Source: Solirubrobacteraceae bacterium
GTDB lineage: Bacteria > Actinomycetota > Thermoleophilia > Solirubrobacterales > Solirubrobacteraceae
DNA: 64,000 nt
NCBI GenBank assembly: GCA_029263125.1
Contig: JAJCYD010000029.1
Span: 1 to 64,000, forward strand
Reading direction: 5' to 3'
Below are positions 1 to 64,000 of this stretch, piece after piece (position 1 is the first letter of the stretch; every line of letters begins with the position of its first letter). A program made the translations under genes and the position numbers. Under the pieces are notes generated by a model. It made no database searches. It saw only the letters and a list, made by a program, of their open reading frames with translations, and was not told the DNA's origin.

Positions 1-281
1 TGCGTGTCGGTCATCGTGGTGCTCCTCTTCATCGATCGATTGGTTGTCGACCGACGAGTCTCAGAGCCCGCGATGACCGGCGCCTCACGCGACCCCGGAA
101 CCTCCGCGAACTTCCGTTACACCACTTCTACCGACATGACCACCCCGCACGCCATACTCAAAACAGGCTCACAGGCACCAAGGCAAGAAGATCGGCGTTA
201 CGGGCGACGCCCGAATCATCCACCCCTTTTCAAGACCCCGGAGGGAGCGCGACAGCGCTCAGAGAACTCAAAGCAGGAGCG

Positions 282-695
282 CTAGCTCGCCTTGAACCCG
301 TCGAGCCACTCAAAGCCGAGCGGCCCGAGAACGGCGAGATGGATCGCTCCCATTCCATAGTCGTCGAGGAGCACGTACTCGATCGCTCGGCAGCCAACTA
401 CGGCGTCGAACTCGCGGCTGGCATCGCGCAACTGCGTCAACGTCGCGCTGGCGCGGTCAAGGTCTTCGCGGGCACCTGCCTCGGTGACGAAGTCGATTCC
501 CCACGAACTCTGCACGGCAGCGGTGAACGCTTCGGGGCTCGGCCGACCGCCGCGGTCTCGACCGTTCCAGAGGCCGATGCCTCGGTAGAGGACGGTTTCG
601 GCGTCTGCCGTCGTCAGCAGCTCAAGCGCACGTTGCCAGCGCTGGCCGCTGGGCTCGTCAACGTGGAAACCACTTGGGCCGACCATGCGGCGCAT
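282..695 (-). CDS. Hypothetical protein, 137 aa
   Basis: I do not recognise a family. The reading frame continues upstream of the chosen ATG, but only the part after it has the balanced composition of a real protein; the upstream part is arginine/proline-rich, as in shadow frames. Residues 1-137 look like a small soluble alpha/beta protein with an alternating helical middle (about residues 75-105) and a hydrophobic C-terminal third. No signal peptide or membrane segment is visible. It lies downstream of, and on the same strand as, the lipoprotein gene at 878-1294, with 182 bp between them, so co-transcription is possible. The neighbourhood (hsdS remnant, RadC, Mrr) is accessory, so this may be an island cargo gene. 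Start choice is uncertain. Confidence 0.55.
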   Translation of the reverse strand: MRRMVGPSGFHVDEPSGQRWQRALELLTTADAETVLYRGIGLWNGRDRGGRPSPEAFTAAVQSSWGIDFVTEAGAREDLDRASATLTQLRDASREFDAVVGCRAIEYVLLDDYGMGAIHLAVLGPLGFEWLDGFKAS

Positions 696-877
696 CGTAT
701 GGCGACTATGGCTTTCGCCTGGTTGCGGTAGCCGCGCTTGACTTGCGGCCGGATCCGCAGGCTGGTCCGTTTCGGGACGACGAACCGGCGCTGACCGACG
801 CGTCGGCTCGTCGCACTGCCGAACCTTGTGCGGGGCGGATGGCGGCCGCCGGTCATGCCTACCCAAGGACAGGCCGC

Positions 878-1294
878 TCAGTGGAAGACAAAGCGGAACC
901 GACGCCCGTCTGTCGCCGCACACGCCACGCGTAGGGGAGCGTATTGGCTGCCGTCCTGCTCGATATCGCACGTGTACCCAGCAGCCGTCTGACTGGTTCC
1001 GCCAGGGTGCGGCGCGAAGTGCTTGAAGACGAACTCGCCTACTGCTTCGCACGACATGTCAGCAGAGACCTCCCAGTCCGTTCCGCCGCCCTTCGCCCAA
1101 GCGGTCTCGGGGCAACGCTCGAGCTCGGCCACCTGCGCGACCGCTGACGCTGGTGAGTCCATCGCAGCTGGCGACGCACTGCTCACTTGTTCGTCGCTGC
1201 ACGAAGCCAGGACAAGCCCTGCGGAGAGGAGAGCTGCCGTCAAGATGGATCGTGCGCCAGCGACCGCCCGACGGTTCTCCGACATGAGTCGCAT
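878..1294 (-). CDS. Secreted lipoprotein, 138 aa, unknown function
   Basis: The N-terminus has basic residues, a hydrophobic stretch (about residues 15-31) and a lipobox reading L-A-S-C, so the mature protein should begin at Cys32 and be anchored to the outer face of the membrane. A Ser/Ala-rich linker follows, then a roughly 90-residue domain. That domain has four further cysteines (in ELERCPE, DMSCEAV, YTCDIE and VACAA), which could form two disulfides outside the cell. No enzyme motif is visible. It may be a ligand- or inhibitor-type cell-wall lipoprotein such as those common in actinobacteria. An ATG three codons further in (MSENRR) is an equally possible start. Confidence 0.7.
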   Translation of the reverse strand: MRLMSENRRAVAGARSILTAALLSAGLVLASCSDEQVSSASPAAMDSPASAVAQVAELERCPETAWAKGGGTDWEVSADMSCEAVGEFVFKHFAPHPGGTSQTAAGYTCDIEQDGSQYAPLRVACAATDGRRFRFVFH

Positions 1295-1453
1295 GATCCC
1301 GATACGCGCGGCGGCGCGCGATAGGTCCGGGAGCTACTGTGCTCGTGGCTCCAGACCAGCGCCCCAAGGCCGCTCTGCCAGAACCCGAGAACGGTCCTAC
1401 AGCGGACGTGAGAATGCCGGCAGGCGACCGGGCCCGCGAGATCGGCGGCGTCC

Positions 1454-1895
1454 GGCGGCGGAGAGCGTCGGCCTGGCGTGGAACTTCTCGGCTGCGTGGC
1501 GATGCACGTCGAGAGCAAGCTCAACGGATGGGAGGGGGGCGGTCGCAGTCGTCGACAGCGCCTTTCACCACACCCACGTATCGAGCGAGTTCCCGACCTT
1601 CGTCGTCGACGAGAGCCGGCTGCTCCCAGGCTTCTTTCGAGGCATCGCGCGCTCCCGCGCGTTCTGGGATCAGCTCGATCAGACCGTGCGCGGCAGCATG
1701 GTCCGTCGCCGCCGTCTCAGTGGTAGCGACTTCATGCGCGCGCAGATCTGGCTTCCCCCGCTCGAACACCAGATCCGCGTATCTCGCGAGATCGATGCGC
1801 TGGATCGACTGACCGAGCGGTCGGGCCAGTGCGCCACCAGAGCGGCGGCGATCGTCCCGGCCATCCTCAACCGCGAGTTCACAGCGCTCGCGTAG
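1454..1895 (+). pseudogene. hsdS: Type I restriction specificity subunit (HsdS), C-terminal remnant with frameshift
   Basis: The second target-recognition domain of an HsdS can be read across two frames. The first frame gives HVESKLNGWEG and the next gives AVAVVDSAFHHTHVSSEFP, followed by a G-S-x-V-R-R-R-R-L stretch and the conserved LPPLEHQ linker. A terminal helix ends in AIVPAILNREF. Removing one G from the six-G run at about 1535-1540 joins the two frames exactly. HsdS normally has two recognition domains and about 400 residues; only about 140 residues survive here, without N-terminal domain, hsdM or hsdR. The 3' end overlaps the convergent radC end by 17 bp. It is therefore a decayed gene, unless the G run is a sequencing error or a phase-variable tract in a half-subunit. 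Confidence 0.7.
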
Positions 1896-2598
1896 GGACT
1901 ACCGCCCAGCCACCGTCGCCCACCACGACGTGCCCGAGGAATCGCAAACCGACGACCCGCGCCGCCTCGGCGATCCGATGCGTGGCGGCGATGTCCGCGT
2001 CGCTCGGCTCCGGGTTCCCGCACGGATGGTTGTGCGCGACCGCGAACGCACGCCCGTCCCAGCGCAGCGCGGCGTTCAGGATCTCGCGCACGGGCATCAG
2101 CGATCGGTCGATCGCGCCGTCGGAGACGACCACCGTTCGCAGCGGACGGTCGGCCGCATCGCAGACGATCGCGATCACACGCTCGCGACGTAGGCCGCCG
2201 ATCTCACGGCGTGCGATCGCTTCAACCTCAGACGGCCCGCGGATCACATCCGGTGCAGGCGACCCCTCGATACGACGCGCAAGCTCCAGAGCCGCCGCCA
2301 GCACGGCCCCGACCTCGATGGGGAGCGACGTTGTCGCGACGGCACCGTCGGACAGGGCGGTGGTCGGCTCTGGCCCCCCGCCGTCGAACCAGCGGGCGAC
2401 GCTCACCCACGTCTCCTCAGCGAGCTCGAGCCGTTGGCAGATCGTCCTGAGTAGCGTTGCGGTATCGCGACGAGTCATGTCGTGATCGAGCTGGCGCTCC
2501 CGCAACTCGTGCACCGCAACCAGCATCGCGTCGAGCGTATGCGCGCTACCGCTGGTCACCAGGCGTCTCCGCTGAATCGGCATGAAGTTGTTCGCCAA
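1879..2598 (-). CDS. radC: RadC-family JAB/MPN-domain protein
   Basis: The C-terminal half (about residues 125-239) carries the JAB/MPN metalloprotease-like motif of the RadC family: H-N-H-P-C-G followed by N-P-E-P-S-D-A-D, giving the H-x-H...D zinc ligands. A G-H-V-V-V-G-D strand follows. The N-terminal 120 residues do not show the helix-hairpin-helix DNA-binding repeat usual in housekeeping RadC; they look helical and unrelated. Short RadC variants like this are common on mobile and defence islands, where their biochemical role is unclear. It is flanked by an hsdS remnant and an Mrr nuclease, which fits that picture. The reading frame opens with TTG at 2598; an ATG five codons later (MPIQRRR) is the alternative start. 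Confidence 0.85.
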   Translation of the reverse strand: MANNFMPIQRRRLVTSGSAHTLDAMLVAVHELRERQLDHDMTRRDTATLLRTICQRLELAEETWVSVARWFDGGGPEPTTALSDGAVATTSLPIEVGAVLAAALELARRIEGSPAPDVIRGPSEVEAIARREIGGLRRERVIAIVCDAADRPLRTVVVSDGAIDRSLMPVREILNAALRWDGRAFAVAHNHPCGNPEPSDADIAATHRIAEAARVVGLRFLGHVVVGDGGWAVVPTRAL

Positions 2599-2656
2599 TT
2601 GAGCGATTCTCAGGCTACGCGTGACTTTGACCCGGCCGTCTTTCCGGAAGTTCGCG

Positions 2657-3616
2657 CTATGCGCCCGATTCGCTTCGGGTGGCGGGCGGCGCCGGCACGT
2701 CCTCGTCGGTCACGAAGTAGTCGAGGTCCAAGCGCTTCACGTCGTAGCGCCGCGCGCTCGTCACCCCGACCGAATGTTCGATCATCAGCTGGGCGAGCTC
2801 CTTGCCGTCAAGCAGGATCACGCGTGGCGTCACGCCGTCGGCGTACTCGACGGCCTCGCGGCTGAACGCCGACGTCGTGATGAACACACCTTTGGTCGCC
2901 CGCCGGCCATGGAGCGCCCCGAAGAACTTCTGGATCTCCGGCCGCCCGACGACGCCCGCCCAGCGCTTGGCCTGGACGTAGATGAGGTCGAGTCCGAGCG
3001 GGTCTTCTCGGATTACGCCGTCGACTCCGCCGTCGCCGCTCTGGCCCAATCGCTCGGCCGTTCCCCGGCTGCCGCCGTATCCCATCGCATGCAACACGTC
3101 GAGCACAAGCTGTTCGAAGAATGCCGGGGACTGCTCGGCGATGCTGTCAAGGAGATCGACGGCGAGGGCTGCGCGGAGGGTCCCGAAGGCCTCCTCTATC
3201 TGCTCCTCGGGGGTGTGCACGCTTGCCTCCTGCGCTCCTACCGGGGCCGTCCTGGCAGTCTCCCGAGAGCCCGCCGCTCCGCGAAACTCCGCAAACTCTT
3301 CGAACTGCGAGAGCACTCGCAGGTCGACGCGCTCAGGGTGTCGCGCAAGCACGTCCCTGCCACGGTCGGTGATGCGGTAGACCGCGCGCCGGGGACGAGC
3401 GATGAGCCCCGTGTTGTAGAGGTGGCTCGTCGCCCACCCCACGCGGTTCTGGAAGGTCGTCACGCGTCCGCTGGGGATGCGTTCCGCGAGTTCGTCATCG
3501 GTCAGCGCGAAGTGCGTCGCGAGCTCGTCCCTGATCGCCGTGATCGCGTGCGCTTCGCCGTCGGCGAGCAACGCAAGCAGCGGACGCATCGCGGTCTGGA
3601 AGTCAGGGACAGTCAT
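2657..3616 (-). CDS. mrr: Mrr-type type IV restriction endonuclease
   Basis: The N-terminal part (residues 1-95) is a winged-helix DNA-binding domain of the Mrr_N type, ending in the usual Y-R-I-T-D-R-G pattern. The C-terminal part (about 155-290) is the Mrr catalytic domain of the PD-(D/E)xK nuclease superfamily. It has a helix with F-F-E-Q-L-V-L-D-V-L-H-A-M-G-Y, then G-D-G-G-V-D-G (catalytic Asp) and Y-V-Q-A-K-R-W (the Q-x-K half of the active site). Mrr enzymes cut DNA carrying foreign methylation. At 319 aa it matches the usual family length of about 300, and all key residues are present, so it is probably functional, unlike the neighbouring hsdS. The tRNA-Pro gene starts 144 bp beyond its 5' end. 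Confidence 0.93.
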   Translation of the reverse strand: MTVPDFQTAMRPLLALLADGEAHAITAIRDELATHFALTDDELAERIPSGRVTTFQNRVGWATSHLYNTGLIARPRRAVYRITDRGRDVLARHPERVDLRVLSQFEEFAEFRGAAGSRETARTAPVGAQEASVHTPEEQIEEAFGTLRAALAVDLLDSIAEQSPAFFEQLVLDVLHAMGYGGSRGTAERLGQSGDGGVDGVIREDPLGLDLIYVQAKRWAGVVGRPEIQKFFGALHGRRATKGVFITTSAFSREAVEYADGVTPRVILLDGKELAQLMIEHSVGVTSARRYDVKRLDLDYFVTDEDVPAPPATRSESGA

Positions 3617-3727
3617 CGCACCAAGACCCTATTCGGGAGTGCCGACGGCGCACCCAGGGATGCACCGCGGACATTTGGACCCCGAATGGACCCCGCCGCG
3701 CTATTCGCGATGATCCCAGGAACGACA

Positions 3728-3749
3728 CAAAAGCCTGCAAACGCAGGCC
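3728..3749 (-). terminator. Intrinsic terminator after tRNA-Pro
   Basis: On the minus strand, GCCTGC-GTTT-GCAGGC forms a 6-bp GC-rich stem with a 4-nt loop followed directly by TTTTGTGT. It begins 11 nt beyond the tRNA-Pro 3' end and is a good rho-independent terminator for the tRNA transcript. Confidence 0.8.
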
Positions 3750-3759
3750 TTTCCTCGAG

Positions 3760-3833
3760 TCGGGGAGACAGGATTTGAACCTGCGACCGCCCGGCCCCCA
3801 GCCGGGTGCGCTACCAGACTGCGCCACTCCCCG
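3760..3833 (-). tRNA. tRNA-Pro (anticodon GGG)
   Basis: The reverse strand folds as a cloverleaf. The acceptor stem is CGGGGAG/CTCCCCG with discriminator A. The anticodon stem CCCGG/CCGGG encloses CTGGGGG, giving anticodon GGG, and the T-loop reads GGTTCAAATCC. CCA is not encoded. Its 3' end points toward the restriction genes at 0.3-3.6 kb, the usual geometry for an integration site. Confidence 0.95.
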
Positions 3834-3844
3834 TGGCCGGACTA

Positions 3845-3915
3845 AGCGGGCGACGGGAATCGAACCCGCCCTAAAAGCTTGGAAGGCTTTTGTGCAGCCA
3901 CAACACTTCGCCCGC
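3845..3915 (-). tRNA. tRNA-Gly (anticodon TCC)
   Basis: The reverse strand gives acceptor stem GCGGGCG/CGCCCGC, anticodon stem AAAGC/GCTTT around CTTCCAA (anticodon TCC), and T-loop GGTTCGATTCC. It lies 11 nt upstream of tRNA-Pro on the same strand, so both probably share one transcript ending at the terminator at 3728-3749. Confidence 0.95.
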
Positions 3916-3955
3916 ACACCCCCGAGGAGGATACCGCTCGATCGCCGGGCGGTGG

Positions 3956-4100
3956 TCAGCCGCGGATCTGGCGCCGCACGCGATTGAGCACGGCCGGCGA
4001 CGTCGAGACTTGCCGTCGGTGCCGATGAACGCCGAAACCGAGCTGTCGCCGTTGGTCGACGAACTCCAGTGATAGACGCAGATCCGCGTGATGCGCTTGC
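3956..4100 (-). pseudogene. Short decayed coding remnant, possibly the C-terminus of a secreted glycosidase-like protein
   Basis: One minus-strand frame gives R-I-C-V-Y-H-W-S-S followed by A-F-I-G-T-D-G-K. A neighbouring frame continues with S-P-A-V-L-N-R-V-R-R-Q-I-R-G and a stop. Together they resemble the tail of glycoside-hydrolase-like extracellular proteins (tyrosine-tryptophan strand, then a D-G-x-P-R-P-A-like segment before the last helix). The two halves need a frameshift and nothing upstream extends them. I call it a remnant only tentatively; the rest of the 387-bp interval between tRNA-Gly and tRNA-Trp shows nothing else. Confidence 0.3.
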
Positions 4101-4302
4101 CAACCGCCCGCGGGCGTCCCCACCTTCCCTGCACCGCCCGCAACCCCGGCGGCCGTGGCGGGCGCCTCGGCAAGGCTACGGCCGCGGCGCACACGCTCAG
4201 GATCCAGGCATTTGAGGCGGATCACGGCGGACCGTGGACAATCCACGATGCAATCTGCTCCTGCGAGACGCCAATGACGAGCGCACGTGGCGGGGGCGGC
4301 AA

Positions 4303-4375
4303 CGGGGCACGCAGGACTCGAACCTGCAACCCCCGGTTTTGGAGACCGGTGCTCTGCCAATTGAGCCAGTGCCCC
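4303..4375 (-). tRNA. tRNA-Trp (anticodon CCA)
   Basis: The reverse strand gives acceptor stem GGGGCAC/GTGCCCC, anticodon stem CCGGT/ACCGG around CTCCAAA (anticodon CCA), and T-loop GGTTCGAGTCC. The discriminator base is G, as expected for bacterial tRNA-Trp. It is not linked to secE/nusG here, unlike in many bacteria. Confidence 0.95.
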
Positions 4376-4430
4376 GTGCGGCTAGGAGGCTAGCGCAGCC
4401 CTTGTGGAGCGGTTACGCGCGCCACGATGG

Positions 4431-4468
4431 TTGCGGACGCAATCATTGGGTATGATTGCGCATGCAAT
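4431..4468 (+). promoter_or_regulatory. yceI promoter/operator with two TTGC-N4-GCAA dyads
   Basis: Two palindromes of identical design, TTGC-ggac-GCAA (4431-4442) and TTGC-gcat-GCAA (4456-4467), sit 25 bp apart start to start. Their inner halves also form a perfect 9-bp inverted repeat, CGCAATCAT-tgggt-ATGATTGCG (4438-4460). A good -10 hexamer, TATGAT, occupies 4451-4456 between the dyads. This is the expected form of a MarR-type repressor operator overlapping a promoter; the yceI start codon is 28 bp downstream. The regulator is not adjacent. Confidence 0.7.
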
Positions 4469-4495
4469 TACTTTTCGACTTCGAGGAGCACGAAC

Positions 4496-5044
4496 ATGGG
4501 CACCACGGCACCAGCGCTGCAAGCAGGAACCTGGAACGTCGATCCGTCGCACTCGCGCATCGGATTTCGCGTCAAGCATCTCGGCATCTCCACCGTGCGC
4601 GGTGACTTCGGCACGTACCAGGGGAGCCTGTTGATCGCCGAGGATGGCTCGCTCACGGCGCAGGGCACGGTCACGGTGGATTCGATCGACACGTCCGACC
4701 AGCAGCGCGACGGCCATCTGAAGTCGCCGGACTTCTTCGACATCGAGAACCATCCGGAGCTGGCGTTCACGTCGACCTCGATTACGGCGGCCGGCGATGA
4801 GACCTTCGAGATCGCCGGCGATCTGACGATGCACGGGATCACCAAGCCGGTGACCCTGAAGGCCGAGGTCGGTGGCGCGGAGACCGATCCCTTCGGCAAC
4901 GACCGTATCGGCCTGGAGGTCACGGGCGAGATCAGCCGCGACGAGTACGGCATGAAGTTCAACCAGGCGCTCGGCAGCGGGAACCTTGCCGTCAGCGACA
5001 AGGTCAAGCTCGATCTCGACATCTCCGCGATCAAGCAGTCCTGA
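4496..5044 (+). CDS. yceI: YceI family lipid-binding protein
   Basis: The protein starts W-N-V-D-P-S-H-S-R-I-G-F, the signature opening strand of the YceI beta-barrel. Family blocks follow: V-K-H-L-G-I-S-T-V-R-G-D-F, a K-S-P-D-F-F-D motif, and H-G-I-T-K-P-V-T-L near the C-terminal third. YceI proteins bind isoprenoid or polyisoprenoid lipids in an elongated lipocalin-like barrel. There is no signal peptide, so this copy is cytosolic, as is common in actinobacteria; length (182 aa) is normal. The frame is open further upstream, but ATG 4496 is preceded by GAGGAG at 7-nt spacing, and the upstream codons cover the operator, so I chose it. It is probably monocistronic and repressed through the dyads upstream. 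Confidence 0.93.
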   Translation: MGTTAPALQAGTWNVDPSHSRIGFRVKHLGISTVRGDFGTYQGSLLIAEDGSLTAQGTVTVDSIDTSDQQRDGHLKSPDFFDIENHPELAFTSTSITAAGDETFEIAGDLTMHGITKPVTLKAEVGGAETDPFGNDRIGLEVTGEISRDEYGMKFNQALGSGNLAVSDKVKLDLDISAIKQS

Positions 5045-5113
5045 GCCGCCTGAGATGCAGCCGTCCGGCCGAGCCGGTGTCGCGAGGTACTGTGCGCGTC
5101 GATCCGCGAGGCG

Positions 5114-5998
5114 ATGACTTCCACGGACACACCCATGCTCCCGGCCGCGCTGCGTCTCGGGCCGACCCATCTGACGGTGTCCGACCTGGGCGGGTCGATC
5201 AGCTTCTACGAGCGCTCGCTCGGGCTGCGCCTGCGCGATCGCGACGGTGACGTCGCCCGGCTGGGCACCGGTGGCGAGGACCTGCTCGTCCTCACCGGCG
5301 TCCACGGAGCGGGGCTCGGCGGGCGCCATGCCGGGCTCTATCACGTGGCGCTGCTGATGGACTCCCGTGAGGAGCTTGCGCGAGCGATCACGCGCCTCGC
5401 CGAATCGCAGACGCGCATCGAAGGTGCGTCCGATCACGGGGTCTCGCAGTCGATCTACCTGCGCGACCCCGACGACAACGGCATCGAGCTGTACGCCGAC
5501 CGGCCGCGCGACCAGTGGCCGGCGCCGCGCCATCCGGGCGAGCGCGTGGACATGTTCACGATCGCGCTCGATATGCAGAGCCTCCTGGCGACGGTCGCCG
5601 ACGAGCCACCCTCGGCGCGCGCGCGAACGGGCATGCGCACCGGGCACCTGCACCTGCACGTCGCCGATCTGGACGGCGCGCTGGGCTTCTACCGCGACAT
5701 CCTGGGGTTCGAGGTCATGGCAGGACTGCCCAGCGCGTCGTTCCTCTCCGCCGGCGGATATCACCACCACCTCGGGATCAACACCTGGCTGGGCACCGAT
5801 GTCCGGCCGCGGCCGCGGATGTCGGCGGGCCTGCGCCATTGGACGATCCTGCTTCCCGGTGGCACCGACGTCGATGCGGTCCGAGGCCGTGTTGAGGCCG
5901 CGGGGCTCGAAGCCAAGCCGTCTGAGGATGGCCTGCTCGTCGAGGATCCGTCTCAGATCGCTGTGCTGATCGCGATCGATCCTGACGCGACGCGGTAA
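5114..5998 (+). CDS. VOC-superfamily protein with two glyoxalase/dioxygenase domains (CatE-like)
   Basis: Two vicinal-oxygen-chelate domains are visible, about residues 12-135 and 175-290. The first has L-G-P-T-H-L-T-V (metal His), G-L-Y-H-V-A-L-L and G-I-E-L-Y-A-D, whose Glu is the third ligand. The second opens with T-G-H-L-H-L-H-V-A-D-L and continues F-Y-R-D-I-L-G-F. This resembles the CatE-type catechol 2,3-dioxygenase-like proteins of Gram-positive bacteria, which act on a small aromatic or related substrate using Fe or Mn. The His/Glu set looks complete in domain 1 and less so in domain 2. The start is ATG with GAGGCG just upstream. It lies 69 bp after yceI, so read-through from that promoter is possible. 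The substrate cannot be deduced. Confidence 0.85.
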   Translation: MTSTDTPMLPAALRLGPTHLTVSDLGGSISFYERSLGLRLRDRDGDVARLGTGGEDLLVLTGVHGAGLGGRHAGLYHVALLMDSREELARAITRLAESQTRIEGASDHGVSQSIYLRDPDDNGIELYADRPRDQWPAPRHPGERVDMFTIALDMQSLLATVADEPPSARARTGMRTGHLHLHVADLDGALGFYRDILGFEVMAGLPSASFLSAGGYHHHLGINTWLGTDVRPRPRMSAGLRHWTILLPGGTDVDAVRGRVEAAGLEAKPSEDGLLVEDPSQIAVLIAIDPDATR

Positions 5999-6143
5999 GC
6001 GACAGGAATCCAGGGCACCGAAGTTGAACATAGCCGCGCGCTACAGCCGTGAGGGCGCGCCGCCCTGAAAGCTCTTGCGCACGTCCACCAGCTGAAGAAC
6101 CGGCTCGGAGCTCACTTCCTCCTCCGGCCCGGCCCGGCGGCGA

Positions 6144-6419
6144 TCAGCGTCCGGCACCGCCGCCGCCGGACATCGCGCCCATCATCGCGACCATCATCGC
6201 CACGCAGAGCACTGCCAGGAGGACGAAGCTTGCGCCGGCCACGCCCGTCGCGACGAGGACGACGACGATCGCCACCATCGGCACGCAGCACGCGATCATC
6301 ATCCAGCGGCCATGACCGCCGCCGCTCTTCGGCCGCTGGGGCGAGCCGTCGTGACCGTCGAGCTGCGAGCCGTCCTGACTGTCGAGCTGCGAGCCGTCCT
6401 GACCGTGGAGCTGGTTCAT
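6144..6419 (-). CDS. Small membrane protein with repetitive N-terminus, 91 aa
   Basis: The N-terminal 30 residues are built from an eight-residue repeat (Q-L-D/H-x-x-D-G-S), encoded by a 24-bp tandem repeat. A hydrophobic region follows (about residues 38-84) that can make two membrane helices with methionine-rich surfaces (A-M-M-V-A-M-M-G-A-M), and a Gly-rich tail. Its start codon overlaps the stop of the upstream gene (6416-6655) by 4 bp (ATGA), so the two are translationally coupled. I do not recognise a family; the methionine-rich helix could suggest metal interaction, but that is speculation. Confidence 0.65.
   Translation of the reverse strand: MNQLHGQDGSQLDSQDGSQLDGHDGSPQRPKSGGGHGRWMMIACCVPMVAIVVVLVATGVAGASFVLLAVLCVAMMVAMMGAMSGGGGAGR
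6342..6413 (-). repeat. Three 24-bp tandem repeats inside a coding region
   Basis: Units lie at 6342-6365, 6366-6389 and 6390-6413, each CGAGCCGTC followed by a near-identical 15 bp. They differ at one or two positions each. They encode the hydrophilic Gln/Asp/Gly/Ser repeat at the N-terminus of the 91-aa membrane protein. Unit length is a multiple of three, so copy-number changes keep the frame. Confidence 0.9.
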
Positions 6420-6655
6420 GCCGGCCCTCTCAGCGATGGCGGCACGTGGCCGAGCTTGCGATACAGCGGGCAGTGGCCGAGGGCTCCGGTGACCAGCAGG
6501 TCCAGGCCGGCCAGCACGAGGAGGAGCTCCAGGACGATGGCCAGCGCGCCGCCGGCCGAGGCGAGCAGCATGAGACCTCCGATCACGCCCAGCGAGCCGA
6601 GCGCCACGCGAGCCGAGCGCTCCAGCGGAGTGATATTCACGAGGGGGCGCTTCAT
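6416..6655 (-). CDS. DUF2892 (YgaP transmembrane domain-like) inner membrane protein
   Basis: The 79-residue protein begins M-K-R-P-L-V-N-I-T-P-L-E-R-S-A-R, the usual cytosolic opening of DUF2892, followed by two membrane helices. It closes with T-G-A-L-G-H-C-P-L-Y-R-K-L-G, the conserved Cys-Pro-Leu-Tyr signature. The family is linked to rhodanese and sulfur-handling proteins (YgaP) but its own role is unknown. ATG 6655 was chosen because AAGGAG sits 7 nt upstream and the family start aligns there; the frame itself is open 12 codons further up. It is the first gene of a two-gene minus-strand operon with the 91-aa membrane protein. Confidence 0.88.
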   Translation of the reverse strand: MKRPLVNITPLERSARVALGSLGVIGGLMLLASAGGALAIVLELLLVLAGLDLLVTGALGHCPLYRKLGHVPPSLRGPA

Positions 6656-6819
6656 CGTTGCTCCTTCGATGGTTGACGACAGATAGGCCATCGACTGTAG
6701 CTCGCGCCTCCTACAGCGCGTCGGTATTGCTACGAGAGATCAACCCGTAGTTCTCCGCAGGTACCTGCGTAAAGTGCCCGCTGGCAGCGCCGGCTCGATC
6801 CTCCTACGGTTTGTCTGAC

Positions 6820-7182
6820 ATGCGCGGGGTGCTCACGACAACGACGACGACGCTGCCGCTCGCAGACGCGTGGGGCATGCACGACGTGGGGACGGGCTGG
6901 TGGATCGTGATGATGCTCGCGATGGTCCTCTTCTGGGCGGCGCTGATCACCGGCCTCGTATGGGTCTCGCGAGGCGGCTCGCAAGGCTCTGCCCGGCGCG
7001 ACGAGGGCACCCCGACCGATGTCCTGAACCGCCGCCTGGCCGAAGGCAGCATCACGCCGCAGGAGTACGAGGAACGTCGCGAGCTCATGGCCGGCGGCGC
7101 CGGGACCCGATCAGCGTCGGCGCCGGACGACAGCGTTGGCCGCGCACCCGCCGAGGGCCCCGGACCGGGGAAGCGCGCGTGA
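6820..7182 (+). CDS. SHOCT-domain small membrane protein
   Basis: One membrane helix (W-W-I-V-M-M-L-A-M-V-L-F-W-A-A-L) is followed by a linker. Then comes the short SHOCT motif, P-T-D-V-L-N-R-R-L-A-E-G-S-I-T-P-Q-E-Y-E, and a disordered charged tail. SHOCT modules are oligomerisation or anchoring tails of membrane proteins with no known catalysis. ATG 6820 is one option, a TTG nine bases upstream another. A third is the ATG at 6877 (M-H-D-V-G-T-G-W-W), which matches how many family members begin. The stop overlaps the GTG start of the cytochrome b gene by 4 bp, so it belongs to that operon and may assist assembly of the cytochrome. Confidence 0.8.
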   Translation: MRGVLTTTTTTLPLADAWGMHDVGTGWWIVMMLAMVLFWAALITGLVWVSRGGSQGSARRDEGTPTDVLNRRLAEGSITPQEYEERRELMAGGAGTRSASAPDDSVGRAPAEGPGPGKRA

Positions 7183-8267
7183 GCGGCACGCCCGCAAGCG
7201 CGGACTCCGGCGCGGGCCGTGCGGGCGTCCTGGGATGGGTCGACGATCGCTTCGGCCTGGATGCCCTGCGCTATGCGGTCCCGCACCACGCCAACTCGCT
7301 CGCCTACACCCTGGGCGGGATCACGATGGGAAGCCTCGTGCTGCTCGTGGTCACCGGCGTGTACCTCGCGCAGTTCTACGACCCGACGCAGGCGGGCGCC
7401 CACACGAGCGTCGTGTACATCACCGACACGGCTTTCGCGGGAGCGCTGATCCGCAGCCTGCACTACTGGCTGGCGACGGCATTCGTCGCCGCGCTGGTGC
7501 TGCATATGATCCGCACGTTCGCGACGGCGTCCTTCAAGGCACCGCGTGAAGGGATCTGGATCACCGGCATCGTCCTCTTCCTGCTCGCCGCCGGGTTGCT
7601 GTTCAGCGGCACGGTCCTCAAGCAGGATCAGGAGGCGCTCGAGGCGCTGGCCCACAACGACGAGATCGCACGGCTGTTCGGTTTCGCGGGATTCTGGTTC
7701 TCCGCCGACTTCACCAACAACGTCTCGGTCGTGACGCGGCTCTACATCGCCCACGTCTCGATCCTGCCGGCGTTCGTCGCAGCGGCGCTGGCGGTCCACA
7801 TGCTGCTCATCAAGCGCCATCGCATCTCGCCCCTGCCCTGGGGCACGCCGGAGCAGATCGCCGAACGCGAGCGCTCCGAGCCCAGCCGCACATTCACTAG
7901 CCACCTCGATCACATCGGCATGTGGACGGTCGTCCTGCTGGGGCTGGTTCTGATCCTTGCCGGCCTCGCGCCCGCCGGCCTGGGCCCGGCTGGGGTCGCC
8001 GGCATCGAGATCACAAAGCCTCCCTGGTACTTCCTGTGGCTGTATCCGTGGGAGGACTGGATCGGGCTCGCGGCGCTCTACATCATCCCGGCGATCCTCG
8101 TGCTCGGGCTGCTGTCGATCCCCTTCCTGGACCGCTCGGACCAGCGCGACCCGCGACGGCGCAAGCCGTGGATGGTGCTCGCGGCAGCGGTCGTCGCAGC
8201 CTGGCTGGCGTTGACGATCTACGGAGCCGTCTCCGTTCCGGTGTCCCACACGGGTATGGGGGGCTGA
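7179..8267 (+). CDS. Cytochrome b/b6-type membrane protein
   Basis: This 362-aa membrane protein has the four-helix cytochrome b core with two haem-ligand His pairs: H95/H109 on one helix and H192/H207 on another. The second pair is spaced 15 apart, as in cytochrome b6 rather than mitochondrial-type cytochrome b. The C-terminal part (about 245-355) resembles the subunit IV region, with K-P-P-W-Y-F-L-W-L-Y-P in place of the classical PEWY Qo-site motif. Such proteins oxidise quinol as part of a bc-type complex. No Rieske or cytochrome c gene is adjacent, so the electron acceptor is unclear. GTG 7179 overlaps the SHOCT stop (GTGA). Confidence 0.9.
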   Translation: MSGTPASADSGAGRAGVLGWVDDRFGLDALRYAVPHHANSLAYTLGGITMGSLVLLVVTGVYLAQFYDPTQAGAHTSVVYITDTAFAGALIRSLHYWLATAFVAALVLHMIRTFATASFKAPREGIWITGIVLFLLAAGLLFSGTVLKQDQEALEALAHNDEIARLFGFAGFWFSADFTNNVSVVTRLYIAHVSILPAFVAAALAVHMLLIKRHRISPLPWGTPEQIAERERSEPSRTFTSHLDHIGMWTVVLLGLVLILAGLAPAGLGPAGVAGIEITKPPWYFLWLYPWEDWIGLAALYIIPAILVLGLLSIPFLDRSDQRDPRRRKPWMVLAAAVVAAWLALTIYGAVSVPVSHTGMGG

Positions 8268-8271
8268 GGTC

Positions 8272-8472
8272 GTGGACCAGCGCTTCATCGCCGCGTTCAT
8301 CGTCGTCACCGGCGCGCTCGCGGCGGCCATACAGCTCACCGGCCGAGCGGTCGCCGACGGCGGGACGGTCGTGACCGTGCTGGCTGCGCTCGCCGGATCC
8401 TTCGCTGTCCTGGGCTCGATCGCGCTGGTCCGCGTCGTCGTGATCGTCGAACGAGAACGCAGGCGGCGGTGA
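8272..8472 (+). CDS. Small two-helix membrane protein, 66 aa
   Basis: Two hydrophobic helices (about residues 5-22 and 33-58) are followed by a short basic tail (R-E-R-R-R-R), predicting both ends on the cytosolic side. GTG 8272 lies four bases after the cytochrome b stop, and its own stop overlaps the GTG start of the next gene by 4 bp. Tight coupling on both sides argues that it is a real subunit or assembly factor of the cytochrome b operon. I see no family signature. Confidence 0.7.
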   Translation: MDQRFIAAFIVVTGALAAAIQLTGRAVADGGTVVTVLAALAGSFAVLGSIALVRVVVIVERERRRR

Positions 8473-9011
8473 GACGGGTGCCCGGCATATCGCCGACGCT
8501 CGCGCTCGTCGGCATCCTGGCGGCACTGCTGGCCTTCCCCGCCGGCGCTCTGGCCCATGGAGGCGAAGCCGACGAGGCCAGCGAGCCTTCGGCGGGCGTC
8601 GAGCAGCGTTCGCCCGAAGCGCAGGTCGAGGAGCTCTCGATCCAGCCGGCTCGCGTCCTGGCCCAGCAGGCGTTGTCGACGCTGCGGGTTCTCGACGACG
8701 TCGAGGACGCCGCCATCCGGCTGGACGCGGCGCTGCTGAGCAAGGACGACAGCGACGTCGACAGCGCGCTGCTGCGCAGGGCGACCGAGACCTTGGACGG
8801 CGGCAGCCCGCAGGCCGCCATCGCGCTGCTCGACGAGGCGCTCTCGCGTCCGCTGGGCTCCGACAGCGGCAAGGCTCTGCATGCGGCCGGGCGCGAGTTC
8901 CGTCCGGCCACCGGCACCGAGGAGCTCGTCGCCATCTCGCTGGGCGCGCTGCTCGTCGCGATCGGCGCGGCAGCCCTGTGGCGAACGCGGACCGCGGGAC
9001 CCCGCTCGTGA
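8469..9011 (+). CDS. Envelope protein with signal peptide and C-terminal membrane anchor, 180 aa
   Basis: A signal peptide (hydrophobic residues about 10-28, cleavage near A-L-A-H-G) is followed by an acidic Ala/Leu/Asp-rich helical domain. A C-terminal transmembrane helix (about 155-172) ends in a short basic tail. The protein should therefore sit in the membrane with its helical domain outside. There are no cysteine pairs or haem motif, so it is not a cytochrome. It may be an accessory protein of the cytochrome b operon. It begins with GTG overlapping the previous stop. Confidence 0.72.
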   Translation: MRRVPGISPTLALVGILAALLAFPAGALAHGGEADEASEPSAGVEQRSPEAQVEELSIQPARVLAQQALSTLRVLDDVEDAAIRLDAALLSKDDSDVDSALLRRATETLDGGSPQAAIALLDEALSRPLGSDSGKALHAAGREFRPATGTEELVAISLGALLVAIGAAALWRTRTAGPRS

Positions 9012-9024
9012 GCAGTCGACGCCG

Positions 9025-9729
9025 GTGACCGCGCTCCTCGACGACCTGGACGTCCTGCTCGGTCGCTATCACGGCGACGTCCGGGCGACGTATGACGACG
9101 TCGCCGACCGCTACGACCGGTTCCGCGCGCTGTGGCTGCGGCTAGCCGGCGGGGAGGCCGAGCAGGCCATGCTCGACGACCTCGACGACACGCTGTCCCC
9201 TGGGCAGAGCGTGCTCGACGCCGGCGCCGGCACCGGCGCGCTCTCGCGCGAGATCCTCAGCCGCCAACCTGGCGCCTCGATCACGATGCTGGACCTGTCG
9301 CCGCGGATGCTGGCGCGCGCCGACGACCTCCCGGCCGTCAAGACGGTTGGAAGCATGCTCGAGATCCCCTTCGAGGACAACAGTTTCGACATCGTCGTGA
9401 GCGCCTGGGTCATCGAGACGGTCGCCGATCCGATCGGGGCAGTTTCCGAGTGCCTGCGTGTGCTGAGCCCCGACGGGCACCTCTACTACAGCTTCTGCTC
9501 GCTGCCCGACGGCTGGCTGTCGCTCGCCGGCTCGGCGCTGCTGCGCGCCGCGGTGAAGCGCGGCTTCGCGGGGAGCTTCCTGGCTCCCGAGCACACTCCG
9601 TGGCATGACTGCGACCGCTCGCACATCCGGCGCTTCCGCGGCGGCCTGACCACTGAGATCGCGCTGCGCAAGTGCTGCTCGGTCGGCCCCGAGACGCTGC
9701 CGGACGCACAGGCAGGCAGACGTGGATGA
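9025..9729 (+). CDS. Class I SAM-dependent methyltransferase (UbiE/Methyltransf_11 type)
   Basis: Motif I of the Rossmann methyltransferase fold is clear (V-L-D-A-G-A-G-T-G-A-L-S, about residues 66-77). An acidic ribose-binding position follows at M-L-D-L-S, then a motif II/III region F-D-I-V-V-S-A-W-V-I-E and R-V-L-S-P-D-G-H-L. The C-terminal cap carries Cys and His residues (H-D-C-D-R-S-H). The substrate is unknown; quinone or lipid methylation would suit the neighbouring quinol-oxidising cytochrome b. GTG 9025 lies 13 bp after the preceding stop, so it is probably the last gene of the SHOCT-cytochrome operon. Confidence 0.85.
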   Translation: MTALLDDLDVLLGRYHGDVRATYDDVADRYDRFRALWLRLAGGEAEQAMLDDLDDTLSPGQSVLDAGAGTGALSREILSRQPGASITMLDLSPRMLARADDLPAVKTVGSMLEIPFEDNSFDIVVSAWVIETVADPIGAVSECLRVLSPDGHLYYSFCSLPDGWLSLAGSALLRAAVKRGFAGSFLAPEHTPWHDCDRSHIRRFRGGLTTEIALRKCCSVGPETLPDAQAGRRG

Positions 9730-10246
9730 ATAGCCGCAGGTCAAGCTCGGCGCCGGCGCGCGGTCTGACCTCGTCCGTCACGCGCTCGGCAGGGGGCTGC
9801 GGCGGGACGTGTGAGGAGCGCGGGTGCCGGCCGTTGATTCTTCCGGGTAGCCGTGGTACGGCGACCATGGCAAAGCGCGGCTGCTCGAAATGCTGTGCGT
9901 GACTCGTGCGTCCTCTCGTCGCAGAGGTCGGTACGGGTGCTGCTCGATTGCACCGTAAGGGGCGGCGGGGCCGGACCAACCGTGCGAGTCGGTCGTGCTG
10001 GATCGTGCAAACCACGGATGCCACGCGCGCACCATCCCGCCGCGCAGGACGGCTCGCGTCCAGGTCGCACCGGCGCGTCGCTCATGCCGCCGTGCAGCCC
10101 AACTGCCGCCGGTCAGCGTCTGTGGCTGCTGCTGGCGGCAGCCGCGAGAACCGTGTATGCCCGCGAGCTGACTCGTAGATTCCACGCTGGTCGACCCGCC
10201 GGGACAGGGTCAGCATCGGGGTGCAAACGACGCTGGAGGCAACCCC
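9730..10246 (+). other. 517-bp interval without a supportable gene
   Basis: Frames on both strands are short and biased toward Arg/Pro/Ala, as in shadow frames. The interval lies between the methyltransferase and a broken uspA, so it may be decayed sequence. The only compact reading is an 11-codon ORF with three cysteines (M-A-K-R-G-C-S-K-C-C-A, near 9870), which I do not consider evidence of a gene. Confidence 0.5.
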
Positions 10247-10523
10247 GTGATCCTGCTCTGCTACCACGGATCTCACGACGCGCACCGAGCCGCGGCGCGT
10301 CAGCATCGCGTCCGCGATCGCCTCGATCGCCGACGAGGTCGAGGCCGACGCGATCGTCCTGAGCACCCGCGGCCGGGGTGGCATCAAGTCCCTACTGCTG
10401 GGCAGCGTCTCCCACGCCGTCCTCCAGCACGCAGACCGCCCTGTGCTCGTCGTGCCGTCCGACGACGTCGCGCGCGCCCGGGGCGCCGCCCGCGAGCGCT
10501 CGCTGGCGCAGCACCAGACATGA
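10247..10523 (+). pseudogene. Universal stress protein (UspA), internally deleted
   Basis: GTG 10247 opens with M-I-L-L-C-Y-H-G-S-H-D-A, the first strand of a UspA domain. After about 12 codons that frame dissolves. A second frame then gives the complete C-terminal half: A-D-A-I-V-L-S-T-R-G-R-G-G-I-K-S-L-L-L-G, which is the ATP-binding G-x2-G-x9-G(S/T) loop, then S-V-S-H-A-V-L-Q-H-A-D-R-P-V-L-V-V. A normal domain has about 140 residues; here the middle 50-60 are missing and the halves are out of frame. It precedes the potassium antiporter pair by 50 bp. Confidence 0.75.
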
Positions 10524-10572
10524 TCGACGCGACGAGGCCGTCGGACGGTCGCGGGCACGGCCCGCCGCAGCG

Positions 10573-11064
10573 ATGACCGCCGTCGAGGAGACCAGGCTGC
10601 CTGGTGTCGGCATCCGCCACGATTTCGTGACGGGCGCCGGCAAGCGGATCGGGATGCTGTCGCATTTCAGCGGCCGGCGCGAGCTGCTGATCTACGACGA
10701 TCGCGACCCCGACGCCTGCCGGGAGATCGTCGAGCTCGACGAGGACGACACGCGGCTGCTCGCCGAGCTGCTCGGCGCCGATCACGTCGCCGAGCACCTG
10801 ATCGGCCTGCAGCAGTCGCTGAAGGGGCTGGCGATCGACTGGCTGCCCGTCGAGGCTCAGGCCGCCGGCGCCGACGCCGGCGGCGCGGCGCGGGACGTCG
10901 GGCTCGTCGGCGAGGCGGGCGTGTCGGTCGTGGCGGTGATCCGAGCAGGCGAGCCCGTGCCCGCGCCGCCGGCGCGGTTTGCCCTGCGCGCCGGGGACAC
11001 GGTCGTCGTCGTCGGCGCGCCGCAGGCGATCCGGCAGGCGCTCGCCCGCTTGCGCGGGGAGTGA
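10573..11064 (+). CDS. khtT: KhtT-like regulatory subunit of a K+/H+ antiporter (TrkA-C domain)
   Basis: The 163-aa protein has an N-terminal domain (T-R-L-P-G-V-G-I-R-H-D-F, then a K-R-I-G-M-L-S-H-F-S-G-R-R segment) typical of KhtT. A C-terminal RCK_C/TrkA-C fold is visible at about 88-163, including V-S-V-V-A-V-I-R-A-G and L-R-A-G-D-T-V-V-V-V-G. KhtT subunits gate the KhtU antiporter in response to nucleotide such as c-di-AMP, or to pH. The antiporter gene begins 3 bp after this stop, which supports the assignment. There is no membrane segment; it acts on the cytosolic face. Confidence 0.88.
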   Translation: MTAVEETRLPGVGIRHDFVTGAGKRIGMLSHFSGRRELLIYDDRDPDACREIVELDEDDTRLLAELLGADHVAEHLIGLQQSLKGLAIDWLPVEAQAAGADAGGAARDVGLVGEAGVSVVAVIRAGEPVPAPPARFALRAGDTVVVVGAPQAIRQALARLRGE

Positions 11065-11067
11065 GCC

Positions 11068-12300
11068 GTGGCGGCGGGCGGCGACGCCGCCATGCTGATC
11101 GAGCTCGGGGCGATCCTGATCGCGCTGGCGGCGGCGGGTCGGCTGTCGGACCGGATCGGCCTGTCCCCGATTCCCCTGTACCTGGTCGCGGGGCTCGTGC
11201 TCGGGCAGGTGGGCGACGGTCCGCTGTCGTTCTCCGACGAGGTCGTGCAGATCGGCGCGGAGATCGGGCTCGTGCTGCTGCTGTTCATGCTCGGCGTGGA
11301 GTACTCCGGCAAGGATCTCTCGGCCAGCCTGCGCGACAGCCGTCGAGCCGGGCTGCTCGACGCGATGCTCAACTTCTGGCCCGGTGTCCTGGCTGCGATC
11401 CTGCTGGGCTGGGGGCTGACGGCTGCGCTGCTGCTGGGAGGAGTCACCTACATCTCCTCCTCCGGGATCGTGGCCAAGGTCGTGGCCGACCTGCATCGCA
11501 TCGCCAACCGCGAGACGCCCGCCGTCTTCTCGATCCTCGTCATCGAGGATCTCGCGATGGCGGTCTACCTGCCGCTGGTCGCCGTGCTGCTGACCGGAAC
11601 TGCGGTGCTCTCAGGACTGCTGCTCGCCGTGCTGGCAATCGCCACCGCGGCCGCCGCGTTGACCGTCGCGATTCGCTTCGGGGATCCCCTCAGCCGCGCG
11701 ATCTCGTCGCGCTCGGACGAGGTGCTGCTGCTGACGATCCTGGGCTTCGTCCTGCTCGTCGCCGGCACGGCCGAGGGCCTGCAGCTGTCGGCGGCGGTCG
11801 GCGCGTTCCTGGCCGGGATCGCGCTGTCCGGACCGGCCGCAGCGCGCGCCCGCTCGCTGATATCGCCGTTGCGCGACCTGTTCGCCGCGGCGTTCTTCGT
11901 GCTCTTCGGGCTCGAACTCGACGCCGCGGCGATCCCGCCGGTCGCGCTGGTCGCGCTGGCACTGGCCGTCGTGACCGCCGGCACGAAGCTCGTCACCGGC
12001 TGGCGGGCGGCGGGCGAGCTCGGCGTCGGCGGCCGCGGCAGGATCCGCGCCGGGACCGCGCTGATCGCGCGCGGCGAGTTCTCGATCGTGATCGCCGGGC
12101 TCGGGGTGAGCGCGGGGATCGAGCCGCAGCTGGGGCCCGTGGCGGCGGCCTACGTGCTGTTCAGCGCGCTGCTCGGCTCGGTCGCCACGCGCTGGGCCGA
12201 CGCGATCGCCGATCGGCTGCCGATCGCTCGCCGGCTCGGCGGCTACCCGGGCGGCGCGGTCGGGGCGCCGGCGCCGCCGCGATCCGAGCATGTCCCGTGA
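11068..12300 (+). CDS. khtU: KhtU-like CPA2 cation:proton antiporter
   Basis: The 410-aa protein has about twelve membrane helices and the layout of the CPA2 (KefB/KhtU) Na+/H+ exchanger domain. It shows the early S-P-I-P-L-Y-L-V-A-G-L-V-L-G, then S-S-S-G-I-V-A-K-V, and I-A-R-G-E-F-S-I-V-I-A in the C-terminal third, near the ion-binding helices. It lacks the RCK nucleotide-binding tail of KefC, because that function is supplied by the separate KhtT gene directly upstream. It probably exports K+ in exchange for H+ under alkaline or osmotic stress. Start GTG 11068. Confidence 0.9.
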   Translation: MAAGGDAAMLIELGAILIALAAAGRLSDRIGLSPIPLYLVAGLVLGQVGDGPLSFSDEVVQIGAEIGLVLLLFMLGVEYSGKDLSASLRDSRRAGLLDAMLNFWPGVLAAILLGWGLTAALLLGGVTYISSSGIVAKVVADLHRIANRETPAVFSILVIEDLAMAVYLPLVAVLLTGTAVLSGLLLAVLAIATAAAALTVAIRFGDPLSRAISSRSDEVLLLTILGFVLLVAGTAEGLQLSAAVGAFLAGIALSGPAAARARSLISPLRDLFAAAFFVLFGLELDAAAIPPVALVALALAVVTAGTKLVTGWRAAGELGVGGRGRIRAGTALIARGEFSIVIAGLGVSAGIEPQLGPVAAAYVLFSALLGSVATRWADAIADRLPIARRLGGYPGGAVGAPAPPRSEHVP

Positions 12301-12323
12301 GGCCGGGTGGCCCCGCCGGAGGC

Positions 12324-13436
12324 ATGACGGCGGCGGACGCGGGCCTGCAGGGGCTGTCGCCGTCCTACTTCGCGCTCGTGATGGCGACCGGGATCGTCTC
12401 GGTGGCGGCGGACGCGCAGGGCATGCGGGCGCTCGCGGTGGCGCTGTTCGTGCTCAACGTGCCCGCCTACGTCGTACTGTGGGCGCTGACGGTGCTGCGT
12501 TTGGTCCGCCACCGGGGGGCCTTCCTCAGCGACCTGACCAGCCACCAGCGCGGTCCCGGGTTCCTCACCGTCGTGGCGGGCACCTGCGTGCTCGCTACGC
12601 AGATCGTGGTGCTGTTCGACTACTTCGCAATCGCCACCTTCCTATGGGCGGTGGCGATCGTCCTCTGGGTCCTGCTCACCTACGCGATCTTCACCGCCCT
12701 GACGATCAAGCGCGAGAAGCCCTCGCTCGAGGAGGGGATCAGCGGCGGGTGGCTGATCGCGGTCGTCGCGACGCAGTCGATCGCCGTGCTGACCGCGCTG
12801 CTGGCCGCCCATTGGGAGCAGCCGCTGCGGCTGCACGCAAACTTCTTCGCCCTGTCGATGTGGCTCTGGGGCGGGATGCTCTACATCTGGATCATCTCGC
12901 TGATCTTCTATCGCTACACGTTCTTCAGATTCTCGCCGGACGACCTGTCGCCACCGTACTGGATCAACATGGGGGCGATGGCGATCTCGGTCCTGGCCGG
13001 GTCGCTGCTGATCTCCAACAGCGCCGGCGCCCCGTTTTTGAGCTCGCTGCGTCCGTTCCTCGAGGGCTTCACGGTCTTCTACTGGGCGACCGGCACGTGG
13101 TGGATCCCGATGATCGCCATCCTCGCCGTCTGGCGGTACGGCTACCGCCGACTCCCGCTGGAGTACGACCCCCTGTACTGGGGGGCCGTCTTCCCGCTGG
13201 GCATGTACACGGTCGCGACGCTGGAGATGGCGCGGGCGCTGAAGCTCGAGTTCCTCGACTTCATCCCCGGCTCGTTCGTGTATCTAGCGCTTGCCGCTTG
13301 GCTTGCCGCGTACCTCGGGATGCTCCGCGGCCTGGTCCGCCTACTGCGAACGTGCCGCGACCGCGATCGGCCTGGGACGGGGACTGCGCCCGCGGAGCCG
13401 GGCGACGGTGACGGCGGCAGTCATCGTGACCGCTGA
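12324..13436 (+). CDS. TDT-family (TehA/SLAC1-like) membrane transporter
   Basis: Ten hydrophobic helices span the 370 residues. The first block, S-P-S-Y-F-A-L-V-M-A-T-G-I-V-S, is the signature opening helix of the tellurite-resistance/dicarboxylate transporter family. The conserved pore helices with G-x-W-W-I-P and a late F-P-L-G-M-Y motif are also present. Family members are anion channels or transporters (malate, sulfite, tellurite); the substrate cannot be read from sequence. The gene follows khtU by 23 bp, suggesting co-transcription. The C-terminal 30 residues are disordered and polar. A purine-rich GGAGG lies very close to the ATG, so the start is slightly uncertain. Confidence 0.88.
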   Translation: MTAADAGLQGLSPSYFALVMATGIVSVAADAQGMRALAVALFVLNVPAYVVLWALTVLRLVRHRGAFLSDLTSHQRGPGFLTVVAGTCVLATQIVVLFDYFAIATFLWAVAIVLWVLLTYAIFTALTIKREKPSLEEGISGGWLIAVVATQSIAVLTALLAAHWEQPLRLHANFFALSMWLWGGMLYIWIISLIFYRYTFFRFSPDDLSPPYWINMGAMAISVLAGSLLISNSAGAPFLSSLRPFLEGFTVFYWATGTWWIPMIAILAVWRYGYRRLPLEYDPLYWGAVFPLGMYTVATLEMARALKLEFLDFIPGSFVYLALAAWLAAYLGMLRGLVRLLRTCRDRDRPGTGTAPAEPGDGDGGSHRDR

Positions 13437-13478
13437 CGGTGTTCGCGGCCGCGTTTCATCTCGGGACGGACATGGCTG

Positions 13479-13577
13479 ATTGTGGTCGCGCCGCAGCGGC
13501 TGTTCGCCGCCACTCGCGGCAAGCTCGAACGCCATCTGCGCATCGAGGAGGAGACGCTATTCCCAGCCTGCCGCTGA
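13479..13577 (+). pseudogene. Possible C-terminal fragment of a hemerythrin-like protein
   Basis: A 32-codon stretch reads R-L-F-A-A-T-R-G-K-L-E-R-H-L-R-I-E-E-E-T-L-F-P-A-C and then stops. The H-x3-E-E-x3-F-P pattern matches the last metal-binding helix of bacterial hemerythrin (HHE) domains. No N-terminal helices are found upstream in any frame. The remainder of the interval 13437-13783 shows no other coding signal. Confidence 0.4.
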
Positions 13578-13783
13578 TCAGCAGCGAGATCGAAGTAGCG
13601 ATGCATTCGGCTTCTTGAGCCTGGTGCGGCCGCCTTCAGAACACGACAAGCGCGCCGCGTCGCAGAATCGGTCGCTTCTGAGATCGCTCTCGGCATGAAA
13701 TGGCCTTCGGCACCCAGCGATGGCCGTGGCGATCGGGGCGGGTGCCCGCGAAATGGGGATTCGCGACCCGCAATGATGTGGGC

Positions 13784-14827
13784 ATGCCGGCAGAGGCTGA
13801 CGCGTCGCGGGACCTTCGGGTCGGTGATCCGGTGCGCTCAACGATCGGTCGGGCCGCGCTCGGCTCGACCGTTGTGGCCGTGGTCTTCGTTGTGATGACG
13901 TGGGCGGCCAAGGAGCTGCCGTCGCTGTACGTGCGCGAACCGTGGCAGGACGATCCCTACGACACCGTGGTGTCGTTCGCGCTGTGGTGCGTTCCGATGC
14001 TGGTGGCCCTCTGCACGCTGCGGGTGGTCATGTGTCGACGCGACGCGCCGCTGCCAGTCCGGCGAGCGTTGGATGTGGTGCGCGCAAGCCGAGTGCTGGT
14101 GGCCGCGGTTGCGCTGACGCTCGCAAGCGAGTGGTCCAGCGTGCTGGTGCATGCCCATCGTGCGGCGTGGACGGCGACGACCACCGCGCTGATCTGGGGA
14201 CTGTTGCTGTTGACGGTCCTGACCGTCGCGGTATCGCGAGCATTGCGCCTCGCCGGGCGCGCAACGCGCCGGTTTGCCGACGCACCGTCCCAGCCCGACT
14301 GGCTGGCGGACGCGATCGCGCTCGGTGAGCGCCACGCACAGAGGTTGGGGTCGTCGCGCCGCCTCGCGCTACGCGTTCTGCGTTGGCTCGACAGCGAACT
14401 CATAGCTCGCATCCGGTGCTACCCGTTGCGGGCCTGCGGCGTATTCGCTGTCGGCGCCGGCGTGGCCCTGGCAAGCCCGCAGGTGATCTACGAGGGCTAC
14501 TCGACGACCGTCGCGGTGTTCTTCGTTGCAGTCGCGGGGTGCGGCATGTTCGCCATCATCGCGATCGTGGGCTCGCACCTGCGCATCGTCGAACGACCCG
14601 ACGCGCCATCCAGCGCGGTGAGCGTCGCCCTCGTGCTCGCGTGCGCGAGCGTCCCGCTCACCGTAGCGTTCCGCGACGCTCTCTGGGCGCTGCTTGCAAC
14701 CGACACCGACGGCGGTCTCGCCGAGCTCGCCGAACTCGCTATCGGCGTCGCGATGGCGACGGGCGCTGTCGTCCTCGCCGCGGTGCCACTCGCCCGCGGA
14801 CGTCGCGCGCGCCCACGAGCCAGGTGA
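13784..14827 (+). CDS. Polytopic membrane protein of unknown function, 347 aa
   Basis: Hydropathy by eye suggests about seven or eight helices in two groups. There is a pair near residues 25-50 and 60-80, a second pair near 105-155, then a cytosolic amphipathic region (about 165-215), then four helices to the C-terminus. The C-terminal tail is basic (R-G-R-R-A-R-P-R-A-R). I recognise no family motif. The frame is open 28 codons upstream of the chosen ATG, but that part has no membrane character and unusual composition. The gene stands alone between the hemerythrin-like remnant and tRNA-Leu. Confidence 0.68.
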   Translation: MPAEADASRDLRVGDPVRSTIGRAALGSTVVAVVFVVMTWAAKELPSLYVREPWQDDPYDTVVSFALWCVPMLVALCTLRVVMCRRDAPLPVRRALDVVRASRVLVAAVALTLASEWSSVLVHAHRAAWTATTTALIWGLLLLTVLTVAVSRALRLAGRATRRFADAPSQPDWLADAIALGERHAQRLGSSRRLALRVLRWLDSELIARIRCYPLRACGVFAVGAGVALASPQVIYEGYSTTVAVFFVAVAGCGMFAIIAIVGSHLRIVERPDAPSSAVSVALVLACASVPLTVAFRDALWALLATDTDGGLAELAELAIGVAMATGAVVLAAVPLARGRRARPRAR

Positions 14828-14967
14828 CCAACTGCCGAAGCGATGTCGGACGTGACCCGTTCTGGCAGTTCTGTGTGCCAGTGGGGAACACAGATTGGGA
14901 GCACACGTGCAGTTGACGACGCGACGATGTCCTGCTGAGTCAGCTACCCCCTGCACACCGGCATATA

Positions 14968-15049
14968 TGCGGGCGGAGGGACTCGAACCCCCATGGCTTG
15001 CGCCACCGGCACCTAAAGCCGGCGTGTCTACCAATTCCACCACGCCCGC
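14968..15049 (-). tRNA. tRNA-Leu (anticodon TAG)
   Basis: The reverse strand gives acceptor stem GCGGGCG/CGCCCGC with discriminator A and the class II variable arm. The anticodon stem CCGGC/GCCGG surrounds TTTAGGT, giving anticodon TAG; the T-loop is GGTTCGAGTCC. CCA is not encoded. Confidence 0.95.
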
Positions 15050-15081
15050 AGGGCGTTTGGAAATTGTATGTTGGCGGAGGC

Positions 15082-15525
15082 ATGGATCCGGGCGCGATGG
15101 TCATCGACCACCCAAACCGCGACAAGACCTCATCGCGCGCGACCCGCGCGATCGTGGTCGCGCTGCTGCTGGCCAGCGCGCTGCTGCTGACGATCGCGAC
15201 GGCGGGGGGCTGGACGAAGCTCCAGGGCGCAAAGCCCGTGCAGATCGCCTACGTCGTGCTGTACGTCGGCCTCGCCTTCGCCGTCGCGCGCTGGCGCAGC
15301 GGGCTGCTGCCGGTGGCAGCGGCGTGCGCGATCAGCCTCGCGATGTTCGCCGTCGTGAGCGGCCCGCAGTGGTTTGACCGTGACGGCGCGGGCTTCACCG
15401 ACCCTGCGTTGGACGCCGGCGTCCTCGGTGTGCTGACGCTGGCGCTCGTGCCGCTTCAGATCCTCGTGATCGTCTTCGCCGTGCAGGGGTTCGCTCAGCG
15501 CTGGAGCGTCGAGATCGGGCGTTGA
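15082..15525 (+). CDS. Small polytopic membrane protein, 147 aa
   Basis: After a polar N-terminus (residues 1-22) there are four hydrophobic helices (about 22-42, 50-72, 76-97 and 115-138). The loop between helices 3 and 4 carries P-Q-W-F-D-R-D-G-A. No family motif is recognised. ATG 15082 follows GGAGG closely. The gene sits between two divergent tRNA-Leu genes, and its upstream region is shared with the minus-strand tRNA-Leu. Confidence 0.65.
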   Translation: MDPGAMVIDHPNRDKTSSRATRAIVVALLLASALLLTIATAGGWTKLQGAKPVQIAYVVLYVGLAFAVARWRSGLLPVAAACAISLAMFAVVSGPQWFDRDGAGFTDPALDAGVLGVLTLALVPLQILVIVFAVQGFAQRWSVEIGR

Positions 15526-15572
15526 TCGGGCGCCCAGACATCCGCAGCGCACTCGCGCTGAAGCGGCGCGCC

Positions 15573-15578
15573 TACAAT
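15573..15578 (+). promoter_or_regulatory. Probable -10 element of tRNA-Leu(CAA)
   Basis: TACAAT lies 10 nt before the mature tRNA 5' end, the right place for a short-leader tRNA promoter. No good -35 match is seen 16-18 nt upstream. Confidence 0.5.
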
Positions 15579-15588
15579 CGCCCGGCAC

Positions 15589-15672
15589 GCCCGGGTGCTG
15601 GAACTGGAATACAGGATCGGCTCAAAACCGATTGCCCGTGAGGGATTGTGGGTTCGAATCCCACCCCGGGTA
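15589..15672 (+). tRNA. tRNA-Leu (anticodon CAA)
   Basis: The acceptor stem is GCCCGGG/CCCGGGT with one G-T pair at position 1-72 and discriminator A. The anticodon stem ATCGG/CCGAT surrounds CTCAAAA, giving anticodon CAA. A class II variable arm (TGCCCGTGAGGGA) and T-loop GGTTCGAATCC are present. Confidence 0.95.
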
Positions 15673-15685
15673 CTGCCTGGCGGCC

Positions 15686-16465
15686 CTACGACACGAGCGC
15701 CAGCAGATCATCGATCACCGCCGCCGGCGCGGCGATCAGCCCGTCGGCGGCGGCACCATTCGGGTCCAGTGGCCGCACCGCCATGCCCGCGCATTCGCAC
15801 AGCAGCGAGCCGGCCGCGACATCCCACGTCTTGACGCCGCGCTCGTAGTAGGCGTCATAGCGCCCGGCGGCCAGCCAGGCGAGATCCAGGGCCGCGCTGC
15901 CCATGCGGCGGATGTCGCGGACGAGTGGCAGCACGCGGGCGACGACCGCCGCCTGCGCCTCGCGCACCGCCGATTCGTAGCCAAAGCCGGTCGCGACGAG
16001 CGCCGACGACAGCTCCACACAGTCCGAGCCGGCCAGCGGCGAGCCGTTGAGCGTCGCCGGACCGCCACGCTCGGCGGCGAACAGCTCGTCTCGCAGCGGA
16101 TCGAAGACGACGCCCGCCAGGCCGCCGTCGTCGTCGTGGACGGCAACGCTCACGCACCACTGAGGGATGCCGAAGAGGAAGTTCACCGTGCCGTCCAGCG
16201 GATCGACGATCCAGCGCAGCCCCTCCCCCACCTGCGTCTCGCCGCCCTCCTCCCCGAGGATCGCGTCGCCGGGCCGGCGCACGGCGAGCAGCTCGCGGAT
16301 CGCGCGCTCGGCGGCGATGTCGGCTTCGGACACCGGGTCGGTGGACGAGCTCTTGGACCCCACGGCCTGCTCGCCCCCCGCCACGAAGCGTTCGCGCAGC
16401 AGCTCGCCGGCCACGCGCGCGGCCTCGGCGGCGATGACGCGCAGCGCGGTCGGGCTCGCGCTCAA
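15686..16465 (-). CDS. Inositol monophosphatase family protein
   Basis: Both signatures of the family are present in 259 residues: motif I, W-I-V-D-P-L-D-G-T-V-N-F (metal-binding Asp pair, about 85-96), and motif II, W-D-V-A-A-G-S-L-L (about 214-222). The metal-binding Glu of G-E-E-G-G-E is also seen. Members hydrolyse inositol-1-phosphate or related sugar phosphates (histidinol phosphate, PAP, fructose-1,6-bisphosphate) with Mg2+. The exact substrate is open. The best start is TTG 16465, which overlaps the amidase stop as TTGA; no ATG or GTG gives an intact N-terminal helix. Confidence 0.9.
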   Translation of the reverse strand: MSASPTALRVIAAEAARVAGELLRERFVAGGEQAVGSKSSSTDPVSEADIAAERAIRELLAVRRPGDAILGEEGGETQVGEGLRWIVDPLDGTVNFLFGIPQWCVSVAVHDDDGGLAGVVFDPLRDELFAAERGGPATLNGSPLAGSDCVELSSALVATGFGYESAVREAQAAVVARVLPLVRDIRRMGSAALDLAWLAAGRYDAYYERGVKTWDVAAGSLLCECAGMAVRPLDPNGAAADGLIAAPAAVIDDLLALVS

Positions 16466-17841
16466 GAGACCGGCGGGCGCGCGGTGGCCCACGGGCGCGC
16501 CGTCTCCAGCTGGAGAGCCAGCGACAGCAGCATCTCCTCGCCGTGCGGGGCGGCCGCGAGGTGCGCCGACAGCGGCAGCCCGTCGCCGTCGAAGCCGGCC
16601 GGGATCGCGGCCGCGGGGTTGCCGATGTGGTTCCACAGCGGGTTGAACGCCACGAAGCCCGTGGCGCCGTTGAAGGTGCGCAACGCGCCGCGGCCGTCGA
16701 AGCGGCCAATGGGCAACGGGCCGGCTGTCAGCGTCGGCGTCAGGATGGCGTCGACGTGCTCGAAGATCGCGTTGATGCGCCGCGCGTCGGCATCCTGAGC
16801 ACCGATCGCGCCTCGCCGCAGGGGTCTGACCGCCGCGCCGAGGCGCACCATCCTGCGCGTGCGCCGCTCCATGCGCGCGGGGTGCGCCATCGTCTGCGCC
16901 TCGCTGTGCGCGCCGGCGAGGTAGCGGACCATGACGTTGCGCCCGATCAGGCCGTAGCTCGGGTCGCGCTCGATGACCTCGTGGCCCAGCGAGCGCAGCA
17001 GGTCGGCCGTCTCGTGAGTTGCCCGGCGCTGCTCGGAGCCCAGCCGCGCGACCACGCCCGGTGGGATCTTCAGCGACAGCGCGATGCGCAGTCTCCCCGG
17101 GTCGCGCTGCGTGGCGGCGAGATAGGGACGCCCCGTGGCGACCTCGTAGAGCAGCGCGCTGTCGGCGACCGAGCGCGTGAGGAAGCCGTAGACGCCGAGG
17201 CCGCTCCAGACGTCCGGCAGCGGCGCCGTCGAGATCAGGCCACGCTGGGTCTTCAAGCCGAACAGGCCGCAGCACGCGGCGGGAATGCGGATCGAGCCGG
17301 CGCCGTCGGATGCCGTCGCCGCGGGTACGAGCGCCGCGCTGACCGCCGCCCCCGATCCGCCGCTGGAGCCGCCCGGCGTGCGGTCCAGGCTCCAGGGGTT
17401 GCGCGTCGCGCCGCCCTGAACGGTCTCGGTGAACGGCCACAGCGTGAGCTCCGGCGTGCGCGTGACGCCGATGACGATCGCGCCGGCGTCTCGCAGGCGT
17501 GCCACGAAGCCCGCGTCCTGCGGCTCCGGGCCGGCGTGGCCGTGCGAGCCGCGCACGCGAGCGACGCCCGCCAGCGGGGTGTCATCCTTGACGGCGATCG
17601 GCACGCCGAGCAGCGGGCGGTGTGCGTCGCCGCTGCGGCCGCCCGCCGCATCGGCCTCCGCGAGCGCCTGCTCTGCGAACACGGCGCGAAACGCGTTGAC
17701 CTGCGGGTCGAGGCGCTCGATGCGCTCCAGCGCGATCTCGACGAGCTCGCGCGGCGAGATCGCGCGCCCACGAGCCAGCTCGGCCTGCCGTGCGACGCCT
17801 GCGAAGGCGAGGTCCCGGCGCTCGGTGGCGGTCGCTGACAT
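16462..17841 (-). CDS. Amidase signature family enzyme
   Basis: This 459-aa enzyme has the amidase-signature core. The catalytic Lys is in P-I-A-V-K-D (about residue 85), the cis-Ser in T-P-G-G-S-S-G-G-S-G-A-A-V-S, and the nucleophilic Ser in D-G-A-G-S-I-R-I-P-A-A. The C-terminal substrate pocket is variable, so it could hydrolyse aliphatic or aryl amides; it is unlikely to be GatA because gatB/gatC are absent. ATG 17841 was chosen over 38 upstream in-frame codons, which read as Arg-rich noise. It is first in a two-gene operon with the inositol-phosphatase-like gene (4-bp overlap). Confidence 0.9.
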   Translation of the reverse strand: MSATATERRDLAFAGVARQAELARGRAISPRELVEIALERIERLDPQVNAFRAVFAEQALAEADAAGGRSGDAHRPLLGVPIAVKDDTPLAGVARVRGSHGHAGPEPQDAGFVARLRDAGAIVIGVTRTPELTLWPFTETVQGGATRNPWSLDRTPGGSSGGSGAAVSAALVPAATASDGAGSIRIPAACCGLFGLKTQRGLISTAPLPDVWSGLGVYGFLTRSVADSALLYEVATGRPYLAATQRDPGRLRIALSLKIPPGVVARLGSEQRRATHETADLLRSLGHEVIERDPSYGLIGRNVMVRYLAGAHSEAQTMAHPARMERRTRRMVRLGAAVRPLRRGAIGAQDADARRINAIFEHVDAILTPTLTAGPLPIGRFDGRGALRTFNGATGFVAFNPLWNHIGNPAAAIPAGFDGDGLPLSAHLAAAPHGEEMLLSLALQLETARPWATARPPVS

Positions 17842-17953
17842 TGCGACGACAGGGTAGTGCCGGCGCCACGCAGCAACGGCGCGAGGCCGCCGCCCGCGGC
17901 GTGTGACGCATGTCATCTTGACGCCGAACCCGGCGCGTGGGAGCGTCACGCGC

Positions 17954-18523
17954 ATGAACAGCTACCCAGTCGCCTACGAGCAGACTCCCGCGATCGAGCG
18001 CAACCGCCTGACGGTCTTCTTCCGCTTCGTGATGGTGATCCCGCACGCGATCGTCTCGTTCTTCTACGCGATCGGGGCGATGGTCGTGGTGTTCCTGGCG
18101 TGGTTCGCAATCCTCGTCACGGGACGCTATCCCGCGGGCATGTACGACTTCGTGGCCGGCTACGTGCGGTTCACCTTCCGCTACAACGCCTACGGGTACC
18201 TCGTCACGGACGCGTTCCCGCCGTTCGACGGGGCCGAGCATCCCGAATACCCCGTGCGCGTGCATATCCCGGGGCCGCAGGAAAGCTACAGTCGCCTCAC
18301 GACGTTCTTTCGGGGCATCCTGCTGATCCCGGTCTTCGTGCTCAGCTACATCTTCAACATCTGGATGCAGGCCGTCGCGATCGCCCTGTGGTTCGTCGCG
18401 GTCATCACGGGCCGGACCCCTCCGGGTCTCGCCGGAGCCCATCGCTTCCCGATCGCGTACCTGGCGCGCGCCTCGGCCTACGGGTTACTGCTGACCGACG
18501 GCTGGCCGCCCATCGACGACTGA
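17954..18523 (+). CDS. DUF4389 domain membrane protein
   Basis: The protein (189 aa) has the internal two-fold repeat of DUF4389: R-L-T-V-F-F-R-F-V-M-V-I-P-H and later R-L-T-T-F-F-R-G-I-L-L-I-P. Each is followed by a hydrophobic helix pair and then V-T-G-R-Y-P-A-G or I-T-G-R-T-P-P-G. Segments like F-R-Y-N-A-Y-G-Y-L and A-R-A-S-A-Y-G-L-L close the repeats. The family is widespread in actinobacteria with no known function. An in-frame ATG 17 codons upstream exists, but ATG 17954 has a GGAGC site and the family start. Confidence 0.88.
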   Translation: MNSYPVAYEQTPAIERNRLTVFFRFVMVIPHAIVSFFYAIGAMVVVFLAWFAILVTGRYPAGMYDFVAGYVRFTFRYNAYGYLVTDAFPPFDGAEHPEYPVRVHIPGPQESYSRLTTFFRGILLIPVFVLSYIFNIWMQAVAIALWFVAVITGRTPPGLAGAHRFPIAYLARASAYGLLLTDGWPPIDD

Positions 18524-18566
18524 GTTTGCGAGGGGTACGCCGCCGCTCGCCATATCCTCCGCCGCG

Positions 18567-19346
18567 ATGAGCCTCGTCCAACAAGAGGATCGTGGCGGTG
18601 TGCGCCACGTCGTCCTCAACCGACCCGAGAAGCGCAACGCCCTGAACACCGACCTCATCGAAGCGCTCGGGGTGGCGCTGCGCGCCGCGGCGTCGGACAC
18701 GACCGTTCGCTGTGTCGTCCTGCGAGCGCATGGAACGATGTTCTCCAGCGGCATGGACGCCGCCGACCTCGCGACGATCGCGCGCGACCCGGTCAGGCTG
18801 CGCGAGTGGCGCGAGCGAATCCTGTCGATCTGGAACCTCTGCGACCAGATGCCCAAGGCGACGATCGCGCAGCTCCATGGTGCGTGCCTCGGCGGCGCCG
18901 CCGAGCTGGCGCTCGCCTGTGATCTACGCGTCGTCGCGCAGGACGCGACGATCGGCCTCGTCGAGACGCGTATCGGGCTGATCCCCGACCTTGGCGGCTG
19001 CACGCGCCTCCCGGCGATCGTCGGGCTCGGGCGTGCGAAGGAGCTGATCATGGCGTCGAGGTTCGTCGACGGCATCGAAGCCGAGCGGATCGGCCTTGCC
19101 AACCGCGTCGCATCTGCCGACCAGCTCGGCGCCGCGACCGACCTGCTCGTCGGCGAGCTGCTGGCGTGCGCTCCTCTGGCGGTCGGGCTGGCGAAGGGGA
19201 TCATCGGCGCGTCTGCACTGCCGGCGCTCGCCGAGACGCTCGAGGAGGAGGTCACCGCGCAGGAGCTGTGCGCGACGAGCCAGGACTTCGGCGAGGGCGT
19301 GCTGGCCTTTGCCGAGCGGCGTCCGCCGCGCTTCAGCGGCACCTGA
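18567..19346 (+). CDS. Enoyl-CoA hydratase/isomerase family protein
   Basis: The crotonase fold is clear in 259 residues: N-R-P-E-K-R-N-A-L-N near the start, the oxyanion-hole segment F-S-S-G-M-D, then H-G-A-C-L-G-G-A-A-E-L-A-L-A-C-D. V-E-T-R-I-G-L-I-P-D-L-G-G follows. Both catalytic Glu positions of enoyl-CoA hydratases (the E of A-A-E-L and the E of V-E-T) are retained, so hydratase activity is likely. The substrate chain is not evident. The gene precedes the F420 operon by 55 bp on the same strand, but its function looks unrelated. Confidence 0.9.
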   Translation: MSLVQQEDRGGVRHVVLNRPEKRNALNTDLIEALGVALRAAASDTTVRCVVLRAHGTMFSSGMDAADLATIARDPVRLREWRERILSIWNLCDQMPKATIAQLHGACLGGAAELALACDLRVVAQDATIGLVETRIGLIPDLGGCTRLPAIVGLGRAKELIMASRFVDGIEAERIGLANRVASADQLGAATDLLVGELLACAPLAVGLAKGIIGASALPALAETLEEEVTAQELCATSQDFGEGVLAFAERRPPRFSGT

Positions 19347-19401
19347 GATCGGCCGGGGCGACGCGCGGCACGTCGCGACCGCCGGATATGCTCGCTGACG
19401 C

Positions 19402-20103
19402 TTGTCCGAGCCGGTCTCCATCATCGGCGCCTCTGGCGCACTCGGCTTCGGTCTGGCGGTGCGACTCGCGCGCGCCGGCGGCGAAGTCGTCATCGGCTCG
19501 CGCGACGCCGATCGCGCGAGCGAGGCTGTCGCGCGCGCTCGCGCTGCCGTTCCAGGCGGCGCCTTCAGCGCCGCGGTCAACGCCGAGGCCGCCACGGCAA
19601 GCGAGCTGCTGATCCTCACGGTGCCGTTTCGCAACCAGCCTGAAGTCTTGAGCGACCTGCGCACCGTGCTGACGCCGGGTCAGTTGCTCGTCGACGCCAC
19701 GGTCCCGCTCGCGGCGGCCGTCGGCGGCAAGGCGACCCGCATGCTGGGCGTGTGGCAGGGCTCGGCCGCCGAGCAGGCACAGGAGATGGTGCCCGAGGGC
19801 GTCACCGTGCTCAGCGCCCTGCACACGATCAGCGCCGCGTCGCTGCGAGACCTCGACGTGGCCCTCGCCGAGGATGTCCTGCTGGCGGGCGACCGCCGCG
19901 CGGACAAGACCCGCGTGTCCGCGTTGCTGGAGGGCATCGAGGGCCTGCGCTGCGTGGATTGCGGTCGCCTGGAGATGGCGCGCCTGACCGAGCAGATGAC
20001 GGCCCTGATGATCTCCATCAACGTGCGCTATCGGACGCACGCCGGGGTGCGGATCACCGGCCTGCCGGACGAGCTGTGGCCTACCGTGACGGCGCCCGGA
20101 TGA
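19402..20103 (+). CDS. npdG: NADPH-dependent F420 reductase (NpdG/Fno type)
   Basis: The N-terminus carries a Rossmann dinucleotide loop, I-I-G-A-S-G-A-L-G-F-G-L-A, followed by I-G-S-R-D-A-D, whose Ser-Arg pair selects the 2'-phosphate of NADPH. The L-T-V-P-F-R strand and the C-terminal R-I-T-G-L-P end are typical of NADPH:F420 oxidoreductase. It transfers hydride between NADPH and F420 in the cytosol. The TTG start is supported by position and by the immediate Rossmann strand. The stop overlaps cofD by 4 bp, which supports the F420 assignment over the related ketol-acid or NADP oxidoreductase families. Length (233 aa) is normal. Confidence 0.9.
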   Translation: MSEPVSIIGASGALGFGLAVRLARAGGEVVIGSRDADRASEAVARARAAVPGGAFSAAVNAEAATASELLILTVPFRNQPEVLSDLRTVLTPGQLLVDATVPLAAAVGGKATRMLGVWQGSAAEQAQEMVPEGVTVLSALHTISAASLRDLDVALAEDVLLAGDRRADKTRVSALLEGIEGLRCVDCGRLEMARLTEQMTALMISINVRYRTHAGVRITGLPDELWPTVTAPG

Positions 20104-21008
20104 CGTCGGCGGTCGTCGTTCTCGCAGGTGGAACCGGCGGCGCCAAGCTCGCCCGCGGCATGCTCGACGTCGCCGGCAGCCTCACGGTCATCGCCAACAC
20201 GGCCGATGACATCGAGATCTACGGCGCGCACGTCAGCCCCGATCCGGACCTGTGCTCCTTCTGGCTGGCCGATCTCATCGCCGACCGTGGCTGGGGCCTC
20301 CGTGACGACACGTTCTCGGTCATGGACGCGCTGCGCGAGCTTGGCGCGGACATCTGGTTCAACCTCGGCGACCGCGACCTGGCGATCGCGATCCAGCGCT
20401 CGCAGCGCCTGGCGGAGGGGGCGCGCCTCACCGAGGTGCTCAGCGAGCTCGGCACCGCGCTCGGTCTCAGAGCACGTGTGCTGCCGATGACCGACGACAC
20501 CGTTCGCACCTGGGTGAAGGTGGATGCACGCTGGCTGACCTTTCAGGAGTTCATGATCCGCGCACGCGGCACAGCCGAGATCCAGGACATGGTGCTGCGC
20601 GGCGTGGACGGCGCGACGGCGACGCCGGAGGTGCTGGACGCGATCGCCTCTGCCGACGTGATCGTCATCGGCCCGTCCAATCCGGTCATCTCGATCGGGC
20701 CGATCCTCGCAGTAGGTGACATGCGTCAGGCCCTGATCGACAGCGAGGCTCCGGTCGTGGCGATCTCGCCGCTCGTCGGCGGAGCCGCGATCAAGGGGCC
20801 CACGGAGGCATTCATGCGGTGGGCGGGCTATCCGCCGAACGCCGAGGCGATCGCATCGATCTACGACGGCGTGCTCGACGGCATCGTCGCCGATGAGCGC
20901 GCCGGTGACGCCATCGCCGTGCTGAAGACGGACACACTCATGCGTGACGCGGGCGACCGGCGGCGCGTCGCGGAAGAGACGCTGCGATTTGCGGAGGCAC
21001 TGGGATGA
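20100..21008 (+). CDS. cofD: 2-phospho-L-lactate (phosphoenolpyruvate) transferase CofD/FbiA
   Basis: The 302-aa protein starts with the CofD signature: V-V-L-A-G-G-T-G-G-A-K-L-A-R-G, then V-I-A-N-T-A-D-D, and later N-L-G-D-R-D-L-A and G-P-S-N-P-V-I-S-I-G-P-I-L. CofD joins the phospho-organic acid from its guanylylated precursor to FO, making F420-0 or dehydro-F420-0. In actinobacteria the precursor is thought to be phosphoenolpyruvate-derived. It is co-translated with npdG (ATGA overlap) and followed by cofC and cofE, the order expected for a biosynthetic operon. Confidence 0.96.
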   Translation: MTSAVVVLAGGTGGAKLARGMLDVAGSLTVIANTADDIEIYGAHVSPDPDLCSFWLADLIADRGWGLRDDTFSVMDALRELGADIWFNLGDRDLAIAIQRSQRLAEGARLTEVLSELGTALGLRARVLPMTDDTVRTWVKVDARWLTFQEFMIRARGTAEIQDMVLRGVDGATATPEVLDAIASADVIVIGPSNPVISIGPILAVGDMRQALIDSEAPVVAISPLVGGAAIKGPTEAFMRWAGYPPNAEAIASIYDGVLDGIVADERAGDAIAVLKTDTLMRDAGDRRRVAEETLRFAEALG

Positions 21009-21033
21009 GGCACTGCTACTGGATGGCCCACTA

Positions 21034-21732
21034 GTGGCTCGCGAGCCGGCCGCCGCCGTCACGTTCGCGATCCTGCCGGTCAAGCGCTTCGGCGAGTCGA
21101 AGGCTCGCCTCGGCGACGAGCTGTCGGGTGGGACGCGACGCGCGCTCGCCGAGGCGATGATGACCGACGTGCTGATGGCCCTGCGGCGGACGAAGGCCAT
21201 CTCGGAGGTCCTGCTCGTGACCTGCGAGCCGGCCGCCGAGGCCATCGGCCGCGGCTATGGCGCGAGCGTCGTGCACGACGACGCCGAGGACGGGCAGAGC
21301 ATCGCCGCCACGATCGGCGTGGAGCACGCGCTCGAAGCCGGCGCTCAGCGGGTCCTGCTCGTGCCGGGGGACTGCCCGGCGATGGATCCGGTCGAACTGT
21401 CAGAGCTGCTTGACCTTCCCGATCCGGGGCGCTCGGTCGTGATCGTCCCCGATCGCCACGGCAGCGGCACCAACGCGCTGCTGCTCGCGCCGCCCGACGT
21501 GATCGCACCCGCCTTCGGGCCCGACAGCCGCGCGCTGCACGAGCAGGCGGCGACCGCTGCGGGCGTCGAGTTCGTCATCGCGGAGGTGGTGACCCTGGCG
21601 TTGGACGTCGACACCTCAGACGATCTGGAGGAACTGCGCTCGGTGCTGGCAAACCGCAGGGGCGGAGCGGCACATACGCGCGGCATGCTCAGCCGCTTGG
21701 CGAACACGCGCAAGACCACGCCCGTCGAGTGA
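21034..21732 (+). CDS. cofC: CofC/FbiD nucleotidyltransferase (phosphoenolpyruvate or phospholactate guanylyltransferase)
   Basis: The sequence opens F-A-I-L-P-V-K-R-F-G-E-S-K-A-R-L, the CofC version of the nucleotide-binding loop. It continues L-L-V-P-G-D-C-P-A-M-D and D-R-H-G-S-G-T-N-A-L-L-L, with T-L-A-L-D-V-D-T-S-D-D-L near the end. The enzyme activates phosphoenolpyruvate or 2-phospholactate with GTP for CofD. The frame runs back into cofD, but GTG 21034 gives a protein (232 aa) that begins just before the first strand. That makes a 25-bp gap after cofD. The stop overlaps cofE (GTGA). Confidence 0.92.
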   Translation: MAREPAAAVTFAILPVKRFGESKARLGDELSGGTRRALAEAMMTDVLMALRRTKAISEVLLVTCEPAAEAIGRGYGASVVHDDAEDGQSIAATIGVEHALEAGAQRVLLVPGDCPAMDPVELSELLDLPDPGRSVVIVPDRHGSGTNALLLAPPDVIAPAFGPDSRALHEQAATAAGVEFVIAEVVTLALDVDTSDDLEELRSVLANRRGGAAHTRGMLSRLANTRKTTPVE

Positions 21733-22472
21733 TCGTCGCCGCGGCACTGCCCGGCCTGCCGGAGGTCCGGCCGGGTGATGACCTCGCGCGGCTGGTCGCG
21801 GGGGCGGCCGGGCGGCTGGCCGACGGCGACGTCCTGGTGCTGGCGCACAAGGTGGTGTCGAAGTCCGAGGGCCGCGTCGTCGTCCTCGACGACGTCGAGC
21901 CGAGCGAGCGGGCGCTCGCGCTCGCCGCCGAGCACGGCAAGGACCCGCGGCTCGTCGAGGTGATCCTGAGCGAGAGCGAGGAGATCGTGCGTTCGCGCCC
22001 GGGCGTGTTGATCTGCCGCACCCGCCACGGCTTCGTGTGCGCCAACGCCGGGGTCGATGCGTCCAACGCCCCGGATGAGGGCGAGGTGATCCTGCTGCCG
22101 CGCGATCCGGATGCCTCGGCGCGCGCGCTGCGCGCACGGCTTCGCGAGCTCACCGGCGTGAGCGTCGCGATCGTGATCACCGACTCCTTCGGGCGGGCGT
22201 GGCGCCTGGGTCAGTGCGACGTAGCGATCGGGATCGCTGGCCTGGAACCGTCCGAGGACTGGCGCGGCCGTCCCGACGGCGCGGGGCGCACGCTCGAGGC
22301 GACCGTCATCGCCGTCGCCGATCAGGCAGCCGCTCTCGCCGACCTCGCGCGCCGCAAGGACAGCCGCGAGCCGGTGGTGCTGGTGCGCGGCCTGGACCGC
22401 CACGTGCGCGACGGCGACGGGCTCGGTGCGGCCGCGCTGATCCGCTCGCGCGAAGAGGATCTATTCCAGTGA
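21729..22472 (+). CDS. cofE: Coenzyme F420-0:L-glutamate ligase CofE
   Basis: CofE blocks are evident: V-L-V-L-A-H-K-V-V-S-K-S-E-G-R near the N-terminus, then G-F-V-C-A-N-A-G-V-D-A-S-N-A, and I-T-D-S-F-G-R-A-W-R-L-G-Q-C-D-V-A-I-G. It adds gamma-linked glutamates to F420-0 using GTP and Mn2+/Mg2+. At 247 aa it is a stand-alone ligase, lacking the C-terminal nitroreductase-like domain that mycobacterial FbiB uses to reduce the dehydro form. Reduction, if needed, must be done by a separate protein not seen in this window. It is the last gene of npdG-cofD-cofC-cofE. Confidence 0.94.
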   Translation: MIVAAALPGLPEVRPGDDLARLVAGAAGRLADGDVLVLAHKVVSKSEGRVVVLDDVEPSERALALAAEHGKDPRLVEVILSESEEIVRSRPGVLICRTRHGFVCANAGVDASNAPDEGEVILLPRDPDASARALRARLRELTGVSVAIVITDSFGRAWRLGQCDVAIGIAGLEPSEDWRGRPDGAGRTLEATVIAVADQAAALADLARRKDSREPVVLVRGLDRHVRDGDGLGAAALIRSREEDLFQ

Positions 22473-22491
22473 GCCGCGGCGAGCGCCGGCG

Positions 22492-22959
22492 TCAGCTGAC
22501 GTGCTTGACGCTGTAGCTGCGGTTGCCGCCCGGAGTCTCCACCGCGACGGTGTCACCGGCGCGTGCGCCGACGAGCGCGCGGGCGACGGGTGACTCCGAA
22601 GACAGGCGGCCGGTCTTCAAGTCGGCCTCGGTCGGCCCGACAAGCGTGAACTGCAGCTCGCGGCCGGATGCGTCGTCGATGACCGCCACGGTCGAGCCGA
22701 AGCCGACGACGTCGGGATCCGCGGTGCCCTCGACCACGCGTGCCGCGCGTAGGCGCTCGGTGAGGCGCTTGATCTTCGTCTCCAGATGCGCCTGGTCGTC
22801 CTTGGCGATGTGGTACTCGGCGTTCTCCTTGAGATCGCCCAGCTCGCGCGCCGCCTTGATGCGCTCAGCCATCTCCGACCGGCCTTCGCCCTCCAGCTGC
22901 GCGATCTCCTCACGCAACGATGCGAGGCCTTCCGGGGTGATCTGTTCGGGTTCGAGCAT
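22492..22959 (-). CDS. greA: Transcription elongation factor GreA
   Basis: The N-terminal coiled coil (residues 1-78) has I-T-P-E-G-L-A-S-L-R-E-E and the tip region A-A-R-E-L-G-D-L-K-E-N-A-E-Y. Its acidic residues promote transcript cleavage by backtracked RNA polymerase. The C-terminal FKBP-like domain ends S-P-V-A-R-A-L-V-G-A-R-A-G-D-T-V. Length (155 aa) is standard. The start lies 12 bp from a long palindromic element (22972-23137) that probably overlaps its promoter. It converges with cofE, 19 bp apart. Confidence 0.96.
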   Translation of the reverse strand: MLEPEQITPEGLASLREEIAQLEGEGRSEMAERIKAARELGDLKENAEYHIAKDDQAHLETKIKRLTERLRAARVVEGTADPDVVGFGSTVAVIDDASGRELQFTLVGPTEADLKTGRLSSESPVARALVGARAGDTVAVETPGGNRSYSVKHVS

Positions 22960-22971
22960 CGGGGCAGCCTA

Positions 22972-23137
22972 GTACACACGTGCGCAAGTTCTGCGCGTTT
23001 CCCGGGATGCCCGAGCCGTGCCTGACGGCCGCCGGCGCCCGCCCACGTGCCACCAGCACGACAGCGTGACACGAGTGACCGTCAGATCCCGGCTGGGCAT
23101 CCCGGGACTGCCACACACAACTTCCGGCCGCACGTAC
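22972..23137. repeat. Long imperfect inverted repeat upstream of greA (element A)
   Basis: The left arm begins GTACACACGTGCGCAAGTTC and includes TTTCCCGGGATGCCCG (about 22998-23013). The right arm contains GGGCATCCCGGGACT (23095-23109), then ACAACTTCCGGCCGCACGTAC to 23137. The arms are related in inverted orientation with small gaps. The central 80 bp adds nested arms CTGACGG (about 23022) and CCGTCAG (about 23080). The same units, in more compact form, make element B at 37076-37147. The sequence can extrude a long cruciform or encode an RNA hairpin. Confidence 0.8.
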
Positions 23138-23169
23138 CAGCGACAGTCTCTTCGTGCTCGCGGGCCGAC

Positions 23170-25380
23170 CTACGCCGCCGCTGGCAGCGCGTGGCGCTCG
23201 CGCACGTCGTACAGCGTCGTGCGTTCGGCCGCCGGGCGTCCGGCCCGGTGCGCGGCGGCGATGAGGTCGCCGGGCTGCAGTCGAACGCCGTGGTAGCTGC
23301 CTGCCAGGCGGCTGATGTTCTCCTCCATGAGCGTGCCGCCGAGGTCGTTGACACCCCAGCGCAGCGATTCGGTGGCGGTGTCCAGGCCCATCTTCACCCA
23401 GCTTGCCTGCAGGTTTGCGACGCTGTCGCCAAGCGCGAGGCGAAACACGGCGGTGTGCTTGAGGTTCTCCTCGACGGAGATCTCCTGCACGCCGTGGGTG
23501 CGGCCGAGCAGCGTGTGAAATGGAATGAAGCTCAGTGGCACGAACTCGGTGAAGCCGCCGGTGCGGGCCTGCAGATCACGCACCACGCGCATGTGCTCGG
23601 CGAGCTCCCAGGGCTCCTCGACGTGTCCGAACATCACCGTCACCGTCGAGCGCAGTCCCGCGCGGTGAGAGGACTCGATGATCTGCACCCAGCGCGCGAC
23701 CGGCAGCTTGTTCGGGCTGATGCGCTGGCGCACGCCGTCGTGCAGCACCTCGGCGGCGGTGCCGGGCGTCGATCCCAGCCCCGCCTCGCGCAGGCGTGCG
23801 AAGACGGCGTCGGCGGGCAGGCCGCTGACGTCGCACATGTGCGCGACCTCCATCGGCGAGTAGGCGTGCAGGTGCAGGTGCGGCGCGGTCTGCTTGGCCA
23901 GCACCAGCCAGCGCTCGTAGTCCTCCAGGCCCCAGTCGGGATGAATGCCCGACTGCATGCACAGCTCCGTGGCTCCGAAGTCGACGGCCTCGTGGATGCG
24001 ATCGATGAAGTCCTCGCGGCCGACCTCGTAGGCGTCGGGGGAGCGCTTGCCCTGCCCGAACCCGCAGAAGGAGCAGCCGACGACGCACACGTTCGAGACG
24101 TTGACGTTGCGGTTGACGACGAACGTCACGGTGTCCCCCGCGAGCTCTGAACGCAGCTCGTCGGCGGCCTGGCGCATGTCCTCGATCGCCTCGGGCCGCG
24201 TCTCGGCGAAGAGCGCCGTCAGCTCGTCGGGCGAGAGCGACGTGCCGTTTCGCGCGCGCATGATCGCGCCCGGCACGAGGTCGGGACGCAGCGGGCGAGG
24301 CGGATCGGTGCGCCCGCTGCCGCTGCGCGGGATGAAGCTCCAGTAGCGCGCCTTGACGACGTCGAGCACGCCCTGTGCCATCCATTCGGGGTCGATGTAG
24401 TGCGGGTAGACGCACAGGCGCTCGGTCAGCGCGAACCCCTCCGCCGCCAGGCGCTTTCGCACCTGATGGGGCGAGGGAAAGGCGTGCTCTGGCGAGATGT
24501 GATCGCCGTTGGCGCTCAGGCCGCCGAGGTCGGTCGCACCAGCTCGCACGAGCTGCGGCCACCAGTCGGCGAGATTCGGTGGCACCTGCACGCCGACGCC
24601 GGGCAGCAACCGGTGACACTCGGCGATCAGGCGGCACATGTCGTCAACGGTGACCGGCGTCGCCCAGGCGGGCAGATCCAGCCGCGGTCCGTGGCCGATT
24701 CCGGTGCGCCACAGCTCGCGCGCGGTCGCGTCGGCGATCTGCGCCGGCTCGCGGCCGTAGTAGCTGGCGTGCGGGACGAAGTTCTGCAGGATCACCTCCT
24801 GCAGGTGCCCGTGGCGCCCGTGCACCTGCGCGAGCGCCTCCAGCGCCTGCACGCGCTCGTCCTCGGTCTCGCCGATACCGACGAGGACCCCGCTCGTGAA
24901 CGGGATCCGCAGATCGCCGGCTGCCTCGATCGTGGCCAGCCGGCGCTCGGGGTGCTTGGTCGGGGAGCCCTGGTGGGCGACGAGGTCGGGGTTGACCGAC
25001 TCGAGCATCAGCCCCTGGGACGCCGTGACCTCACGCAGCCGCGCGAGATCGCCACGGTCGAGCACGCCGAGGTTCGTGTGCGCCAGCAGGCCGCGCTCGA
25101 GCGCCCGCTCGCACGCCCACACGACGTAGCCGACGAAGTCCTCGTGGCCGTACTCGGCGAGCAGGCCGCGAACGCCCGCATCGACCTCGGGCCGCTCGCC
25201 GGTCAGCACGAGCAGCTCCTTGACGTTGCGCTTCGCCGCACCGTCGAGCAGCTCGAGCACATCGTCGGGTGGATGCAGATGGGTCCGGTGCGTCGCGAAC
25301 GCGCAGTACTTGCAGTAGCACCGGCACGTGCGCGACAGCGAGAGCGTCGCGTTGCGACTGAAGGTGACCCGCCGGCGCAC
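23170..25380 (-). CDS. fbiC: FO synthase, fused CofG/CofH (FbiC)
   Basis: Two radical-SAM domains are fused in 736 residues. The N-terminal CofG part has the cluster motif C-R-C-Y-C-K-Y-C near residue 20. The C-terminal CofH part has C-V-V-G-C-S-F-C-G-F around residue 440. Together they build the deazaflavin FO from tyrosine and the pyrimidine 5-amino-6-ribitylaminouracil. The fused form is typical of actinobacteria; mycobacterial FbiC is somewhat longer at the N-terminus. GTG 25380 is placed just before the CofG core, and an oppositely directed gene starts 25 bp beyond. It lies near but is not co-transcribed with the other F420 genes (opposite strand). Confidence 0.96.
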   Translation of the reverse strand: MRRRVTFSRNATLSLSRTCRCYCKYCAFATHRTHLHPPDDVLELLDGAAKRNVKELLVLTGERPEVDAGVRGLLAEYGHEDFVGYVVWACERALERGLLAHTNLGVLDRGDLARLREVTASQGLMLESVNPDLVAHQGSPTKHPERRLATIEAAGDLRIPFTSGVLVGIGETEDERVQALEALAQVHGRHGHLQEVILQNFVPHASYYGREPAQIADATARELWRTGIGHGPRLDLPAWATPVTVDDMCRLIAECHRLLPGVGVQVPPNLADWWPQLVRAGATDLGGLSANGDHISPEHAFPSPHQVRKRLAAEGFALTERLCVYPHYIDPEWMAQGVLDVVKARYWSFIPRSGSGRTDPPRPLRPDLVPGAIMRARNGTSLSPDELTALFAETRPEAIEDMRQAADELRSELAGDTVTFVVNRNVNVSNVCVVGCSFCGFGQGKRSPDAYEVGREDFIDRIHEAVDFGATELCMQSGIHPDWGLEDYERWLVLAKQTAPHLHLHAYSPMEVAHMCDVSGLPADAVFARLREAGLGSTPGTAAEVLHDGVRQRISPNKLPVARWVQIIESSHRAGLRSTVTVMFGHVEEPWELAEHMRVVRDLQARTGGFTEFVPLSFIPFHTLLGRTHGVQEISVEENLKHTAVFRLALGDSVANLQASWVKMGLDTATESLRWGVNDLGGTLMEENISRLAGSYHGVRLQPGDLIAAAHRAGRPAAERTTLYDVRERHALPAAA

Positions 25381-25404
25381 GGACCGAAGTCTAGGCTCCC
25401 TGAG

Positions 25405-26394
25405 ATGCGCCGAACCTTCATCGCGTGCCTGCTCGCCATCTCGATGGTGCTCACGGCATGCGGCTCGACCGCCGGCGAGGGCGCTCCGGAGACCAGCGCC
25501 ACGCTGCTGCTGGACTTCCAGCCAAACGCCGTACACAGCGGGATCTACACCGCTGTCAAGCGCGGCTATGACGACGCGCTGGGAGTCAAGCTGCGCGTGC
25601 GCGTGCCGTCGGACTCGACGGATGCGGTGAAGCTGCTCGTGTCGCGCAAGGCGGATTTCGCGATCCTCGACATCCACGACCTCGCGATCGCTCGTGAGCG
25701 CGGCCGCGACCTCGTCGGCGTCATGGCGATCGTCCAGCAGCCGCTCGCCGCGATCCTCGCCGCGCCGGACGTCCGCACGCCGCGCGATCTGCAAGGCCGG
25801 CGCGTGGGCGTGACGGGGCTGCCATCAGACGACGCCGTGTTGCGTTCGATCGTCAGCGGCGCGGGCGGCGATCCGTCGAAGGTGCGCGTGACCACGATCG
25901 GCTTCTCCGCGGTGGCGAGCATTCTCGCGGGACGCGTGTCCGCCGCGACGGGCTTCTGGAACGTCGAGGGCGTCGCGCTGCGTGCCCGGCGGCCGAAGGT
26001 CCGCGAGTTTCGCGTCGAGGACTATGGCGCCCCGGCGTACCCCGAGCTCGTGCTGACCGTGACGCGCGAGACGCTGCGCGACGAACCGGGCACCGTGCGA
26101 GCGGCCGTCGCCGCTCTCGCACGCGGCTACTCGGAGGTGCTGATCGACCCCGAGAGCGCCGTCGCCACGCTCCTCGCAGCCGCCAAGGGCCTGCGGCGCG
26201 CCGGCGTCAAGCGCGAGCTCGACGCGGTCTCCCCCGCGTTCACGGCTGGTGCGAAGACCTTCGGCGAGCTCGATCCCGAGCGACTGCGGGCCTGGGCGCG
26301 CTGGGAGAAGCGCTTCGGGATCGTCAAGCGCATGCCCGACGTTGCACGCGCGTTCGACGGGCGCTACGTGCCGCGTTCGTCAAGCCGCGACTGA
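25405..26394 (+). CDS. NMT1/THI5-like ABC-transporter substrate-binding lipoprotein
   Basis: A lipoprotein signal (hydrophobic residues 6-17, lipobox L-T-A-C) precedes a periplasmic-binding-protein fold of the NMT1 type. It reads L-L-L-D-F-Q-P-N-A-V-H-S-G-I-Y near the start, then A-D-F-A-I-L-D-I-H-D-L, G-R-R-V-G-V-T-G, and T-G-F-W-N-V-E-G. The D-F-Q-P-N-x-x-H-x-G-I-Y block is close to that in pyrimidine-precursor (HMP/formyl-AMP type) binding proteins of the ThiY class. The ligand may thus be a thiamin pyrimidine precursor, though this is only suggested. No permease or ATPase gene is adjacent. Its start is 24 bp from the divergent fbiC start. Confidence 0.87.
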   Translation: MRRTFIACLLAISMVLTACGSTAGEGAPETSATLLLDFQPNAVHSGIYTAVKRGYDDALGVKLRVRVPSDSTDAVKLLVSRKADFAILDIHDLAIARERGRDLVGVMAIVQQPLAAILAAPDVRTPRDLQGRRVGVTGLPSDDAVLRSIVSGAGGDPSKVRVTTIGFSAVASILAGRVSAATGFWNVEGVALRARRPKVREFRVEDYGAPAYPELVLTVTRETLRDEPGTVRAAVAALARGYSEVLIDPESAVATLLAAAKGLRRAGVKRELDAVSPAFTAGAKTFGELDPERLRAWARWEKRFGIVKRMPDVARAFDGRYVPRSSSRD

Positions 26395-26398
26395 ATGC

Positions 26399-26878
26399 CT
26401 ACAGCAGCAGCGCCATGATCCGCGAGGAGCGCAGCGTCCCGTCGCGCCGGCGGTAGTGGTCGCGGCGCACGCCCTCGACCTCGAAGCCGAAGGCGTCGTA
26501 CAGCCCGATCGCGCGCTCGTTGCCGGGCCAGACCTCGAGCTCGATCTTGTGGTGCCCGACGCCGCGAGCATGTTCGATCGCCGCGATCAGCAGCGCCCGC
26601 CCGCCGCCCCGGCCACGGTAGTCCTCGAGGATCGACATGCCCAGCGACACGACCCCGGCCGCGTGCGTGGCGTGCAGGCCGAGCGTTCCGACGATGCGTC
26701 CCGCGATGTCCAGCACGAACAGCGCCTCGCCGTCGGCCAGCATCGTGCGCACCCGGGCCGAGAAGGCGTCGACGTCCACCGGAGGCTCGGTGGCGATCCA
26801 GACGGCCTCGTCGGCCACCACCGCGACCACGCGGACGAACGCGTCGACGTCCTCCATCGTGGCGTAGCGCACGAACAT
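26399..26878 (-). CDS. GNAT family N-acetyltransferase
   Basis: The 159-aa protein shows the GNAT core: motif A as L-G-M-S-I-L-E-D-Y-R-G-R-G-G-G-R-A-L-L, the acetyl-CoA pyrophosphate loop (R-G-R-G-G-G-R), and the following helix. I-E-L-E-V-W-P-G-N-E-R-A-I-G-L-Y and F-G-F-E-V-E-G-V-R-R-D-H-Y-R-R complete it, in the style of RimI- or RimL-like enzymes. Substrate unknown. The start M-F-V-R-Y-A-T-M-E-D is typical. It converges with the lipoprotein gene, 4 bp apart. Confidence 0.9.
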   Translation of the reverse strand: MFVRYATMEDVDAFVRVVAVVADEAVWIATEPPVDVDAFSARVRTMLADGEALFVLDIAGRIVGTLGLHATHAAGVVSLGMSILEDYRGRGGGRALLIAAIEHARGVGHHKIELEVWPGNERAIGLYDAFGFEVEGVRRDHYRRRDGTLRSSRIMALLL

Positions 26879-26943
26879 GCCCCGGTAGTCCAGCAGGTCT
26901 CCGACCCGTTCGGCGCGTTCTCAGGGCGCCATCGGCCCGCCCG

Positions 26944-27306
26944 CTACTGCGCGCGGCTGCGCTTGAACTCGTCTCGGACCGACTGCGGACGGCCCCACAT
27001 CTGCGTGACCTCGACGCGGCCCGAGCGCATCTCGCGCAGTGCCAGCTCGCCGGCGATGCCGGCGTCGTCGAGCAGCTTCAGCGCGCCGTGCACGGCCTCG
27101 GCTGCGGCCGCGTGGCCGAAGCGATGGGCGACGAGCAGCTTCCAGTGCCAGTCATGGCAAGAGTAGGGCTGGGCGTTGCAGGTGACGAGGTAGGTCGCAG
27201 CGTCGACGTAGCGAACCTCGTCGGCGATCCGCAGGTCCAGCTCGAGGTCGGTCCAGTCGTCGGGCAGCGAGTCGACGATCTGGCTGAACGTGTCGGCGAG
27301 CGCCAT
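26944..27306 (-). CDS. Hypothetical protein, 120 aa
   Basis: A compact acidic/basic cytosolic protein without membrane or signal segments. It opens A-L-A-D-T-F-S-Q-I-V-D-S-L-P-D-D-W-T, has a middle strand pair containing Y-L-V-T-C-N-A-Q, and a helical region with two His in C-H-D-W-H-W. It ends E-F-K-R-S-R-A-Q. It lies 34 bp downstream of the PPK2 stop on the same strand and may be co-transcribed. The M-A-L start is preferred over one three codons upstream. No family recognised. Confidence 0.72.
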   Translation of the reverse strand: MALADTFSQIVDSLPDDWTDLELDLRIADEVRYVDAATYLVTCNAQPYSCHDWHWKLLVAHRFGHAAAAEAVHGALKLLDDAGIAGELALREMRSGRVEVTQMWGRPQSVRDEFKRSRAQ

Positions 27307-27340
27307 GGGCCGCAAGGCTAGCGGGACGCGCGACCGGCGG

Positions 27341-28126
27341 TCAGTACACCTCGGGCACGAACGTCTGATCGCTCATCGGCGGGCGCACGTAGTGCTCGTC
27401 GGTCCGGCGCTTGGGCAGCTGCGGAGGCGGCCCGATCACGTCCTCGTAGTCGATCATCGACAGCAGGTGCGAGATGCAGTTCAGGCGCGCGCGGCGCTTG
27501 TCGTCGGCGTTGACGACGTACCACGGGGCCTGCTTGATGTCGGTGTGGGCGAACATGTCGTCCTTTGCCCGGGAGTACTGGACCCACAGCTCGCGTGACT
27601 TGAGGTCCATCGGGCTGAGCTTCCAGCGGCGCATCGGGTCGTCGATGCGGGCGCGAAAGCGCCGCTCCTGCTCGTCGTCGGAAACCGAGAACCAGTACTT
27701 GATCAGCACGATGCCCGAGCGCACGAGCATCCGCTCGAACTCCGGGCAGGAGCGCATGAACTCCTGGTACTCCTCGTCTGTGCAGAAGCCCATCACGCGC
27801 TCGACGCCGGCGCGGTTGTACCAGGAGCGGTCGAACATCACGAGCTCGCCGGCGGCGGGCAGATGGGCGACGTAGCGCTGGAAGTACCACTGCGTGCGCT
27901 CGCGCTCGGTTGGCGTGGCCAGCGCGGCGATGCGCCAGGCGCGCGGGCTCGTGCGATCGGCGATGCGCTTGATGACACCCCCCTTGCCTGCGGCGTCGCG
28001 TCCCTCGAAGACCACCACGACCTTCAGTCCCTCGGCCTTGATGTGCTCCTGCAGCAGCACGAGCTCGCGCTGCAGGCGCTTGAGCTCGCGCTCGAACGTC
28101 TTGCGGTCGAGCTTGGACTTGTCCAT
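27341..28126 (-). CDS. ppk2: Polyphosphate kinase 2 (PPK2)
   Basis: The P-loop kinase core is intact in 261 residues: Walker A as V-V-F-E-G-R-D-A-A-G-K-G-G, lid region, and Walker B-like E-L-V-M-F-D-R-S-W-Y-N-R-A-G-V-E-R-V-M. Conserved blocks I-K-Y-W-F-S-V-S-D-D-E-Q and D-D-P-M-R-R-W-K-L-S follow. PPK2 enzymes phosphorylate ADP or GDP (class I) or AMP using polyphosphate. Length and the single domain suggest class I. ATG 28126 (M-D-K-S-K-L-D-R-K) was chosen; upstream codons are noise-like. Confidence 0.94.
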   Translation of the reverse strand: MDKSKLDRKTFERELKRLQRELVLLQEHIKAEGLKVVVVFEGRDAAGKGGVIKRIADRTSPRAWRIAALATPTERERTQWYFQRYVAHLPAAGELVMFDRSWYNRAGVERVMGFCTDEEYQEFMRSCPEFERMLVRSGIVLIKYWFSVSDDEQERRFRARIDDPMRRWKLSPMDLKSRELWVQYSRAKDDMFAHTDIKQAPWYVVNADDKRRARLNCISHLLSMIDYEDVIGPPPQLPKRRTDEHYVRPPMSDQTFVPEVY

Positions 28127-28241
28127 GGCCACGGCGATCGACCGGCATTCTCGCGCGCACGCCCCAGCGCGGCAAGCGGCGCCACGGACAGCACCTCGCG
28201 CAGCGCCGTGGACCACGTCGCGCCGGGGCTATGCTCGACCG

Positions 28242-29216
28242 ATGCCCACCAGCACCGACGATCTCGTCTCCGAGCACCGCGCGCTGATCCACGATTGCGG
28301 TCTGATCGATCGCTCCGAGCGAGGCAAGCTCGCGCTGACGGGCAATGAGGCGAAGGCGTTTCTCGCCGGCCAGGTGACCAACGACATCGTCGGCCTCGTG
28401 GCCGGCAGCGGGTGCTATGCCGCGTTCCTCACGCCCAAGGGCAAGATGCTCGGCGATCTGCGCGTGCTGGCGGCCGAGGACGGCCTGGACGAGCCCGAGC
28501 TGCTGCTGGACACCGAGCGCGCGACGCTGCAGGCGCTCTTCGACATGGTCCGTCGCTTCAAGATCGGCTACGAGGTGCAGCTGCACAAGCGCACGGTGCA
28601 GCGCGGACTGCTGTCGCTGGTCGGCCCGCGCGCCCGCGAGATCGCCGGCGCGCAGGACCTCGCCGCCGGCGAGCACGCCCATCGTGCCGGCGAGATCGAT
28701 GGCCACCCGGTTCGCTTGATCGCCACCGGCGAGGGTGTCGACATCCTCTGCGGCGCCGAGGACACCGGCGCGATCGACGAGGCGCTGCGTCACGCCGGCG
28801 CGAAGCCGGTGGGTGAGGCCGCTATGGAGATCGTGCGCGTGGAACGCGGGCGCCCCCGCTACGGCATGGATCTCGACGACACGACGATCCCGCAGGAAGC
28901 GGGCCTCAACGAGCGTGCCGTGAGCTTCACGAAGGGCTGCTATGTCGGCCAGGAGACCGTGGCACGACTGTTCTATCGCGGAAAGCCCAACCGCCACCTT
29001 CGCGGGCTGCGCCTGTCGGAGCCCGCACAGGTCGGCGCGACCCTGCAGCTCGGCGACCGCGTCGTCGGGCGCCTGACGAGCTCGATCGTCTCTCCGACCT
29101 ACGGCCCGATCGCGCTCGCACTCGTGCGCCGCGAAGCCGCTGTCGGCGAGACCGTCGACGTCGAGGGCGCCGGCAGCGCCGAGGTCGTCGAGCTGCCGTT
29201 CGCGCCCGGCGGCTGA
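28242..29216 (+). CDS. ygfZ: Folate-binding protein YgfZ (GcvT-like)
   Basis: The 324-aa protein has the GcvT-type fold and the YgfZ signature K-G-C-Y-V-G-Q-E-T-V-A-R. The cysteine used in its tetrahydrofolate-linked role in iron-sulfur enzyme repair is present. The opening region R-S-E-R-G-K-L-A-L-T-G-N-E-A-K-A-F and Q-V-T-N-D-I are typical. It supports assembly or repair of Fe-S enzymes such as radical-SAM proteins; the window itself contains fbiC. Its 3' end overlaps the convergent exonuclease gene by 118 bp. Confidence 0.93.
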   Translation: MPTSTDDLVSEHRALIHDCGLIDRSERGKLALTGNEAKAFLAGQVTNDIVGLVAGSGCYAAFLTPKGKMLGDLRVLAAEDGLDEPELLLDTERATLQALFDMVRRFKIGYEVQLHKRTVQRGLLSLVGPRAREIAGAQDLAAGEHAHRAGEIDGHPVRLIATGEGVDILCGAEDTGAIDEALRHAGAKPVGEAAMEIVRVERGRPRYGMDLDDTTIPQEAGLNERAVSFTKGCYVGQETVARLFYRGKPNRHLRGLRLSEPAQVGATLQLGDRVVGRLTSSIVSPTYGPIALALVRREAAVGETVDVEGAGSAEVVELPFAPGG

Positions 29217-30973
29217 CGCGCTGCCGAGACGAACGCCTCGAGCGCCGCGCGGCCGGGGACGGGTCGCAGCTGCAGGACGTCAGCGTCGTTGCCGGCCAGC
29301 CAGGTCTGGACGATCCGCGCCTCCGCGACGACCTCGGCAGGCAGCTGTGTGACGTGCTCGTGTCGTCCGGAGAGCGACGCGAGCGTGCGGTCGTGCAGGT
29401 CGGTCATGTCGGTCAGCGGCGACCAGTCGGCGAGCCGGCCGCCCGCGATCCAGAAGGCGTCGTGGCCGGGGCCGCGCTCGTGGCGTGCGAGGACGAGCCG
29501 CGGCCTTGCGTGGGTTGCCGACAGCCCGCCGCCGGCATCCAGCGATCCCACGAGCACGGCGATCCGCTCGCGTCGCCGGCGCAGCCACGCCGCGCGCTCG
29601 TAGCGCTGGGCGTCTGACGCCTCGCGCATCTGACCGTCGAGGTGCTCCAGCAGCGCCGATGCGCCGTCGCCGCCAGTGAAGAGCGCCAGCGCCTCGTCCA
29701 GGCGGCGACGGTAGACATTCGGATCGAGGTCGTTGAGGCACGGCGACAGGCAGCGGCCCATTTGCCCATAGGCCGACGGCCACGGCCGCAGTCGCAGCTT
29801 GCGCGCGCAGTGACGCAGGCCAAAGAGCGAGTCGAGCTGTTCCTTGAGCTCGACGGTCCCGGCGCGGCTGCGCAGCGGCCCGATCGTCACCGCCCGTCCG
29901 GCGGCGGGCTCGCGCGCGACCTCGAGCACCGGAAAGGCGATGTCCAGCCGGCAGCGCAGGTAGACGTAGGGATCGTCGTGCTTGTGGACGACGTTACCGG
30001 GCGGGCGCAGCGCGCGGATCAGCCGGTGTTCGAGGACGAGCGCGCCGAGCTCCGAGCCGGTCGGGCGGTGGTCGACGATCGCGGCATGCTCGGTCCACCC
30101 CTCGGCCGGCGCGCTCGTCGCGAAATGTGAGCGCGCGCGCGTTCGCAGCGTGACGGACTTGCCGATGTAGAGCACCTGGCCGGCGGCGTTGCGAAACAGG
30201 TACACGCCCGGCGCCTCGGGCAGTGCCGACGTATCGGGGCGGTGGCGCTTGATCGTCGCGCCCGCCAGCGTGCGGGCGGCGCGCGGGCGGGAGCGGCGGA
30301 CCGGGCGAAGTAGCGCAAGCGCCTCGGCGACCGTGCCGGCATTGGCGCACAGCCGTCCGAACAGCGCGCAGAACACCCGCGCGCATGTCTCGGCGTCCGC
30401 CAGCGCGCGATGGGTGGTCTCGACCTCGATGCCGAGCGCATGCGCGAGCGATGCGAGCTTGCGCTGGCGCACGAGCGGGGCGAAGCGCCGAGCGAGCGCG
30501 ACCGTGCACAGCGCCGGTGGATCGGGCCAGTCCAGCCCCGCACGCGCAAAGGCCTGGCGCAGCACGCGGCGGTCGAAGGATGCGTTGTGGGCGACGAGCA
30601 CGCGGCCTTCGAGCTGGTCGGCGAGGTCGGGCAGCACCGCGTCGGCCGGCGGTGCGGCATCCACCATCCCCTGCGATATCCGCGTGAAGCGCTGGATCGC
30701 TCGGGACAGGGGTGCGGCTCCGCCGACCAGCGTCTCCCAGCGATCGTGCAGCTCGCCGCCGCCCACGAGGACCGCGCCCACCTCCGTCAGCGCGCATGCC
30801 TCGCCGGCCAACCCGTTGGTTTCGGTGTCAACGGCGAGGAACTCCGCGGTCGCGAGCGGCTGAGCGAGCAGGTCCACGAACAGATGTTCGTGCACGGAGC
30901 CGACGACATGCACGAACGTTTGCAGCGACCACTGCGCCGGGCGGTTGCCGCCCTGGAGTAGGTTCTGGGACAT
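29099..30973 (-). CDS. DEDDh exonuclease fused to a GIY-YIG/UvrC-like domain
   Basis: The N-terminal domain (about residues 40-205) is a DnaQ-like DEDDh exonuclease: F-L-A-V-D-T-E-T-N-G (D, E), H-N-A-S-F-D (D) and H-R-A-L-A-D-A-E (H, D). The second domain (about 240-330) is a GIY-YIG nuclease: P-G-V-Y-L-F-R-N...V-L-Y-I-G-K-S. A UvrC-like cysteine-bearing region with C-L-S-P-C-L-N and a UVR-type helix follow. Such fusions occur in actinobacteria and probably act in DNA repair or cleavage near lesions. The last 35 residues are antisense to ygfZ and look like non-conserved read-through. ATG 30973 is antiparallel to the start of the next gene; GTG starts about 20 and 27 codons in are alternatives. 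Confidence 0.87.
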   Translation of the reverse strand: MSQNLLQGGNRPAQWSLQTFVHVVGSVHEHLFVDLLAQPLATAEFLAVDTETNGLAGEACALTEVGAVLVGGGELHDRWETLVGGAAPLSRAIQRFTRISQGMVDAAPPADAVLPDLADQLEGRVLVAHNASFDRRVLRQAFARAGLDWPDPPALCTVALARRFAPLVRQRKLASLAHALGIEVETTHRALADAETCARVFCALFGRLCANAGTVAEALALLRPVRRSRPRAARTLAGATIKRHRPDTSALPEAPGVYLFRNAAGQVLYIGKSVTLRTRARSHFATSAPAEGWTEHAAIVDHRPTGSELGALVLEHRLIRALRPPGNVVHKHDDPYVYLRCRLDIAFPVLEVAREPAAGRAVTIGPLRSRAGTVELKEQLDSLFGLRHCARKLRLRPWPSAYGQMGRCLSPCLNDLDPNVYRRRLDEALALFTGGDGASALLEHLDGQMREASDAQRYERAAWLRRRRERIAVLVGSLDAGGGLSATHARPRLVLARHERGPGHDAFWIAGGRLADWSPLTDMTDLHDRTLASLSGRHEHVTQLPAEVVAEARIVQTWLAGNDADVLQLRPVPGRAALEAFVSAARQPPGANGSSTTSALPAPSTSTVSPTAASRRTSASAIGP

Positions 30974-31391
30974 GGTGGGACGCGCCGCTGTCGCGGTCGT
31001 GATTGCGCTCCTGACAACGGGCTGCGGCGACGACAGGCGGGCAGGCGACGCCAACCGCGCGCGAGCCACGATCACGATCAGCGCAGTGCTCACCCCGAGC
31101 CGCGTCACGGTGTCGCCGTCGAGCTGTTCGGCGGGCACGATCGCGTTACGCGTCAGCAATCAGACGTCGTCCCCGCGCAGCGTCGAGCTGCGCAGCGGGC
31201 GCCTGACGGCAGGCGGATCACCACTCGTGCAGCGCACCGGATCGATCCCCACAGGCGGGACGTCGACGCTGACGGCCACCGTCGACGAGGGGTCCTTCCG
31301 CGTGTCCGCTCCCGGTTCGGGCATCGCAAGCGCGACGATCGCCGTCGGGCCCCCGAAGGCCAATGCGATCGATCGCCTGCTGCAGCCGTAG
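30972..31391 (+). CDS. Secreted lipoprotein, 139 aa
   Basis: The start M-V-G-R-A-A-V-A-V-V-I-A-L-L-T-T-G-C gives a lipobox (T-T-G-C) at Cys18. The rest is Ser/Thr-rich and beta-rich, with a V-S-P-S-S-C-S-A-G-T-I-A-L-R-V-S-N-Q-T strand pattern reminiscent of cupredoxin-like or immunoglobulin-like envelope proteins. Copper ligands are not evident. It would be exposed at the cell surface. Its ATG overlaps the ATG of the divergent exonuclease gene by two bases, within CATG. Confidence 0.75.
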   Translation: MVGRAAVAVVIALLTTGCGDDRRAGDANRARATITISAVLTPSRVTVSPSSCSAGTIALRVSNQTSSPRSVELRSGRLTAGGSPLVQRTGSIPTGGTSTLTATVDEGSFRVSAPGSGIASATIAVGPPKANAIDRLLQP

Positions 31392-31423
31392 CCAACGGCC
31401 GCGCTCCTTGCGACAATCGGGCG

Positions 31424-31966
31424 ATGCGCAGGTCTCGGATCCTTCCATCCACGTTGCTGGCGCTTGCGCTTGGCGCGACCGGCGCCCTGCTGCTCAGCGG
31501 CGGCTCGACGGCCCAACCGTCCAAGTCCCAGCAGCTGTTTCGGAGCTCCCTGCTGAACGACGCGAAGACCACCACGGCGATCAAAGGCATGCTGCGCGAT
31601 CGTGGCGGCTTCGTCGCGCCCGACATCCAGTTCGCGGACATCACCGGCGACGAGCGTTCCGACGCCGTCGTGTCGGTCGACACCGGCGGCGCGGCCGGCA
31701 GGATCGCGGTGTTCGTCTTCAGCACCGACGGCAAGGCCGAGGACAGCCCCCTGCGCGTCATCTATCGCTCCCAGCGCCTGTACCGCGCGAGCACGCAGAT
31801 CAGCGATGGCGCCCTGATCCTCCGCGCTCCGCTGTATGCCACTGGTGACGACCTCTGTTGCCCATCGAAGACCGCCGAGCGGACGTATGCGTGGAGCGCC
31901 GCGCAGCAGCGCTTCAACCGGCGCTCCTCACGCGAGATCGACGGATCGCCCAAAGCGACACCATGA
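31424..31966 (+). CDS. Secreted protein, 180 aa, unknown function
   Basis: A signal peptide (residues 8-30, ending near S-T-A-Q-P) precedes a mature domain of about 150 residues. The motif D-I-Q-F-A-D-I-T-G-D-E-R-S-D-A-V-V-S-V-D resembles an FG-GAP/VCBS-like or D-x-D-x-D calcium strand. A possible disulfide lies in D-D-L-C-C-P-S. It starts 32 bp after the lipoprotein stop, so the two are probably co-transcribed. A cell-surface protein whose partner or ligand is unknown. Confidence 0.75.
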   Translation: MRRSRILPSTLLALALGATGALLLSGGSTAQPSKSQQLFRSSLLNDAKTTTAIKGMLRDRGGFVAPDIQFADITGDERSDAVVSVDTGGAAGRIAVFVFSTDGKAEDSPLRVIYRSQRLYRASTQISDGALILRAPLYATGDDLCCPSKTAERTYAWSAAQQRFNRRSSREIDGSPKATP

Positions 31967-32114
31967 GCACCTCGGCTGCTGCGGGCTGACCGCGGCTGCA
32001 AGACCGATCCACCAGGGGCTCGTCGAGCGGCGCCCCCTGCACGATGCACCAGCGGCGCGTCTGACGTCGAACCCGGCGGGCGAGGTGGCCCGACGACCTA
32101 AACGTGCGTCTGTG

Positions 32115-32135
32115 CAACACTTGCGTGCATGCAAG
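32115..32135 (+). promoter_or_regulatory. Dyad overlapping the marR start codon
   Basis: CTTGC-gtgcat-GCAAG (32120-32135) is a perfect inverted repeat that contains the proposed ATG of marR. GCAA-cac-TTGC (32115-32125) abuts it in the reverse arrangement. The half-sites TTGC and GCAA are the same as at the yceI promoter (4431-4468). It is probably the operator through which the MarR protein represses its own operon. Confidence 0.6.
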
Positions 32136-32599
32136 CATCTAGTGTCCAGGTTCGACCCGAGGCCGAGCAGGTCGCGGCCGAGCTGCTCGCGTTGTGGCGC
32201 CACGTCATCGGGACGCGATCGCGCGACGCCGGCGCCTACGCCATCTTCGAAGAGCTCGACCTCACGCTGACGCAGGTCAAGGCGCTGTGCGCGCTGTCAA
32301 ACGACGAGCTGACCGTCAAGGAGCTCGCGCAGCGCCTCGGCCTGTCGCTCCCGGGCGCCAGCCGCGCCGTCGACGCACTCGTCGCCCGCGAGCTGCTGTA
32401 CCGCCGTGAGGACGAGCATGACCGTCGCCAGAAGCGCCTGGGCTGCAACGACAGCGGTCACCACGCACTGCGCCGCCTCGACGAGGCGCGCCTAGCCGGC
32501 ATCGCGGCCTTCGCCGCGACGCTGCCCGCCGAGCAGTGCGCGCGGCTGTCCACCGCGCTGCGCCCGATCCTCTCCGATCTCCAGAAGCGGGACGCATGA
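32129..32599 (+). CDS. MarR family transcriptional regulator
   Basis: The winged-helix core is clear: a helix-turn-helix at about residues 68-92 (T-V-K-E-L-A-Q-R-L-G-L-S-L-P-G-A-S-R-A-V-D) and the wing with R-R-E-D-E-H-D-R-R-Q-K, the standard D-x-R motif. The dimerisation helices flank it. It probably senses a small molecule and controls the downstream efflux gene, with which it is translationally coupled (ATGA overlap). No Shine-Dalgarno is visible before ATG 32129, which lies inside the presumed operator; the transcript may be leaderless, or a later start is used. Confidence 0.9.
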   Translation: MQASSVQVRPEAEQVAAELLALWRHVIGTRSRDAGAYAIFEELDLTLTQVKALCALSNDELTVKELAQRLGLSLPGASRAVDALVARELLYRREDEHDRRQKRLGCNDSGHHALRRLDEARLAGIAAFAATLPAEQCARLSTALRPILSDLQKRDA

Positions 32600-34077
32600 C
32601 CGGTCGCATCGCGCTCAACGACGCCAACCGACGCTGGTGGACGCTGGCGGCGATGTGCTTCGCGCTGTTCATGATCATGCTCGACAACACGGTCGTCAAC
32701 GTCGCGCTGCCGTCGATCAAGGCCGACCTCGGCGCGAGCTACTCGACGCTGGAATGGACGGTCAGCGCGTACACGCTCTCGCTCGGCGTGCTGCTGATCA
32801 CCGGCGGCCGGCTCGGCGACATCTTCGGCCGGCGACGCGTGTTTCTCATCGGCGTCGGGCTGTTCGCGGCGTCCAGCGCGTTCATCGGCCTGTCGCAGTC
32901 CTCGGCATGGCTGATCGGCGGACGTGTCGCCCAGGGCGTCGGTGCGGCGCTGATGATGCCCGCCACGCTGTCGATCATCACCAACACGTTCGCGCCCCAC
33001 GAGCGCGGCAAGGCGCTGGGGACATGGGCCGGCGTGTCGGCGCTCGCGCTGGCGATCGGGCCGGTTGTCGGCGGCTACCTCGTCGAGTACGTGTCGTGGC
33101 AGTCGATCTTCTTCTTGAACCTGCCCGTCGCGGCGGGCGCCCTGGCGATCACGCTGTTCGCGACGCACGAGTCGCGTGACGAGACGGTGCTGCCGAAGGT
33201 CGACCTCGCCGGCGTCGCGGCGATCACCGCCGGGCTCGGCGCGCTGACGCTCGCGCTCGTCGAAGCTCCCACCTGGGGCTGGGGGTCGCCCGCCAACCTC
33301 GGGCTGCTCGGCGTCTCGGCGATCGGCCTCGCGACGTTCGCCGTCGTCGAACGGCGTGTGCGAGTTCCGATGGTCGACTTCGCCTTCTTTCGCTCCCCGA
33401 CGTTCTTCGGCGCGAACCTCGTCGCGTTCATCGTCTCCTTCGCGATGCTGGCGATGTTCTTCTTCATCGCGATCTACATGCAGACGATCGAGGGCTACTC
33501 GCCGCTTCAGGCCGGCGTGCGGTTCCTGCCCACGACGCTGATGGTCATCCTCGTCTCGCCGTTCTCCGGCCGGCTCGCCGACCGCATCGGCCCGCGGCCG
33601 CCGATGACCGTGGGGCTCGGGCTGATCGCGATCTCGCTGTTCTGGCAGAGCTTCCTGACCGTGGGATCGGGCTTCTCCTTCCTCGCGCCGGGCTTCGTGC
33701 TGATGGGCATCGGCATCGGACTCGTCATGTCGCCGATGAGCACGGCGGCCATGAACGCCGTCGACCGCACGAAGGCGGGCGTCGCGGGCGGCATCCTGTC
33801 GATGAGCCGGATGATCGGCGGCACGCTCGGCGTGGCGGTGCTCGGGGCGCTCGTCGGCAACCCCCTCGATCCCGAGTCTTTCGTCTCCTCGCTCGGCGAG
33901 GGGCTGAAGATCGGCGCCGTCGTGGCGGCGGCCGGAGCGCTCCTGGCATGGCGGCTGATCTCGCCCGAGCTGGCGGGCGGCGCGATCCAGACGCCGGCGG
34001 CGGGCGAGGCGGTGCCGCCGGTGGCCGAGCCCGTGGCGCCCGCCGGCGAGCCCGCGCGCGAACCGGTCGGCGCGTAG
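32596..34077 (+). CDS. MFS drug-efflux transporter, DHA2 (14-TM) family
   Basis: This 493-aa protein has the DHA2 layout of about fourteen helices. The opening helix reads M-L-D-N-T-V-V-N-V-A-L-P-S-I, motif A is G-G-R-L-G-D-I-F-G-R-R-R, and motif C is L-A-I-G-P-V-V-G-G-Y. The C-terminal tail is a disordered Pro/Ala/Glu-rich segment. Close relatives export toxic compounds using the proton gradient. It is controlled presumably by the MarR protein encoded just upstream. The following ccr gene begins 9 bp later, so the transcript may continue. Confidence 0.93.
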   Translation: MTGRIALNDANRRWWTLAAMCFALFMIMLDNTVVNVALPSIKADLGASYSTLEWTVSAYTLSLGVLLITGGRLGDIFGRRRVFLIGVGLFAASSAFIGLSQSSAWLIGGRVAQGVGAALMMPATLSIITNTFAPHERGKALGTWAGVSALALAIGPVVGGYLVEYVSWQSIFFLNLPVAAGALAITLFATHESRDETVLPKVDLAGVAAITAGLGALTLALVEAPTWGWGSPANLGLLGVSAIGLATFAVVERRVRVPMVDFAFFRSPTFFGANLVAFIVSFAMLAMFFFIAIYMQTIEGYSPLQAGVRFLPTTLMVILVSPFSGRLADRIGPRPPMTVGLGLIAISLFWQSFLTVGSGFSFLAPGFVLMGIGIGLVMSPMSTAAMNAVDRTKAGVAGGILSMSRMIGGTLGVAVLGALVGNPLDPESFVSSLGEGLKIGAVVAAAGALLAWRLISPELAGGAIQTPAAGEAVPPVAEPVAPAGEPAREPVGA

Positions 34078-34086
34078 GATCTGCGC

Positions 34087-35337
34087 GTGGCCCTCGACGC
34101 AAGCCAGGTCGCCAGCGTGGACACCCAGCCGGGTGAGCTGCCGGCGACGATGACCGCCTGGGTGATCCGCCAGGAACGCGAGGGCGAGCCGGTGGACGCC
34201 TTTCAGATCGAGGAGATCGAGTCGCCCCAGCCCGCGGCCTTCGAGGTCGTCGTGCGGGTGATGGCGGCCGGCGTGAACTTCAACAACGTCTGGGCGGCGC
34301 TCGGCAAGCCCGTCTCGGTCTTTCGCTATCACCCCGAGGAAGAGCACCACATCGGCGGCTCGGACGCCTCGGGGATCGTCTGGAAGGTCGGCCCGGGCGT
34401 CACGCGTTGGAAGCCCGGCGACGAGGTCGTCGTCCACTGCAACCAGGCCTCCTACGAGGATGTCGAGGTGCATGGCCTCGATCCGCTGGCCGCTCCGAGC
34501 CAGCAGATCTGGGGCTATGAGACGAGCTGGGGCTCCTTCGCGCAGTTCTGCAAGGTCCAGGCGCAGCAGCTGCTTCCAAAGCCCGCGCACCTTGCGTGGG
34601 AGGAGGCCGCGTCCTACGGGCTGACGTACTTCACCGCCTACCGCATGCTGATGGACCAGGCCGAGCTTCAGGCCGGCCACAAGGTCCTGATTTGGGGCGC
34701 CGCCGGCGGTCTGGGCGTCTTCGCCACGCAGCTGTGCGCGCTCGCCGGCGCCGACTGCGTGGGCGTCGTCTCAAGCGACGAGAAGGGGGCGCTCGTGGAG
34801 CGCCTGGGCGCCAAGGGGTTCATCAATCGCGGCGAGTTCGCGGGGATGATGCGCCGCGGCGGGGAGACGCCCGAGGAGGAGAAGGCACGCTTCGGCGTGT
34901 CGCGGCAGTTCGCCAAGCGCGTCAAGGAGATCCTCGGCGATGCCCCCGACATCGTCTTCGAGCACGTCGGCAAGGCGACGTTCCCGACGAGCGTCTTCAC
35001 CGTCAAGCCCTTCGGCAAGGTCGTCATCTGCGGCGCCACATCGGGCTTCGATCTGGATTTCGACGTACGCTACCTGTGGATGCGTCAGAAGCAGATCATC
35101 GGCTCGCACTTCGCCAACGCGTGGCAGTGCCACAAGGCCAACCAGCTCGTCAGCGAGTCGAAGATCCGTCCCGTCCTGTGGAAGACCATGAGCTTCTCGG
35201 ACGTCGCACACGCGCATCAGCTCATGCACGAGAACAAGCACGCCGGGAAGATCGCGATCCTCGTCGGGGCAACCGACGTCGGTCAGGGCCGCACAGCCGA
35301 AGGTCCCGGCGCAATCCAAGCGGAGGTCGGTGGCTGA
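34087..35337 (+). CDS. ccr: Crotonyl-CoA carboxylase/reductase
   Basis: The 416-aa enzyme is a medium-chain dehydrogenase/reductase with the features of Ccr. The N-terminal M-A-A-G-V-N-F-N-N-V-W-A-A-L-G block comes first, then the H-H-I-G-G-S-D-A-S-G-I-V segment. The Rossmann loop is W-G-A-A-G-G-L-G-V-F-A, and the adjacent region has E-E-A-A-S-Y-G-L-T-Y. Ccr converts crotonyl-CoA, CO2 and NADPH to (2S)-ethylmalonyl-CoA, the committed step of the ethylmalonyl-CoA pathway. Length agrees with the family (about 430). GTG 34087 is 9 bp from the MFS stop. The stop overlaps the next start by one base. Confidence 0.95.
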   Translation: MALDASQVASVDTQPGELPATMTAWVIRQEREGEPVDAFQIEEIESPQPAAFEVVVRVMAAGVNFNNVWAALGKPVSVFRYHPEEEHHIGGSDASGIVWKVGPGVTRWKPGDEVVVHCNQASYEDVEVHGLDPLAAPSQQIWGYETSWGSFAQFCKVQAQQLLPKPAHLAWEEAASYGLTYFTAYRMLMDQAELQAGHKVLIWGAAGGLGVFATQLCALAGADCVGVVSSDEKGALVERLGAKGFINRGEFAGMMRRGGETPEEEKARFGVSRQFAKRVKEILGDAPDIVFEHVGKATFPTSVFTVKPFGKVVICGATSGFDLDFDVRYLWMRQKQIIGSHFANAWQCHKANQLVSESKIRPVLWKTMSFSDVAHAHQLMHENKHAGKIAILVGATDVGQGRTAEGPGAIQAEVGG

Positions 35338-35681
35338 TGGCAGCAGGTGTGGTGCATCTTCCGGTCTACGCGACCGGCTTTCGCGGTGACGACATCGAGG
35401 CGTCGCTTCAGCAGCTCGCCCCGCTGTCGACCAACTACGGCGCGACGCGCTTTGACGTCTACCGCTCGCGCGACGACCGATACAAGTTCCTGATGGCCAT
35501 CGAGTTCGACGACAAGGGGCAGTGGGACGCGTTCTGGTTCGGCCCGGAGTTCACCGACTGGCGCGCCGCGTGCTCGGGCTGGTACACGGTGCCGCTGTTG
35601 TACGTCTGGAATGACAACGTCGCTCGGGGCATGCTGCGAGGCGCTGAGGCCGCACTCGTCGGCGACGGCGACGCGAGCTGA
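35337..35681 (+). CDS. Small dimeric alpha/beta-barrel-like protein, 114 aa
   Basis: The protein lacks a signal peptide. It shows a beta-alpha-beta pattern (V-V-H-L-P-V-Y-A, a helix, then F-D-V-Y-R-S-R-D-D-R-Y-K-F-L-M-A-I-E-F) similar to antibiotic-biosynthesis-monooxygenase-like dimers. It also has aromatic residues in W-D-A-F-W-F-G-P-E-F and Y-V-W-N-D-N. The function is not known. It starts at an ATG sharing one base with the ccr stop (TGATG), so it is co-translated with ccr and may act in the same pathway, although that is only positional inference. Confidence 0.78.
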   Translation: MAAGVVHLPVYATGFRGDDIEASLQQLAPLSTNYGATRFDVYRSRDDRYKFLMAIEFDDKGQWDAFWFGPEFTDWRAACSGWYTVPLLYVWNDNVARGMLRGAEAALVGDGDAS

Positions 35682-35707
35682 TCGCGCCGCTGCTGACCGC
35701 GGGCTTC

Positions 35708-36262
35708 TTGTCCGCAGAGGAAGCCGCAGACATCGTCTCCGGCATCGACGCCGCCACCCAGGCTCAGGCCCAGATCTGGGGTGAGAGCGGCTTCGGCGTG
35801 CATCCCGAGAACCGCTCGGGCTCGATCGCCGAGCTGCCCGCCGAGACCGAGGATCTCGTGCAGGACCGCCTGTGGGAGGTCATCCCGGGGCTGGAGGCGC
35901 ACTTCGGTTGCGAGGTCACGCACGTCAGCGGAGCGACGGCGCTCGTCTACCGCGTGGGCGATCACTTCGCCGCGCACTCCGACGGCGGCGGCGACGACGA
36001 GGCGCCGCTGGAGGTCCGCCGGCGCTGCATCTCGCTCGTCGTGGCGCTCAACGACGCCGCGACGGAGTTCGACGGCGGCGAGCTGGAGTTCTATCCCGGG
36101 ACGATGCCCGAGATCGCCACGCGGTCGGCACCGACGCTCAGCGTGCGCAGCGAGCCGGGGCTGCTGGTCGCGTTCGGCTCATCGGTCGTGCATCGCGTCG
36201 TTCCGGTGAGCGCGGGTCGCCGTTACTCGCTGGCCCTGTGGGCGCTCTCCCCCACGCCGTAA
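35708..36262 (+). CDS. 2-oxoglutarate/Fe(II) dioxygenase-fold protein
   Basis: The double-stranded beta-helix has the iron ligands H-x-D in F-A-A-H-S-D-G-G and the distal His in V-V-H-R-V-V-P-V. An Arg (G-R-R-Y-S-L) follows that would bind 2-oxoglutarate. This is the P4H/2OG-Fe(II) oxygenase arrangement. The substrate is unknown. The frame is open upstream of the proposed TTG 35708, and residues resembling a helix (L-I-A-P-L-L-T-A-G-F-L-S) precede it, so the true start could lie earlier. It follows the ccr operon by 26 bp on the same strand. Confidence 0.82.
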   Translation: MSAEEAADIVSGIDAATQAQAQIWGESGFGVHPENRSGSIAELPAETEDLVQDRLWEVIPGLEAHFGCEVTHVSGATALVYRVGDHFAAHSDGGGDDEAPLEVRRRCISLVVALNDAATEFDGGELEFYPGTMPEIATRSAPTLSVRSEPGLLVAFGSSVVHRVVPVSAGRRYSLALWALSPTP

Positions 36263-36280
36263 GTGTCTCGCCACGGCGTC

Positions 36281-37060
36281 CTACGCGACGTCCGTGCGCC
36301 TGCCCGTTCGATCGATGTCCTCGCGCAAGGTTCGCAGCGCCTGGCGGATGATGCGTGAGACCTGCATCTGCGAGACGCCGACGAGCTCGGAGATCTGCGT
36401 CTGGGTGAGATCCTCGGTGAAGCGCAGGCGCAGGACCTCGCGGTCGCGCTCGGACAGCGTCTGAAAGGCGTCGTCGAGCAGCACGCGCATCTCGGCGCGA
36501 CCGATCTCCGGATCGCGCACCCCGATCGAGTCCGCGAGCGTGACGTCCTCCCCCGTCGGCTCGTCCAGCGAACGTGTGCGCCGTGCCTCCTGGCTCTGGA
36601 TCGTGATCAGCACCTCCTCGAAGGGCTGGTCGACCTTGCCGGCGAGCTCCTGCACGGTCGGCGATCGCCCGAGCTCGGTGGTGAGCTCGTCGCGCGCCTT
36701 GGCGATCTGGATCTGCAGCTCCTGCATGCCGCGCGGCACGCGCATCGCCCACGTCTTGTCTCGGAAGTGGCGCTTGATCTCCCCGAGGACGGTCGGCGTG
36801 GCATACGACGAGAAGCGCACTTCGCGCGAGAGATCGAAGCCCTTGATCGCCTTCATGATCCCCACGCAGGCGACCTGGACGAGATCGTCCAACGGCTCGC
36901 CGCGGCCGCCGTAGCGCGCGGCAAGCGCGCGCGCCAGCGGCACCATCTCCTCGGCCAGGAGGTCGCGGGCGCGGGTGTCTCCGTTCTCGTGGTAGCGACG
37001 CAGAAGCTCGCGCTCGCGATCGGCGCGTCCTCCGGTACCCGCGATCGACAGGTCTGTCAC
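36281..37060 (-). CDS. SigB/SigF/SigG-type RNA polymerase sigma factor
   Basis: The 259-aa protein carries sigma-70 region 2 (D-D-L-V-Q-V-A-C-V-G-I-M-K-A-I-K-G-F-D, then F-S-S-Y-A-T-P-T-V-L-G-E-I-K-R), region 3 with the SigF-style R-V-P-R-G-M-Q-E-L, and region 4. Region 4 includes L-S-E-R-D-R-E-V-L-R-L-R-F and a helix-turn-helix (T-Q-T-Q-I-S-E-L-V-G-V-S-Q-M-Q-V-S-R-I). Such factors run general stress or developmental responses and are usually held by an anti-sigma factor. No anti-sigma gene is adjacent. The start GTG 37060 lies 16 bp from a long palindrome (37076-37147). Confidence 0.94.
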   Translation of the reverse strand: MTDLSIAGTGGRADRERELLRRYHENGDTRARDLLAEEMVPLARALAARYGGRGEPLDDLVQVACVGIMKAIKGFDLSREVRFSSYATPTVLGEIKRHFRDKTWAMRVPRGMQELQIQIAKARDELTTELGRSPTVQELAGKVDQPFEEVLITIQSQEARRTRSLDEPTGEDVTLADSIGVRDPEIGRAEMRVLLDDAFQTLSERDREVLRLRFTEDLTQTQISELVGVSQMQVSRIIRQALRTLREDIDRTGRRTDVA

Positions 37061-37075
37061 GCGTGAGGAAATCTA

Positions 37076-37147
37076 GTACACGCGGCCGGAAGTTCTGTGT
37101 GGAGTCCCGGGATGCCCGGGAAACGCGCAGAACCTGCGGCCGCGTGT
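37076..37147. repeat. Palindromic element upstream of the sigma-factor gene (element B)
   Basis: Outer arms are at 37078-37097 (ACACGCGGCCGGAAGTTCTG) and 37128-37147 (CAGAACCTGCGGCCGCGTGT), complementary at 18 of 20 positions. An inner hairpin is TCCCGGG-atg-CCCGGGA (37105-37121). Homologous blocks occur at 22972-23137 upstream of greA. Both copies sit between the end of one minus-strand gene and the start of the next. In both the minus strand reads TACTAG just before the gene start. Confidence 0.85.
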
Positions 37148-37191
37148 TCTGGCTGGTCGGGTCCGGTCGCCCCGAGGCACGCTGGGCGCGA

Positions 37192-37482
37192 TCAGCCCTG
37201 CTCGAGCGGGGCCATCGTCAGCCCCGCGCCTTGCAACTGATCCCAGTACAGCTCGGCCGCCTCTTGGTGTCCGGACCACACGATCGCCTGCCCGCTGCGG
37301 TGGATCTGGTCGGCGATGCGATAGCCGCGGTCGACGCTGATGCCGGGAATGAAGCGCGCGAGCGCGAGCGCGACACCGTCGAAGGTGTTGTGATCGTCGT
37401 TGCGGACGATCACGCGCCACTGGCCTCCCAGCCCGCCACCGGGCGGTCCGGTGCGCGGCTTCTCGATTGTCTGGCTGCTCAT
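37192..37482 (-). CDS. clpS: ClpS adaptor protein of the ClpAP/ClpCP protease
   Basis: The ClpS core is present: W-R-V-I-V-R-N-D-D-H-N-T-F-D-G-V-A-L-A-L, then an I-P-G-I-S-V-D-R-G-Y-R-I-A-D-Q-I-H segment, and E-L-Y-W-D-Q-L near the end. ClpS binds N-degron substrates through the hydrophobic pocket near the N-D-D motif and delivers them to the Clp ATPase. At 96 aa the length is standard. ATG 37482 was selected because the frame upstream is unrelated noise. It follows the MBL-fold gene by 20 bp on the same strand. Confidence 0.93.
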   Translation of the reverse strand: MSSQTIEKPRTGPPGGGLGGQWRVIVRNDDHNTFDGVALALARFIPGISVDRGYRIADQIHRSGQAIVWSGHQEAAELYWDQLQGAGLTMAPLEQG

Positions 37483-37502
37483 CGACGACCAGGATACGAG
37501 GG

Positions 37503-38345
37503 CTAGCGCGAATCGCCAAGCTCCAGGCGGCGAGTCCAGTAGCGATCGAGCCCCAGCCACTGGTCATCCGGCGGCATCGCCTGGCCGAATGCCTGCGCGG
37601 CCGGTCCGTCCAGCGCCGCGGTGAACGCGTCGCGCAGCGCGCTCGCGTACCCCTCGCGGTCGGTCCTGCGGGCCAGCTCGCCCCACCGTGTCAGCGCCTC
37701 GCGCATTCGCGCGAGATGCTCGCCGACGTCCGCGTAGTCACCGAAGTGCGTGATCGCCAGCGTCGCCGGGTCCCACTCCTCGATCGCGTCCAGCGACGCA
37801 CGCCACGCGTCGAGGTCGATGTCCGGCGGCGGCGTCGGCGCCAGCAGGAGGTCGCCGTCGGGGAGGCGCACGCCGCAGGTGTCGCCGGGGAACACCCAGC
37901 CGCTGGCCGCATGGCGGTAGGAGACGTGATGCGAAGCGTGGCCGGGCGTGTAGGCGACGTCCCAGCCGTCGAGCGATTCGCCGCCTCGCAGCACGCGCAG
38001 CGAGCGCTCGGGGACCGCGACGACCTCGCCCCACAGCCGCTCGAACTGCTCGCCGTAGAGCCGCTTGGCCGATGCCACCAGGCGCGTCGGGTCGGCGAGG
38101 TGCTTGGCGCCGCGCTCGTGGACCCAGACCTCGACGTCGGGCCACTCGCGCACGAGCGCGCCGGCCGCACCCGCGTGGTCGAAGTGGATGTGCGTGAGCA
38201 GCAGCGCTCGTGGCTGCTCGTCGCCGAGCGCGTCGAGCAACGTGTCGACGCACGACTCGGGGCCGGGGTCGACGAGCACGTCATCGACCTGCCAGCAGCA
38301 GATGACGTGCTCGTTGCCGAGATGCTCCAGATCGATCGGTCGCAT
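37503..38345 (-). CDS. MBL-fold metallo-hydrolase
   Basis: The zinc site motif T-H-I-H-F-D-H-A-G (H-x-H-x-D-H) is at about residues 51-59. Further ligands follow in P-G-H-A-S-H-H, V-F-P-G-D-T, and I-T-H-F-G-D near the end. The family includes lactonases, thioesterases and glyoxalase-II-like enzymes; the substrate cannot be read here. The C-terminal 60 residues form an extra helical region. It lies on the minus strand with clpS, while the ecm gene diverges from its 5' side. Confidence 0.9.
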   Translation of the reverse strand: MRPIDLEHLGNEHVICCWQVDDVLVDPGPESCVDTLLDALGDEQPRALLLTHIHFDHAGAAGALVREWPDVEVWVHERGAKHLADPTRLVASAKRLYGEQFERLWGEVVAVPERSLRVLRGGESLDGWDVAYTPGHASHHVSYRHAASGWVFPGDTCGVRLPDGDLLLAPTPPPDIDLDAWRASLDAIEEWDPATLAITHFGDYADVGEHLARMREALTRWGELARRTDREGYASALRDAFTAALDGPAAQAFGQAMPPDDQWLGLDRYWTRRLELGDSR

Positions 38346-38490
38346 CGATCAGATCCTACGTCGCCCCGCCGCCAGCGGATCGCCTCCGCGGCGTCGAGGG
38401 CGCAGATCGGCAGCGATGGCCCGCGATCGCAGGCCGAGCGGCCCGGCACACGGCTGCGGAGCGCAAGCGGCGGGCAGCTACGATCAGGCG

Positions 38491-40500
38491 ATGGCCGAGT
38501 CGCCCGCGCACCGCCTCTCGGAGCGCGACAAGCCCTGGATGATGCGGACCTACGCCGGCCATTCGACGGCCGCGAAGTCCAACGAGCTGTATCGCTGCAA
38601 CCTCGCTCGTGGCCAGACCGGGCTGTCGGTGGCATTCGACCTGCCGACCCAGACCGGCTATGACGCCGACCACGAGCTGGCGCGCGGGGAGGTGGGCAAG
38701 GTCGGCGTCCCAGTCGCCCACAAGGGCGACATGCACGCGCTGATGGACGCCATCCCGCTGGACACGATGAACACGTCGATGACGATCAACGCCACGGCGC
38801 CGTGGCTGCTGGCGCTGTACGTCGTGTGTGCCGAGGAGAACGGCGTCGATCCGCGGGTCCTGCAGGGCACGACGCAGAACGACATCGTCAAGGAGTTCCT
38901 GGCGCGAGGAACCTACGCGTTCCCGCCCGGTCCGTCGATGCGGCTGACCGCCGACCTGATCGCCCACACCGTCACCGAGATTCCGAAGTGGAACCCGATC
39001 AACATCTGCTCCTACCACCTGCAGGAGGCCGGGGCGACGCCCGTCCAGGAGATCGCCTTCGCGATGTCCAACGCGATCGCCGTCCTGGATGCCGTCGGCC
39101 AGCGCGTCGAAGCCGCTCTGATGGGCGCCGTGTTCAGCCGCGTGTCGTTCTTCGTCAACGCCGGTGTGCGCTTCGTCGAGGAGCACGCCAAGCTGCGAGC
39201 GATGGCCATCCTGTGGGAGCAGCTCGGCCGCGAGCGCTTCGGCGTGCGGGACGCCAAGCAGCTGCGCTTTCGCTACGGCGTGCAGGTCAACTCGCTCGGC
39301 CTGACGGAGGCCCAGCCCGAGAACAACGTCCAGCGGATCGTGCTGGAAGCGCTCGCCGTCACGCTGGGCCGCGACGCTCGCGCGCGCGCCGTGCAGCTGC
39401 CGGCGTGGAATGAGGCGCTCGGCCTGCCACGACCGTGGGATCAGCAGTGGTCGCTACGCATCCAGCAGGTCCTCGCCTACGAGACCGACCTGCTGGAGTA
39501 CCCGGACATCTTCGCCGGGTCGCACGTCATGGACGGGCTCGTCGAGGAGATGCTGTCCGGCGCTCGCGACGAGATGGCGACCGTCGCGCGCCAGGACGGC
39601 GTCGATGCGGCCGTCGCCTACATGAAGTCCGCGCTCGTCGACTCCCACGGCGAGCGCATCCGCCGCATCGAGTCCGGCGACCTCGTCGTCGTCGGCCAGA
39701 ACGCCTACGCCGACTCCGAGCCCTCGCCGTTGGCTGCCGGAGCCGACGGCGGGATCATGACCGTCGACGCCGGCGTCGAGGCCGAGCAGATCGCGGCGTT
39801 GGTGGCATGGCGCGAGCGGCGCGACGCCACAGCGGTCGGCGCGGCGCTCGACGAGCTTCGTCGCGTGGCGGCCGACGACGCCCAGAACATCATGCCCGCG
39901 ACGATCGCGGCCGCACGCGCCGGCGTGACCACGGGCGAGTGGGCCCAGGCGCTGCGCGACGTCCACGGCGAGTACCGCGCGCCAACCGGGGTCGGCGAGG
40001 CCAGTGCGCCTCGCCGGGTCTCGACGGAGGGCGACCTCGAAGCACTGCGCGAGGAGGTGGAGCGTGTCAGCGACGCGATCGGCCGTCGCATCAAGATCCT
40101 CGTCGGCAAGCCGGGACTCGATGGACACTCCAACGGCGCCGAGCAGATCGCCGTGCGCGCGCGTGACGCGGGCCTGGACGTCGTCTACGAGGGCATCCGC
40201 CTGACGCCGTCGCAGATCGTGACGAGCGCGCTGCAGGAGGGTGTCCACGTCATCGGCCTGTCGATCCTGTCGGGCTCGCACCGCGAGCTCGTTGCCGAGA
40301 TCACGCGCGCGCTGGCCGACGCCGGCGTGGATGCTCCGGTCGTCGTCGGCGGGATCATCCCCGACGCCGACGTCGCTGCGCTGAAGGAGGCCGGCGTGGC
40401 GGTCGTCTTCACCCCCAAGGACTTTGACCTGACGCAGATCATGCGCACCGTCGTCGCGCTCGTGGCCGATCGCCACGGGGTCGCGGCCGCGACCCGCTGA
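38491..40500 (+). CDS. ecm: Ethylmalonyl-CoA mutase (MeaA/Ecm), B12-dependent, single-chain
   Basis: The 669-aa enzyme starts with the MeaA signature: E-R-D-K-P-W-M-M-R-T-Y-A-G-H-S-T, then G-Q-T-G-L-S-V-A-F-D-L-P-T-Q-T-G. The TIM-barrel catalytic domain (to about residue 500) is followed in the same chain by a cobalamin-binding domain. That domain has G-K-P-G-L-D-G-H-S-N-G-A (D-x-H-x-x-G), an S-x-L motif and V-V-G-G-I-I-P. It converts ethylmalonyl-CoA to methylsuccinyl-CoA. The opening residues match ethylmalonyl-CoA mutase rather than methylmalonyl-CoA mutase, and ccr nearby supports this. Confidence 0.93.
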   Translation: MAESPAHRLSERDKPWMMRTYAGHSTAAKSNELYRCNLARGQTGLSVAFDLPTQTGYDADHELARGEVGKVGVPVAHKGDMHALMDAIPLDTMNTSMTINATAPWLLALYVVCAEENGVDPRVLQGTTQNDIVKEFLARGTYAFPPGPSMRLTADLIAHTVTEIPKWNPINICSYHLQEAGATPVQEIAFAMSNAIAVLDAVGQRVEAALMGAVFSRVSFFVNAGVRFVEEHAKLRAMAILWEQLGRERFGVRDAKQLRFRYGVQVNSLGLTEAQPENNVQRIVLEALAVTLGRDARARAVQLPAWNEALGLPRPWDQQWSLRIQQVLAYETDLLEYPDIFAGSHVMDGLVEEMLSGARDEMATVARQDGVDAAVAYMKSALVDSHGERIRRIESGDLVVVGQNAYADSEPSPLAAGADGGIMTVDAGVEAEQIAALVAWRERRDATAVGAALDELRRVAADDAQNIMPATIAAARAGVTTGEWAQALRDVHGEYRAPTGVGEASAPRRVSTEGDLEALREEVERVSDAIGRRIKILVGKPGLDGHSNGAEQIAVRARDAGLDVVYEGIRLTPSQIVTSALQEGVHVIGLSILSGSHRELVAEITRALADAGVDAPVVVGGIIPDADVAALKEAGVAVVFTPKDFDLTQIMRTVVALVADRHGVAAATR

Positions 40501-40509
40501 CGGCGGTGC

Positions 40510-40590
40510 TCAGGCCGTGGCGAGTGCCGCGTCGACCAGCATGTCGACGATGAGCTCGACCTCCGTCAAATCAAGATAGTTGCGCGAAGG
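40510..40590 (-). pseudogene. Short coding-like tail beyond the 110-aa membrane protein
   Basis: The minus strand reads R-N-Y-L-D-L-T-E-V-E-L-I-V-D-M-L-V-D-A-A then L-A-T-A and stop. This is an acidic amphipathic helix such as ends many TetR-type regulators. It overlaps the end of the gene at 40571-40903 in another frame and has no start or upstream domain. It may be a remnant, or chance. Confidence 0.25.
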
Positions 40591-40903
40591 CCCGACGGAC
40601 CGCCAACGAGCCGACTCCGTGGGCCAGCAGCGATGTGCCGCCACCCGCCCCGGGCTCGATCTCGACGACGATCTCCTGCACCTCCTTGTGCAGCAGCGCG
40701 AACAGCCCGAAGGGAAACGCGAAGATCGCCAGCGCGATCGTCCAGCCTGGACGGCACTGACGACGGAAGATCAGCGCGCTGCCGACGATCGACATCTTGT
40801 AGCCGTGCGGCGCAAACGCCGGCGCAATCACCTCGAAGGCCTCGCGGCGTGCCTGCCGCGGATCGGTGCGCGCGCAGCAGATCGACGACGGCGGCGCGAT
40901 CAC
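40571..40903 (-). CDS. Small membrane-associated protein, 110 aa
   Basis: One hydrophobic stretch, W-T-I-A-L-A-I-F-A-F-P-F-G-L-F-A-L-L, lies between a basic segment (I-F-R-R-Q-C-R-P-G) and a C-terminal soluble part with E-I-V-V-E-I-E-P-G-A-G-G-G-T-S-L-L. A short N-terminal helix precedes it. The family is not recognised. It is flanked by ecm and meaB but runs on the opposite strand, so it is not part of their transcription unit. Confidence 0.65.
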   Translation of the reverse strand: MIAPPSSICCARTDPRQARREAFEVIAPAFAPHGYKMSIVGSALIFRRQCRPGWTIALAIFAFPFGLFALLHKEVQEIVVEIEPGAGGGTSLLAHGVGSLAVRRAFAQLS

Positions 40904-40959
40904 TGTCGCCTGCGCGCATCAGCGGGGCGGTCACCGCGCGGAGGGTACCCTGGGGCGCG

Positions 40960-41913
40960 ATGTCCGACACCGGCGAGGAGCTCGGCGCGCGGCTGCGCGA
41001 GCGCGACCTCACCGCGGCGCCCGCGGTCCTCAACCTCGTCGAGAATCGAGCCCCCCAGCAGCGTGGCGCGATCGCGGCGCTGCTGGCCGGCGTGTCGCCG
41101 GCCGCGCTGGGAGCCGAGGCGCCAGGGCACCTCGTCGGCATCACCGGTCCGCCGGGCTCGGGCAAGTCCTCGCTGCTGGCGCAGCTCGTGCCGGCATGGC
41201 GCGCGCTGCAGCGCAGCGTCGCGGTGCTCGCCGTGGACCCGTCCTCGCGACGGTCAGGCGGCGCGCTGCTCGGCGACCGTGCGCGGATCGCCGTCGACGC
41301 CACCGATGCGGCCGTCTTCGTGCGCTCGATGGCCGCCGGCGGTCGGCTCGGCGGGCTTGCGCCGGCCACGCGCGCGGCGGCCCAGGCGCTCGCTGCCGCC
41401 TTCGACGTCGTCGTCGTCGAGACCGTCGGAGTCGGCCAGTCGGAGACCGACATCGCCGAGGCTGCCGACACCGTGGCGGTCGTGGTGCAGCCCGCGGCCG
41501 GCGACGTCCTGCAGTTTTTGAAGTCGGGAATCATGGAGATCCCCGACGTGCTCGTCGTGACCAAGGCCGATCTCGGTGCTCCGGCCGCCCGCTCCCAACA
41601 CGACCTGCAGGCGTCGCTGCGGTCCCTGGGCGCGCCCGACATCCCGGTCCTTGCAGTCTCGTCGCTGGCGCCGCCATCCGGCGTCGGCGAGCTGGTCGCG
41701 GCGCTCGACGAGCACCGCGCGCGGATCGACGTTCCCGCACGACGGCTCGCGGCGCGGCGGGCCAGCGCGCTCGCCGACTTCAGCGCCGAGCACGGCGATC
41801 GGGGACTCCGCGCCCTCGGCGGGTCGCGGGCGGCGACGCGGCTACTGGCTGCACTGGACGCGTCGCTTGACGTGGCGGCGCTGACCGAGGCCCTGGAGCA
41901 GGCGGCGCGGTGA
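40960..41913 (+). CDS. meaB: MeaB/ArgK-type GTPase chaperone of a B12-dependent mutase
   Basis: This 317-aa G3E GTPase has Walker A as I-T-G-P-P-G-S-G-K-S-S, the A-V-D-P-S-S-R-R-S-G-G-A-L-L-G-D-R switch region, and V-E-T-V-G-V-G-Q-S-E-T as the MeaB signature. V-V-T-K-A-D is the nucleotide-specificity motif. MeaB loads and repairs the adenosylcobalamin cofactor of acyl-CoA mutases. It lies 459 bp downstream of ecm on the same strand, and the mutase it serves is probably Ecm (and possibly methylmalonyl-CoA mutase elsewhere). Its stop overlaps a tiny downstream gene. Confidence 0.94.
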   Translation: MSDTGEELGARLRERDLTAAPAVLNLVENRAPQQRGAIAALLAGVSPAALGAEAPGHLVGITGPPGSGKSSLLAQLVPAWRALQRSVAVLAVDPSSRRSGGALLGDRARIAVDATDAAVFVRSMAAGGRLGGLAPATRAAAQALAAAFDVVVVETVGVGQSETDIAEAADTVAVVVQPAAGDVLQFLKSGIMEIPDVLVVTKADLGAPAARSQHDLQASLRSLGAPDIPVLAVSSLAPPSGVGELVAALDEHRARIDVPARRLAARRASALADFSAEHGDRGLRALGGSRAATRLLAALDASLDVAALTEALEQAAR

Positions 41914-42071
41914 GCCGCCGGACCGTCACCGATCTGGCCATGATGGTGCTCGCGTTCGCGCTATGCAGCGCCGTGGCAGGGCTCGCCGGCACTCCCAACC
42001 TCGGCACGGCGCTGACCTTCGGGCAGCTCGGCTTCGCGCTGACCGCGACGTACGTGCTCGTCAAGCGCTGA
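41910..42071 (+). CDS. Small two-helix membrane protein, 53 aa
   Basis: GTG 41910 overlaps the meaB stop as GTGA. The product is short: a polar start (S-R-R-T-V-T-D), a helix D-L-A-M-M-V-L-A-F-A-L-C-S-A-V-A-G-L-A-G, a loop, and a second helix ending Y-V-L-V-K-R. The coupling argues that it is translated. No homologous family is recognised; it may simply be a small companion of meaB. Confidence 0.6.
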   Translation: MSRRTVTDLAMMVLAFALCSAVAGLAGTPNLGTALTFGQLGFALTATYVLVKR

Positions 42072-42080
42072 ACGCGCCCG

Positions 42081-42749
42081 CTACGGCACCGGGGTGGCGC
42101 TATCGCCGCCGGGCGGCAGGATCTTCCACCTGTCGTCCTCGCGCACGAGCGTGTACTTCGCCTCGCCGGGAACCTGGCCGGCGGCTGAGCCGCGCACCTG
42201 GGCGGTCGCCCGGTCGCCGTCGACCTTGACGCTGAGGACCGTCAGCGTCGGGTTGCGCACGTCCTCGAGTGCCGTGCGAAGCGCGACTTCGCACGGCAAC
42301 CCGCTGCTCGCCGTCCTGCGCACGTAGGACTTGGCGAGCAGGTCATCGCACAGCCGCTGGTAGTCCTTCAGGCGCGACGCCGAGCCGTAGCCGGCCAGCG
42401 CATCGCGGACGAGCTTGTCGTCGTCGCGCCGTCCGCCGAGCACGACCACTGCGAGGATGACGACGATCGCCAGCAACCCGGCGATGGCGATTCGAGGCTT
42501 GCCGCCGAGCTTGCCGAAGGCGCGAAACGGCGCGCCGAGCAGTCGCCGCGGCTTGGCGAGGACGCTGCCCAACGCCGCCAGGCGCTTGCCCTTCGGCTTG
42601 TCGCCCTTGGCCTTCTTGGTCTTCTTGACCTTCTTCTCCGCCTTGGCCTTCTTCTCGCTCTTGGGATCGGGCAGCGGATCAAACGGAGAAGCCGCCGCCA
42701 GTTCCTGCGGCGTGGGCTGCTTCTTGCGCTTCAGGGAAGGGCGCTTCAT
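42081..42749 (-). CDS. Lysine-rich membrane-anchored protein, 222 aa
   Basis: The cytosolic N-terminus is extremely Lys-rich (K-S-E-K-K-A-K-A-E-K-K-V-K-K-T-K-K-A-K). A single transmembrane helix, I-A-I-A-G-L-L-A-I-V-V-I-L-A-V-V-V-L, follows at about residues 87-105. The external part has a possible disulfide pair (R-L-C-D-D and L-P-C-E-V) and a fold of helix then beta strands ending W-K-I-L-P-P-G. The extracellular part resembles the nuclear-transport-factor-2-like domains found in actinobacterial membrane proteins. Converges with the meaB unit by 9 bp. Confidence 0.75.
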   Translation of the reverse strand: MKRPSLKRKKQPTPQELAAASPFDPLPDPKSEKKAKAEKKVKKTKKAKGDKPKGKRLAALGSVLAKPRRLLGAPFRAFGKLGGKPRIAIAGLLAIVVILAVVVLGGRRDDDKLVRDALAGYGSASRLKDYQRLCDDLLAKSYVRRTASSGLPCEVALRTALEDVRNPTLTVLSVKVDGDRATAQVRGSAAGQVPGEAKYTLVREDDRWKILPPGGDSATPVP

Positions 42750-42832
42750 GGGCGCGCAGACTAATGGACGCCGAGGCGGCGTCGAGCCGTCATGCATCCG
42801 TAAGCGCGGAATGCGAGAACTCACTGCAACGA

Positions 42833-44629
42833 ATGGTCGTCCTCCTCGCATTCGCGCTGCTCGCGGGCGCCGCCACGGCGATCACGCCATGTGTGCTGCC
42901 CGTCCTCCCGGCGCTGCTGTCGGCAAGCGGCAGTGGTGGTCGCCGCCGGCCGCTCGGCGTCGTCGCCGGGCTGACGCTGACGCACACGATCACGATCGTC
43001 GGAATCGCGGCGGTCGTCGACGGCGTGGGCTTCGCGGACGGCACCCTGCGCACGCTCGCGATCGCCGCGCTGGCCGTCTTCGGGCTGACCCTGCTCGTGC
43101 CGCGCCTGAGCCACTGGATGCAGGAACGGATGTCGGGCTTCTCGCGCCTGGGCCCGCGCAGCGCCGGCGACGGGTTCTGGTCGGGTCTACCGGTCGGCGG
43201 CGCCCTGGGTTTCGTCTACGCGCCATGCGCCGGGCCGATCCTCGCGGCCGTGATCTCCGTCAGCGCGTCGCAGGGCACGACCGGGCAGCTCGTCGCGGTG
43301 GCGGCCGCCTACGGCCTGGGCTCCGCCGTCGTGCTACTGGGGCTGGCGCTCGGGGGACGCAAGCTCATGGATCGCGTGCGCAACGCCGGTCGCGGCCCCG
43401 CGTTGCAGCGAGCCTTCGGCGTCGTGATGGTGCTGACCGCCGTGCTGATGTTCGCCAACCTCGACATTCGCTTTCAGACGGCCCTCGCCAGCGACTTCCC
43501 GGGCTTTCTGACCAATCCCACCGGGGGTCTTGAGCGCACCGACGCCGTCGAGGGGCGACTTGCCGGCCTGCGCGGCGAGTCGAGGTTCGAGCCGCCCTCC
43601 GAGGCCGTCGCTCCGAAGGGGAAGAGCACCCCAGCGCCCGCGAAGGCCGCCTCAGACGCGGCGCTCCCCGGTGTCCGGACGCCCGCGCTGCGGGTGCTCG
43701 GCGACGCGCCCGAGTTTCGCGGCACGCAGCGCTGGTTCAACTCGCCGCCGCTGACGATGAAGCGCCTGCGCGGGCGTGTCGTGCTCGTCGACTTCTGGAC
43801 CTACACCTGCATCAACTGCCTGCGCACGCTGCCCTACATCAAGTCGTGGGACAAGCGCTACCGCGACCAGGGCCTGACGATCGTCGGCGTGCACACGCCC
43901 GAGTTCGCCTTCGAGAAGAAGGCGTCCAACGTGCTGCGATCGATCAAGGACAACAAGCTGCGCTACCCGGTCGTGCAGGACAACGACTTCGTCACCTGGA
44001 ACGCGTTCACCAACAGGGGCTGGCCGTCGAAGTACCTCATCGACGCCAAGGGCCGCGTGCGCTACACGCATCTCGGCGAGGGCGCCTACGAGGAGACCGA
44101 AGCCGCCATCCGCACGCTGCTCGCCGAGGCCGGCGACGAGCGCCTCGGCAAGGCCGCCACGCCCGACGGCACGATCGAGTCCGTCGGCCCGCATGCGACG
44201 CCCGAGACCTACCTGGGCAGCTCGCGGGCGCAGAGCTTCTCCCCCGAGGGCCCGACCAACGGCACGCGCGACTACACCGCGGCCAGCGGCGAGGACCTGC
44301 CTCTGAGCGTGTTCAGCCTCGGCGGGCGCTGGCGCGTCGACGACGAGTCCGCACGAGCGGTGCGCAAGGCGACGATCACCGCCCGCGTGGTCGGCACGGC
44401 CGTCTACATCGTGCTCTCCTCCAAGGCTGACAAGCCACGCAAGGTGCAGGTCCGCCTCGACGGCAGGCCGATCGCCGGTGCCGATGCCGGCGAGGACGTC
44501 AAGGACGGCGTCGTGACCGTGCGAACCCAACGGCTCTACTCGCTGGTCAAGGTCGATTCGCTGCAGGAGCACGTGCTGACGTTGCGGTTTGCCCCGGGCG
44601 TCAGCGGCTACGCGTTCACGTTCGGCTGA
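42833..44629 (+). CDS. dipZ: DipZ-type CcdA-thioredoxin fusion (cytochrome c biogenesis/disulfide reductase)
   Basis: Residues 1-230 form a CcdA-like six-helix membrane domain with the paired cysteines in T-P-C-V-L-P-V-L-P and A-P-C-A-G-P-I. It carries electrons from cytosolic thioredoxin across the membrane. After a linker, residues about 310-450 form a TlpA-like thioredoxin domain with the active site T-C-I-N-C-L-R. The last 130 residues form a beta-rich DipZ C-terminal domain. Such proteins supply reductant to extracytoplasmic thiols and haem-attachment sites. Length (598 aa) fits DipZ. ATG 42833 starts just before the first helix. Confidence 0.92.
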   Translation: MVVLLAFALLAGAATAITPCVLPVLPALLSASGSGGRRRPLGVVAGLTLTHTITIVGIAAVVDGVGFADGTLRTLAIAALAVFGLTLLVPRLSHWMQERMSGFSRLGPRSAGDGFWSGLPVGGALGFVYAPCAGPILAAVISVSASQGTTGQLVAVAAAYGLGSAVVLLGLALGGRKLMDRVRNAGRGPALQRAFGVVMVLTAVLMFANLDIRFQTALASDFPGFLTNPTGGLERTDAVEGRLAGLRGESRFEPPSEAVAPKGKSTPAPAKAASDAALPGVRTPALRVLGDAPEFRGTQRWFNSPPLTMKRLRGRVVLVDFWTYTCINCLRTLPYIKSWDKRYRDQGLTIVGVHTPEFAFEKKASNVLRSIKDNKLRYPVVQDNDFVTWNAFTNRGWPSKYLIDAKGRVRYTHLGEGAYEETEAAIRTLLAEAGDERLGKAATPDGTIESVGPHATPETYLGSSRAQSFSPEGPTNGTRDYTAASGEDLPLSVFSLGGRWRVDDESARAVRKATITARVVGTAVYIVLSSKADKPRKVQVRLDGRPIAGADAGEDVKDGVVTVRTQRLYSLVKVDSLQEHVLTLRFAPGVSGYAFTFG

Positions 44630-44643
44630 GCGTCCGTCCTAAC

Positions 44644-45213
44644 ATGGCCGGGATGGAAGCTTCAGAAGCCCGCTCGTGGCTGCGCTGCTACCGCTGCTGG
44701 TCCACGGATCTCGAGGTCCAGGTCCACTACGAGGGGATCCACAAGATCGATGCCGAGACCGGCGAACGCACCGACGCGGTCGACGAGCTCCAGGAGGCGG
44801 TCGTGCAGTGCCTGGAGTGCATGCACGACCAGCCGCACCTCGGCTTTCACAACGGCCGCGTCGAGCCGATCGAGGATCGCTGGGAGCGGATGATCGCGGG
44901 CACGCCGTGGGTCGCGTCCTGCACGGTGACCGTCGACGCCGAGGAGGTCGAGACGTGCTCGGGCCCCGAAGCCGGCGACGCGCTGTCCTACGCGGCGTTC
45001 GGCGACCACGGCACGCGCGAGTTCTTCACCCACGTGCGCTTCCACAAGCACGACGGCGACAAGATCGTCGTGCACCTGCTCGTCGAGCTCTACGCGCGCT
45101 CGCCCGAGGAGGCCTCGCAGGTGCTCGAGGAGGCCGCGCGCGGCCAGCTGGCGATCACGTCGCTCGCCGAGGAATCGCGCCCGCCGGCCTCGACCGGCGA
45201 CGGCCGGCACTGA
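44644..45213 (+). CDS. Hypothetical protein with an N-terminal zinc-ribbon-like cysteine set, 189 aa
   Basis: Two C-x-x-C pairs, R-C-Y-R-C-W and Q-C-L-E-C-M, separated by about 35 residues could bind zinc. The remaining 120 residues are acidic and cytosolic, with H-K-H-D-G-D-K-I-V-V-H-L-L-V-E-L-Y and an Arg/Glu-rich helix. No family known to me. It starts 14 bp after dipZ on the same strand, so the two may be co-transcribed, but nothing else links their functions. Confidence 0.75.
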   Translation: MAGMEASEARSWLRCYRCWSTDLEVQVHYEGIHKIDAETGERTDAVDELQEAVVQCLECMHDQPHLGFHNGRVEPIEDRWERMIAGTPWVASCTVTVDAEEVETCSGPEAGDALSYAAFGDHGTREFFTHVRFHKHDGDKIVVHLLVELYARSPEEASQVLEEAARGQLAITSLAEESRPPASTGDGRH

Positions 45214-45220
45214 CCCACGC

Positions 45221-46513
45221 TCAGGGGTAGATGCCGCGCATCCTGGCGGCTTCTGAGACGCGCTCGATCGCGACCGACAGCGCGGCCATCCGCCAGTCGC
45301 AGCCGTGGCGCTCGGCAGCGCCGACGACGCGCCCGAACGCCGCGCGCAGCTGGCGGCGCAGGCGCTCCTCGATCTCCATCTCATCCCACGTGTAGTGCTG
45401 CTGGTCTTGCACCCACTCGAAGTAGGAGACGGTGACGCCGCCGGCGTTGGCGAGCACGTCGGGCACGACGAGGATGTCGCGCTCGCGCAGGATCGCCTCG
45501 GCGTCGGGCGTCGTCGGGCCGTTGGCCGCCTCGATCACGAGTTGGCAGTTCAGCCGCGGCGCGTTCTCGCCGGTGATCTGTCGCTCCAGCGCGGCGGGCA
45601 TGAGGATCTCGCAGGGCACCTCGAGCACGTCGGTGGGACCGACACGCTCGGCGTCGGGGTAGCCGGCCAGCACGCCCCCCTCCTGCACCCATGCGCTGAT
45701 CGCGGCGATGTCCAGCCCATCGGCTGCGACGAGCCCGCCCGAGCGATCGGATACCGCGACGACCTGTGCGCCGATCGCGGCGAGCTCGCGCGCAGCGACG
45801 GCGCCGACGTTGCCAAAGCCCTGGATCGCCACGCGCGATTCGCGCAGCGCCATGCTGATCTTGTCGCAGACGGCCTCCAGCACGTAGACGACGCCCAGGC
45901 CGGTGGCCTCGCGCCGTCCGGCCGTGCCACCGAGGACGATGGGTTTGCCGGTCACGATGCCCGGCACTGAGTGGCCGACCTGCTGGGAGTAGGTGTCCAT
46001 GAACCACGCCATCTCGCGCTCGCCGGTCGCCATGTCCGGCGCCGGGATGTCCTTCTCGGGACCGATGACGGGGATCAGCTCGGCGGCATAGCGGCGCGTC
46101 AACCGCTCGAGCTCTCCGACGCTCAGCTCGCTGGGCGTGCAGCGCACGCCGCCCTTGGCGCCGCCATAAGGCAGGCCCAGCAGCGCGCATTTCCACGTCA
46201 TCCACATGGCCAGCGCCGCGCACTCACCGAGCGAGACGTCGGGGCCGTAGCGAAAGCCGCCCTTCGTCGGCCCCATCGTCAGCGTGTGCTGCACGCGGTA
46301 GCCGGTCATCGAGCGCACCTCGCCGGAGTCCATCCGCACCGGGAAGTTCACGACGAGCGAGCGCCGCGGGTCGGCGAGGCGCGCGACGAACTCCGCGTCG
46401 AGGTTCAGCAGCTTGGATGCGCGACCGAACTGGTTGCGCGCGATGGCGTAGAGCTCTGAGCTCCATTCGCTGCCGGCGGCGACATCGTCGCGGGTCGCGT
46501 GTTCGTCGGCCAT
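45221..46513 (-). CDS. gdhA: Glutamate/leucine family dehydrogenase
   Basis: The 430-aa enzyme has the Glu/Leu/Phe/Val dehydrogenase core. The substrate-binding and catalytic Lys region is M-T-W-K-C-A-L-L-G-L-P-Y-G-G-A-K-G-G-V, then D-I-P-A-P-D, and the NAD(P) Rossmann loop G-F-G-N-V-G-A-V-A. V-P-D-V-L-A-N-A-G-G-V follows. It interconverts glutamate and 2-oxoglutarate, or possibly branched-chain amino acids; the motif spacing looks glutamate-type. ATG 46513 was chosen, as the 40 codons upstream are not conserved-looking. An arsR remnant lies just upstream on the other strand. Confidence 0.92.
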   Translation of the reverse strand: MADEHATRDDVAAGSEWSSELYAIARNQFGRASKLLNLDAEFVARLADPRRSLVVNFPVRMDSGEVRSMTGYRVQHTLTMGPTKGGFRYGPDVSLGECAALAMWMTWKCALLGLPYGGAKGGVRCTPSELSVGELERLTRRYAAELIPVIGPEKDIPAPDMATGEREMAWFMDTYSQQVGHSVPGIVTGKPIVLGGTAGRREATGLGVVYVLEAVCDKISMALRESRVAIQGFGNVGAVAARELAAIGAQVVAVSDRSGGLVAADGLDIAAISAWVQEGGVLAGYPDAERVGPTDVLEVPCEILMPAALERQITGENAPRLNCQLVIEAANGPTTPDAEAILRERDILVVPDVLANAGGVTVSYFEWVQDQQHYTWDEMEIEERLRRQLRAAFGRVVGAAERHGCDWRMAALSVAIERVSEAARMRGIYP

Positions 46514-46589
46514 CGTGGGCCGGACCGTAGCGCGAGAAGCGAACGCGAGGCTGACGGCTACGCCGTGGCGTTCACCCGCCGCGGCTCGA

Positions 46590-46844
46590 CGAGGTCGGTC
46601 CACGATCCCGTAGGCCACTGCCTCCTGGGTCATGTAGCGGTCGCGCCTACCGATCAGCCGCCAGGCCGTGGCGAAGCATCTCGCGTCACTGCAACGTGCT
46701 CAGCTCGTCAACGCGCATCGCAGCGGGCGGGAGACGCGCTTCGAAGCCACCCCCGCCCCACTCGCCGACGCGATCGGCTGGATGACCGAGGTCGGCGCCC
46801 AGTGGGACGCGCGCCTTGCTGCCCTCAGCGACGCAGTCGGTTGA
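46590..46844 (+). pseudogene. ArsR-family regulator, frameshifted remnant
   Basis: The recognition helix and wing of an ArsR protein read in one frame: L-P-I-S-R-Q-A-V-A-K-H-L-A-S-L, then R-A-Q-L-V-N-A-H-R-S-G-R-E-T-R-F-E. It ends with the typical W-D-A-R-L-A-A-L helix and a stop at 46842-46844. Upstream in that frame is a TAG, but the other frame gives D-P-V-G-H-C-L-L and H-V-A-V-A, matching the first helices. Removing one C near 46651 joins them. The N-terminal 20 residues are missing or altered. The gene is probably inactive. Confidence 0.65.
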
Positions 46845-46964
46845 GCTCGGCCGAACCCCGGACGCAGCCGGCCCGGCGCCCCCACGAAGCCGATCGTGGC
46901 GTCTGGGTGTCGTCATCCGCCACCGAAACGCCACGACCGTCCTCCGCGGGTCTGCCACTGGCCG

Positions 46965-48770
46965 CTACGCCGCCAGCCGTTGCTCCAGGGCATCGAACTG
47001 CGCGCTGATCTCGTCGGGCAGGTCGTCTCCGAACTTCGCCAGGAACTCCCGCATCTGCGGAAGCTGGAGCTTCAGTGCTTCGAGGTCCACATCGAGCACC
47101 GCGGCAAGATCCTCGTCGGACATGTCTAGGCCGGTCGTGTCGATGGCGCCCTCGGTCGGAACGAGACCGAGCGGACCGTCGACGGCATCAACCGTTCCCG
47201 CGCAGCGCTCGAAGACCCACTTCAGCACGCGCGAGTTCTCACCGAATCCGGGCCAGATGAACTTCCCGGTCTCCGGGTCCTTGCGAAACCAGTTGACGTA
47301 GAACATCTTCGGCAGCTCGGCACCGTCCGTCTTGCCCACATCCAGCCAATGCGCGAAGTAGTCCGCCATGTTGTAGCCGCAGAACGGCAGCATCGCAAAC
47401 GGATCGAAGCGCAGCTGGCCAAGCCCACCGGCAGCCGCGGCCGTCATCTCCGAGCTCATCGTGGCGCCGAGGAAGACACCGTGCTCCCAGTCGCGTGCCT
47501 CGGTGACGAGCGGCACGACCGTCGCGCGGCGACCCCCGAACAGCATCGCGTCGACGGCCACGCCCTTGGGGTCCTCCCACTCCGGCGCGATCGCCGGGTC
47601 CTGCGACGCGGGCGTTGTGAAGCGCCCGTTGGGATGCGCAGCGGGCGTGTCGGAGTCGGGCGTCCAGTCATTGCCCTTCCAGTCGATCGCGTGGGCCGGA
47701 GGGTCCGTCGTCATGCCCTCCCACCACACGTCGCCGTCGTCGGTCAGCGCGCAGTTGGCAAACAGCGTGTTGGAGGCGACCGTCGCCATCGCGTTGGGGT
47801 TGGTGTCATCGCCGGTGCCCGGCGCGACGCCGAAGAACCCCGCCTCGGGATTGATCGCATAGAGCTTCCCGTCGTCGCCGAACTTCATCCACGCGATGTC
47901 GTCGCCGACCGTCTCGACGGTCCAGCCTTCCAGTGTCGGGATCAGCATCGCGAGGTTCGTCTTGCCGCAGGCACTCGGGAAGGCGCCCGTGACGACTTTG
48001 ACCTCGCCCTCGGGATTGGTGAGTTTGAGGATCAGCATGTGCTCGGCCATCCAGCCCTCGTCGCGAGCCATCACCGAGGCGATCCGCAGCGCGAAGCACT
48101 TCTTGCCCAGCAGCGCGTTGCCGCCATAGCCCGAGCCGTAGGACCAGATCTCGCGCGTCTCGGGGAAATGGACGATGTACTTGTTCTCGGCGTTGCACGG
48201 CCACGGCACATCCTCGACCCCCTCGGCGAGCGGCATGCCGACCGAATGCACGCAGGGAACGAACTCGCCATCGGGACCGAGCACGTCCAGCGCACCCCGG
48301 CCCATGCGGGTCATGATTCGCATGTTCGCCACGACGCATGCCGAATCGGTCAGCTCGACGCCGATATGGGCGATCGGGGATCCAAGCGGACCCATCGAGA
48401 ACGGGACCACGTACATCGTCCGGCCCTCCATGCAGCCGTCGAACAGCCCGGCCAGCTTGTCGCGCATCTCAGCGGGGTCGGTCCAGTTGTTCGTCGGACC
48501 AGCGTCATGCTCGTCCTGCGAACAGATGAACGTGCGGTCCTCTACCCGCGCGACATCCCCAGGATCAGAACGGGCAAGGTAGGAGTTGGGGCGCTTGGCG
48601 TCAGCCAGGCGCTGAAATGTCCCCGAGTCCACGAGCAGCTGCGCGAGGTCGTCGTACTCCTCCGCCGACCCATCGCACCAGTGGATGTCCTTCGGCTTGG
48701 TCAGGGCGGCGACTTCGTCGACCCAGGCAAGCAGCTTCTCGTTCGTCGTCGGCACGGTCGTCTGGCTCAC
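46965..48770 (-). CDS. pckG: Phosphoenolpyruvate carboxykinase, GTP type
   Basis: This 601-aa enzyme has all main GTP-PEPCK blocks: [23 protein letters not shown] for substrate binding, the P-loop [12 protein letters not shown], and the metal-binding D-D-I-A-W-M. L-F-G-G-R-R follows, the GTP-type loop. It converts oxaloacetate and GTP to PEP and CO2 (or the reverse), joining C4 acids from the acetate pathway to gluconeogenesis. GTG 48770 has GAGGAG 8 nt upstream. The frame is open further up but without family similarity. Confidence 0.96.
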
Positions 48771-49075
48771 GCGTTGCGCTCCTCGGCTCTCTCTTCCGGA
48801 TGGCGCCCATTGTCGCGCAAACCGCGATTGGAGCGCAGCCTCGGGGGGTAGGGGCCCTTGCATCTCGGTCTGTGTGCTCGTGACATTCGTGCCAAGCGGT
48901 GGTTTTCCGCAACTTCCACCGACTTGACCAGTTTCAAGCTGAGACGAGATGCCGTCAGCACCCACGGACGCTACGCGACGTGATCTCGGCTGAGCCGACG
49001 GACACACAGATTGGCGGGCCCTGCGGTCAATACCCGTCTCAGTGATTCGACGCCCACAACCAGGAGGATTGCCTC
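48771..49075. other. Intergenic region between pckG and a secreted-protein gene
   Basis: This divergent region of about 300 bp should hold both promoters. It includes a dyad GGTGG-ttttccgcaactt-CCACC (near 48899-48921) and a TTGACC hexamer (about 48925) that could serve as a -35, but no convincing -10 follows it. The AGGAGG near 49061 belongs to the secreted-protein gene. Nothing else is recognised. Confidence 0.4.
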
Positions 49076-50113
49076 ATGCATGCACCAAACGATCAGGACG
49101 CACTTGGCGCGAAGTCGCCCACCAACGGTCCAGGCAAGCGCCGACTGGCGCTCGGGCGGGCGCCTCGGACCCGCTCAGTCGTGCTTGCAACGGGCATGCT
49201 CGTGATTGGCGTGTCGCCGTTCGCCATCGCTGCCACTGGTGATGCTCTGCGCGAAGGCAAGCGCAATGGCACAACGCGCGCGGAAACCGAGATCATCGGA
49301 AACCTCAAGTCCTCAACCGGCACGAAGGGGGGCTACGTCACTCGACAGTCCAACCTCTCGACCAGCGGAGGCGGCGCGATCTACGGCTGCCGCTCCCAGG
49401 CCGGCGGTTCAGCCGCGAAGCCCACACCCCAGAACCCGTGCGTTCGTGCCAACAACCTTTCCAAGGGCCTCGCGTTTGAGTTCAACGCATCAAACGGCGA
49501 CATCGTCGGTGCCTTCACCGCCGGTGCGGGCGGCGACACCAAGAAGCCGTTCGTCACGAACGCGACTGGCATCGCGACCGGCCTGAACGCCGACCGTCTT
49601 GACGGTGCACACCTCTCCGAGATCCTTACGGCAACGACGGCGATCGCGCAGAAGGCTGCCACCGACGCGGCCAACTCGGCCAAGGACCGTTGGATCACAG
49701 TCCGCGAGAACGATGCTGGAGACGGCGCCGAGATCGTGGCGCAGACCGGTGGCTTCAAGCTCGTCAACTGCTACTCGGCGAACGACAACTGCTACATCGA
49801 CGCCGGTAGCGACGTGACCAAGAACGCCCTCTGGGCAGAGGTGCTGACCGAGAACACCACAGGCGGCACGGGCCCCGCCGCTGCGAGCAACCCCGGGACC
49901 GACGGTCTCAACGCGCTGGCGGCATCCACCTCCGTGGCGCCGTGCTTCCTGGAACTCGTCAAGTGCGGCCCGCCGAACACCGACACCGACAACAACGGCA
50001 CCAATGGCGTCTTCGTTGTCGCTCCGCGGAACTCTGAGGACGGTGCAGCGCCCGCCAAGGGGGATTACTACACCTTCACCGCGTTCGTCTCAGCAGCCCA
50101 AGCCGCTAGCTGA
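49076..50113 (+). CDS. Secreted protein of unknown function, 345 aa
   Basis: A long positively charged N-terminus (residues 1-33) precedes a hydrophobic stretch, V-V-L-A-T-G-M-L-V-I-G-V-S-P-F-A-I-A-A, with probable cleavage after A-I-A-A. The mature part is Gly/Ser/Asn-rich and has a repeated N-A-T-G-I-A-T-G-L-N-A-D-R-L-D-G segment. This resembles the head-neck repeats of phage-tail-like or actinobacterial secreted proteins, with paired cysteines (N-C-Y-S-A-N-D-N-C-Y). The start has an excellent Shine-Dalgarno, AGGAGG. A strong terminator follows. Function unknown. Confidence 0.8.
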   Translation: MHAPNDQDALGAKSPTNGPGKRRLALGRAPRTRSVVLATGMLVIGVSPFAIAATGDALREGKRNGTTRAETEIIGNLKSSTGTKGGYVTRQSNLSTSGGGAIYGCRSQAGGSAAKPTPQNPCVRANNLSKGLAFEFNASNGDIVGAFTAGAGGDTKKPFVTNATGIATGLNADRLDGAHLSEILTATTAIAQKAATDAANSAKDRWITVRENDAGDGAEIVAQTGGFKLVNCYSANDNCYIDAGSDVTKNALWAEVLTENTTGGTGPAAASNPGTDGLNALAASTSVAPCFLELVKCGPPNTDTDNNGTNGVFVVAPRNSEDGAAPAKGDYYTFTAFVSAAQAAS

Positions 50114-50160
50114 GCTGACCCTCAACGCGCGGCTCGCGTCGCGCGCACCAATCAGACCAG

Positions 50161-50195
50161 CGAGGGGCGTCGACTATCGGCGCCCCTCGTTGCGT
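50161..50195 (+). terminator. Intrinsic terminator-like hairpin after the secreted-protein gene
   Basis: CGAGGGGCG (50161-50169) and CGCCCCTCG (50181-50189) form a perfect 9-bp stem with an 11-nt loop, followed by TTGCGTTCT. The T-tract is weak on the plus strand and there is none on the minus side. Confidence 0.6.
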
Positions 50196-50255
50196 TCTGC
50201 GGTATCCACACACCGCCAACGAAAATCGGAAATCCCAACTCTCACCCATTGCCGC

Positions 50256-51836
50256 TCACCGTACGCGAAGCTTCTTCGACGATCCGCGATAGCTCAGGTA
50301 GCGGTAGCCGCGTTCCCCCGGTACCCACACCCGAATCTGCAGCTGCACACCCGGTCGCCGTACCGGCAAGCGATAGGTCCCGGAGAAGCGTCCGCGACGG
50401 TCGGTGCGCTTCTTCGCAAAGGTTGCCCACGCAAAGCCGCGCGTACGTCCCTGGACTCTGACCTGCTTGCCCTTCGTCGGTAATGGGCGTGCCAGGACCC
50501 GGCCGCTGTATCGCACGGTTCTTCCTCGCAGAGAGACGCGCAGCGCTGCTCTGGCCCGCACCCGAACCTTCAGCTTCGGCGAAGTCGCCGCAACCCGGCT
50601 CCCTCCCTTCGCCCGGTACACGAAGCGCATCGTCCGAGTCGGTCCCCGCATCCTGCGACGATAGGTGAAGGTCCCGTTCGCTCGAGTCTTGACCGTCCCA
50701 ACACGCCGTTCCTTCCGACCGCTGCGCTGCAAGACCTCGATGCGTGCGTGTGCAGGGCCTGATGTCGAGCCAGCGACGGTCAAACGCCCACGCACCGTGA
50801 CCTTCCGGCCGAATGGCACGATCAGACTCGCGCGTTTCGAGCGCACGAAACGGGCTTCGAGCTTGGCGGTCGGGTCAGTCGGTTGGGCGTCTCCGACGTC
50901 CGCCGAAGGCGACTCGACATTCTGTACATTGATCAGTTGCACCTGGAACGCCCGCTGATTGCCGGCAGCATCGGTCGTCCGCAGGATCAGCGGATGTGTG
51001 CCATCCGAGACCCTACGAGTATCGACCGCCAACGCACCTTCATCCGCGGGCGGACATGGTCTGAGTTGCGAGTAGGAGCAGCTTGCACTCAGACTCTTTG
51101 TGGCGATCACGACATCGCCGACCAACGCCTCGATCGTTGCGATGCCCGACTCGGCGTCGGACACCTTGTACTCGACGGTGCGCACGCCGGACACGGGTGA
51201 CGGCACCAACAATGTGCCGCCTGTCACGACGCTCTGTGGCTTGCCGTCCTCCGTGAGTGTGATCTCGGCACCGCGGACCTCCAACGGTATCTCATCGGCG
51301 GGGGAGCAGGGCAGGTTCGGCGGCTTCAGCGGGATCTTGAGGCAACGCAGGAACACCGTCACTCGACTGATGTCATCGGGCAGCTGAAGATCCAGTGGTT
51401 CGTCGAGCGTGCTGGCACCGGGTCGGTAGTAGTCACCGGAAGGACCATACATCTCGTAGTCGTCTGTCCCCGCCGCTGCTAATGCATGCAATTCTGAACC
51501 AGTCGAGGTGCTCTGCAAGCGCGCGACGAGCCAGAGCCGGATCCTTTGGAACTGCAAGCCGTCAGGTTCGGCGATTACCATCGAGGCTCGGGAATTGACG
51601 TCCATCGACCGCGCACCCGGGAGCGTCAGTCCGAACCCGCCGCCTGATGCACAATTGTCAACTGCCGCGACATTGGCAACAAGCGAGAACGTCCACGGGG
51701 TGATGGGCGCGGTCGCGTACCCCGGGACGTTGCAGTTGCGGATCACATACTGGCCTGCGTGGGCTTGGTCCTGAACGAGCAGACTCGCGGCGAGCGCGAC
51801 GAACGTGATGGTGACGGTGCAGCGGAAGCGATTCAT
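50256..51836 (-). CDS. Large secreted beta-rich protein, 526 aa, with fibronectin-like C-terminal repeats
   Basis: A signal peptide (hydrophobic residues 9-24, cleavage near A-H-A-G) is followed by an N-terminal domain of about 200 residues. That domain contains several Cys pairs and a central segment, V-E-Y-K-V-S-D-A-E-S-G-I-A, with a T-D-A-A-G-N motif, like the Ig-like domains of bacterial surface proteins. The C-terminal 190 residues are very basic and beta-rich (R-V-R-G-R-L-T-V-A-G, then R-A-N-G-T-F-T-Y-R-R-R-M), repeated in part. I associate such architectures with secreted proteins of Solirubrobacterales. A TTG six codons upstream is a possible alternative start. Confidence 0.82.
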   Translation of the reverse strand: MNRFRCTVTITFVALAASLLVQDQAHAGQYVIRNCNVPGYATAPITPWTFSLVANVAAVDNCASGGGFGLTLPGARSMDVNSRASMVIAEPDGLQFQRIRLWLVARLQSTSTGSELHALAAAGTDDYEMYGPSGDYYRPGASTLDEPLDLQLPDDISRVTVFLRCLKIPLKPPNLPCSPADEIPLEVRGAEITLTEDGKPQSVVTGGTLLVPSPVSGVRTVEYKVSDAESGIATIEALVGDVVIATKSLSASCSYSQLRPCPPADEGALAVDTRRVSDGTHPLILRTTDAAGNQRAFQVQLINVQNVESPSADVGDAQPTDPTAKLEARFVRSKRASLIVPFGRKVTVRGRLTVAGSTSGPAHARIEVLQRSGRKERRVGTVKTRANGTFTYRRRMRGPTRTMRFVYRAKGGSRVAATSPKLKVRVRARAALRVSLRGRTVRYSGRVLARPLPTKGKQVRVQGRTRGFAWATFAKKRTDRRGRFSGTYRLPVRRPGVQLQIRVWVPGERGYRYLSYRGSSKKLRVR

Positions 51837-52113
51837 GCTGCTGCGTTGTCCCAACGAGACGTTTGCGGCACCCCACGCCAGTCGGCATGTGGATCACCTG
51901 CTGCGCGTGACGGCGTCGGGATGATCCTTTCATCCCACCGACCCCATCCAGCGGCCTTGGTGCCCGGATGTCTCGCATGCGTCCCCATGGCGGATCGCCC
52001 CCCAGTTTCAGAATGGCCCCTTCCATCCGTAGGGGACCCTAGGCAAGAGTTCGCCCCCGGTAAACCTGAAAAGATCGCAAATAGCGCGAGAAAGTTGGCA
52101 TTCTGCGCAAGCG

Positions 52114-52632
52114 CTATGGAGCAGGCACCCCGCGCTCGCGCCGCGGCACCAGGACAAGGCGCTTGAATTCGGCCACGAGCACGCCATCCTGGTTGAGAAC
52201 GCGGGTGTGCACTCGCACGGTCCCACGGTCGAGCTTGGTCTTGGATTCGCGTTTCTCAAGAACCTCGGTCTCGCAGAACAGGGTGTCGCCGTGGAAGACC
52301 GGCGCCGGGTGCTTGAGCTCTTCGGTCTGCAGGTTGGCGATCGCCTTGCCGCTGATGTCCGAGACGCTCATGCCGAGCGCCAGCGAGTAGACCATCGGCC
52401 CCACGACGACATTGCGGCCCTGCTGAGATGCCGCCGCGTAGACGTCGTTGACGTGCAGCGGATGGTGGTTCATCGTCAGCAGGCAGAAGATGTGATCCTC
52501 GCTCTCGGTCACGGTCTTCGCCGGCCAGTGCTTGTAGATGGCGCCGATCTCGAACTCCTCGAGATAGCGGCCGTACGGGTGGGCGCCAGAAGCCTCGCGC
52601 TCTGCTTGGTCGGTCGTGAAGTCGTCGCTCAT
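52114..52632 (-). CDS. MaoC-type hydratase, candidate mesaconyl-CoA hydratase
   Basis: The 172-aa hot-dog-fold protein has the MaoC core: F-E-I-G-A-I-Y-K-H-W-P-A-K-T-V-T-E-S, then the catalytic-type M-N-H-H-P-L-H-V-N-D segment, and F-H-G-D-T-L. The stretch with K-A-I-A-N-L is also present. From memory, this matches MaoC proteins found in the ccr/ecm clusters of Streptomyces. The likely reaction is hydration of mesaconyl-CoA to beta-methylmalyl-CoA, the step before Mcl. The functional assignment is inferred, as the hydratase of the pathway in some bacteria is a longer, two-domain protein. Confidence 0.87.
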   Translation of the reverse strand: MSDDFTTDQAEREASGAHPYGRYLEEFEIGAIYKHWPAKTVTESEDHIFCLLTMNHHPLHVNDVYAAASQQGRNVVVGPMVYSLALGMSVSDISGKAIANLQTEELKHPAPVFHGDTLFCETEVLEKRESKTKLDRGTVRVHTRVLNQDGVLVAEFKRLVLVPRRERGVPAP

Positions 52633-52688
52633 CCGGGTGATCTCCTCGAGTTGGAAAGCGCCGCGATCATGACGGACGCGATGGCTGG

Positions 52689-53159
52689 TCAGCTGTCAGG
52701 CGGTGATCGGTGGTCGAGCTCGCGCAGCCGGACGCGCAGCTTGCCCTGCCGCGAGCGAAGCTCGCGCTCGAGCTCGTCGAGCTTCTCGCGCCGCCGGCGC
52801 AGCAATGCCAACTGGCCGGCGATGTGCGTGCCGGCTTCTTCGAGGATCTGCCTGCGACGCTGCGCCGACGGGTCGCCCTCGTGCCATTCGGCACGCAGCG
52901 CCCCCCGCGCCTCCTCGGCGGTGACGACGTCGCGCAGCTCGTCGAGCGACAGCCCCAGCAGGTCCTTCAGGCGCAGCAGCTCCAGCACCCGTTCGACGTC
53001 CGCCTCGTCATAGAGGCGGTGCTGACCGGCGTCGCGCTCGGTCGCGACGGGAAGCAACCCGAGCTCCTCGTAGTAGCGGATCGTGCGCGGCGTCGTACCC
53101 GTACGCTTGGCGAGCTGGCCGATGCGCAGTTCGCCGGTGCCTGCATGAGCGGTGCTCAC
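52689..53159 (-). CDS. MerR family transcriptional regulator
   Basis: The N-terminal winged helix is typical: L-R-I-G-Q-L-A-K-R-T-G-T-T-P-R-T-I-R-Y-Y-E-E, then G-L-L-P and Q-H-R-L-Y-D-E. A long coiled coil follows (about residues 90-150) for dimerisation, with no metal-binding Cys. It probably senses a drug or small molecule. The start GTG 53159 overlaps the stop of the MFS gene (GTGA). The dyad in front of that operon at 54668-54688 is the likely operator, giving autoregulation. Confidence 0.92.
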   Translation of the reverse strand: MSTAHAGTGELRIGQLAKRTGTTPRTIRYYEELGLLPVATERDAGQHRLYDEADVERVLELLRLKDLLGLSLDELRDVVTAEEARGALRAEWHEGDPSAQRRRQILEEAGTHIAGQLALLRRRREKLDELERELRSRQGKLRVRLRELDHRSPPDS

Positions 53160-54667
53160 GCCGCGCCTCGCGATGGCGTGAGATCGGCCCGTCGCTCCGC
53201 GGTCATGTGCGCAGGTCGCATGACGCACACGATCGCGCCTACGACGGACGTCAGCGCCAGCGCCCACAGCGCCGTGTGCATGTTGTGGATGAACGGCGCC
53301 AGGCGAGCGTCCGACAGCCCTGCCGCCAGTCCCGAGAAGATCTGCAGCAGCACGTCGCGCGGCACGGCATTGGTGATGACGGCGAGCACGAAGGCGATCG
53401 ACAGCACGGCGCCTGTGTTCTGCAGCATCATCCGCGCGCCCGCCGCGATGCCGCGGCGGTGTGGTGCCACGGCCCCCATCATCGCGGCGGTGTTGGGCGA
53501 GTTGAACATGCCAGAGCCGATCCCGACGATCGTCAGCCACAGCATCCCCTGCCAGTAGGGCGTGTGCACGTCGAGCGTCGTCATCAGCGCCAGGCCGGCG
53601 GCGCTGACGAGCATCCCGCCCGCTGACAGCATGCGCGAACCATGCCGGTCGGCCCACAGCCCCGCGAGCGGCGACGCGACGAGCATCCCGATCGCGAGCG
53701 GCGCGAGCTTGATGCCGGCCGTGATGGGGTCGTCGCCCTGCGCGCCCTGGTAGTAGAAGACGAAGACGAACATCAGGGCAAAGCGCGAAAGCCCGTTGAT
53801 GAGCGCCGCACCGGAGGCGGTCGCGAACAGCCGGTCGCGGAAGATCGCGAGGTCGAGCATCGGGGCACGGCTACGCGCCTCGATCGCCACGAACGCGGGC
53901 AGCAGGACGGCGGCGACGACGAGGGAGACGATCACGATCGGGTCGTTCCAGCTCGTGACGGCGCCCCGCGAGATGCCGAGCACGAGACCGGTCAGGCCGA
54001 GCACGAACGCCAGTGTTCCGGGCACATCCAGCTCGCGGACGCTGTCGGGCTTGGCAAGCTCGCGGAGAACCAGCGCCCCCCAGGCAGCGCCGATCAGGCC
54101 GAACGGCACGTTGAACCAGAACACCCACGGCCAGGAGATCGAGACGAGCGCTCCGCCAAGCACCGGCCCCAGAACCAGGCCCACGGCGGCGACCATCGTG
54201 TTCGTGCCCATCGCAACCCCGAGCTGCTCGCGCGGGAAGGCGTCGGTCACGAGCGCCGCGGCGTTGGCGAACAGAAACGCGCCACCGATGCCCTGCAGGA
54301 TGCGCCAGAGGATCAGCTGCGTCGTGTCCGCGGCGAAGCCCGCGCCAAGCGACGCGAATGCGAAGACGACGAAGCCGGCGATGTAGGCGCGCTTTCTCCC
54401 GAAGACGTCCGACAGGCGCCCGGCGGTCAGCACGAGGACCGTCGAGGCGATCATGTAGGCGAGGATCACCCACACGAGTTCGAGCACCCCCGCATGCAGG
54501 CTGCGCTCGAGGTCGGGCAGGGCGATGATCAGCGTGCCGGAGTTGATCGTCGCCATCAGCATCCCGAGGCTCGTGCAGGACAGCGCCCACCACTTGTAGT
54601 TGCGGTGGTCGCCCTGGACGCCCAGGCGGCGCGATCGTGTGGGGGACTGTCCGTGATGAGTTGCCAT
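53156..54667 (-). CDS. MFS efflux transporter, DHA2 (14-TM) family
   Basis: This 503-aa protein has the DHA2 features: an opening [16 protein letters not shown], motif A as [12 protein letters not shown], and a motif C-like [10 protein letters not shown]. About fourteen hydrophobic helices follow. It exports a toxic or hydrophobic compound using the proton gradient. It shares an operon with the MerR gene that overlaps its 3' end. A palindromic operator lies immediately before the start. The start is ATG 54667. Confidence 0.92.
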
Positions 54668-54688
54668 CTTACGTGCACGTCACGTTAG
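54668..54688. promoter_or_regulatory. MerR-type operator dyad before the MFS-merR operon
   Basis: CTTACGTG-cacgt-CACGTTAG is an inverted repeat with 7 of 8 matching arm positions. It abuts the MFS start codon. MerR regulators bind dyads of this size between promoter elements, and the merR gene is in the operon. Confidence 0.6.
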
Positions 54689-54795
54689 CAACGTGCCGAT
54701 GCACCATCGAGCGCCTTCGCGCCTGTCCCGTGCGAACACTCGATAGGTTCAGCGCAGCCAGCCGCGTTGGCCCCCGACCCCTGGAGGCGTCCCTC

Positions 54796-55854
54796 TTGCG
54801 CAATCCCCGTGCCTTTCTCAAGCCGCTCGCGATGGGCGCGCCCGACCCACTGCCCGAGATCCCGGTCACGCCGTCGCGGATGATCCATTTCCTGGACTTC
54901 TCCAACGAGAAGATGGTCGCCAAGGCGCCCGACATCGCGCGCAAGGTCGACATCCTGCTCGGCAATCTCGAGGACGCCGTTCCCGTCGAGCGCAAGCTCG
55001 CCGCCCGTGAGGGGCTCATCAAGGTCGGCCGGGAGATGGACCTCGGCGACACCGCGCTGTGGGTTCGCGTCAACTCGCTGGAGTCGCCCTGGGTGCTCGA
55101 CGACCTCACCCAGCTCGTCGCGGAGATCGGCCACAAGCTGTCGGTCATCATGGTGCCGAAGGTCGAGGGACCGTGGGACATCCACTACGTCGACCGCCTG
55201 CTCGCCCAGCTCGAAGCCAAGGCGGGCCTCGAGCAGCCGATCATGGTCCACGCGCTGCTGGAGACCGCGCTGGGCGTCAACAACATCGACGAGATCGCGA
55301 CCGCCAGCCCGCGCATGCAGGGCATGAGCCTCGGCCCCGCGGACCTCGCCGCCAGCCGCCGCATGAAGACGACCCGCGTCGGCGGCGGGCACCCCGGCTA
55401 CCGCGTCATCTCCGATCCCGACCCGTCGGCGCAGGATGGCGCGCCGCGCGAGTCCGCCCAGCAGGACCCCTGGCACTTCACGCTCGGGCGCATGGTCGAC
55501 GCCTGCACCGGCGCCGGCCTGCTGCCCTTCTACGGCCCGTTCGGCGACATCAAGGACGTTGCCGGCTGCGAGGCGCAGTTCCGTGCGGCGTTCATCATGG
55601 GCTGCGTCGGCACATGGTCGCTGCATCCGGTGCAGATCGACATCGCCAAGCGCGTGTTCAGCCCCGATCCCGACGAGGTCAGGTTCGCCAAGAAGGTCAT
55701 CGAGGCGATCCCCGACGGGCGCGGTGTGCACATGATCGACGGCAAGATGCAGGACGACGCGACGTGGAAGCAGTGCCGCGTGATGGTCGACCTCGCCGAG
55801 ATGCTCGCGCGTAAGGACCCCGAGCTGGCTGAGGCCTACGAGATGGGATCCTGA
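54796..55854 (+). CDS. mcl: L-malyl-CoA/beta-methylmalyl-CoA lyase (HpcH/CitE family)
   Basis: The 352-aa TIM-barrel enzyme shows the CitE-family signature: [13 protein letters not shown], then [10 protein letters not shown] with the metal-binding Glu/Asp region. [10 protein letters not shown] and M-S-L-G-P-A-D-L-A follow. It cleaves beta-methylmalyl-CoA to glyoxylate and propionyl-CoA, and condenses or cleaves malyl-CoA. The TTG start is favoured by GGAGG at 8-nt spacing. A pair of acyl-CoA ligase subunits follows 163 bp downstream. Confidence 0.9.
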
Positions 55855-56017
55855 TCGCCTGGTCTGTGCTGTGTCAGGCCCGTATCTGGACGATCTGGAG
55901 CTCGACCGCTCGACTGACCCGCCGCGCGACGTGTCGCTGGAGGATTGAGACCGGCGTCACGGTGCTCAACCCGTGGGAGCCGCCGCCGGCGTAGGCGTGC
56001 GGGTAGGGTCCCGCCCT

Positions 56018-57238
56018 ATGCGTTTCTTCGAGTACGAGGCCCGCGAGATCGTCAAGCGATCCGGGATCCCGGTCACCGACTTCGGCTTCACGACCGACGC
56101 CGCGGAGGCACGGACGATCGCCGAGCGGATCGGCGGCAGCACCGTCATCAAGTCCCAGGTGCTGACCGGCGGGCGCATGAAGGCCGGCGGCGTGAAGTTC
56201 GCCGACACGCCCGAGGAGGCCCAAGCCCACGCCGCGGACATCCTCGAGCTCGAGATCAACGGCCAGATGCCGCGCGGCGTGCTCGTCGATCCGAAGGCCG
56301 ACGTCAAGCAGGAGTACTACGCGGGCGTCGTCTGGGACGGCACCGCCAAGAAGCCCGTGATCCTCTTCTCCGACATGGGCGGCATCGACATCGAGGACGT
56401 CGCGCGCGAGCACCCCGCCCACGTCGGCCGCGTGCACCTGTCAAACATCCTGCCGCTCAGCGACTACCAGGCCAAGGAGTGCATCGCGCAGACCGGTGTA
56501 ACCGGCAAGGCGCTGCAGCGCCTGACCCCGATCGTGCGCAAGCTCGCGCAGCTGTTCGTCGACAACGACATGGTGCTCGCCGAGATCAACCCGCTCGCAG
56601 AGATGCACGACGGCTCGTTCATCGCGCTGGACGCCCACATGGACATGGAGTCCGAGGCCCGCGGGCGCCACAAGCAGCTGCTCAAGGACCTGGGCGTCGG
56701 CGACGACGAGACGCGCATGGCGCGCGAGCCGACGGAGTTCGAGCTCGCCGGCGAGGCGGTCGACAACGCCAGCCACCGCGGCGTGGCGGGCAACGTCACG
56801 GAGTTCGACGGCAACATCGGCCTCGTCATCGGCGCCGGCGGCGGCTCGCTGACGCTCTTCGACGCCGTCCGCGCACACGGCGGCAAGCCCGCCAACTACT
56901 GCGAGATCGGCGGCAACCCGTCCGTCGAGAAGGCGTGCGGCCTGGCCAAGCTCGTCCTCCAGAAGCCCGGCGTCGACAAGATCGCGGTGATGATGTCGAT
57001 CGTCTCCAACACGCGCGTGGACATCGTCGCGCGCGGCGTCATCAAGGCCTGCCTGGAGCTCGACATGGATCCCGCCGAGAAGATCGCGATCTTCCGGATC
57101 CCCGGCGCCTGGGAGGAAGAGGGCTTCAAGATCCTCGAGAAGTACGGCATCGAGTACGCCGACCGGTCAGTCTCGATGCACGAGGCCGCGCGGCGCGCCG
57201 TGGCGAAGATCGCCGGCCCGGAGGCCGTGACGACATGA
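56018..57238 (+). CDS. NDP-forming acyl-CoA ligase, beta subunit (SucC-like; candidate malate-CoA ligase)
   Basis: The N-terminal ATP-grasp domain begins F-E-Y-E-A-R-E-I-V-K-R-S-G-I-P-V and continues V-I-K-S-Q-V-L-T-G-G-R-M-K-A-G-G-V, the standard SucC nucleotide loop. M-V-L-A-E-I-N-P-L and a C-terminal domain with A-N-Y-C-E-I-G-G-N-P-S follow. It activates a dicarboxylate with CoA and ATP or GTP, or works in reverse. The sequence is divergent from housekeeping SucC. The position behind mcl suggests malate as substrate (Mtk-type), but succinate is equally possible. Stop overlaps the alpha gene (ATGA). Confidence 0.85.
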   Translation: MRFFEYEAREIVKRSGIPVTDFGFTTDAAEARTIAERIGGSTVIKSQVLTGGRMKAGGVKFADTPEEAQAHAADILELEINGQMPRGVLVDPKADVKQEYYAGVVWDGTAKKPVILFSDMGGIDIEDVAREHPAHVGRVHLSNILPLSDYQAKECIAQTGVTGKALQRLTPIVRKLAQLFVDNDMVLAEINPLAEMHDGSFIALDAHMDMESEARGRHKQLLKDLGVGDDETRMAREPTEFELAGEAVDNASHRGVAGNVTEFDGNIGLVIGAGGGSLTLFDAVRAHGGKPANYCEIGGNPSVEKACGLAKLVLQKPGVDKIAVMMSIVSNTRVDIVARGVIKACLELDMDPAEKIAIFRIPGAWEEEGFKILEKYGIEYADRSVSMHEAARRAVAKIAGPEAVTT

Positions 57239-58158
57239 GCATCCTCGTCGACGCCGACACGACGTTCATCGTCCAGGGCATCACGGGCCGCGAGGCCATC
57301 AACCTCACGCGCGAGTGCCTGGACTACGGCAGCGGCGCGAAGATCGTCGGCGGTGTCACGCCCGGGCGCAAGGGCCGCAACGTGCATGGCGTGCCGGTCC
57401 ACGACACGATCGCCGACTGCGTCGAGGCCCACGGCAAGCCGATCGACGGCTCGGTCGTCACGGTCCCCCCCGCCTTCACCAAGGACGCGGTCTTCGAGGC
57501 GATCGAGAACGACATCAAGCTCATCGTCGTCGTCACCGAGCGCATCCCGCGCCGCGACGTCGCGCAGATGGTTGAGCTCGCCGCACTGCGCGGCGCGCGC
57601 ATCATCGGCCCAAATTGCCTGGGCATCATCGTTCCCGACGTCATCAAGATGGGCGGCATCGGTGGGCCGGCGCGCAACGCTGCCCAGGCCTACACGCCCG
57701 GGCCGATCGGCGTCATCAGCCGCTCGGGCGGCATGACGACGGAGATGTCCTCGACGCTGTCGGCAGCCGGCCTCGGCCAGTCGACCGCGATCTCGATCGG
57801 CGGCGACGCCATCATCGGGTCGACCTACGCCGAGCTCATGCCGCTCTTCGATGCCGACGAGCAGACCGAGGGCATCGTGATCTACACCGAGCCCGGCGGT
57901 CGCATGGAGGCCGAGCTGGCAGCCTGGGTGACCGAGACCGGCTGCCGCATGCCGATCGTCGCGTTCATGGCCGGGCGCTTCATGGACGAGATGCCGGGCA
58001 TGAGCTTCGGCCACGCCGGCACGATCGTCGAAGGCAAGGAAGACACCGCGACCGAGAAGATCGCCCGCCTGGCCGATGCCGGCATCACCGTCGCGGAGGA
58101 GATCTCCGAGATCCCGGAGCTCATGCAGTCCAAGCTGCAAGCGGGGAGCACGGCATGA
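57235..58158 (+). CDS. NDP-forming acyl-CoA ligase, alpha subunit (SucD-like)
   Basis: This 307-aa subunit starts with the CoA-binding Rossmann part, F-I-V-Q-G-I-T-G-R-E-A, then V-G-G-V-T-P-G-R-K-G. R-I-I-G-P-N-C-L-G-I-I and the active-site phosphohistidine in S-F-G-H-A-G-T-I-V-E-G follow. Key residues are present, so the ligase should be active. It forms a complex with the beta subunit encoded just before it. Compared with the classical SucD the segment before the His is shifted in composition (R-F-M-D-E-M-P-G-M), which supports a substrate other than succinate. The stop overlaps the next gene. Confidence 0.86.
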   Translation: MSILVDADTTFIVQGITGREAINLTRECLDYGSGAKIVGGVTPGRKGRNVHGVPVHDTIADCVEAHGKPIDGSVVTVPPAFTKDAVFEAIENDIKLIVVVTERIPRRDVAQMVELAALRGARIIGPNCLGIIVPDVIKMGGIGGPARNAAQAYTPGPIGVISRSGGMTTEMSSTLSAAGLGQSTAISIGGDAIIGSTYAELMPLFDADEQTEGIVIYTEPGGRMEAELAAWVTETGCRMPIVAFMAGRFMDEMPGMSFGHAGTIVEGKEDTATEKIARLADAGITVAEEISEIPELMQSKLQAGSTA

Positions 58159-58418
58159 GACGTGATGCGATCTTCATCGGGATCGAGGTCGACCAGGGAG
58201 CGCTCGACGAGCACAGCGAGCTGCCCGCGCACCTCACGCAGGTCTGCCCGGTCGACATCTACCGGGAAACCGAGGGCGCGCTCGAGATCGTCGCCGAGAA
58301 CATCGACGAGTGCGTGCTGTGCGGGCTGTGCCTGGACACCGAGCATCTCGGCGTTGCCGTCGGCGCCGTGAAGGTCATCAAGCTCTACGACGACTGCGCG
58401 GTGCTCGGCGCCGAGTAG
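58155..58418 (+). CDS. Tiny ferredoxin-like protein with a single possible [4Fe-4S] site, 87 aa
   Basis: The protein has exactly four cysteines in the arrangement C-P (in T-Q-V-C-P-V-D-I-Y) followed about 25 residues later by C-V-L-C-G-L-C. In two-cluster ferredoxins, and in FixX-like proteins, these are the ligands of one cluster; the other C-x-x-C-x-x-C and its partner are missing. A single cluster is therefore possible. The sequence Y-R-E-T-E-G-A-L-E-I lies between. It starts in a 4-bp overlap with the alpha subunit, so it is part of the ligase operon. The role is unknown; electron transfer or structural Fe-S binding is guessed. Confidence 0.75.
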   Translation: MRRDAIFIGIEVDQGALDEHSELPAHLTQVCPVDIYRETEGALEIVAENIDECVLCGLCLDTEHLGVAVGAVKVIKLYDDCAVLGAE

Positions 58419-58567
58419 CCGGCGATTCCATCCGGGTAGGCGTTGCCGTCCCAGCGATCGTGCGACGATCGCGCCGACGTCCGTCATGCTGCCGCCCACC
58501 TTGTCGAGCATCTGCTGTCCGGCGACGGTGTTGAACGCTTGCTTCCCGCGCCGTGACCCGCCGATCC

Positions 58568-58951
58568 TCAGTCTCGGGCGCGGCGGGTCCGCAGGCGCTC
58601 CTCCTGCTTCTCCACGACATGGACGATGAGCTTGAGGATCTCCTGCACGCCTGAGGCCTTCGCCTGACCATAGGTAAAGGCCTCGCGCCAGTCGGCGATG
58701 TGCGCCTCCTTGGCCATGACGTTGAAGAAGGCCCGCGGAACCTGCACGCGCACCCGGGCATCCTCGGCGATGCCCTTGGTGACCTGCACCTCCTCGTCCT
58801 TGCCCTGCAGCTCGACGCGGTACATCTGCACGTCCCCGCGGCCCTTGAGCTCGACGGCGAACACGAGCTTCAGCGGTGCCAGCGCCGGCACATCGTCGAT
58901 GAACCGCTCGACGGCGGTCTCGATCAGTCGCTTGGCGTCGTCGGCTGCCAT
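58568..58951 (-). CDS. SCP2 sterol-binding-like protein, 127 aa
   Basis: The protein resembles the SCP2/sterol-carrier fold: an N-terminal helix, then a beta sheet reading A-P-L-K-L-V-F-A-V-E-L-K-G-R and V-Q-M-Y-R-V-E-L-Q-G-K, followed by A-R-V-R-V-Q-V-P. A hydrophobic C-terminal half has I-L-K-L-I-V-H-V-V-E-K. It may bind a lipid or acyl-CoA. It lies upstream of nothing obvious on the same strand, downstream of the acyl-CoA dehydrogenase gene by 41 bp, so it may be co-transcribed with it. Confidence 0.75.
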   Translation of the reverse strand: MAADDAKRLIETAVERFIDDVPALAPLKLVFAVELKGRGDVQMYRVELQGKDEEVQVTKGIAEDARVRVQVPRAFFNVMAKEAHIADWREAFTYGQAKASGVQEILKLIVHVVEKQEERLRTRRARD

Positions 58952-58992
58952 CGGCGAGCAACCCTAGATCATCGGCGGCGCCGCACCCTGCC

Positions 58993-60207
58993 TCAGATCT
59001 TGTTGCGCTGCAGGAGCTTCTTGCCGATGACCATCTTCTGGATCTCCGACGTGCCCTCGCCGATCAGCAGCAGCGGGGCGTCGCGGTAGAGGCGCTCGAT
59101 CTCGTATTCCTTGGAGTATCCATAGCCGCCGTGGATGCGAAAGGACTCCTCGACGCAGAAGCGCCCCGTCTCCGAGGCGAAGAGCTTGGCCATCCCGGCC
59201 TCGAGCTCCGAGCTCTCGCCGGCGTCCTTGAGCCGCGCGGCCTTGCGCGTCAACAGGCGGGCGGCCTCGATCTGGGTGGCCATGTCGGCGAGCTTGAACT
59301 GGATCGCCTGGTGCTGAGCGATCGGCTTGCCGAAGGCCTTGCGCTCCTGTGAGTAGCGCAGCGCGAGCTCCAGCGCCCGCTGGGCGATGCCGACGCCACG
59401 CGCGGCGACGTTCGCGCGACCGACCTCCAGCGCGTCCATCATCTGCACGAAGCCCTTGTTGAGGCCGTCCTCTTCGCCGCCGAGGATGTTCTCCGCCGGG
59501 CAGCGGTAGCCGTCGAAGACGAGCTCGGTCGATTCGACGCCCTTGTAACCCATCTTCTTCAGCGGCGGCGGGACATCAAAGCCCGCCCACTCCCCCGTGT
59601 TATGCGAGACGCCCGGTTCCTTCTCGGCGACGAAGCACGTCATGCCCTTGTAGCGCGGGTCGGCGTCGGGGTCGGTCTTGACGAGCACGAAGACCAGGCC
59701 CGAGCGCAGGCCGTTGGTGACCCACATCTTCTGCCCATTGATCTCATATGCGCCGTCATCGCGCTTGCGCCCCGTGGCCTTCAGCGCCTGGACGTCGGAG
59801 CCCATCTCCGGCTCGGACAGGCTGAAGGCGGCGCGCAGCTCGCCGGTGGCCATCTGCGGCAGCCACTTCCGGCGCTGCTCCTCGGTCCCGAACTTCATCA
59901 GCAGGTAGGAGCCGATGAAGTGCGTGTTGACGATCCCCGAGATCGAGATCCAGCCCCGCGAGAGCTCCTCGACGATCATCACGTAGGTCGTCAGGTCCAG
60001 GCCCATCCCGCCGTACTCCTCGGGAATCGTGACCCCGAACAGCCCGAGCTCCTTCATCTGGTCCACGATGTCCTGCGGGAACTCGTCCTCGTGATCGAAG
60101 TGCTCGGCGTTGGGCAGGATCTGCTCGTCGGCGAACTGGCGGATCATCGCGATGATGTCCTTCTGATCGTCGGTGAGCTCTGAGTACGCTGCGGGGGCAA
60201 GGGCCAT
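58993..60207 (-). CDS. Acyl-CoA dehydrogenase, candidate methylsuccinyl-CoA dehydrogenase
   Basis: The 404-aa flavoenzyme has the family blocks: I-P-E-E-Y-G-G-M-G-L-D near the N-terminus, A-F-S-L-S-E-P-E-M-G-S-D for FAD/substrate binding, and Q-H-Q-A-I-Q-F-K-L-A-D-M. G-G-Y-G-Y-S-K-E-Y-E-I-E-R follows, and the catalytic Glu is in I-G-E-G-T-S-E-I-Q. From memory it resembles the acyl-CoA dehydrogenase in Streptomyces ccr-ecm clusters; with ccr, ecm, maoC and mcl in this window, methylsuccinyl-CoA oxidation to mesaconyl-CoA is the likely role. It is shorter than the Rhodobacter enzyme. Not proven by sequence alone. Confidence 0.86.
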   Translation of the reverse strand: MALAPAAYSELTDDQKDIIAMIRQFADEQILPNAEHFDHEDEFPQDIVDQMKELGLFGVTIPEEYGGMGLDLTTYVMIVEELSRGWISISGIVNTHFIGSYLLMKFGTEEQRRKWLPQMATGELRAAFSLSEPEMGSDVQALKATGRKRDDGAYEINGQKMWVTNGLRSGLVFVLVKTDPDADPRYKGMTCFVAEKEPGVSHNTGEWAGFDVPPPLKKMGYKGVESTELVFDGYRCPAENILGGEEDGLNKGFVQMMDALEVGRANVAARGVGIAQRALELALRYSQERKAFGKPIAQHQAIQFKLADMATQIEAARLLTRKAARLKDAGESSELEAGMAKLFASETGRFCVEESFRIHGGYGYSKEYEIERLYRDAPLLLIGEGTSEIQKMVIGKKLLQRNKI

Positions 60208-60303
60208 TGCTACACGCTCTCTGTCGTCTGGGATAGGCCCCGCCAGCTTAACCGCATGGCCCGTTCCGGCCGCCCCCCGTAGCCGTGCCAGACTGCCGAC
60301 GCG

Positions 60304-61749
60304 ATGGCCAACTTCGCCCGCGACGTCGTCGAGGCCGCCCCACCTGGTCGCCTGGCGCTCGTCGAGCTGGAGCGCACCGGCGCTCGCTACGAATGGACCT
60401 TCGGCGATGTCGCCCGTGCGGCGCGCACGCTGGCGGCGCATATCCACGAGCGCGGCGTGCGGCGCGGGGACACGGTGCTGACCCTCGCCGGCAACCAGCC
60501 CGACTGGGTCGTGGCGATGGTCGCCTGCTTTCGCCAGGGCTACGTGGTGCTGCCCTGCAACGAGCAGCTTCGCTCCAAGGACCTGCGCCTGCGGTTGTCG
60601 GTGTGCCCGCCAGCACTGGTCGTGTGCGACGGTCGCAACGCGGACGTGCTCGCCCGGGCAGGCTGGAACGGACCGACGATCTGGGTGCCGGGCGCCATGC
60701 ACTGGCCCGAGCGCGAGCCGCCGCCCGTCGCCGATCTCGCGCCGACCGATCCCGTGCTGATCACCTTCACGAGCGGCACGGCGGGTGAGCCGAAGGCCGT
60801 CGTCCACGGCCAGCGCTACCTCACCGGCCAGGCGCTGCAGGCCGAGCATTGGCTCGCGCCGCGACCCGGCGACCTCGTCTGGTGCACGGCAGCCAGCGGC
60901 TGGAGCAAGTCGGCGCGCAACGTCTTCGTCGCGCCGTGGATCCGGGGAGCGGCCGCGTTGCTGCACGACGCGCGCTTTGACCCCCACGAGCGCCTGGAGA
61001 TCCTGCGGCGCGAGCGCGTGAACGTCCTGTGCATGGCGCCGACGGAGTACCGGGTCATCGCCAAGCGCGTGACGCTGGGCCCGTGCGATGGACTGCGCGG
61101 GCTCGTGGCCGCGGGCGAGGCGCTCAACCCCGAGGTGCTGCACGTGTGGCAGGACGCCACGGGCCTTGCGATCCGCGACGGCTACGGGCAGACCGAGACC
61201 GGCCAGCTCACCGGCGTGGCACCCGGCGACGAGGTCCGGCCCGGCTCGATGGGACGAGCGCTTCCCGGCGTCGGTGTGTCGATCGACGACGGGGAGCTCA
61301 TCGTCGATCCGACCACGGTCCCGACCTTCTTCCTCGGCTACGCGGGAGACGCGCCGCCCATCGGCCCGTGGCGCACCGGCGACCGGGTCACGCGCGACGA
61401 CGAGGGCTACCTGTACTTCGAGGGCCGCACGGACGACGTGATCATCTCCTCGGGCTACCGGATCGGCCCCTTCGAGGTCGAATCGGCACTCGTCGCCCAC
61501 GAGGCGGTCGCCGAAGCCGCCGTGGTGGCGGCGCCCGACGACGAGCGTGGTTCGGTGGTGCGCGCGGTGGTCGTCCTGCGCGACGGCTTCGCGCCGTCAG
61601 ACGATCTGGCCCGCGCGCTGCAGGAGCACGTCAAGGCGCAGACCGCGCCCTACAAGTACCCGCGGCGCATCGACTTCGCCGGCGAACTGCCCAAGACCGC
61701 CAGTGGCAAGGTCAGGCGGGCGCTGCTGCGCGAGACGACGAGCGCTTGA
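60304..61749 (+). CDS. AMP-forming acyl-CoA synthetase (ANL family)
   Basis: The ANL enzyme (481 aa) has the P-loop-like T-F-T-S-G-T-A-G-E-P-K-A-V-V-H, the A5 motif D-G-Y-G-Q-T-E, and the adenylate-binding Y-F-E-G-R-T-D-D-V-I. The C-terminal catalytic Lys is in P-K-T-A-S-G-K-V. It resembles medium-chain (ACSM-like) acyl-CoA synthetases. It activates a carboxylic acid to its CoA thioester. It is divergent from the acyl-CoA dehydrogenase gene, with 96 bp between the starts. Confidence 0.92.
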   Translation: MANFARDVVEAAPPGRLALVELERTGARYEWTFGDVARAARTLAAHIHERGVRRGDTVLTLAGNQPDWVVAMVACFRQGYVVLPCNEQLRSKDLRLRLSVCPPALVVCDGRNADVLARAGWNGPTIWVPGAMHWPEREPPPVADLAPTDPVLITFTSGTAGEPKAVVHGQRYLTGQALQAEHWLAPRPGDLVWCTAASGWSKSARNVFVAPWIRGAAALLHDARFDPHERLEILRRERVNVLCMAPTEYRVIAKRVTLGPCDGLRGLVAAGEALNPEVLHVWQDATGLAIRDGYGQTETGQLTGVAPGDEVRPGSMGRALPGVGVSIDDGELIVDPTTVPTFFLGYAGDAPPIGPWRTGDRVTRDDEGYLYFEGRTDDVIISSGYRIGPFEVESALVAHEAVAEAAVVAAPDDERGSVVRAVVVLRDGFAPSDDLARALQEHVKAQTAPYKYPRRIDFAGELPKTASGKVRRALLRETTSA

Positions 61750-61757
61750 TTACAAGG

Positions 61758-62138
61758 TCAGGCTCGTTGCTCCGTGCCGTCCTCCAGGGCCGATGCGATC
61801 GATGCGACGTCATCGAGCTCACCGATCGCGACGCTCATGACGAGCTGGTACGCGTCGTCGTTGGAGAACGTCAGGCGGACTCCGTTGAGGCCGTAGAACG
61901 CGATCGTCGCAGCAAGAGCCAGCGGCTTGTTGCCATCGACCAGCGCGTGGTTGCGAGCCAGAGAATGCAACAGGGCGGCCGCATTCTCGTGGATGCTCGG
62001 GTACGCATCCTCGCCGAAGACGGTCGTCCGCGGACTGGCCAGTGCCGACTCGAGCAGACCATGGTCCCTGACGACGGGCGAGATCCCAAGCGCGCGTTGT
62101 GCAACATGCAGCGCGGCGTCATGATCGAGGTAGATCAC
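61758..62138 (-). CDS. doc: Doc/Fic-family toxin
   Basis: The 126-aa protein has the Doc-type Fic fold: M-I-Y-L-D-H-D-A-A-L near the start, G-L-L-E-S-A-L-A-S-P, then the active motif N-H-A-L-V-D-G-N-K-P-L-A (H-x-x-x-D-G-N-K). Doc phosphorylates EF-Tu with ATP, halting translation; the residues needed are present. Its GTG start overlaps the stop of a short upstream reading frame (GTGA) that looks like the end of a missing antitoxin. It converges with the acyl-CoA synthetase gene, 8 bp apart. Confidence 0.88.
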   Translation of the reverse strand: MIYLDHDAALHVAQRALGISPVVRDHGLLESALASPRTTVFGEDAYPSIHENAAALLHSLARNHALVDGNKPLALAATIAFYGLNGVRLTFSNDDAYQLVMSVAIGELDDVASIASALEDGTEQRA

Positions 62139-62203
62139 TCGCCCAGGCGCTTGAGCGCTTCCGCGTAGCGCGGCAACTCCTCGCCGAGCACCTCACGCCG
62201 CGA
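62135..62203 (-). pseudogene. Vestigial antitoxin tail before doc
   Basis: Directly after the ridA stop, in the same frame, comes S-R-R-E-V-L-G-E-E-L-P-R-Y-A-E-A-L-K-R-L then G-E and a stop. The stop overlaps the doc GTG by 4 bp. This is the expected position and composition for the C-terminal helix of a Phd-like antitoxin, but no start or DNA-binding part is present: ridA occupies the sequence before it. Confidence 0.5.
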
Positions 62204-62599
62204 TCAGCTCGACAGCGCCACGACCGCCTCGATCTCGACCTGCGCGCCCTTGGGCAGCGCCGCCACGCCGACGACCACGCGCGCCGGCGGGTCGCTCTCA
62301 AAGAACGTGCCGTACGCCTCGTTGACCTCGGCGAACGCTCCGGCCAGGTCCGTCAGGTAGACCGTGCAGCGCACGGCGTCTGCGAGCGTCGCGCCGGCGG
62401 CAGCGCAGACGGCGGTCAAATTCTCCAGGCAGCGCGTGGCCTGCTCGGCGGGCGTGTCGCCAACCAGCTCGCCGGAGTCGGCATCCAGCGGGATCTGGCC
62501 GGAGCAGAACAACAGGTCGCCGGCCCGGACGGCATGGCTGTAGGGACCGATGGCGGCGGGGGCGCCGATCGCGGTGATCGGCTCGCGATGCTGAGACAC
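62204..62599 (-). CDS. ridA: RidA family reactive intermediate/imine deaminase
   Basis: The 131-aa protein has the RidA (YjgF) core: [21 protein letters not shown] near the N-terminus, C-T-V-Y-L-T-D-L, and [15 protein letters not shown]. The catalytic Arg is in P-A-R and the Glu in V-E-I-E-A. It hydrolyses reactive enamines and imines made by PLP enzymes. The GTG start is 58 bp from the divergent thioredoxin-domain gene. Its stop lies at the antitoxin-remnant boundary. Confidence 0.94.
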
Positions 62600-62657
62600 G
62601 TTGGCTCCTGGACGTTGTGCTCGGGTGAGTCGGGGAAGCTATCGCTACGTTGGACCG

Positions 62658-64000
<1,343 letters not shown>

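Follow-up and report, generated by a model that had tools for sequence, protein, structure and literature searches.

Five forward-strand genes lie close together in the window (the whole 64-kb stretch of DNA analysed): a SHOCT-like one-TM protein (6820..7182), a Rieske-less cytochrome b in which b6 and subunit IV are fused (7179..8267; 362 aa, start GTG, 7 TM), a small two-TM subunit of 66 aa (8272..8472), an exported helical protein of 180 aa (8469..9011) and a class I methyltransferase (9025..9729). The SHOCT and cytochrome b genes share a start/stop overlap, GTGA, at 7179-7182, and the two genes downstream of the cytochrome share another at 8469-8472. A longer cytochrome b ORF from 6870 was rejected, since it overlaps the SHOCT gene at its N-terminal end and homology sets the start at 7179.

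The cytochrome matches the Pfam families Cytochrom_B_N_2 (3e-25), Cytochrome_B (9e-25; 88.1 bits, over the cut-off of 27.2) and Cytochrom_B_C (4e-4; 21.0 bits, over the cut-off of 20.7). Alignment to a solved cytochrome b6 shows the haem ligands H95/H109 to be 14 residues apart and H192/H207 15 apart, which is the b6 spacing, and all four are present in 87/87 aligned rows of its orphan relatives and in 61/61 canonical rows. The predicted structure (pLDDT 89.2) matches bc1 cytochromes b with Z of about 29 to 29.9 (rmsd 4.3, 342 aligned). The predicted fold and the haem ligands are bc-type, and the b6-like His spacing given in the first-pass annotation agrees with the four haem histidines, the Pfam matches and the alignment.

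A locus search by the window protein alone gave 46 pattern matches and no confirmed locus; for the relatives, 80 of 158 confirmed loci were examined, and L046, L047 and L048 were left out of the orphan versus canonical typing. The phylogeny that had been proposed as a check placed the orphan cytochromes b on a separate branch, away from the canonical ones, with an SH-aLRT of 99 (82 orphan and 61 canonical rows). Its hosts are Actinomycetota, Chloroflexota and members of a small number of further phyla. The distribution is patchy: a close copy occurs in 2 of 232 genomes of the order, the window's own included, and a relative of the window cytochrome in one genome (G046) is 72% identical. The set of cytochrome b, two-TM protein and exported protein is kept across phyla, so that the word "orphan", if taken to mean a one-off, does not hold. 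By sequence comparison, the branch is coherent, keeps a predicted two-haem membrane core and has other partners fixed to it.

The main alteration of the cytochrome lies in the outer quinol pocket, where the motif [KQ]-P-[ED]-W-Y is replaced, as had been noted earlier and as the alignment confirms, by K-P-P-W-Y at residues 280-284 (8016..8030). The PEWY acid works opposite the Rieske cluster. This PEWY/PDWY acid is absent from 87/87 orphan rows, which have Pro, Leu, Trp or another non-acid there, whereas the 24 canonical rows covering the position have Asp in 12, Glu in 10 and Ala in 2. On the p-side, the cd1 helix holds two family-specific residues, Glu155 (codon 7641-7643) and His159 (7653..7655), both found in 87/87 orphan and 0/61 canonical rows. 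A further histidine in the C-terminal tail, His357 (8247..8249), which standard topology also places on the p-side, is present in 86/87 orphan rows, the remaining row being a gap. No conserved Cys occurs among the invariant cytochrome b columns.

The two small envelope proteins reported in the first pass are indeed membrane or exported ORFs (8272-8472 and 8469-9011). A two-TM ORF similar to the first lies directly 3′ of the cytochrome b gene at 63/90 loci. The second has a signal peptide, a predicted mature N-terminus at His30 (codon 8556-8558) and a C-terminal TM anchor, and its structure model consists of helices with the TM segment at 150-175. Exported, C-terminally anchored partners were found at 80/90 loci and fall into two types, 40 loci each and never both together, when the profiles are stripped of signal peptide and anchor; with both included, the two types merged on iteration. 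The window's helical type accounts for its 40/90 loci by homology, the non-helical type is weakly Ig/TIG-like, and 10/90 loci have no partner by profile. The helical subunit has weak TPR-like and YfdX matches only in Pfam and no Foldseek match to known structures at E 0.001 or better (best E 0.86), and the best hit of a PDB sequence search is a designed zinc-binding helical protein (E 0.0017).

When the mature N-terminal residue of the 80 partners was read by eye, 61 had His, 15 had Asp and the remaining 4 had other residues; a strict rule gives His in 47/80. Of other signal-peptide proteins, 4/146 have His at this position. An obligatory N-terminal His is thus ruled out, because of the 15 Asp and the 4 others. 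There is no second invariant His among the conserved columns of the helical subunit, and no conserved Cys among the invariant columns of the exported subunit.

The SHOCT-like ORF overlaps the cytochrome gene and recurs in relatives (within 7 kb at 18/76 orphan loci versus 0/40 canonical loci); its Pfam score of 8.5e-4 is below the family cut-off. The methyltransferase (Methyltransf_11, 2.7e-21) is present as described; however, it is not a conserved partner. L058, the closest relative, has no homologue of it, and the matches elsewhere are weak and generic for methyltransferases; it was therefore dropped as a candidate subunit and is probably outside the conserved complex. Of the five-gene operon first proposed, all five ORFs are there; the conserved core is three genes with a recurrent SHOCT neighbour, because this core set is kept across phyla and the methyltransferase has no homologue at L058.

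A bc/b6-type cytochrome b is normally taken to indicate a Rieske/cytochrome b complex. The earlier statement that the Rieske and c-type partners are missing holds for the window: neither a bc-type Rieske motif nor a c-type cytochrome was found in its 64 kb, the contig starting at window position 1, 6.8 kb upstream of the locus. When both kinds of cytochrome b were compared in the same 40 genomes, a bc-type Rieske gene lay within 7 kb of 1/40 orphan as against 34/40 canonical cytochromes b, and a CXXCH ORF within 7 kb of 9/40 orphan as against 35/40 canonical loci. An adjacent Rieske gene in relatives had been named as grounds for refutation; the single case in 40 orphan loci is L137, with a bc-type Rieske gene 3.7 kb away. 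The idea that orphan-carrying genomes have no Rieske protein at all proved false, since a PF00355 match was found in 40/40 of those searched, many of these matches probably being oxygenases. The window genome itself has five Rieske matches. One of them shows the bc-type motif, and its gene is on another contig (C8) together with those for a b6 of its own and a PEWY/CXXCH subunit; L004 yielded no motif.

The orphan loci differ from the canonical ones in their metal-related neighbours too. Within 7 kb, in 40 loci of each kind from the same genomes, a P1B metal ATPase was found at 14 orphan loci and 1 canonical locus, a YHS gene at 11 and none, and a loosely defined cupredoxin-like motif at 19 and 2. 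Since accessory islands are rich in metal genes in any case, and the canonical control belongs to a core operon, some of this enrichment may reflect genomic location. The window has neither a P1B ATPase nor a YHS gene, and no copper genes are nearby. On two annotated Streptomyces plasmids the cytochrome b has "hypothetical" genes on both sides and is accompanied by SHOCT and heavy-metal ATPases; in the plasmid records it goes under the name "cytochrome b N-terminal domain-containing protein", and each partner is labelled "hypothetical protein". The Streptomyces mirabilis plasmid pI record carries the operon, and the accessible part of its paper names a cytochrome once, with regard to c oxidases.

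At L123 a sulfocyanin-like protein passes the Pfam cut-off; at L065 one falls just short of it, and there Ccm-type genes, named by eye, also adjoin the cytochrome b. Several cupredoxin-like domains are fused to, or lie beside, P1B ATPases (L097). GAF histidine kinases occur at 27/94 loci and LuxR-type regulators at 24/94 (duplicates counted, each family being named after a single representative), and some loci have DsbD-type and thioredoxin-like neighbours.

Taken together, the existence of a Rieske-less membrane complex as a conserved set is well supported. The earlier suggestion of a different electron acceptor fits the loss of the acid in 87/87 rows, the scarcity of nearby Rieske genes (1/40 versus 34/40) and the other fixed partners. 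As to what the complex does, we regard it as about evenly poised that it is a distinct kind of electron conduit, linking quinone to a partner outside the cytoplasm that probably has to do with copper; here we infer the copper function and the direction of electron flow. The seven-helix, two-haem cytochrome b, the two-helix small subunit and the C-terminally tethered exported subunit would form the membrane complex. Menaquinol would give up its electrons at the inner (Qi-side) site, from which they would travel by way of haem bH and haem bL to the outer pocket, where the role of the lost PEWY Glu may have been taken by the invariant His/Glu pair and the C-terminal His. The exported subunit would either carry the acceptor or have it delivered; the His with which its mature form usually begins could bind copper, as happens in YcnI/CopC. 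The most likely task of the complex would be the reduction or handling of copper, or of a copper protein, outside the cytoplasm, alongside the metal-export ATPases and cupredoxin-like proteins whose genes lie close by in many carriers. Several observations speak against this reading: the His is not obligatory, the helical subunit has no second invariant His and no known-structure match, the window has no P1B or YHS genes, the metal-gene enrichment may partly reflect location, and L137 has a Rieske gene 3.7 kb away.

Copper may instead be the cofactor of the acceptor and not the substrate, the complex being an oxidoreductase from quinol to cupredoxin (or another high-potential carrier) that feeds a terminal oxidase or periplasmic reductase. 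This is possible, if on the doubtful side: cupredoxin-like motifs near 19/40 orphan versus 2/40 canonical loci, the sulfocyanin-like proteins of L123 and L065 and the Ccm-type genes at L065 favour it, while no cupredoxin is a fixed partner and several such domains, as at L097, may serve the P1B ATPases instead. That the complex is a second bc/b6-type complex, borrowing a housekeeping or distant lone Rieske protein for a modified Q cycle, we consider unlikely. Its bc-type fold and haem ligands, the PF00355 proteins in 40/40 genomes and the L137 gene favour it, but a Rieske gene is nearby in 1/40 versus 34/40 cases, the Rieske-facing acid has given way to Pro, Leu, Trp or another non-acid, and the window genome's bc-type-motif Rieske has its own b6 and PEWY subunit. 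The distant Rieske partner proposed in the first pass is thereby weakened, although Rieske proteins in every genome searched and the 3.7-kb neighbour at L137 still speak for it.

A Rieske-free Q cycle is an improbable variant, in which quinol would be bifurcated at the rebuilt outer site and the high-potential acceptor would be a copper ion on the N-terminal His of the tethered subunit in place of a 2Fe-2S cluster, with His159 and His357 of the cytochrome completing or docking the site; if true, a mobile arm anchored in the membrane and loaded with copper would stand in for the Rieske head, and the complex would be a new kind of energy-conserving cytochrome b complex. A role in stress islands, either as redox donor for disulfide/thiol chemistry or as input to a sensor, seems quite improbable too: the histidine kinases (27/94), LuxR-type regulators (24/94, duplicates included) and DsbD-type and thioredoxin-like neighbours suggest it, yet neither the cytochrome b nor the exported subunit has a conserved Cys among its invariant columns. 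We give very little credence to the view that this is a bc complex in decay, which would suit the patchy distribution (2/232 genomes of the order, the window's own included) but not the open frame, the four haem ligands, the dozens of residues invariant over several phyla or the linked partners that have been kept.

The complex is apparently widespread in bacteria and uncharacterised; no description of it was found in the open literature, most subscription journals lying outside this. Genome annotations in which orphan cytochrome b genes are scored as complex III would be in error. The branch also offers a direct test of which quinol-pocket features the Q cycle needs and which serve the Rieske protein alone, and it suggests a new path by which electrons of the quinone pool could reach copper, or proteins that contain it, outside the cytoplasm. 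Among named families, the best NCBIfam match of the cytochrome is the ExtP b-type cytochrome of selenite/tellurite reduction operons (NF040969, residues 36-217), although at 133.9 bits it is under the cut-off of 290; the model has 205 positions and therefore covers the N-terminal domain only. YcnI (DUF1775) and CopC are copper proteins outside the cytoplasm whose mature chain begins with His, and YcnI also has a C-terminal membrane helix (PMC12154828). The exported partners likewise have a signal peptide and mostly a mature N-terminal His, their copper binding being putative, but they have no DUF1775 or CopC Pfam match and show Asp for His in 15/80 by eye. With PepSY_TM/ferric-cupric reductases such as CrpH (PMC13038864) the complex would share its proposed job, the passing of electrons by way of haem to a metal outside the cytoplasm; that protein family is unrelated, and the cytochrome b has no such Pfam match. 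With the cytochrome b6/subunit IV of the b6f, bc1 and bcc complexes the orphan cytochrome b shares the fold, the b6-spaced haem histidines and the N- and C-terminal domains; unlike them, it has no nearby Rieske or cytochrome c genes and no PEWY/PDWY acid, and has a cd1 His/Glu pair, a C-terminal His and different small subunits.

The window, which represents bases 1-64000 of contig C29 (102,630 bases) in a 3.75 Mb genome (95% complete, 53 contigs), carries an operon of five consecutive + strand genes (6820-9729). In order they encode a SHOCT-like one-helix protein (6820-7182), a cytochrome b with a GTG start (7179-8267), a small protein of 66 residues containing two hydrophobic helices (8272-8472), an exported protein of 180 residues (8469-9011) and, last, a methyltransferase (9025-9729). 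Pfam assigns the cytochrome b and the methyltransferase; the SHOCT match and the best NCBIfam match of the cytochrome b fall below their cut-offs. Divergent from the operon, on the - strand, are a YgaP-like TM protein (6416-6691) and a 91-aa membrane protein (6144-6419), both with matches in locus L062, shortly before a CPC-type P-type ATPase. A YceI-family protein (4427-5044, Pfam 4.3e-46) lies further upstream; this family binds isoprenoid quinones. L058 is the closest relative; there the SHOCT frame and the cytochrome b frame (7100-7450) share one register, separated by a single TGA, and the cytochrome b has no usual start codon, which may reflect an assembly error or an unusual start. The cytochrome b frame is split in L072 and L062 (frameshift or sequencing error), and was left unmended.

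From the alignment with solved cytochrome b6, the haem histidines of the window cytochrome b are H95, H109, H192 and H207, with spacings of 14 and 15, a spacing of 15 being typical of b6, and its ef-loop motif reads KPPWY. The structure model (mean pLDDT 89.2, 35 sequences) matches bc1 cytochromes b over nearly the full length (best Z 29.9, rmsd 4.3, 342 aligned). From the usual topology of cytochromes b and the helices of the model, the outer (p) side is predicted to hold H159, E155, the PPWY loop and H357.

By whole-protein search, two of the order's 232 genomes carry a close copy of this cytochrome b; one is the window's own, and the relative in the other, G046, is 72% identical. At E 1e-36 the same kind of search returned 13/399 genomes in the class sample and 12/396 in the phylum sample, matches that include canonical cytochromes b (L074 and L075 were checked); orphan-type (Rieske-less) genomes number at least 6 and at least 11, respectively. 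An alignment scan with the cd1 segment, using one genome per species, yielded 173 stretches; 158 of them were confirmed, and the 80 best were examined. These 80 belong chiefly to Chloroflexota and Actinomycetota, with Deinococcota, Nitrospinota, Bipolaricaulota and single archaeal bins also represented. L078 (a repeat of L061), L112, L128 and L151 came from genomes already represented and were dropped. The 76 loci left, the window and 13 further loci of the G genomes make up a set of 90.

We have aligned 87 orphan rows (76 + 11) with 61 canonical ones. H159 and E155 are present in 87/87 orphan and 0/61 canonical rows, H357 in 6 canonical rows and in 86 orphan rows, the remaining one having a gap there, while the acid of PEWY/PDWY occurs in 0/87 orphan rows against 22 of the 24 canonical rows covering the motif region. 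Since the 76 rows were found by the pattern [TS]GT[VI][LM][KR][WQ]DQ, columns within it are biased; H159, E155 and H357 fall outside it, and all three are carried by the 11 rows found via protein similarity. In a rapid likelihood tree that left out the cd1 columns, a single branch (SH-aLRT 99) parts 82 orphan from 61 canonical rows, five orphan rows that were too short or broken being omitted. On these sequence grounds the orphan cytochromes b likely form a separate branch, which is not proven because the tree search was short and the branches are long.

The neighbourhoods differ as well. In 40 genomes, hand-picked across phyla and corresponding to 40 of the 76 loci, we set the 7-kb flanks of the orphan gene against those of a canonical cytochrome b gene from the same genome. 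A bc-type Rieske motif was near 1/40 orphan versus 34/40 canonical genes, and CXXCH near 9/40 versus 35/40. The opposite held for P1B ATPases (14/40 versus 1/40), YHS (11/40 versus 0/40), a loose cupredoxin-like motif (19/40 versus 2/40), an HCH-type oxidase motif (6/40 versus 3/40) and SHOCT-like proteins (9/40 versus 0/40). GAF-type histidine kinases (27/94 loci; for example L093 9986-11242, with relatives at other loci) and LuxR-type response regulators (24/94), each named from one representative, are also frequent neighbours, which suggests redox or hypoxia control.

Among the 76 loci from the best 80 of 158, a bc-type Rieske gene is near only two, L125 and L137. That of L125 directly adjoins its own canonical cytochrome b; that of L137 (555-9835, a Meiothermus-type bin) lies 3.7 kb from the orphan gene among CsoR-like, cupredoxin-like and P-type ATPase-like genes (named by eye), and is the sole Rieske neighbour in this set not beside its own cytochrome b. 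For the G-genome loci, one Rieske motif is found, 6.9 kb off in L064. The orphan complex may nevertheless use a Rieske protein borrowed from elsewhere in the genome, the distant partner that the first-pass annotation had allowed for. Such borrowing is compatible with gene content, since all 40 orphan-carrying genomes have some Rieske-domain protein and at least two cytochrome b hits each. In the window's own genome, however, only one of five Rieske-domain hits has the bc-type motif, and it sits on contig C8, where a b6 protein comes directly after it and next a frame containing PEWY and CXXCH, so that a complete canonical complex is present there, apart from the window cytochrome b. Of the other Rieske-domain hits, L001, L002 and L003 carry motifs resembling those of ferredoxins or oxygenases, and none was detected in L004. 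The other proposal of that annotation, a different electron acceptor, is favoured by the missing PEWY/PDWY acid, the Rieske-poor neighbourhoods and the other linked subunits; its description of a five-gene operon with b6-spaced haem histidines, KPPWY and no linked Rieske or c-type genes holds in its main points.

As for these subunits, profiles built without signal peptide and anchor detected the exported partner in 80 of the 90 loci (best 80 of 158 plus others). In 40 of these it is of a helical type and in the other 40 Ig/TIG-like; no locus has both, and the split mostly tracks phylogeny. With cleavage sites placed by eye, 61 of the 80 partners begin the mature chain with His (24 helical, 37 Ig-like), 15 with Asp and 4 with another residue; a strict automatic rule gave His 47, Asp 16 and 17 uncalled. 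A signal-peptide detector applied alike to both groups found a mature N-terminal His in 20/32 partners but in only 4/146 other signal-peptide proteins of the neighbourhoods. A two-TM ORF of 50-115 residues, starting about 60 bases or less from the cytochrome b end, is present at 63/90 loci. The model of the window's exported protein (mean pLDDT 80.6) shows helices followed by a membrane helix at the C-terminus, and no PDB fold matched it at E 0.001 or better.

P1B ATPases, of both CPC and CPD types, occur within six predicted genes at 27/90 loci (best 80 of 158 plus others). Those with CPD for CPC recur near L082, L094, L095, L101, L104, L114, L123, L126, L129, L138, L064 and L069, most with an M[SA]GSS motif. 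Four plasmid records match an Arthrobacter member of the family, and in each the protein is labelled 'cytochrome b N-terminal domain-containing protein'. In Streptomyces pFRL4 and S. mirabilis pI, genes called 'hypothetical' (the helical partner and a small protein) flank the cytochrome b, and SHOCT and heavy-metal ATPases lie to either side; the mature N-terminus of the Streptomyces plasmid partners is Asp. The Pseudarthrobacter plasmid has a heavy-metal ATPase about 10 kb away. The copper context seen at other loci was not found in the 64-kb window. As metal genes are also common in accessory islands, the copper link of the orphan family is suggestive.

Taken together, the family combines a conserved cytochrome b having an altered outer pocket with two linked membrane subunits and no linked Rieske or c-type genes. 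Menaquinol would give electrons at the inner site, from where they would pass to bH and then bL, and on to an outer acceptor that may be part of the exported subunit or close to it. Copper could feasibly take electrons from menaquinol, whereas oxidation of Cu(I) by menaquinone would be uphill. That a distinct Rieske-less complex exists is highly probable; a copper-linked function is a tentative assignment, somewhat under an even chance, and the two taken as one proposal are about evenly balanced. The find is one example of a widely distributed variant of cytochrome b complexes that has apparently gone undescribed. A precedent for an N-terminal His such as most exported partners have comes from Bacillus subtilis YcnI, a membrane-anchored extracellular protein in which Cu(II) is held by the N-terminal His (PMC12154828).
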